A DNA stretch of 22,894 nt from a virus, in the IMG/VR virus record IMGVR_UViG_3300028422_001966, positions 1 through 22,894 of that record, one strand, 5' to 3'. Below are positions 1-22,894 of this stretch, in pieces (position 1 is the first letter of the stretch; every line of letters begins with the position of its first letter). Made by a program: the position numbers and the translations under genes. The notes under the pieces are model-generated. The model worked only from the letters and a program-made list of their open reading frames with translations, was not told where the DNA came from and searched no databases.

Positions 1-798
1 TTATATCTTATAATTTGCGGTTAATACTTCTGTTTTTTGTTTACGTTTTCTAACAGTAGCCCCATTACTTGCACTTAGCGTTTTCTTTACTTCAATAGTA
101 TACCACCCATGCATATTAGTATACTCAGAAAGAATATCACTAGGATAGGTACTTAACAAAAACTTACCTTGCATTGCCGCTAATGTATTTAAATCACGCT
201 TAAAATGTTCATGAGTATAACCACCGTAATGACCTTGGTTAGTATCAATATATGGAGGATCTACATAAGCAAATGTTTCTTTAGTATCTCTGCTTTCAAT
301 TACTTTATGAGCTTGATTCGATTCTATTTGAGTGTACTTTAATCTTAAACTGAGCTCCTCAGCAAATGAATCAATCTTATTTTGCACAGTATAAGCTCGC
401 TTATTTCTATCGTACCCCCAAGTTCCTATTTTGCAGCTAAACCCTTGATTTGTTACCACATAAAAAGCCCATGCTCTTACAACCGGGGCGTCTGCAAATA
501 AGTAAGGTAATTCATATATGAGCAATGCCTTTTTATATGTATCTCTACTATGAAGAGTTGATTCAACCTTTTTACGCAATGCAAAATAGTCATGTTTCAG
601 TACTTCATAAAAATTAACAACATTCATATTAATGTCATTAATTACTTCACATTTTGTAGGTTGTTTTGCCCAAAACACAGCTCCGCCGCCAAAAAATGGC
701 TCTATGTAAATCTTGTGTTCAGGTATAAGCGGTAATATTTCGCTTATCATACTCTGTTTACCACCGTAATAGCTGATTGGTGTTTTTAAAGTTTTCAT
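1..798 (-). CDS. D12-class DNA adenine-N6 methyltransferase (Dam-like)
   Basis: This 265-residue protein is predicted to transfer a methyl group from S-adenosylmethionine to adenine N6 in DNA. Seen: YYGGK at residues 10-14, the AdoMet-binding EPFFGGG at 33-39, an IND motif near 53-55, and the catalytic DPPY at 180-183. This order and spacing fit the MethyltransfD12 (Dam/DpnM) family, and the length is normal. The start ATG follows an A/T-rich leader with no Shine-Dalgarno. It is the last gene of the minus-strand series, separated from the fibre gene by a 164-bp gap with strong hairpins, so its expression may be partly independent. Phage-borne methylases commonly protect phage DNA from host restriction; that role here is inference. 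Target sequence cannot be read from the protein. Confidence 0.93.
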   Translation of the reverse strand: MKTLKTPISYYGGKQSMISEILPLIPEHKIYIEPFFGGGAVFWAKQPTKCEVINDINMNVVNFYEVLKHDYFALRKKVESTLHSRDTYKKALLIYELPYLFADAPVVRAWAFYVVTNQGFSCKIGTWGYDRNKRAYTVQNKIDSFAEELSLRLKYTQIESNQAHKVIESRDTKETFAYVDPPYIDTNQGHYGGYTHEHFKRDLNTLAAMQGKFLLSTYPSDILSEYTNMHGWYTIEVKKTLSASNGATVRKRKQKTEVLTANYKI

Positions 799-831
799 TG
801 TTTTAAGGTTTTAATATAATATATTTGCAGT

Positions 832-942
832 CTCTCTGAATTAAAATTAAAAAGGTGCGTGTACACCGTCCAAAGGCTTGTGCCCTCGGCGTGGTGTGCA
901 CGCACCTTTATTGTTTGTAGAAGGTCAGAGAGCTACAAACAA
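832..942 (-). terminator. Nested hairpins after the tail operon; terminator or structured RNA
   Basis: Arms 851-867 and 893-909 form a 17-bp stem with one G-U pair. Arms 911-920 and 933-942 form a perfect 10-bp stem (TTGTTTGTAG). Read on the minus strand, the 17-bp stem is followed by a U-rich run (TTTTTAATTTTAATT), as in an intrinsic terminator for the tail operon. In addition, CTCTCTGA at 832-839 is exactly complementary to 925-932 inside the loop of the second hairpin, allowing a kissing or pseudoknot contact. Terminator function is the simplest reading; the extra structure is not needed for that. Confidence 0.6.
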
Positions 943-962
943 AGTCGGGGGTTTATTTCCCT

Positions 963-2423
963 CTATAACTGTATTATAGTATCATCAAAACCTCCTCTTT
1001 TGGGAGGTTCAAAATCTTTTCTTCCTATCATTCCAGAAGGTGTTATTATTGTTTCATTTAAGGAAATGAAAATGTCATCGATTGCTCCTAGATAAGAAGC
1101 GTTTGGGTAATATAACAAACAGGCTAATGAGTCGTTTATGCGATAACCCGGTGAAACTGTATGTATAGAATCTAAAAGCCCGTTAATATAAAAGTAAAAT
1201 GAAACTCCACTCCGTATAACTGCAACATATTGCCACTTGTTAGCATATACAATTGATTGACCGATAAATACATAGTCCCAATTTAATACCCCGTCGTTTG
1301 TTACAAAAAGAGAGAGTTTGCCATTGGTTAATGAAAAGGCATAGGAATAAACCTTTCCAAACTGATTACCTGAGCCAAGGAATATAGAAGCAGCTGGCAG
1401 AGAGCTTGGTTTCAACCACATACCAACATAAAAATTCTTATCTGTGAAATGTATTGGTGTTGTGATATTAATGCGGCTTCCTGTAATTAGTGTATTAACA
1501 AATCCGTTCTTTAGAGTGCATTTTACGCCATCCGAATAGTGTATAGATTCACTTATACTGTCCTTAATGCTTGTAATTTTAGTATTACTATCTATGACTG
1601 CACCATTTAAGTACTTTGAGCTCAAATAAAATGTTCTACTGCCGTTGGGTTTGTAGCGATGATAGTAATAGAAAGGAGTATTGACGTAATTAATAGTGTC
1701 ACCTTGATTTTTTTGGCCTTCAAATAATCTTTTTTGAAATATCTTAATTGCATGAATTTTTGCATAAGAACGGTCGATAGAGTTAGACCCGATATAAGCG
1801 GGTGCATCTATTGTATTTCCTGCAGATACGAAGGTATTTTTTATTTGAATCAGACCGTTAACTATTTTATAAGCCACTTGATTCTCGTAATCAACAAATA
1901 TCAATAATTTTGCAGGAGAGCCTGTTGGTACATTTCCTATTTGAGTGTTTATGATAGTATTACCGTTCATCGTTATAATAACTCTAAAGGCGGTTGTACC
2001 GCTCATGTCAATAAGCACTCTGTTGTCAGAGTTTAAAAAGTGATCAAACCATACAGTCCTAGACGCCGTTAATCGTTCAGTATCTATTTCTATAAAAAAT
2101 GATTTGGTATAATCAACTTTTAATGATTCTGCTTTATAGAAACCGTTTGGTGTATCTGTTGGATTAATACTAGGATAGTTATAGTCATTTGTATATTCGT
2201 AAGTAAACTGTTTTGCACTGTCCGCCTGAACAAACGGAATATTATTTACCCCATCGGTAAGCTGACGAACTTTATTAGTTGCGTCTTTTAATACCTTGTT
2301 TGGTATTTGCAAATCGAAGTTTATATCAAGTATTTTTTTTGCAGAAGCAACGGTTCCAGGCAACGCTAAAACCGCACCCGAAACACCTCTCACAACCTTA
2401 TTGCCTTGTTTATATATGCTCAT
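963..2423 (-). CDS. Tail fibre or receptor-binding protein with LamG-like domain
   Basis: This 486-residue protein probably sits at the tail tip and binds a host surface glycan. The C-terminal part, about residues 315-455, looks like a LamG/concanavalin-type jelly roll: alternating beta-strand text, a 'FYVGMWLKP' start, a 'KWQYVAVIRSG..FYFYING' centre and a closing 'YLGAIDDIFIS'. The middle (about 85-245) may be a second, more divergent beta-sandwich. The N-terminus (1-80) would be the attachment part. Its ATG shares one base with the stop of the upstream fibre gene (TAATG), so translation is probably coupled, and a GAGGGG lies just upstream. Its place as last structural gene fits a host-range protein. 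Fold assignment is by eye; the ligand is unknown. Confidence 0.65.
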   Translation of the reverse strand: MSIYKQGNKVVRGVSGAVLALPGTVASAKKILDINFDLQIPNKVLKDATNKVRQLTDGVNNIPFVQADSAKQFTYEYTNDYNYPSINPTDTPNGFYKAESLKVDYTKSFFIEIDTERLTASRTVWFDHFLNSDNRVLIDMSGTTAFRVIITMNGNTIINTQIGNVPTGSPAKLLIFVDYENQVAYKIVNGLIQIKNTFVSAGNTIDAPAYIGSNSIDRSYAKIHAIKIFQKRLFEGQKNQGDTINYVNTPFYYYHRYKPNGSRTFYLSSKYLNGAVIDSNTKITSIKDSISESIHYSDGVKCTLKNGFVNTLITGSRINITTPIHFTDKNFYVGMWLKPSSLPAASIFLGSGNQFGKVYSYAFSLTNGKLSLFVTNDGVLNWDYVFIGQSIVYANKWQYVAVIRSGVSFYFYINGLLDSIHTVSPGYRINDSLACLLYYPNASYLGAIDDIFISLNETIITPSGMIGRKDFEPPKRGGFDDTIIQL

Positions 2424-3490
2424 TACCCCTCAATTTGTGTGTGTTTAAACGTGATTGAGCCACTATTCCAAGTTGTTGCATAAGCATAAAGGTCAATATC
2501 ATCAGACGAATTACAGTACTGCATATTAAAGCTTACCCACTTACTTTCGTATGCTGCCAAATCAACAGGGGTATGCAAGTTATTTATACCATTGGTTATA
2601 ACTACACCGGTAATAGCATTGGCTGTTTGATTAGTCAGCCATGCTGTAAGTGTTCTGCCCCTTAACCACAATGTTAATATATCAATATGGGTTGCATTGG
2701 CTCCTGTAATATTAGCCACAGGAACTGCGGGTAAAATTCTAATATCAGGCATAGTACTTGCTGGCTCAAAACCTGTGTTCCCTGCATTTCGCTGAAGCAC
2801 ATCACTCGCTGACATATTGCTACTGTCAAAGTCCTCACTATCTTCTATGCGTGGTACTATGGTAGTTTTTCCCGATTCGGCAACTACTTTACCCTTATAT
2901 TTTAAAACAGCCTCTTGGGGTTTATTTATATTGTCTTTATCTTGGATAGTATGACCTCCTGAGCTCGAAGCTGCAATAACCGACTCAAACGATGTAATTA
3001 ATATCGCACCATCATCGAACGCAAAACCTGAATCAAGAACGGTAATAGTAAATCTATGGTACCCGGTTAATATGGTCACAGTATCAATTGTGAAAAATAT
3101 AAACTTATCGGAGTCATCTTCCTGAACTATTAAAACTGCTTGGCCTCTTGAGTTTGTAAGCTTAAATGAAGCGTCAAAAGGAAGCTCTGTTATATTGCTA
3201 AAAGCCGCCTCAGTTACTTGAGATAAGTCGGCATTGTTAAAGTTGCAATACCCTGCTGTCGGGTCGGCTTGAACTACAGTATTATCAAACATCCAGGCCA
3301 TTGGTATTACTGCTTTAGTATTAACCCTAAAGTCTTCTATATTACTCCACTCCGTTACTCCATCACCGTACTTAATACCGATAACCTTTCCGTTTTCGGT
3401 TATTAATCCGGTTTCGCCCGCAGCTAATACCGGGTTTGCGGCCGTCCAATTAGCTGCAGTATCTCTACGTAATTGTATTTTATCTGCCAT
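2423..3490 (-). CDS. Tail fibre protein with Mtd-type N-terminal domain
   Basis: The first 55 residues of this 355-residue protein (IQLRRDTAANWTAANP, then GETGL and GYGDG-like text ending in W) resemble the N-terminal virion-attachment domain of major tropism determinant-type fibres (Mtd_N), seen at the start of many phage fibres. The rest is beta-rich with no motif I recognise; residues about 190-245 (KPQEAVLKYKGKVV) may form a linker, followed by a compact C-terminal domain. The start is well supported: a GGAGGAGGTG Shine-Dalgarno lies four bases before the ATG, and the ATG shares a base with the upstream stop. The gene sits between a small fibre-associated protein and the LamG fibre. Role as a receptor-binding or fibre base subunit is inferred. 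Confidence 0.7.
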   Translation of the reverse strand: MADKIQLRRDTAANWTAANPVLAAGETGLITENGKVIGIKYGDGVTEWSNIEDFRVNTKAVIPMAWMFDNTVVQADPTAGYCNFNNADLSQVTEAAFSNITELPFDASFKLTNSRGQAVLIVQEDDSDKFIFFTIDTVTILTGYHRFTITVLDSGFAFDDGAILITSFESVIAASSSGGHTIQDKDNINKPQEAVLKYKGKVVAESGKTTIVPRIEDSEDFDSSNMSASDVLQRNAGNTGFEPASTMPDIRILPAVPVANITGANATHIDILTLWLRGRTLTAWLTNQTANAITGVVITNGINNLHTPVDLAAYESKWVSFNMQYCNSSDDIDLYAYATTWNSGSITFKHTQIEG

Positions 3491-3741
3491 TATGCACCTC
3501 CTCCGTCAATTGTATCGTTTTGTTGGTATACTTCATCGGCTCGGCCACCATCTAAATGTATTGTGTTAGTTGTTGGGTTGCCGTATATGGTAAATGAATC
3601 ATCAGCCTCATTGTACTGATAAATAATACCGTTATTATCACCAATAGCTACAAAATACAGAGCCTTGTCATGCTTATCTGTATTTGGTAATTCCTCAAAT
3701 TGAGCTTGTGTTTTGTGTATTACTCTTAACTTTATTCCCAT
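3490..3741 (-). CDS. Small fibre-associated protein, unknown
   Basis: This is an 83-residue acidic protein. I recognise no family. The text ('ALYFVAIGDNNGIIYQYNEADDSFTIYGNP') suggests a small beta domain of the kind found at the start of phage fibre proteins that read 'parameter/value' style sheets. It overlaps the end of the tail hub gene by 10 bp and shares the A of its stop codon with the next ATG, so all three genes look translationally coupled. A GGAGGTG Shine-Dalgarno at 3746-3752 supports this start; the same bases encode the last residues of the hub protein (NGGVEWE). Position and coupling suggest a baseplate or fibre-adaptor role. Confidence 0.6.
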   Translation of the reverse strand: MGIKLRVIHKTQAQFEELPNTDKHDKALYFVAIGDNNGIIYQYNEADDSFTIYGNPTTNTIHLDGGRADEVYQQNDTIDGGGA

Positions 3742-5183
3742 TCTACACCTCCGTTTATTTCTATTTGAGTATTTGTTTCTGTTTTGGTATACACATTGTT
3801 TATTGCATTATTAATAGTACTCGACTGGTTTATAACCTTATTTTTAATGCTTGTCAATATTCCGCTTGGTAATATTTCACCTACTGTTATTTCGTATTCG
3901 GCAGTATTGATAATATTTTGCTGCAAGCTTATTACTCTTAGTAGTCCGTTTATGTTAAACTTACTATCAATAATAGTGTGATACACTCCAACCCTGAATA
4001 CAATATTATTGCGCCTTATATGTGGCGGATACGGTGTGAGTTCATATACACATTGTGGAATGCTGTATTTACTTAAATATTCCTGCGCTGCTTGTTGCAA
4101 TCGGGAGCGTGCTTGGGTAATATACTCTATCGGTTGCGATATATTAAACAGAGTATATTTATCACCTACCTCAAACGTTAATACATCGTTAGGGAACGTA
4201 GTGCCGTTCTCTTCTTTATAATCGACTGTAAAGGTGTGAGTATTGTGATTATAACTGCAATCGAACGTACGCCCTGCAAGTAATCCGGTTAATACATTCA
4301 ATTGTGGTTTTAAACCCGGTAGCTTATAAGCTTCCATATCAAAATCCATAGTATTGTCGATAAAACTGCGGTTAGTTATACCTAATGAAGTAACCAAACC
4401 TGTTCGCTCAGGGCGAATGTCAAACACCTCTATATGTTCTCGAAGGCCAAACATATCGGTATTTTGTTCCATTCGGCTATCGTTATCTAAATCGGGATTT
4501 TCAAAATGCAAACGCTTTTCCTGCAACGGACATTGATAGTCGGGTGACAGGTTGTCGACAGAACCGTATGCCCACAATCGGGTAACAATATTAGCGTTTT
4601 CAACTTTAGTTCGTGCCAACTCATATAAACCATCATATCGGCCTACTTTGAATATAAGCCCGCTATTGGTTGTATTCTTTGTGAAGTGAAGTGTTTTGCC
4701 CTCAAGGTAAAATTCCACGCCAAACTCATTACATATATACTTAATAGCATCAAGCCCTTTCATATTTGAAAAGGTTAGTGTTTTTGGCTCAACCTCCTCA
4801 TAAGAGCCGACTACAAAACCGCCTAAATCACGGTTAAGGTTATCGACTATAAACTGAAGAAAGAAACCTGCATTACCTGTTAAAGAGTAGTTAAAGTTCT
4901 TTTGAAATAGTACTGAAGCATGATTTAAAGTATGAATAGTGCCACAAAATTTACAAGTGTATTCATTGTTTTTGGGTGCTGTGTTTTCATTTGGTAGGTC
5001 AAGCAACTCGTACTTTGTATTGTTACACATTATGTAGTCACCAACCGCAAACTCCATGTAGTTCGATAGCGTAAAACTCAAACTTACATAATCATGCTCC
5101 ATTAACTTCTGTATAAGCTCTGAACTTGAATCGGGCTTAACGTAGGTTAGTACTTCGTTATTTCTATATATAGGGAATAGCAT
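3732..5183 (-). CDS. Tail tip hub / tail-associated structural protein (Tal-like)
   Basis: This 483-residue protein has the layout of siphovirus tail hub proteins (prophage-tail/gp44-like): an N-terminal domain that wraps measured parameters ('EFAVGDYIMCNNTKYELLDLP', residues about 45-70), a 'FCGTIHTLNHASVLFQ' segment near 80-95, a 'LDAIKYICNEFGVEFYLEGKTLHFTK' segment near 145-170, and a long beta-rich C-terminus ending in an alpha-helical tail of Asn/Thr-rich text. It lies directly after the distal tail gene, with one base between stop and start, and before the fibre genes. That order (tape measure, distal tail, hub, fibres) is the standard siphovirus tail order and is the main support. No peptidase active site is obvious, so enzymatic activity is not claimed. 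Confidence 0.7.
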   Translation of the reverse strand: MLFPIYRNNEVLTYVKPDSSSELIQKLMEHDYVSLSFTLSNYMEFAVGDYIMCNNTKYELLDLPNENTAPKNNEYTCKFCGTIHTLNHASVLFQKNFNYSLTGNAGFFLQFIVDNLNRDLGGFVVGSYEEVEPKTLTFSNMKGLDAIKYICNEFGVEFYLEGKTLHFTKNTTNSGLIFKVGRYDGLYELARTKVENANIVTRLWAYGSVDNLSPDYQCPLQEKRLHFENPDLDNDSRMEQNTDMFGLREHIEVFDIRPERTGLVTSLGITNRSFIDNTMDFDMEAYKLPGLKPQLNVLTGLLAGRTFDCSYNHNTHTFTVDYKEENGTTFPNDVLTFEVGDKYTLFNISQPIEYITQARSRLQQAAQEYLSKYSIPQCVYELTPYPPHIRRNNIVFRVGVYHTIIDSKFNINGLLRVISLQQNIINTAEYEITVGEILPSGILTSIKNKVINQSSTINNAINNVYTKTETNTQIEINGGVEWE

Positions 5184-5184
5184 A

Positions 5185-7194
5185 TTAATTATGGTTTATG
5201 GTTGCACCGTTATTTTTTAAAGTTTGGATATGTTCCCACGTATCATAAGACGGTGGTTGCGATGTTCCGCCACTCAAATCAATATTAAGCATAGCGTGAT
5301 ACGCAATGTCGGATACAGGCTTAATAGTATCCATTATAGTGTCAATAGAAGCGTAATTGAGTTTATTGCCGCTAAGGTTAAGAGTAGCCAGACTCATATC
5401 CTTATCAGCAGGGTCGGGCTGTGGAAACTTCGCAAACACTCTCGATACACCTGCGTTAACAAGTTCAATAGAGGTAATAGCATAGGTACTCTGTTCCATA
5501 TTGCCACTTATGGTACTTGTTGAGATTCTTAAACTCGATAGCTCAGTAACATTATAATTGCGGATAATAGTAGTATCTGCATTTATTAATACAGGTTCTA
5601 CCACTCCATTAAATTCAATATTTATATAATAGCCGGTGCCATGACTCCATTTTATACCCAGCTCAAGCGTAAATGAAGCATCCATAACAGCAACAAAAGT
5701 TCGGTCATTTAACTTTTTTGAGTTAAATAGAATATCCTCAGCAGTTTCAGCAGGTGGGTCAAATGGTGCTATGTCAATATGTTCAATATTGCCTGAATGC
5801 AGGTAAAATATTTTATTGCCGGTATTTTGAACCGGCCTATATTTTAAAGGAGTGGTTACAATATTAACCCTGTTAATATCTGCAATATTATAGTTATTAA
5901 GCGGTATTCTTTTTATGCAACTGGGGTCAATAACCACATTGTTACTGTCGGCTGAAAAAAGAAACAAGTTAAGCTCTGAGCCTGTTGGGTTTACACATAA
6001 CTCACAGTGTATTATTTTCGAACCTGAAACCCCGGGGTATAGAAACTCATTGAGATTAACTGATGTTTGCAACCACTCAAAGTGAACCATAAACGGCTGT
6101 GTCGGGTTTAGTTTATAATGCTCAAGAAACCAAACATCATTGTTGGGGTTACGTAATATATACATATGTTCCCCATTGTTGCTTATACGTATGCTGTATG
6201 TGTGGTCGGGAATATTATTTGTAATCAGGTAGGGATACAATGGGCTTTCATTATAATTGAATGGAGCTGACAATGAATATACGCCATATCCATTGTCTGA
6301 CAATATACGGTTAACAATACGACCCGGTGTTACTGTGCTCCACATTGTTACAGGCGATTCACTTATATCTATATAACGAAAGTAATACAGCCCGTTGGGT
6401 GTTATATAGCTTAGCGGATTATATTTGGTAAATAGTTGATTAATATTAGGCAATACTGCTTTATGTGTAGTGCTCAACAAATCGAACGGTATTGCAAGTG
6501 TATGTTTTATAATATAATTGGTGTAAAACTCAACAAGCAATAAGCCATCGGAACTGATAATGAAATATTGAATAGTTCCATACCACGGTATAAACACAAT
6601 AGAACCATCGGTATCGGCAATAACATCTATTTCTTTGTTAGAATTATCATTGCCGTAAGTATTACTAACAGTTCCTTGAGTAATAATGGCACTAGCACCA
6701 TCGCCCCAGTATACTTTTATTGGTTCTGTTACTTCGTAATTGTCAATAGTTAATTCGGTAAATGTAGTATGTGTTATCCACCTTTGAGCCATAGGGTTTA
6801 TGTCGGTTAAATTAAGGTCGAATACAAATGCATAGCCATTAGTTGATACTTGTGGTTTAGAGCCTGTTATTTTACCCGATTTTTTCACAAGCCACGCCAT
6901 ACGGTAATCACCCCGAACCGACAGTACCGATACAGGTTTGTGGTAAAATACTCTGTCAAAAGCCATCATACTATCTATAAGTTGCTGTTTGGTTGCGCAC
7001 TGACATATACATTTGAGTGTATACTCCAGGGTATTGGTACGTACATTGGTGTCGTCAATATCAACCCCGCTTTTATCAGCCCATGTGTATTCTTTAAGCC
7101 TTAGTTCAGCACCGCTGTGCAGCCCCGCTGCTTCAAGTACTGTTATATTGTGGGCTGCAAATATATCTTCATTGTCAATTAAGTACTGTATCAT
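5185..7194 (-). CDS. Distal tail (Dit-like) protein with LRR-like C-terminus
   Basis: This is a 669-residue protein between tape measure and hub. The first about 145 residues have a distal-tail look: 'ELRLKEYTWADKSGVDIDDTNVRTNTLEYTLKCICQC', then 'MMAFDRVFYHKPVSVLSVRGDYRMAWLVKKSGKI', a phrase typical of a ring-forming N-terminal domain. The middle is beta-rich and about 400 residues long, much longer than a minimal Dit, so it probably carries an added carbohydrate-binding or evolved domain. The last about 68 residues ('LATLNLSGNKL', later 'LNIDLSGGTSQPPS') resemble one or two leucine-rich-repeat turns, a feature I associate with tail proteins of Bacteroidota phages. The gene starts 2 bp after the tape measure stop. 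Exact family unproven. Confidence 0.65.
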   Translation of the reverse strand: MIQYLIDNEDIFAAHNITVLEAAGLHSGAELRLKEYTWADKSGVDIDDTNVRTNTLEYTLKCICQCATKQQLIDSMMAFDRVFYHKPVSVLSVRGDYRMAWLVKKSGKITGSKPQVSTNGYAFVFDLNLTDINPMAQRWITHTTFTELTIDNYEVTEPIKVYWGDGASAIITQGTVSNTYGNDNSNKEIDVIADTDGSIVFIPWYGTIQYFIISSDGLLLVEFYTNYIIKHTLAIPFDLLSTTHKAVLPNINQLFTKYNPLSYITPNGLYYFRYIDISESPVTMWSTVTPGRIVNRILSDNGYGVYSLSAPFNYNESPLYPYLITNNIPDHTYSIRISNNGEHMYILRNPNNDVWFLEHYKLNPTQPFMVHFEWLQTSVNLNEFLYPGVSGSKIIHCELCVNPTGSELNLFLFSADSNNVVIDPSCIKRIPLNNYNIADINRVNIVTTPLKYRPVQNTGNKIFYLHSGNIEHIDIAPFDPPAETAEDILFNSKKLNDRTFVAVMDASFTLELGIKWSHGTGYYINIEFNGVVEPVLINADTTIIRNYNVTELSSLRISTSTISGNMEQSTYAITSIELVNAGVSRVFAKFPQPDPADKDMSLATLNLSGNKLNYASIDTIMDTIKPVSDIAYHAMLNIDLSGGTSQPPSYDTWEHIQTLKNNGATINHN

Positions 7195-7196
7195 GG

Positions 7197-10100
7197 TTAC
7201 GAATTGGTTAGGGCGTTGCGTGTTTCTTTAGTGTACTTTTCAATATTGCCGAGTTTCTGGTCTATTGAGTTTAGTTTATCAAGCTTATTGCTCATAGCCT
7301 GTGTTATTAATAATAGGCTGTTGGTATTACCCGCAATAATATTGGCTGTAGGTTGGTCAATATTCTTAATTGCTCCGGCCTGCGACTTACTGCTTGTATC
7401 GGAACCTGTGCCAAACAAATCGGGCATAGCATCGGTTAACTTCTGAAACTCACGTTGCATATCGGTAACAGCTCCTGTGTATCGATTTCGTAATGAATTT
7501 ATATCGGCGGCGGTAAGTCCGTCGGCATCGTTACCTGCAGCATAGTAAGCATCGTAAAACTCACGGGCAGCATCTTTTATATGCTGATTTTTAAATTGCT
7601 GAATCATAGCTTCGCTCATACTCTCTTTGTATTTACTGCTTATAGATTCAACCATATTCTCACCCTCAAGGGTGGTACGCTTTACAAGGTCAAGTATCCC
7701 TTCGGTAAATGTGTCGGAGCTGTTACCTAACAATTCGCTTACCTCATTAGCAAGGTTGCTTACTTGTTTTATATCATCGGCACTAAACAATTCGGGAAAA
7801 TTGTTAACCATCACGCTCCAACTTTTCTGAAAACCATTCATTAACTCATTATACTCTTTACGAAGTGTTTCTACCTCAGCCTTGGTTAAGCTGTTACCAC
7901 TGGCACTTAACTCGGCTATGCGCTTGTAAAACTCTTCGGCTGCGGCATATATTTTTTTCTCCTTAAATTGCTGAATCATAGCGTTACGCATTACTTCGGT
8001 GTAGTTATCGGCTATGGCTGTATTCATATCCTTACCCTCAAGTGTAGCGGCGGTAAATACTGTTGTTATGTTATCGACAAACCCATCGACACTTACACCT
8101 GTTAAATATTCGCTATATTCTAATATTAATGTATTAAGCTCGTTTTGCTTTGCAACCCATGTATCGTACTGCTTGGTTATGTATGTATATGCTTCACTAT
8201 TACCGTAACCCATTTGTGAATAGCTCATAAGTTTTTTGTAAGCCTCTTCAATATTATTGGCCGAAATACTCACTTCTGTTTTATAATGTCCTCCGTTTTT
8301 TGACATTCCCCAATTTAATTGAGTATTATTAAGCTTTTCTATATCTCGGGTTAGTGCATTAATACCCTTTTGGTACTGGTTTATTTTATCGGTTCCGTGC
8401 ATACTTTCGAGCTTGGCTATAATATCGTTTATTAACCGTTGTTGTATTTCAAGCTGGTGTGCTTGCTGTTCCAATACCGACATACGCTCCTGCTCTTCGC
8501 CTTTAAGGCGTTTTACCACACCTGTAAGGGTGACAGCCATTTGTACCGATGCCGAAAATATAGCCACAGGGTTGTTGGTAGCCAGTGCCACAGCAACATT
8601 GGCCATAGAGCCGGCAAGCTCGGCAGCTGTACCTACTATTGCTGCCAGCTCGCTGTTGAACTCCGATGCAAGGTTGGTTAAATCGCCCAATATGGTGGCG
8701 GTATTAGTTAGACCTTCTGCAATTTTTGTATTCAGCCTGAGCTGCGCAGCTTCAATCTCTAACATTATTGAGGTAATCTCTTCTTCAGTAATCCCTGTTA
8801 CTTCGAGTTTTTTGTTTAGCGTATCAATATACTCATTCAGTTCTGCAATATCGGCATTGTTAACAAACTGTTGTTTGGCTTGGTTAAGTTTATTGAGCAT
8901 ATCGGCAACAGCCTCTTGTGGCAGGGCGGCAGCTTTCATTTTCTCTTCAATAGTGTCTATGTAGTTTTTCAGCTCTTGCTGCGACATATTACTTAATTCC
9001 CTGAACAGCCAGCTGTATTGTCCGTGTGTTTTTTGCAGTATATACCGTTCAGCATTATATTTTTGGGTTAGTATTTCAATGTTTTGGTATAGTCCGTTTC
9101 GTTCAAGGTTCATACGGTCAATATTGTATTGCAAAGCCAGTTCTCCGGCCTTTTGGTAGTATGTTTGAGTACTTTCAAGCAGTTGTTTAAAATATTCGTC
9201 AGAGCTGTTACTGTTGGGTGTGGCAGAGGCTGTATTACCAATAGCCGCAAGTTCGGCAGCTATATATCCTGTTTGAGCTTTGGTAAGCGGTTGTTGAAGC
9301 AGCTGTTCGAGCCTTAGCTTGTATGTGGCAGCTTTACTTAGCAGGTTGGCATACAGTTTGTCGGCTTCGGTTTTACTTATTTGGCTTTTTACTGCTTCGT
9401 ACTCTTCGTATTCTTGTTTTTGTTGCTGTAGTGCTTTCTTAAACTTGTCGAACTCGTTAGGTTCTTGAGTGTTGTTTTTACCTTTAAAAATGTCAATCTC
9501 TTTTTGTTTATCGGCAATAAGCTTAGCCAGCCTGTCAAGCTCGGTTTTATCGTTTATGTCGGTAGCTTCGTTGCGTTTGCGTTGCAGCTCGGCCAGTTCG
9601 TTTTCAAGGTCTTTAATTGTTTTTATGGCAGCATTAGTACCCTCGTTTGCTGCTTGTTTATTAAGGTTTTGCAGGTCGGTAATAAAACCTGAGTAGTAGC
9701 GTTTTATTTCACTCTGCTTGTTTTGCAATACATTATTAGCCTGATAATAACGGCTTACATACTGTGCAACCCTGTTTATCGACAAACCGTATTTGTTAGC
9801 CAAATTGGTTAATTCGCTGTAATACTTTGCGTTTTTATCTTTCACATCGGGCTGCATACTAGTGCCGCTAACAGCAGCCTTGCGTAGTTCGGTAATTACA
9901 TGAGCTTGCGCTTTAGCAAATTCGCGAATATCGGCAGCCACTATATTGGCAACACTCTCTTTGCCTTTCTGTTTTATCTCTTTGTACAGGTCGTTGTAAG
10001 CAGTTTTGGTACTTTCAACAAAAGTATTCATAGCTTCATCAAGCTCTTTTTGTTGATGCTTGAGAGCAATATTGTTTACAATAGCTTCATTAACCAGGTC

Positions 10101-11354
10101 GTATGCTTTTTTAATATCATCGAGGTTGCTTTTTTCATTGAGCTGTGTTATGTTATATTGAGTAAGTATTTTGTTAGCTTCGTCAACTGCCATTTTTCGG
10201 GCATCGGTACCCTCGGTGGTTTTATCAAGAGCATCGAATACCATATCGAGCTTAGTTATTTCGGCGGTCAGTTCTTTCTGAAACTCTTCGCCCACAGCCA
10301 TAGTGTCGCCCATACTGTTTTTATATATCAGCAATGCTGAGGCTGCGGCAGTAATACCTGCAATAACCAAGCCTACCGGGTTCATTTTTTGTGCTATGTT
10401 CAAAGCCTGCTGTGCCACGGTGGTAGCTTTAAGTATACGGCTAAGGTTACCGTAAGCCTGATACAGTTGTACTACACGCTGAGCCGTATTCATTGCATTA
10501 ACAACCATTACAGCAGCTTTGTAGCTACCATAAGTTGCTACTACTACTTTGAGTATGTTAACTATTTTTTCCCAGTTTTCGGTAAGTTTTATAAGTGTGG
10601 CAATAATACCCTTAATTGTATCCTCCGAGTTTTCGCCTATATTGTTCAGCATACGGTCTATTGCATCTTGCAGGTTCGAGAACATACCCGGAATAGTTTT
10701 CGATATTGCCTCCATACTACCGGCCACACCGGCTGTTTGCCCGAGCGAAAGAATGTAATTGCGTATAGCTTCGGAGTTATTTTGCACTTCGGTAGTTATC
10801 CCTTTGAAAGTGTATTTTATAATATCGCCGTTTTTTTCGGCTCTTATTCCAAACTCTTTAAGCCGTTCGTTTTCGCCAACCTGCGCATCAATTACAGCCT
10901 CGGTAAGTTGGTCGAAACTTTTACCAAGGTGTGCGGCAAGGTCGCCTAGGTTTGTCATTTCGTCCATTGTGGGCTGAAACCCCTGGTTAGTGAGTTTTAC
11001 GTAACTTTCGGTTAGTTCGTTGAGTTGAAAAGGGGTTTTGGCAGCAAGGTCGCTTATGCGTTCCATTATTTGAGCAGCTGCTTCTTGATCTTGCAGTGTA
11101 TTGGCAAGCACCACTTCGAGCCGCTCAAATTCGCCTCGCACCTCGGCTATATGTTTACCCAATCCCCATGCCCTGTCTAATGCAAATATACCTGCCATAG
11201 CTCCGGCTATCCGTTTCATGGTTGAGTCGAGTTTGTCGGCTTCCTTATCTGCCGATTTACCAATACCTCCCATTAGGGTTTTAAGCTCGGCTATATCTTT
11301 TCGCATATGCTCCAATACCAAACGGTATTCTACTTCTACTGCATCGTTGTTCAT
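7197..11354 (-). CDS. Tail tape measure protein
   Basis: At 1385 residues this is the longest gene of the window. Residues about 75-240 match the conserved tape measure N-terminal region ('EFERLEVVLANTLQDQEAAAQIMERISDLAAKTPFQLNELTESYVKL', 'LGDLAAHLGKSFDQLTEAV'). Hydrophobic stretches near 325-346 and 885-945 are probable membrane-active segments. Long coiled coil fills about 540-880. Residues 1096-about 1190 and 1220-about 1313 are an internal duplication with the shared core 'MIQQFK'. By the usual scaling of about 1.5 angstrom per residue, the tail would be near 200 nm (inference). It follows the tail-assembly chaperones by 51 bp and precedes the distal tail gene, the standard order. Start has only an A-rich leader. 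Confidence 0.93.
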   Translation of the reverse strand: MNNDAVEVEYRLVLEHMRKDIAELKTLMGGIGKSADKEADKLDSTMKRIAGAMAGIFALDRAWGLGKHIAEVRGEFERLEVVLANTLQDQEAAAQIMERISDLAAKTPFQLNELTESYVKLTNQGFQPTMDEMTNLGDLAAHLGKSFDQLTEAVIDAQVGENERLKEFGIRAEKNGDIIKYTFKGITTEVQNNSEAIRNYILSLGQTAGVAGSMEAISKTIPGMFSNLQDAIDRMLNNIGENSEDTIKGIIATLIKLTENWEKIVNILKVVVATYGSYKAAVMVVNAMNTAQRVVQLYQAYGNLSRILKATTVAQQALNIAQKMNPVGLVIAGITAAASALLIYKNSMGDTMAVGEEFQKELTAEITKLDMVFDALDKTTEGTDARKMAVDEANKILTQYNITQLNEKSNLDDIKKAYDLVNEAIVNNIALKHQQKELDEAMNTFVESTKTAYNDLYKEIKQKGKESVANIVAADIREFAKAQAHVITELRKAAVSGTSMQPDVKDKNAKYYSELTNLANKYGLSINRVAQYVSRYYQANNVLQNKQSEIKRYYSGFITDLQNLNKQAANEGTNAAIKTIKDLENELAELQRKRNEATDINDKTELDRLAKLIADKQKEIDIFKGKNNTQEPNEFDKFKKALQQQKQEYEEYEAVKSQISKTEADKLYANLLSKAATYKLRLEQLLQQPLTKAQTGYIAAELAAIGNTASATPNSNSSDEYFKQLLESTQTYYQKAGELALQYNIDRMNLERNGLYQNIEILTQKYNAERYILQKTHGQYSWLFRELSNMSQQELKNYIDTIEEKMKAAALPQEAVADMLNKLNQAKQQFVNNADIAELNEYIDTLNKKLEVTGITEEEITSIMLEIEAAQLRLNTKIAEGLTNTATILGDLTNLASEFNSELAAIVGTAAELAGSMANVAVALATNNPVAIFSASVQMAVTLTGVVKRLKGEEQERMSVLEQQAHQLEIQQRLINDIIAKLESMHGTDKINQYQKGINALTRDIEKLNNTQLNWGMSKNGGHYKTEVSISANNIEEAYKKLMSYSQMGYGNSEAYTYITKQYDTWVAKQNELNTLILEYSEYLTGVSVDGFVDNITTVFTAATLEGKDMNTAIADNYTEVMRNAMIQQFKEKKIYAAAEEFYKRIAELSASGNSLTKAEVETLRKEYNELMNGFQKSWSVMVNNFPELFSADDIKQVSNLANEVSELLGNSSDTFTEGILDLVKRTTLEGENMVESISSKYKESMSEAMIQQFKNQHIKDAAREFYDAYYAAGNDADGLTAADINSLRNRYTGAVTDMQREFQKLTDAMPDLFGTGSDTSSKSQAGAIKNIDQPTANIIAGNTNSLLLITQAMSNKLDKLNSIDQKLGNIEKYTKETRNALTNS

Positions 11355-11405
11355 ATTCGCTTTTGTTTTTAGTAAGCGGGTACTATGTGTTGCCCGTTCA
11401 CTTAT

Positions 11406-11633
11406 TTAAGTTCTATTAATAATATCAGGCAATTGGTCAAGTGTAATTACTTCATTATCGCCCTCTTTTTCACCTTTATCATTCGTGTCGGGTATTTCGG
11501 CTATGAGCATAAGCAGGTTCACTAAGCTTATGCCCCAAAGTACATAATGGTATTGCCAGCCAAAATACTTACACGCTCCGTGCATTAAGTTCCAGGGGCT
11601 ATTTAACTCCCCTGCGTGTTCAGGCTCACCCCT
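11406..11633 (-). CDS. T part of tail-assembly chaperone GT (made by -1 frameshift)
   Basis: This -1 frame follows the G gene and is open down to a stop at 11406. The frame is also open upstream to an ATG at 11792, but the text there is low-quality antigenic-looking shadow, whereas the part from 11633 on reads like protein ('SPWNLMHGACKYFGWQYHYVLWGISLVNLLMLIAEIP'). If the ribosome slips at 11636-11630, G contributes 143 residues and this frame 75, giving a 218-residue GT. In lambda, G and GT coat the tape measure and recruit tail tube subunits; location between tail tube and tape measure genes supports the same role. Independent start at 11792 is the alternative. Confidence 0.65.
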   Translation of the reverse strand, partial: RGEPEHAGELNSPWNLMHGACKYFGWQYHYVLWGISLVNLLMLIAEIPDTNDKGEKEGDNEVITLDQLPDIINRT

Positions 11634-11637
11634 TTTA
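11593..11637 (-). promoter_or_regulatory. Putative -1 ribosomal frameshift site of G/GT
   Basis: In the G frame the codons ATA AAA GGG lie at 11638-11630, allowing the Lys tRNA to re-pair on AAA after a one-base back-slip. The A-site GGG would re-pair poorly, so this is not a canonical heptamer. Fifteen bases later CAGGGG and CCCCTG form a 6-bp stem with a 10-nt loop (11614-11593). The G frame ends nine codons after the slip point, at 11603. Confidence 0.45.
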
Positions 11638-12061
11638 TCAGGGTGATAGAGGTTATAAAAGACTTTAGGTCGAGCGATAACCACACCTTGAACATTGTTA
11701 ACACAAGCACCTGTACCTGTGCATTGCGTGTAAGAAAGTGTATCAGTTCCTGTGGCGGTTCTGTTGAGCTGCCGTGAAACACTATGGCACATAGCTCTAT
11801 TACATCGGTTATGTTTTTGCTCATTACGTTAAGCGCGTCTTTGTAATTATTGTCCGATACGGTATCAATATCAATATTGAGCAGTAACTCCGATATGCGC
11901 CCAAGTGTGCCTGCTGTTACAGGTTTTACCACAAATGTACGCTTACACGGTGCTAAGCCTATTTTTTGCAAAAAACTTAACTGCACGTAAGGTATGGTTA
12001 CTATCTCTCTCTTTTCTGTCAGCGAGCGGAATGCTTTTTTTATAATGCGTTCTTTATCCAT
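11603..12061 (-). CDS. Tail-assembly chaperone G
   Basis: This is a 152-residue protein without a family I can name from sequence alone. The text is helical with a positively charged N-terminus ('MDKERIIKKAFRSLTEKREIVTIPYVQLSFLQKIGLAPCKRTFVVKPVTAGTL'), an acidic Asn-rich centre, and a short C-terminus that ends soon after the frameshift site. Its position, length and overlap with a -1 frame that continues another 75 residues match lambda-type G/GT pairs, which act during assembly and are absent from virions. It is preceded by an 8-bp tandem array and a strong hairpin that separate it from the abundant tail tube gene, so lower expression is expected. Confidence 0.65.
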   Translation of the reverse strand: MDKERIIKKAFRSLTEKREIVTIPYVQLSFLQKIGLAPCKRTFVVKPVTAGTLGRISELLLNIDIDTVSDNNYKDALNVMSKNITDVIELCAIVFHGSSTEPPQELIHFLTRNAQVQVLVLTMFKVWLSLDLKSFITSITLIKGVSLNTQGS

Positions 12062-12069
12062 GTGTGTAT

Positions 12070-12115
12070 AGTTAGTGAGTTAAAGAGTTGGTGAGTTGGA
12101 GAGTTGGAGAGTTGG
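12070..12115 (-). repeat. 8-bp tandem array upstream of G
   Basis: On the plus strand there are almost six units of period 8, with AGTTGGAG as the most frequent form and AGTTAGTG, AGTTAAAG and AGTTGGTG as variants. In the transcribed (minus) sense the units end in CCAACT or TAACT. It occupies the leader of the G gene. Function unknown. Confidence 0.85.
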
Positions 12116-12123
12116 TTATGTTT

Positions 12124-12157
12124 ACCAAGGGTTATTACTTAGTGCAAAACCCTTGGT
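12124..12157 (-). terminator. Hairpin after tail tube gene
   Basis: ACCAAGGGTT and AACCCTTGGT form a perfect 10-bp stem around a 14-nt loop, 22 bases after the tail tube stop. No T tract follows on the minus strand, so it is more likely a partial terminator or a 3' end stabiliser that raises tail tube mRNA relative to the downstream chaperones. Confidence 0.55.
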
Positions 12158-12179
12158 TGTTTGAATTATAAATAGTGAA

Positions 12180-12701
12180 CTATGATTCGGCAACACGCTC
12201 CGAGTGCAATGGGTATAAGTCGGCATTGGCAGCATCCTTAGGTACCATTACATACATATCTATGTCGAGTTGGTCGGCGTTCTTTTTGTTACGGTTACCC
12301 GGGCTGCCTGCTACTACCATTACTTTAGGAGCAGTAGTTACATCGTGGTATCCGTCAATATCGCGCGATACTATTTCAACACTCTGTAATCCATAACTCC
12401 GTTTTACGGACATACTCCATTTATTAAGTGCTAGCGTACCTCCCAGTACTTTAGCCTTAAGCTCGGGCGAACAGTTGTAGGTTGAGAACGATATTTTTAC
12501 AACCGTATTAGTAGTGTCTACCAAATAAGCTATTGGTACATCTTTATCGTCGGTGGTAATGGGGTTAACTGTTACTTTGGGTATCTCTACCTTACACGAG
12601 CCTTCTACTATATTTTCAAATACAGTATCGAGTACAGCACCCATAGCACCATCGGCACCACAGGCACCCATTTTAATTGATTTTACTCCTTGTATTAACA
12701 T
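12180..12701 (-). CDS. Major tail protein (tail tube)
   Basis: This is a 173-residue protein of the size and text expected for a tail tube subunit: short start 'MLIQGVKSIKMGACGADGAMG', then 'VFENIVEGSCKVEIPKVTVNPITTDDKDVPIAYLVDTTNTVVKISFSTYNCSPELKAKVLGGTL', a typical tube beta-sandwich phrase where parameter changes in the particle are scored against a baseline. It is the last gene before the chaperones and tape measure, which is the usual place of the tube gene. It would polymerise as stacked rings around the tape measure. A hairpin directly after the gene fits high expression. No sheath gene is found next to it, which points to a non-contractile tail. Confidence 0.75.
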   Translation of the reverse strand: MLIQGVKSIKMGACGADGAMGAVLDTVFENIVEGSCKVEIPKVTVNPITTDDKDVPIAYLVDTTNTVVKISFSTYNCSPELKAKVLGGTLALNKWSMSVKRSYGLQSVEIVSRDIDGYHDVTTAPKVMVVAGSPGNRNKKNADQLDIDMYVMVPKDAANADLYPLHSERVAES

Positions 12702-12722
12702 ATTGTTAGTTTTTAATGGTTA

Positions 12723-13358
12723 TTACTTAACTGCCTCAATTGCAGTTTTTGCATTAGCAAGGTTGGTTGTTAATTTGTCTACGTTAAATATTGCTGCTTC
12801 AAGTTCTTTCTTGGCATCGTTCACCTCGGCCTCGGCTTTGTTTATCTCTATACTGTTTTGGTTTAGAGCAGCTTTGTCGGCTTCGGTCTTATCGGAATGT
12901 ACTTTCTTTAAAAATTCCTTTGCTTCAGATGCAGCTTTTTTGTCGGCTTCGGTATTGGTGTTTTTTGCTTTGCTGTCAGCCTCTTTGTACTGCGCTTCGG
13001 CTTTTTTAACAGCCTGAGCTGCCTCATTGGCTATTGTATCGAGTTCTGTACCTTCATTCAAAGCCCGGCTAAAACGGTTACAGGCCTGCTGTAACTCATG
13101 TTCTTTTTCGGCTAATACAGTTTTGGCTTGTGCCAATGCTTGCTCAATACCGTTATAGGTATCAACCGCATGGTTTACCATAGCTATACGCATATGGTTG
13201 CGGGTAACCGAACCAAGGTATTGAACATCGTGTTGGCGACAATACTCCAACGCTCTGCTTTCGGAAGTAAATACATTTTCGTTGTCGCAAACAAACACCT
13301 CATGTATTTGCGGGTTTTGGGCTAATACCTCATTGGCTGTTTTTTCTTTTTTATTCAT
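12723..13358 (-). CDS. Coiled-coil protein, unknown
   Basis: This is a 211-residue protein with two parts. Residues 1-60 form a small globular segment ('ANEVLAQNPQIHEVFVCDNENVFTSESRALEYCRQHDVQYLGSVTR'), and residues 65-211 are one long Ala/Glu/Lys-rich coiled coil. I do not recognise a named family. Located between the capsid-linked membrane protein and the tail tube, it could be a head decoration, head-tail connector or minor structural protein. It starts after a short three-unit heptad array. The charge-rich helix resembles scaffold-like proteins, but the scaffold is better placed in the protease gene. Confidence 0.6.
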   Translation of the reverse strand: MNKKEKTANEVLAQNPQIHEVFVCDNENVFTSESRALEYCRQHDVQYLGSVTRNHMRIAMVNHAVDTYNGIEQALAQAKTVLAEKEHELQQACNRFSRALNEGTELDTIANEAAQAVKKAEAQYKEADSKAKNTNTEADKKAASEAKEFLKKVHSDKTEADKAALNQNSIEINKAEAEVNDAKKELEAAIFNVDKLTTNLANAKTAIEAVK

Positions 13359-13370
13359 GTTCTTATTTTT

Positions 13371-13391
13371 AGTATCAAGTAACCTATAACC
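13371..13391 (-). repeat. Short heptad array after a stop codon
   Basis: Three 7-bp units (transcribed sense GGTTATA, GGTTACT, TGATACT) begin directly after the TAA stop of the upstream gene. Two of these unit types are shared with the larger array at 14811-14901. Confidence 0.75.
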
Positions 13392-13652
13392 TTAGTTATT
13401 TGTTTCTCTGTTACATTTAGCACAATTTATTTCTATCTCTCTTAATCGTTTTCCATGGTCGTTCAATCTGCTGTCGGTTTGAACAAAACGTTCGTCCTGA
13501 TTGTCGAGCCGTGTTTGATGTGTTGCTACCGTTTCGTTTACTTTATTAAGTCCGTCAATTACCAGGTCGAACCGTTTTATTAACCTGCTTATAAGAAAAC
13601 CAATAACAGCAAGCAGTACACCTATTATCCATTGAATCAGTTCTAACTGCAT
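13392..13652 (-). CDS. Small membrane-anchored coiled-coil protein, possible holin or tail accessory
   Basis: This is an 86-residue protein. Residues about 6-23 form one membrane helix ('LIQWIIGVLLAVIGFLISRLI'), followed by a basic stop and a coiled coil to about 75. A CAKC pair sits near the C-terminus (residues 77-80). The layout recalls small phage membrane proteins near head genes (for example the DUF2730-type protein of Mu) or an XhlA-like lysis protein with its helix at the other end. Neither is certain. It lies between capsid and coiled-coil genes, after the capsid hairpin. Confidence 0.55.
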   Translation of the reverse strand: MQLELIQWIIGVLLAVIGFLISRLIKRFDLVIDGLNKVNETVATHQTRLDNQDERFVQTDSRLNDHGKRLREIEINCAKCNRETNN

Positions 13653-13667
13653 ACTCTTAGTTTTTAG

Positions 13668-13695
13668 ATAACCGCCAACTATTGTCGACGGTTAT
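13668..13695 (-). terminator. Hairpin after major capsid gene
   Basis: Arms 13668-13679 and 13684-13695 form a 12-bp stem (two G-U pairs in the minus-strand RNA) around a 4-nt loop, about 16 bases after the capsid stop. No T tract follows. Probably an mRNA 3' end stabiliser or partial terminator that raises capsid output relative to downstream genes. Confidence 0.5.
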
Positions 13696-13711
13696 TATTT
13701 TCAATTTTCCA

Positions 13712-14788
13712 CTAAACTGCAGCGTCCTGAACAATAGCGTAAATACCCTTATTGTCGGCTCTTTTTATGCGGCCGCCTGCACGTAGAATTGCAGAATATA
13801 TATCGCCATAGAACTGCGGGTTATTCATATCTTCAAAAAACTCGTGAGTACCCAGTGCACGTATTACCGATTGTTTTTGCCACGCCAGTCCGGCAGCATT
13901 GTCGGAAACAGCACCAACTGCATCGGGGTCTTTAGGTACAGGTACACCGGCATTGGTGTACACCATTACCATACTGCGAGGTGCCAGTATTTCAAACCCA
14001 TACAGGCTGCCTACCACACCTGTGGCTGCATTGTATGCCGCACTAAAGTCGCGGTACTGTGTAGCATTTAGCTCGGTGGTTAACTGCTCATACATAAAAG
14101 CATCGAGCTGTATATACCTTTCGTCTTGCGGTATATTATCGGCATTCATTTTCAAGCGCAGATTTTTAATATCGCTAAGGGTTATAGCCTTACGGTTACC
14201 GGTAGCCGCAGGAGTGTAAGCTGCCACAGAGCTGCCCGTGGTACGTACTATACTTGTAGCAACTGCCGGACTCCAGTAGCGAAGCATCCAGTCGCCAATT
14301 ATTTCGGTTAAGCTCTGCTTGGTTTCGCCAAGCACGCTCTCACGCTTGTCGTAGCTTAGCTCGTATTTTTCGGCATTGCTAATTTTTATCGGGTCGCTTG
14401 TAAATTCGTCTAAGGCAAATGTTATATCTGAATCGGTTCGGTGTGTTACCGATGCAGGTATTATACTTCTATTGCGTGCTGTACCCACCTTGACTCCTGC
14501 ATTGGGTATATGAACTACCTTACCTTGATATACAAACTGGTCGGCATTTACACACTTATCCATAAATGGGTTGGCTTTAAACAGGTTACCTACTATATGG
14601 TCAATCCATATTTCCTTTTCCAAAGCCATACCAAACCCCGCCAATTGGAAGCCCGATATATACTTTATTACCTGCAAGGCTGCAACGCCCGCAAACACAC
14701 CAATAGGGCTTAATCCTACTGTTAATCCTAATATTGCCGACACCATAAAGGTGAAGCAAAACGACATAATTGCTTTAAAATGTTTCAT
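13712..14788 (-). CDS. Major capsid protein with hydrophobic N-terminal extension
   Basis: This is a 358-residue protein. From residue 54 on ('MALEKEIWIDHIVGNLFKAN', then 'QGKVVHIPNAGVKVG', 'TSDPIKISNAEKYELSYDKRESVLGETKQSL', 'YEFEILAPRS'-like text and a final 'FYGDIYSAILRAGGRIKR') it reads as an HK97-fold major capsid protein of Mu-like Bacteroidota phages. Residues 1-53 are strongly hydrophobic, with one or two possible membrane helices (5-25 and 28-46), unusual in a capsid protein. A second ATG at 14629-14627, preceded by a G-rich stretch, would give a 305-residue protein close to the Mu capsid protein length. Which start is used is open. A 91-bp heptad array fills its leader and a hairpin follows its stop. 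Confidence 0.85.
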   Translation of the reverse strand: MKHFKAIMSFCFTFMVSAILGLTVGLSPIGVFAGVAALQVIKYISGFQLAGFGMALEKEIWIDHIVGNLFKANPFMDKCVNADQFVYQGKVVHIPNAGVKVGTARNRSIIPASVTHRTDSDITFALDEFTSDPIKISNAEKYELSYDKRESVLGETKQSLTEIIGDWMLRYWSPAVATSIVRTTGSSVAAYTPAATGNRKAITLSDIKNLRLKMNADNIPQDERYIQLDAFMYEQLTTELNATQYRDFSAAYNAATGVVGSLYGFEILAPRSMVMVYTNAGVPVPKDPDAVGAVSDNAAGLAWQKQSVIRALGTHEFFEDMNNPQFYGDIYSAILRAGGRIKRADNKGIYAIVQDAAV

Positions 14789-14810
14789 TGTTTTTTAATT
14801 GTTAGATATG

Positions 14811-14901
14811 AGTATTGAGTAATGAGTAATGAGTATTGAGTATTGAGTATCAAGTATCAAGTAACCTGTAACCTGTAACCTGCAACCTGCAACCTGCAAC
14901 C
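14811..14901 (-). repeat. 13-unit heptad tandem array
   Basis: Thirteen units with strict 7-bp period fill the gap between protease stop and capsid leader. Plus-strand units drift step by step: AGTATTG or AGTAATG (five), AGTATCA (two), AGTAACC (one), TGTAACC (two), TGCAACC (three). In the transcribed sense the array begins with the last G of the TAG stop codon. Confidence 0.95.
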
Positions 14902-15404
14902 TACTTATTAAAGTTACTTGGTTCTTTACCGTACTTCGCTTTAAACAGCTTAGTATATCGCTCCCTGTTATTCTGCTTTATATCGGCTAAAGCATCGGGG
15001 GCTTTAAGCTGAAAGTCGTCGAAGGTGAAGTCTTTATACAGATCGTTATCGGTATTGTCGGGGTCGGGAATATCGGCCAGTTTACCTGTAACAGGCAATG
15101 CTTTTACCGCTTTAGTAGCCGCTTCGGGGTTGGCACTGTACAGGGTGTTGTATACCTCTTTTTGTTCGGCAGTAAGCTTACGCTTAGGGTCGTTAAGTAA
15201 GGCAGTAAACTCAACTTTAGTAACCTCGCTAAGCTTAGTTTCTATTGCTGTTTTATCGGCTATAGCCGTTTGCAACTCTTTTTCTTTTGCTGCCAGCCTT
15301 TGTACTAGGCTCTCTTTGTCGGCAGCCAGTTGTTTTACCGATACCAGTACGGCAGCCTCATCGGCACCCTCGGTAAGTTTTAAAAATGATACTACATTTT
15401 TCAT
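14901..15404 (-). CDS. Candidate nested scaffold (internal start in protease gene)
   Basis: In frame with the protease gene, the ATG at 15404-15402 (residue M156, 'MKNVVSFLKL') would yield a 167-residue scaffold without the protease part. It is preceded by an A/T-rich stretch (TTTTAAAATAAATTCAAAT) that looks like the leaders of other genes here, and the coiled coil begins just after it. This copies the I/Z design of Mu. Internal initiation is inference. Confidence 0.45.
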   Translation of the reverse strand: MKNVVSFLKLTEGADEAAVLVSVKQLAADKESLVQRLAAKEKELQTAIADKTAIETKLSEVTKVEFTALLNDPKRKLTAEQKEVYNTLYSANPEAATKAVKALPVTGKLADIPDPDNTDNDLYKDFTFDDFQLKAPDALADIKQNNRERYTKLFKAKYGKEPSNFNK

Positions 15405-15869
15405 ATTTGAATTTATTTTAAAAGTGTCGGGGTTATTGAAATACGATAGTTTAAATTCGTTGTTATGAGCATCAACAAGTTTTACTGCATCGTCATTGCC
15501 TGCTATGTCAACCAGGCTAACTTCCTTAAGCAGCCACTTGGTAACAGTAGGCAGTTCCTGACCCTCAAGCATAAGCTCAGGGTCTTTGCTCCATTCGAGC
15601 GGTTCAGCCCATACCGAAGCCATATTAAGCATATCATGTTCATACAAGTATTGGCACTCGCGCCCTTTTTGAGTGTCGGCAAATACAGGCACTCCGGTAA
15701 TTTGGCACTGCTCTATTTGTACATTGGTGAGCTTACCTATTATATTACCTCGCTCGTGCATATACAACAGTATTGAGTTCTTACTGTATAGCGAGGTGTC
15801 GCAGCCTTGGCTAAGCAGCCTGTATTTATAGCAGTTTACACTATCGGTCGAAATTATTATTCTCTTCAT
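14901..15869 (-). CDS. Prohead protease fused to scaffold (Mu I-like)
   Basis: This is a 322-residue protein. Residues 1-130 look like an HK97-type prohead serine protease: the likely catalytic His is H38 in 'LLYMHERGNIIGKL' and the likely Ser is S118 in 'WLLKEVSLVDIAGN'. Residues about 156-245 are an Ala/Glu/Lys coiled coil typical of scaffold ('FLKLTEGADEAAVLVSVKQLAADKESLVQRLAAKEKELQ'), and the end (about 270-322) is charged. In Mu, gene I encodes protease plus scaffold and an internal start (Z) makes scaffold alone. It is the first gene of the minus unit and precedes the capsid gene, as expected. The ATG follows an A/T-rich leader of the divergent region. Confidence 0.85.
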   Translation of the reverse strand: MKRIIISTDSVNCYKYRLLSQGCDTSLYSKNSILLYMHERGNIIGKLTNVQIEQCQITGVPVFADTQKGRECQYLYEHDMLNMASVWAEPLEWSKDPELMLEGQELPTVTKWLLKEVSLVDIAGNDDAVKLVDAHNNEFKLSYFNNPDTFKINSNMKNVVSFLKLTEGADEAAVLVSVKQLAADKESLVQRLAAKEKELQTAIADKTAIETKLSEVTKVEFTALLNDPKRKLTAEQKEVYNTLYSANPEAATKAVKALPVTGKLADIPDPDNTDNDLYKDFTFDDFQLKAPDALADIKQNNRERYTKLFKAKYGKEPSNFNK

Positions 15870-15943
15870 TTGAATTTCAATTGCTTGTTATTGTTCGTTT
15901 ACAAGAGCAAAACTGCAACTGTTTTTTTGCGGTAAAAAATCGG

Positions 15944-16004
15944 GTTTCCACGCCGGTACTTTTAACGCACCATTTTGGGGTAGTAAATAACCCGGCTTGG
16001 AAAC
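15944..16004. promoter_or_regulatory. Inverted repeat in the divergent late promoter region
   Basis: GTTTCCACGCCGG (15944-15956) and CCGGCTTGGAAAC (15992-16004) form a 13-bp inverted repeat with one mismatch, 35 bases apart. It lies in the middle of the 247-bp gap between two divergent late units and just upstream of a candidate plus-strand promoter, so it may be an activator or operator site. Function inferred from position only. Confidence 0.45.
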
Positions 16005-16008
16005 TGCT

Positions 16009-16040
16009 TTTGAAAAACCGCCTTATTAAACTGAATTTTG
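16009..16040 (+). promoter_or_regulatory. Candidate Bacteroidota-type promoter for terminase unit
   Basis: TTTG (16009-16012) and GAATTTTG (16033-16040) are separated by 20 bp, close to the TTTG/TAnnTTTG promoter of Bacteroidota primary sigma; the first base of the -7 box deviates. Transcription would begin near 16047, just before the terminase small gene. Confidence 0.35.
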
Positions 16041-16047
16041 ATGCACC

Positions 16048-16103
16048 GTACAGACGTAAGATTTTGCGTATCATAGTAAAGACGCAATATCTTGCGTCTC
16101 TAT
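16048..16103 (+). repeat. Two GACGCAA-type palindromes in terminase leader
   Basis: Two related imperfect palindromes follow each other: 16048-16073 (GTACAGACGTAAGATTTTGC...) and 16076-16103 (GTAAAGACGCAATATCTTGC..., stem AGACGCAA/TTGCGTCT). A third copy is at 18079-18105. They look like REP-like mobile palindromes and would fold into hairpins in the mRNA leader. Confidence 0.75.
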
Positions 16104-16116
16104 AAAAAAAAGAATT

Positions 16117-16563
16117 ATGTCACTAACAAATCAACAAAAAAAGGAGTGGGCGAAGCTCATATTCTTTAACGAAAACGTAACGCAAAAGGAAATTGCCGAG
16201 CGTGTAGGGGTAACACCCAAAACTATGTGCAACTGGATTGAAGAGGGGCACTGGGACAAGCTTAAAAGCTCGGTAATAGTAACCAAAAGCGAAGAGCTTA
16301 GCCGCATATATATGCAAATAAACGAAATAAATACAGCAATATTCAGCCGCGAAAAGGGTCAGCGATTTTCAACCACTAAGGAGGCCGACATATTAGCCAA
16401 GCTTACTGCCAGTGCACGTAACCTCGAAACCGAAACATCGGCAGCCGAGGCTATTGATGTATTTAAAAAATTCCTTAACTGGCTTCGCCTTGTTGACCTC
16501 GACAAAGCAAAAGACCTGGTAATACTCCAAGATGCATTTATTAAAACCCTAATAAATAAGTAA
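16117..16563 (+). CDS. Terminase small subunit
   Basis: This is a 148-residue protein. Residues about 22-49 ('TQKEIAERVGVTPKTMCNWIEEGHWDKL') form a clear helix-turn-helix of the type used by phage terminase small subunits to bind packaging sites. The rest is helical and probably makes the oligomer ring. It shares one base with the start of the large subunit (TAATG), a coupled arrangement typical of terminase pairs. It is the first gene of the plus unit and its leader carries two palindromes. Confidence 0.82.
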   Translation: MSLTNQQKKEWAKLIFFNENVTQKEIAERVGVTPKTMCNWIEEGHWDKLKSSVIVTKSEELSRIYMQINEINTAIFSREKGQRFSTTKEADILAKLTASARNLETETSAAEAIDVFKKFLNWLRLVDLDKAKDLVILQDAFIKTLINK

Positions 16564-18077
16564 TGTCGATAACCGCTACTGAATTAAAAAACTGGGAACT
16601 GTTTACGCAGTCGTTGCTTAAAGAGCAACCTGTACCACAGGAAAACGAAGCCGAACGGATAAAACGTAAAGCTGAACTGGAACACAATTTTGAACAATGG
16701 GTAAAATACTACTTTAGTAAATACGCCACTGCCGAACCTGCACCATTTCATAAAAACGACAGTAAAGTATTGCTCAATAATAAGCGTATATATATAGTAC
16801 GTCCGTGGAGCAGGGAAATGGCAAAAGATGCACGTACCATGTTTGAATTTTTATATATGGCTCTTACAGGTAAAATACATGTGGTACTTTTTTTTAGTCA
16901 CAACCAGGAACAAGCTAAGAACCTGATTAAGCCATGGAAAATAAGCCTTGAATTTAACCAGCGTATAATAGCCGACTATGGCAACCAACGTACCGTAAAC
17001 TGGACCGACGACCAATTTACAGCCAAATGCGGATGCACATTTTATGCATTCGGTTCCGGACAGGCTCCAAGGGGTACACGTGATGAAGAAATACGCCCCG
17101 ATGCTATTGTATTTTCCGATATTGATACTGACGAAGAGGTGCGAAACCCTGAGCGTGTTAAGAAAAAATGGGAATGGATAGAACAGGCGGTACTGCCAAC
17201 AGTATCGGTAAGTGGTAATGTTCGAATTGTATTCTTAGGTAACATTATTGGTAAAGATACCTGTATAACTCGTGCAATGAAGTATGCCGACCATTATCAG
17301 GTAGTTAATATTCGCAATAAGAACGGTGTAAGTTCGTGGAGTAAAAACACCGAGGAGCAGATAGACTGGCTACTTAGCAAAATGAGTTATGCAAGTAGTC
17401 AAAAAGAATACTTTAACAACCCTATTCAGGAGGGTTCTGTTTTTAAAGACCTACGTTGGGATAAAGTACCGCCACTATCACAATTCAAATTCCTGGTTGC
17501 CTACGGCGACCCCGCACCCAGTAATCGCGAAAACAAAAAAAACAGCCATAAAGCAGCTTTCTTACTTGGCATAAAAGACGGTGTTCTGTATGTAATAACA
17601 GGCTGGCTTGAAAGGGCTACCAATGCTAAGTTTGTACAGTGGTTTTGGGATATGCATACTTATGTTAATAATAAAACCCACATATACACATTCATAGAGA
17701 ACAATACCCTGCAAGACCCTTTTTACGAACAAGTGTATATACCACTATTTGAAGAGGCAAGTCGCACAAACGGCAAAGCTATTCACCCAAGCCCTGATAC
17801 TCGTAAGAAGCCCGATAAGTTTACACGCATCGAGGGGTCGCTTGAACCTATGCATCGTATGGGCAAACTGGTACTTAATATTGCAGAACAAAAGAACCCT
17901 AATATGCAACGACTGGCTGAACAGTTCGAGGCTGTAGAACCAACACTTAGTGCCAATGTCGACGGCGTAGATGCCATAGAAGGCGGCTACTGGATACTCA
18001 ACAACAAACTTGTAGTACTAAAACAAAGCGATATTGTAATTAAACAACGAACCCGAACCGGCAATAAACATTATTAA
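16563..18077 (+). CDS. Terminase large subunit
   Basis: This is a 504-residue ATPase-nuclease that pumps DNA into the prohead and cuts it. The ATPase part has a divergent Walker A-like 'RPWSREMAKDAR' at residues 80-91 and a Walker B 'DAIVFSDIDTDEE' at 180-192. The nuclease part (RNase H-like) shows the first metal Asp at D316 in 'FLVAYGDPAPS', a probable second acidic residue E379 in 'YTFIENN', and D470 in 'DGVDAIEGGY'. Length and motif order fit Mu-like (gp28-type) large subunits. It sits directly after the small subunit and before DUF1320 and portal genes. Confidence 0.92.
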   Translation: MSITATELKNWELFTQSLLKEQPVPQENEAERIKRKAELEHNFEQWVKYYFSKYATAEPAPFHKNDSKVLLNNKRIYIVRPWSREMAKDARTMFEFLYMALTGKIHVVLFFSHNQEQAKNLIKPWKISLEFNQRIIADYGNQRTVNWTDDQFTAKCGCTFYAFGSGQAPRGTRDEEIRPDAIVFSDIDTDEEVRNPERVKKKWEWIEQAVLPTVSVSGNVRIVFLGNIIGKDTCITRAMKYADHYQVVNIRNKNGVSSWSKNTEEQIDWLLSKMSYASSQKEYFNNPIQEGSVFKDLRWDKVPPLSQFKFLVAYGDPAPSNRENKKNSHKAAFLLGIKDGVLYVITGWLERATNAKFVQWFWDMHTYVNNKTHIYTFIENNTLQDPFYEQVYIPLFEEASRTNGKAIHPSPDTRKKPDKFTRIEGSLEPMHRMGKLVLNIAEQKNPNMQRLAEQFEAVEPTLSANVDGVDAIEGGYWILNNKLVVLKQSDIVIKQRTRTGNKHY

Positions 18078-18078
18078 T

Positions 18079-18105
18079 GTACAGACGCAAGATTTTGCGT
18101 CTCTG
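18079..18105 (+). repeat. GACGCAA-type palindrome after terminase
   Basis: AGACGCAA and TTGCGTCT (18082-18101) form a perfect 8-bp stem around a GATT loop, between the terminase stop and the next gene. It is nearly identical to the copies at 16048-16103. Confidence 0.8.
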
Positions 18106-18117
18106 ATAAATAAAATT

Positions 18118-18525
18118 ATGATTGAAAAAACAGACCTGTACCGTGCAATGCGCCCCGAGTACATTACAGAAATTGAACGCTCCGACGACACTCTGGTACC
18201 TCATTGTATATCGGCTGCCGAAAGCGAAGTAAAAACATATTTGCGTGAAGCATTTGATATTAGTGCAATATTTGGAGCAGTAGGCACAGACCGTAACAGC
18301 CTGCTTGTAACCTTTATTGCCGACATAGCTGTGTATAATCTTGTGGAACTCGCACCCGTTGGCGTAGACATAGAACAAGTGCGCTTAAGATACAAGCGAG
18401 CCATAGAGTGGTTGAAAGGTGTGCAAACAGGCACCCTGAAACCCGACTTACCTATACTCGAAAATAATATAGTAAACCAAGCAATTGTATGGGGGTCGAA
18501 AGAAAAGAAAATCAACAACTACTAA
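18118..18525 (+). CDS. DUF1320 / Mu gp36-type head-tail protein
   Basis: This is a 135-residue protein. The text ('DLYRAMRPEYITEI', 'CISAAESEVKTYLREAFDISAIF', 'FIADIAVYNLVELAPVGVDIEQVRLRYKRAIEWLKGVQTGTLKPDLP') closely follows the DUF1320 pattern of small helical proteins in Mu-like phages, thought to act in head completion or the head-tail connector. In Mu this gene lies after the capsid gene, whereas here it sits between terminase and portal. The leader carries a REP-like palindrome. Confidence 0.85.
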   Translation: MIEKTDLYRAMRPEYITEIERSDDTLVPHCISAAESEVKTYLREAFDISAIFGAVGTDRNSLLVTFIADIAVYNLVELAPVGVDIEQVRLRYKRAIEWLKGVQTGTLKPDLPILENNIVNQAIVWGSKEKKINNY

Positions 18526-18539
18526 AGAGTATTATATAC

Positions 18540-18560
18540 TGTTTAAAATATGTTTAAAAT
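18540..18560 (+). repeat. Direct repeat before portal gene
   Basis: TGTTTAAAAT occurs twice (18540-18549 and 18551-18560), 11 bp apart, in the 77-bp gap before the portal. A short imperfect palindrome (AGTATTATATACT, 18528-18540) adjoins it. Could be a regulator site or chance in A/T-rich DNA. Confidence 0.5.
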
Positions 18561-18602
18561 GGCGCACAATGAAATAAAATACTAAAAACAACACTTACCA
18601 CT

Positions 18603-19916
18603 ATGGCAATAAAAAAAACGCAAAAAAAGCCCCAAAACGGCTTACTTATACAAACACTCGACATAAAACAGGTAAATCGCAGCTCTGTTGATATTGAAAA
18701 ATGGCGCAATGCGCTAAAGGCCGCCGAAGGACAAAACGAAAACCGCAAGGCAATATATGAACTGTATGCCGATATGTTACTCGACGGTCATTTGAAGAGT
18801 GTAGTTAATAAGCGAATAATGAGTGTTACCAACTCTGATATTCAGTTTACGAAAGAAGGCAAAGAAGTTGACGGTATGTATAATGTGCTTATAAGTAAAG
18901 AGTTTAAGAAAATACTCCGCTATATTATAGCTGCGAAAATATACGGACATTCACTAGTTGAGTTTACTGCGGCCGACAATAATGCAGGATTTACAGTTAA
19001 CCTTGTTGACCGACGACACGTAAAACCACGATTAGGGTTAGTAGTTAAAAACCCAACCGACAACAAAGGCGAAGCCTATAAAAACGACCCGTATTACAAC
19101 TTTACACTCGAAGTAGGCGAACCCGACGATTTTGGCCTATTGCTTCAAGCATCGCAATATGTAATATATAAACGGGGAGGGTTTGGCGATTGGGCCGACT
19201 TTATTCAACTGTTTGGCATACCTTTCAGGCACGGTAAGTACGAGAACGAAGAGAGCCGTCAGGTACTGGTTGACGCACTTGAAAACATGGGTTCGGCAGG
19301 TTTTGCCGCTACACCCAAAAATATTGACATACAAATACTAAGAGCTGAAGGTGCTTCCGGTGCCAATCTTGTTTTTACCAACTTTCGCAAAGCCTGCAAC
19401 GATGAAATAAGTGTAACCATACTGGGGCAGACAATGACCACCAGCGACAGCGGCAATGCAGGTTACGCACAAGGCAAGGTACATCAGGCCGTAGAAGAAC
19501 AAATGCACCTCGACGACAAGCTCGATGTACTGAGTATACTCAACACCGACGTGGTACGAATACTTACTAATCTTGGACTGCCTGCTCAGGGGGGCGAGTT
19601 CAGCTACTGCGATATTGATAACACCAGCCTTACCGACCGTATTGATATTGATACAAAAGTAGCAAAACTGGTACCGGTAGAACCCGATTATTTCTACGAA
19701 ACTTACGGCATACCAAAACCTAAAGGGAATGATACCGTAGGAGGTCAACAAAAAAATGACAAAGGCGAAGCTTACAAAAAGAACAACAATAAAACAGAAA
19801 ACAAAAACCTGTCGAGTGATTCGCTCAAAGCGAAACCATTGTTGAAACAGATACAAAACTTATTGGGTTTTTTTGTGAAAGCCCCGCAAATAGTGGGGCA
19901 TTTCAGAAGCTGGTAA
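18603..19916 (+). CDS. Portal protein (DUF935)
   Basis: This is a 437-residue protein. It forms the dodecameric portal ring through which DNA enters and leaves the head. Characteristic parts are 'YELYADMLLDGHLKSVVNKRIMSVTNSDIQF' near 47-77, 'YGHSLVEF' near 113-120, 'NLVDRRHVKPR' near 134-144, 'GIPFRHGKYE' near 206-215, and the DUF935 hallmark 'LGQTMTTSDSGNAGYAQGKVH' near 274-294. The last 14 residues after 'LLGFF' look unlike a natural terminus and end at a stop that lies inside the next reading frame. A T_TTT_TTT heptamer at 19868-19874 would let some ribosomes move to the -1 frame and make a portal-MuF fusion. Confidence 0.93.
   Translation: MAIKKTQKKPQNGLLIQTLDIKQVNRSSVDIEKWRNALKAAEGQNENRKAIYELYADMLLDGHLKSVVNKRIMSVTNSDIQFTKEGKEVDGMYNVLISKEFKKILRYIIAAKIYGHSLVEFTAADNNAGFTVNLVDRRHVKPRLGLVVKNPTDNKGEAYKNDPYYNFTLEVGEPDDFGLLLQASQYVIYKRGGFGDWADFIQLFGIPFRHGKYENEESRQVLVDALENMGSAGFAATPKNIDIQILRAEGASGANLVFTNFRKACNDEISVTILGQTMTTSDSGNAGYAQGKVHQAVEEQMHLDDKLDVLSILNTDVVRILTNLGLPAQGGEFSYCDIDNTSLTDRIDIDTKVAKLVPVEPDYFYETYGIPKPKGNDTVGGQQKNDKGEAYKKNNNKTENKNLSSDSLKAKPLLKQIQNLLGFFVKAPQIVGHFRSW
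19868..19905 (+). promoter_or_regulatory. Programmed -1 frameshift signal, portal to MuF
   Basis: The portal-frame heptamer T_TTT_TTT (19868-19874) is a canonical X_XXY_YYZ slip site. It is followed by a stem of 10 bp with one bulge: TGAAA-GCCCC (19876-19885) pairs with GGGGC-a-TTTCA (19895-19905), loop 9 nt. The G/C core begins six bases after the slip site, a usual spacing. The portal frame ends 14 codons later. Confidence 0.8.
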
Positions 19917-21181
19917 ATAACACTTACAACAGTTGTAAACTTGCCGACAATGACGGTTTCAACTTCAAAAACGAAGTAGAGCGTAAAGCTTTAAAGAACA
20001 TTCATAGCGGTACATTTGATATTAACGGCGATATAGAACCAAACCTTTTCCATGCAACATGGGATGTTCTCAATAGTGCCGTTGATGATGCTTTTGGCTC
20101 GGTTGATTACGACCACCCCGATTACGATTTTGTAAACAAACTAAAGTATAATAATGGAGTATTCTCGGTTTTTAAAACTCACCGACAACAGAACGACCTT
20201 GCAGGCTTATTAATTGATGATGACGGAAAACCAAAGAGCTACCACCGGTTTGAAAAGGATTGCCGCCATATACTTGATAACTATAACCGCAACTGGCTAA
20301 AAACAGAGTATAATACAGCTGTAACACGTGCCCGATATGCTGCCAATATTAAAGAATTTGAACGATATAAGGATATTGCACCTAATATGCGATGGACTCC
20401 GAGCCGTAGTTCGGAACCTCGCACATCGCATATTGATTACTATAATATGATTGTACCTATTGATAAAGGATTCCCAAATGGTGCTTTTCCGGGCAATGAA
20501 TACAATTGCAAGTGCGGTATTGAACAAACTGAGGATACTGTAACAGAAGTACCCGCAGATATTGAAAAAGTAAAACCTGCTCCGGGGCTCGATAACGACC
20601 CCGCAAAAACAGGAATGCTCTTTAACACTAATGCACCTTATTATCAAAAGGGATATGTTCATTACAAAACATTATTACCAACAGCTCAGCGATTTGTTAA
20701 TAACAGGTTTGCCGTATTTAAAAAAACCAAAGAATACAAGAACGGAGGTAAATTATATACACATACTCTGTTCGATAAATCGGTACACGATGCTAAGGAT
20801 ATACAAGGTATAGCCAATATGTTGGCTAAAGATGGTAAAACAGTAATGATAAACCCGACTAAGCTTCACTATAAAGATAAACTATACAATGAGGTGTACA
20901 AGGGATTGAAGGATACTCATTATTACGGAAAGAATCCTGATTTAACCATTGATGGTAAGTTTTATGAATATGAAAGTTTTGAAACTAAGAACTTTCAACC
21001 TAAGAAGATTGCAGCCATGTTAAAGCACGGAGCAAAACAAAGTGATAGGATTATTATAAACAATAAGCCAAATGTAGGTGAAGGATATATTAAGTGGAAA
21101 ATAGATGAGAAGGTTAGAGAAGGTTTCTACTTTAAAGAGGTGTGGACATGGAATGGTAAAGAATTAGTGCAGGTGTATTAA
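19874..21181 (+). CDS. MuF head morphogenesis protein with toxin-like C-terminus (reached by -1 frameshift)
   Basis: The frame is open from 19820 to the stop at 21181, but the first ATG is at 20387 and no GTG or TTG occurs before it. The region before that ATG is clearly MuF protein ('FEKDCRHILDNYNRNWLKTEYNTAVTRARYAANIKEFERYKDIAPNMRW', then 'FPGNEYNCKCGIEQ'), so an ATG start at 20387 would cut the domain. Frameshift at 19874 gives 424 portal plus 435 MuF residues, 859 in all. MuF proteins (Mu gpF family) are minor head proteins needed for head assembly, some of which are injected. The C-terminal about 175 residues are a nuclease-like toxin domain. Alternatives: a one-base indel in the T run that broke a natural fusion, or a rare start codon. 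Confidence 0.82.
   Translation, partial: CESPANSGAFQKLVNNTYNSCKLADNDGFNFKNEVERKALKNIHSGTFDINGDIEPNLFHATWDVLNSAVDDAFGSVDYDHPDYDFVNKLKYNNGVFSVFKTHRQQNDLAGLLIDDDGKPKSYHRFEKDCRHILDNYNRNWLKTEYNTAVTRARYAANIKEFERYKDIAPNMRWTPSRSSEPRTSHIDYYNMIVPIDKGFPNGAFPGNEYNCKCGIEQTEDTVTEVPADIEKVKPAPGLDNDPAKTGMLFNTNAPYYQKGYVHYKTLLPTAQRFVNNRFAVFKKTKEYKNGGKLYTHTLFDKSVHDAKDIQGIANMLAKDGKTVMINPTKLHYKDKLYNEVYKGLKDTHYYGKNPDLTIDGKFYEYESFETKNFQPKKIAAMLKHGAKQSDRIIINNKPNVGEGYIKWKIDEKVREGFYFKEVWTWNGKELVQVY
20657..21178 (+). other. C-terminal polymorphic toxin-like nuclease domain of MuF
   Basis: After a linker ('NDPAKTGMLFNTNAPYY') comes a domain of about 174 residues. It has an Ala/Asp-rich helix ('DAKDIQGIANMLAKDGKTVMI'), a core 'GKNPDLTIDGKFYEYES' with conserved-looking N, D and E residues, and 'HGAKQSDRIIINNKP'. 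This order resembles the CdiA-CT-type and BECR-fold nuclease domains found at the C-termini of contact-dependent toxins and of phage MuF proteins. Lysine is mostly AAG and arginine partly AGA/AGG here, in contrast to AAA and CGN upstream, hinting at a swapped module. RNase activity is inference. Confidence 0.6.
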
Positions 21182-21273
21182 AATACGAAGCCCCACAACG
21201 AATTGCGAGGCTAAGGACATCTGTTCCGTAGAACCGACAATACAAAGATACGAAAAAAACTAATATATATAAT

Positions 21274-21825
21274 ATGACTACCGATGAATATTTAAAAAAA
21301 CTGGAACAAAAGTTCAAACAACTGGAGTTAGGTATTAATACACAACTAATGCCTCGAATAGCCTTAAAGGCTGTGGCTCATTATAAAAGCAACTTCCGTA
21401 CACAAAGTTTCGATGGTAAGCCATGGGCTGAGGTAAACCGCCGTAAAACCGAAAGCGAATGGTACGGTTTCGATTATAAGGGCGAAAAACGAACTTACTA
21501 TGCTATTACCAAAGCAGGGAAAAAGGCTAAAAAACAAAAAAAACTCAATTACTCATCGGCAGCTACTAAGCGTAAGATATTAACCGGAAGCACCGGCGAA
21601 CTGGGCAACTCTGTTACTGCCCGGGCTGTTGGGTTTGGTGTTCGTGTGTATTCGCCCAAACCATATGCTAAGGTACATAACCAAGGAGGTATTATAAAAG
21701 TATTCGGTAAAGCAACACGAACATTACCTGCCCGACCATTTATAGGCAAGTCGGCAGTGTTTTACCGTGAAACTTTCCGACCAATGGCAAAGGAGTATAT
21801 ACACAAACAATTAAATAACCAGTAG
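21274..21825 (+). CDS. Virion morphogenesis protein (Mu gpG-like)
   Basis: This is a 183-residue basic protein. The pattern 'RIALKAVAHYKSNFRTQSFDGKPWAEVNRRK', a central Lys-rich part, 'KILTGSTGELGNSVTARAVGFGVRVYSPKPYAKVHNQGG' and 'LPARPFIGKSAVF' matches the phage virion morphogenesis family (Mu gpG, tail completion). It acts where head and tail join. It follows MuF after a 92-bp gap that shows no gene, in the same order as in Mu. The stop codon lies inside a 28-bp perfect palindrome. Confidence 0.88.
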   Translation: MTTDEYLKKLEQKFKQLELGINTQLMPRIALKAVAHYKSNFRTQSFDGKPWAEVNRRKTESEWYGFDYKGEKRTYYAITKAGKKAKKQKKLNYSSAATKRKILTGSTGELGNSVTARAVGFGVRVYSPKPYAKVHNQGGIIKVFGKATRTLPARPFIGKSAVFYRETFRPMAKEYIHKQLNNQ

Positions 21826-21849
21826 AGATAAGGCATGCCTTATCTCTAC
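21822..21849 (+). repeat. 28-bp perfect palindrome over the gpG stop codon
   Basis: GTAGAGATAAGGCA is followed directly by its exact reverse complement. The stop codon of the upstream gene (21823-21825) lies within it. As RNA it can form a long hairpin; there is no T tract. Its GTAGAGA...TCTCTAC ends resemble the GACGCAA-type palindromes of this window. Confidence 0.9.
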
Positions 21850-21863
21850 CAAATATTAAAACA

Positions 21864-22295
21864 ATGGATTTAATTAAACAAAACTTTGAGGCAATAAGAG
21901 ACAGGCTAATAGCCCAAGTGCCCGAAATACGGTGGATAGACATGGACGATGAACAACTAACGGCTTACGAAGCTCCACCCATAAGCTTTCCATGTGCTTT
22001 GATTGATACACAACAAGTAGGCTATAATAGTTCAGAAGATTTTAACAGCAGTGCTGCTGTTCGTGTAACTGTTCAGTTCGGGTTCAAAACAATGGAAAGT
22101 ACCAACCACCTTACACCCAATAGTAAGGCCTTTGAGTATTCTGAAATATTGCAAAAGGCTGTAAATGCAATTCATGGCTTTGAGCCTAAAAATAGTAGTG
22201 GATATACAAAAACAGGAGTAATAAGAATTAAGCGTCCGGGAATAAAGGTTTTTGAGGCTAGTTTTGATATTAACTGGTTTGGAGCAAATGTATAG
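21864..22295 (+). CDS. Probable tail terminator / head-tail joining protein
   Basis: This is a 143-residue protein. I recognise no exact family. The layout ('MDLIKQNFEAIRDRLIAQVPEIRWIDMDDEQL', then 'ISFPCALIDTQQVGYN', 'AAVRVTVQFGFKTM', 'EYSEILQKAVNAIHGF', and a final beta-strand 'FEASFDINWFG') is the pattern of tail terminator (gpU-like) or minor neck proteins that cap the tail tube. It is the last gene of the plus unit, after the gpG-like gene. A degenerate heptad array follows its stop codon. Confidence 0.6.
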   Translation: MDLIKQNFEAIRDRLIAQVPEIRWIDMDDEQLTAYEAPPISFPCALIDTQQVGYNSSEDFNSSAAVRVTVQFGFKTMESTNHLTPNSKAFEYSEILQKAVNAIHGFEPKNSSGYTKTGVIRIKRPGIKVFEASFDINWFGANV

Positions 22296-22300
22296 ACACT

Positions 22301-22351
22301 GGTTACAGGACTCTTGATACTGCCGACTGTGTACTGAGGTACTGCCAACTG
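22301..22351 (+). repeat. Degenerate heptad array after the plus unit
   Basis: Following the TAG stop (22293-22295) come GGTTACA, GGACTCT, TGATACT, GCCGACT, GTGTACT, an 8-base variant and GCCAACT. Units keep the same sense (GGTTACA first, then xxxxACT) as the arrays in the minus unit. Confidence 0.65.
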
Positions 22352-22354
22352 AAA

Positions 22355-22648
22355 TCAATCCCAGTTATACCAGCCGTACTCTTTGCGCAGTTCCTTTAGT
22401 TCGGGTTTACTCTTCATAAATGTATCTATTACATCGCGAAGGTCGGTAAGTATGTCAACTATACGCTTTTCCGACAAGAAAAATTCATTGCTTAGTTGAT
22501 ATATAATATCATCGAATCTAAGGCGTTGGTAGTGCATATGATAGTAATAGCGAGCCGAAAGCACCATATTGCGCCGTTCTTTGTTATCGGACGGTGCAAT
22601 TTTAAGGGGTTCTAAATGCTTATTGAATAGTATATCCTGACCTCGCAT
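22355..22648 (-). CDS. Unknown small protein, possible DNA-binding
   Basis: This 97-residue protein lies alone on the minus strand. I recognise no family. It has an N-terminal charged part, a Tyr/His-rich helix ('SARYYYHMHYQRLRFDDIIYQLSNEFFLSEKRIVDILTDLRDVI') whose 'LSNEFFLSEKRIVDIL' segment resembles a helix-turn-helix, and a C-terminal 'ELRKEYGWYNWD'. It is divergent from the next gene. A perfect TAnnTTTG-type box (TATTTTTG, 22660-22653) sits four bases before its ATG, too close for a long leader. A regulatory role is a guess. Confidence 0.6.
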   Translation of the reverse strand: MRGQDILFNKHLEPLKIAPSDNKERRNMVLSARYYYHMHYQRLRFDDIIYQLSNEFFLSEKRIVDILTDLRDVIDTFMKSKPELKELRKEYGWYNWD

Positions 22649-22652
22649 AGTA

Positions 22653-22681
22653 CAAAAATATCAGCTTTTTATCTAAATTTG
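22653..22681. promoter_or_regulatory. Divergent pair of TAnnTTTG boxes
   Basis: TATTTTTG on the minus strand (22660-22653) and TAAATTTG on the plus strand (22674-22681) both match the Bacteroidota -7 consensus, back to back. No clear -33 TTTG is found at the usual distance for either. Their position between two divergent genes supports promoter function. Confidence 0.4.
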
Positions 22682-22714
22682 GTTTTTATTTATTCACACT
22701 TTAAAATTTTACTC

Positions 22715-22894
22715 ATGTACCTTAATCAAATTACAAACATTGCAATTGCAGCTTTAGTAGGCTTGTTGCTACTATTAGTAGGCAGAGAACTGGTAAACTG
22801 GTACAATAAAGTAAACTACCGTATTAAATTATTGGAAGAAAATAACCGCCTGCTTAGGATAATTGCAGGAGAAGCTAAAGCCGACACAAAATAA
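22715..22894 (+). CDS. Small membrane protein, possible holin or spanin-like
   Basis: Starting at ATG 22715 the protein has 59 residues: a membrane helix ('IAIAALVGLLLLLVGREL', residues about 8-25), then a basic amphipathic coiled-coil tail ('KLLEENNRLLRIIAGEAKADTK'). An ATG at 22679 would add 12 residues but overlaps the -7 box at 22674-22681, so the later start is preferred. The layout fits small phage lysis proteins or membrane anchors, but no family is certain. It ends at the last base of the window. Confidence 0.5.
   Translation: MYLNQITNIAIAALVGLLLLLVGRELVNWYNKVNYRIKLLEENNRLLRIIAGEAKADTK

Follow-up and report, generated by a model that had tools for sequence, protein, structure and literature searches.

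Intergenic heptad arrays of a Bacteroidota genome and its prophage lead inward from the edges of the flanking genes

Results

The window (the whole stretch of DNA analysed, 22,894 nt) is a prophage that carries terminase, portal, capsid and tape-measure genes in two opposed units, a layout resembling that of Porphyromonas gingivalis phages. It lies in contig 44 of the draft genome of a member of the Bacteroidota (3.7 Mb in 106 contigs, 36% GC; here termed G000). This is the sole genome of its genus in our comparison set, with other genera of the family behind it, and a galT protein comparison gave Bacteroidales/Salinivirgaceae MAGs as the nearest named relatives.

The gap under study separates two convergent prophage genes and is a degenerate heptad array over its entire length (Table 1), with 23 of 52 matches at lag 7 versus 8-13 at lags 3-6 and 8-13 (shuffle p = 0.0016). 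The 97-aa ORF that converges on it gave no match in a Pfam comparison. The TAG stop of the plus-strand gene occupies 22293-22295 and GGTTACA is the sole unit in the gap that leads inward from that gene, while TGATACT lies at 22315-22321 and is followed by units ending in ACT. All of the heptad words named in the first-pass annotation are present, including GGTTATA-GGTTACT-TGATACT on the minus strand (13391-13371) right after a TAA, but its reading of the focal units as lying in the sense of the plus gene takes only one of the two flanking genes as reference. The minus-strand gene at 22355-22648 stops at 22357-22355, so the gap is convergent and "same sense" there depends on which gene is taken as the reference. 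AGT recurs at minus-strand offsets 4, 11, 19, 26 and 33, and the TGATACT and ACT-ended units are AGT-led heptads of the opposite strand, inward from the minus gene. Folding of the gap gave no stable stem-loop after the stop (z 0.59 and -0.25).

Table 1. Genes and repeat arrays of the prophage window, with the strand on which each array is read inward.
Feature	Positions	Strand	Basis or remark
Prophage gene, tail completion position (phrog_6911)	21864..22295	+	Ends with TAG at the focal gap; ORF list, Porphyromonas phage synteny
97-aa ORF converging on the focal gap	22355..22648	-	Stop TGA at 22357-22355
Entire intergenic gap between convergent prophage genes, degenerate heptad array	22296..22354	.	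Period-7 peak; 59 nt
GGTTACA unit, inward from the TAG stop of the plus gene	22301..22307	+	Sequence
AGT-led units AGTTGGC AGTACCTC AGTACAC AGTCGGC AGTATCA, inward from the TGA stop of the minus gene	22315..22350	-	Sequence
GGTTATA GGTTACT TGATACT after the TAA stop of the 13392-13652 gene	13371..13391	-	Sequence
RGTTRYA heptads from the TAG stop of the 14901-15869 gene, TAG in register (TAG/GTT)	14863..14902	-	Sequence
AGTATTG/AGTAATG/AGTATCA heptads, inward from the start side of the major capsid gene (13712-14788, minus)	14809..14862	+	Sequence
Octad array AGTTNNNG, inward from the start side of the 11603-12061 minus ORF	12070..12116	+	Period 8, not 7

Three further arrayed gaps lie in the same window. 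Lag-7 periodicity is significant at 13359-13391 (p = 0.0006), and 14809-14902 is a strong, near-perfect heptad array built like the focal gap, with RGTTRYA units from the stop side and AGTATTG/AGTATCA units from the start side, head to head; it likewise folds into no stable stem-loop (14789-14903, z -0.93 and 0.82). The octads at 12070-12116 (AGTTNNNG) and those at three loci of G003, a genome of another genus in the same family (L207, L215 and L200, TGAAGGAC), obey the same inward rule as the heptads. The homologous gap is 59 nt long in the most closely related viral contigs (58% identity in the capsid) and 17 nt in Porphyromonas phages, in each case without heptads or an array, and thus the prophage array arose in the G000 lineage. 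We therefore rejected the idea of phage-borne cargo, since related phage gaps lack arrays and host gaps have them. A related viral contig (L218, 6473-6507) carries heptads of its own with another sequence (TTTAGAGTTTAGATGTTAGAATTTAGAC), and phage arrays may follow the host lineage. A second repeat family in the window, unrelated to the heptads, consists of near-identical short palindromes (GTACAGACGCAAGATTTTGCGTCTC) at 16048-16111 and 18072-18114, which flank the 16117-18077 genes, among them the gene for the terminase large subunit.

Genome-wide, a pattern search of G000 gave 74 matches to a pair of GGTTRYA units and 73 to a TACT triple, with none for the reversed-pattern control of either. 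Within 745 kb there were 62 period-7 arrays, all of them intergenic, the remaining periods between 5 and 12 giving 0-20 each, and three successive RGT-led units occurred at 37 per Mb in coding sequence versus 2956 per Mb in gaps. In this 7-nt excess and this intergenic location the arrays match satellites of the heptanucleotide LSSR (long simple sequence repeat) and STRR type. The sample comprised about 0.75 Mb of G000 stretches plus all remaining GGTT sites, with genes, including their starts, called by a simple codon-usage script; the 20-kb stretches were partly picked around TACT arrays and the GGTT list was not so picked. Units inside one array are not independent, which makes counts of arrays and of edges more reliable than counts of units; some stop-edge cases are paralogues.

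The orientation of these arrays follows the edges of the gap. Of 52 GGTTRYA arrays, 33 have a 5' end no more than 20 nt from a gene edge and none has a 3' end that close, with median distances of 10 and 154.5 nt, respectively. GGTTRYA units within 30 nt of an edge point inward without exception, both at stops (32:0) and at starts (18:0; 50:0 in total), which means that the arrays are sense after stops and antisense before starts. AGT-led units that lack GG (AGTATTG, AGTAATG, AGTAGTG) are inward in a ratio of 40:8 within 32 nt of edges, and for any RGT-led triple the count is 187 inward and 72 outward overall and 69 versus 6 within 30 nt; co-directional, convergent and divergent gaps all lean to a similar extent.

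The same result was obtained with a unit-agnostic score, which compares G with C on the inward strand of period-7 and period-8 arrays. At stop edges G exceeded C in every array (31:0), as against 268:227 at edges without arrays (p = 1.4e-8), and at start edges the ratio was 17:1, as against 322:215 without arrays, itself a mild lean in the same direction. By gap type, the rule is present in convergent (11:0) and co-directional gaps (59:17), while the divergent gaps (4:3) are too few to display it. Start-edge arrays leave 6-20 nt before the ATG. Thus, at stops and starts alike, the G-rich or purine-led strand (RGTTRYA, AGTATTG, GGAGACT and others) is the one that leads from the nearest gene edge into the gap.

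The first-pass annotation had proposed that heptad orientation follows transcription and is linked to stop codons. The genome-wide stop-codon bias is real, GGTTRYA within 20 nt after a stop being sense in 13 cases and antisense in none, but it is not tied to transcription: co-directional gaps contain 18 sense and 17 antisense arrays, which rules out a transcription rule, and the units before starts are antisense. TGATACT, which had been assigned the same stop-linked orientation, has no preference (5 sense, 8 antisense within 42 nt after stops). The evidence supports replacing the proposed rule with a DNA-level one relative to gap edges.

The units themselves differ between lineages. GGTT arrays number 74 in G000 versus 0-2 in each of 39 relatives, and hence the units are lineage-specific. 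In G003 the gaps are filled with different heptads and octads (AGTTAGG, GTATTGG, TGAAGGAC), two of the TGAAGGAC arrays beginning with the TGA stop codon itself, and arrays of other units in genus g4/G003 are inward in 22 cases and outward in 2; G005 has almost no arrays. GGTTRYA was found in 16 of 198 sampled genomes, scattered among distant Bacteroidota. In a distant group (G050/G055) the lean is weaker, with the 5' end of GGTT arrays within 30 nt of an edge in 12 of 30 and the 3' end in 2 of 30, and in G175 the 5' end is near an edge in 4 of 5 and the 3' end in 1 of 5. The arrays are therefore lineage-specific, while the orientation rule is common across lineages.

Several other features of G000 accompany the arrays. 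A dispersed palindromic element of ~100 bp, which looks like a MITE or REP family, has heptad arms (AGTATCAAGTACAAAGTATCAAG and CTTGATACTTTGTACTTGATACT), a conserved loop (ACAACTACACAAGT) and partly conserved flanks, and occurs at C48:25645, C79:55618, C92:41409 and 115034, C101:19697, C10:278484, C70:8557, C90:47547 and C82:23104 (L036-L062). A multicopy protein family with a PDDEXK_9 nuclease domain, whose members end in MVWERFED/N (L039, L111, L113, L125, L126, L130 and L132), has GGTT/GGAGACT heptads after its stops, and several of these gaps also have TTAATTTGTTATAATTTGCGAATTAGCGGC in common. Several contigs (C87, C99 and C45) end ~200-300 nt or less from a GGTT array, which suggests that the arrays or their paralogous surroundings break the assembly.

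Discussion

The element described here is a fast-changing, lineage-specific intergenic tandem repeat with a unit of 7, sometimes 8, nt that occupies host and prophage gaps alike. We propose, with a probability of roughly 0.55, that the arrays are intergenic satellites, specific to their lineage, which grew by slippage and are kept in place by a DNA-level polarity together with selection on the neighbouring genes. By analogy with bacterial long simple sequence repeats and cyanobacterial STRRs, units would be gained, lost and changed by replication slippage, and the arrays would be tolerated in gaps and excluded from coding sequence. The arrays downstream of the copies of one multicopy G000 gene differ by whole units, as slippage predicts, in this case among paralogues of one genome.

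Slippage by itself does not account for the placement of arrays beside genes. Polar growth, in which the newest units would lie nearest the gene, was rejected, as the two halves of the arrays are equally homogeneous, with no gradient between them (0.80 vs 0.78, p = 0.25). Nor did the arrays create the stop codons that they follow: the gltD and ilvB orthologues end no more than one or two residues from the G000 stop, and those of thiH some two residues later, and hence the stops in front of the arrays are essentially native. This leaves two candidates, a DNA-level polarity and selection on strand composition.

Of these we prefer, with modest confidence, the polarity. DNA synthesis along the purine-led strand would reach an array from its 3' side, and stalling or misalignment there may lead to preferential loss of the template on the 5' side, by analogy with the deletions at G-rich DNA of Caenorhabditis elegans dog-1 mutants (PMC4654259). 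Purifying selection would halt this 5'-side loss at the gene, with the outcome that the 5' end of the array abuts the stop codon or, at a start, a short leader sequence upstream of the coding region. Units of the AGTATTG type, which lack GG, should not form G-quadruplexes, and a polymerase stall at such arrays would need another cause.

The alternative that survives best, though we consider it unlikely, is selection on orientation itself, whereby arrays arise anywhere and in both orientations and those with a C-rich sense strand after a stop or a G-rich sense strand before a start harm expression and are purged. Avoidance of G before starts would fit the mild baseline at start edges without arrays (322:215), and start-edge arrays leave 6-20 nt before the ATG. 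At stop edges, however, the baseline has little bias to match (109:112; 268:227), yet the arrays there are 31:0. Convergent stops, at which transcription downstream should be of least consequence, obey the rule just as strongly (11:0), and this argues against effects on such transcription.

Nucleation at the gene edge appears unlikely as well. Tandem duplication of a stop codon and the next 4-5 nt would place the stop in register and make the array necessarily sense, and among the 25 stop-edge GGTT arrays TAG/GTT is in register in 12 and TAG is the stop in 17, as compared with 24% of all genes; the TGAAGGAC octads that start at TGA stops in G003 are of the same kind. Nucleation leaves unexplained both the mirror-image rule at starts and the sharing of one unit by dozens of loci, several in-register cases are paralogues, and in the unit-agnostic test all three stop bases were in register in only 5 of 34, for which reason we rejected it as the full cause. 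The in-register TAG/GTT junctions could be microhomology joints or nucleation sites.

We regard it as improbable that the heptads are the inverted ends of palindromic mobile elements (MITE- or BIME-like). Some TGATACT arrays are indeed arms of the dispersed palindrome and two gaps have GGTT arrays at both ends, but most GGTT arrays lack an inverted GGTT partner, and in the window gap the two opposing arms consist of different units and give no signal of complementarity. The arrays resemble REP/BIME palindromes in being short intergenic repeats that sometimes occur as inverted pairs and differ from them in that the GGTT gaps lack a hairpin. Least probable is the RNA-level role, or copying at transcript 3' ends, suggested in the first-pass annotation: a 3'-UTR signal, terminator or processing or protein site in the sense of the upstream gene would account for the 13:0 sense excess after stops, but antisense arrays before starts are equally many, the co-directional split is 18:17, TGATACT is unbiased, and a hairpin or terminator was rejected on folding z values near 0, heptad gaps folding no better than other gaps (median z -0.59 vs -0.29, p = 0.44).

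Satellites of this kind have precedents. In cyanobacterial STRRs heptanucleotide units are the commonest class and an origin by slippage has been proposed. The arrays described here share the heptanucleotide unit and the proposed slippage origin with LSSRs and STRRs, and an inward orientation rule is not known from the surveys that described those repeats. As cited in PMC4679880, heptanucleotides are also the commonest class of long simple sequence repeats, for which slippage was proposed (Mrazek et al., 2007).

The closest counterparts are the intergenic heptads GGGAATC of Xanthomonas and GGGGA(C/T)T of Nostoc (Rehm et al., 2015; PMC4692102), which lie near the 5' neighbouring ORF whatever its direction, at a mean of 28 vs 160 nt. 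This is the same positional rule as the one reported here, where the medians are 10 and 154.5 nt, and further likenesses are the intergenic location, the variation in unit number, the convergent inverted pairs, the occurrence mostly between aligned ORFs and the overlap with stop codons. The layout in Xanthomonas and Nostoc was tentatively tied to G-quadruplexes, no function was found and the layout itself was left unexplained (PMC4692102). Those units form G-quadruplexes, with GGG runs and a preference for four copies, whereas the units here carry at most GG, AGTATTG and AGTAGTG carrying none, and by inspection the four G-tracts of a three-tetrad G-quadruplex are absent. The present arrays differ also in that they occur in Bacteroidota, in a genome of 36% GC as well as in its prophage, and in that octads and other genera are included.

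A second comparison is with the TAACTGA heptads of Beggiatoaceae, cyanobacteria and a few Bacteroidetes (MacGregor, 2015; PMC4679880), which are likewise intergenic near gene edges and have units that drift in steps of 7. The strand that leads inward from start codons in that system is AGTTATC-like, as here, and hence the orientation before starts is comparable. It differs in having a single dominant unit, mostly upstream of starts, that was proposed as a site for a translational regulator (PMC4679880); a forward TAACTGA unit before starts was not found here, the units being RGTTRYA, AGTATCA, AGTATTG and others.

The G000 arrays belong with the Xanthomonas/Nostoc and TAACTGA heptads, and what they add is that the rule does not depend on G-quadruplex units and reaches Bacteroidota and a prophage. 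Units without GG, octads, another genus with units of its own and, to a lesser degree, a distant group all obey the rule, which separates it from both G-quadruplex folding and transcription. The ratio of inward to outward arrays near gene edges is a countable signature that can be scored in any genome and is testable in culture. We tentatively suggest, as a possibility only, that a general DNA-level polarity of bacterial tandem-repeat turnover, independent of transcription and G-quadruplexes, drives heptad and octad arrays of every kind to have their purine-led strand start at a gene edge. If true, one mutational mechanism would account for the arrays of Xanthomonas, Nostoc, Beggiatoaceae and Bacteroidota.
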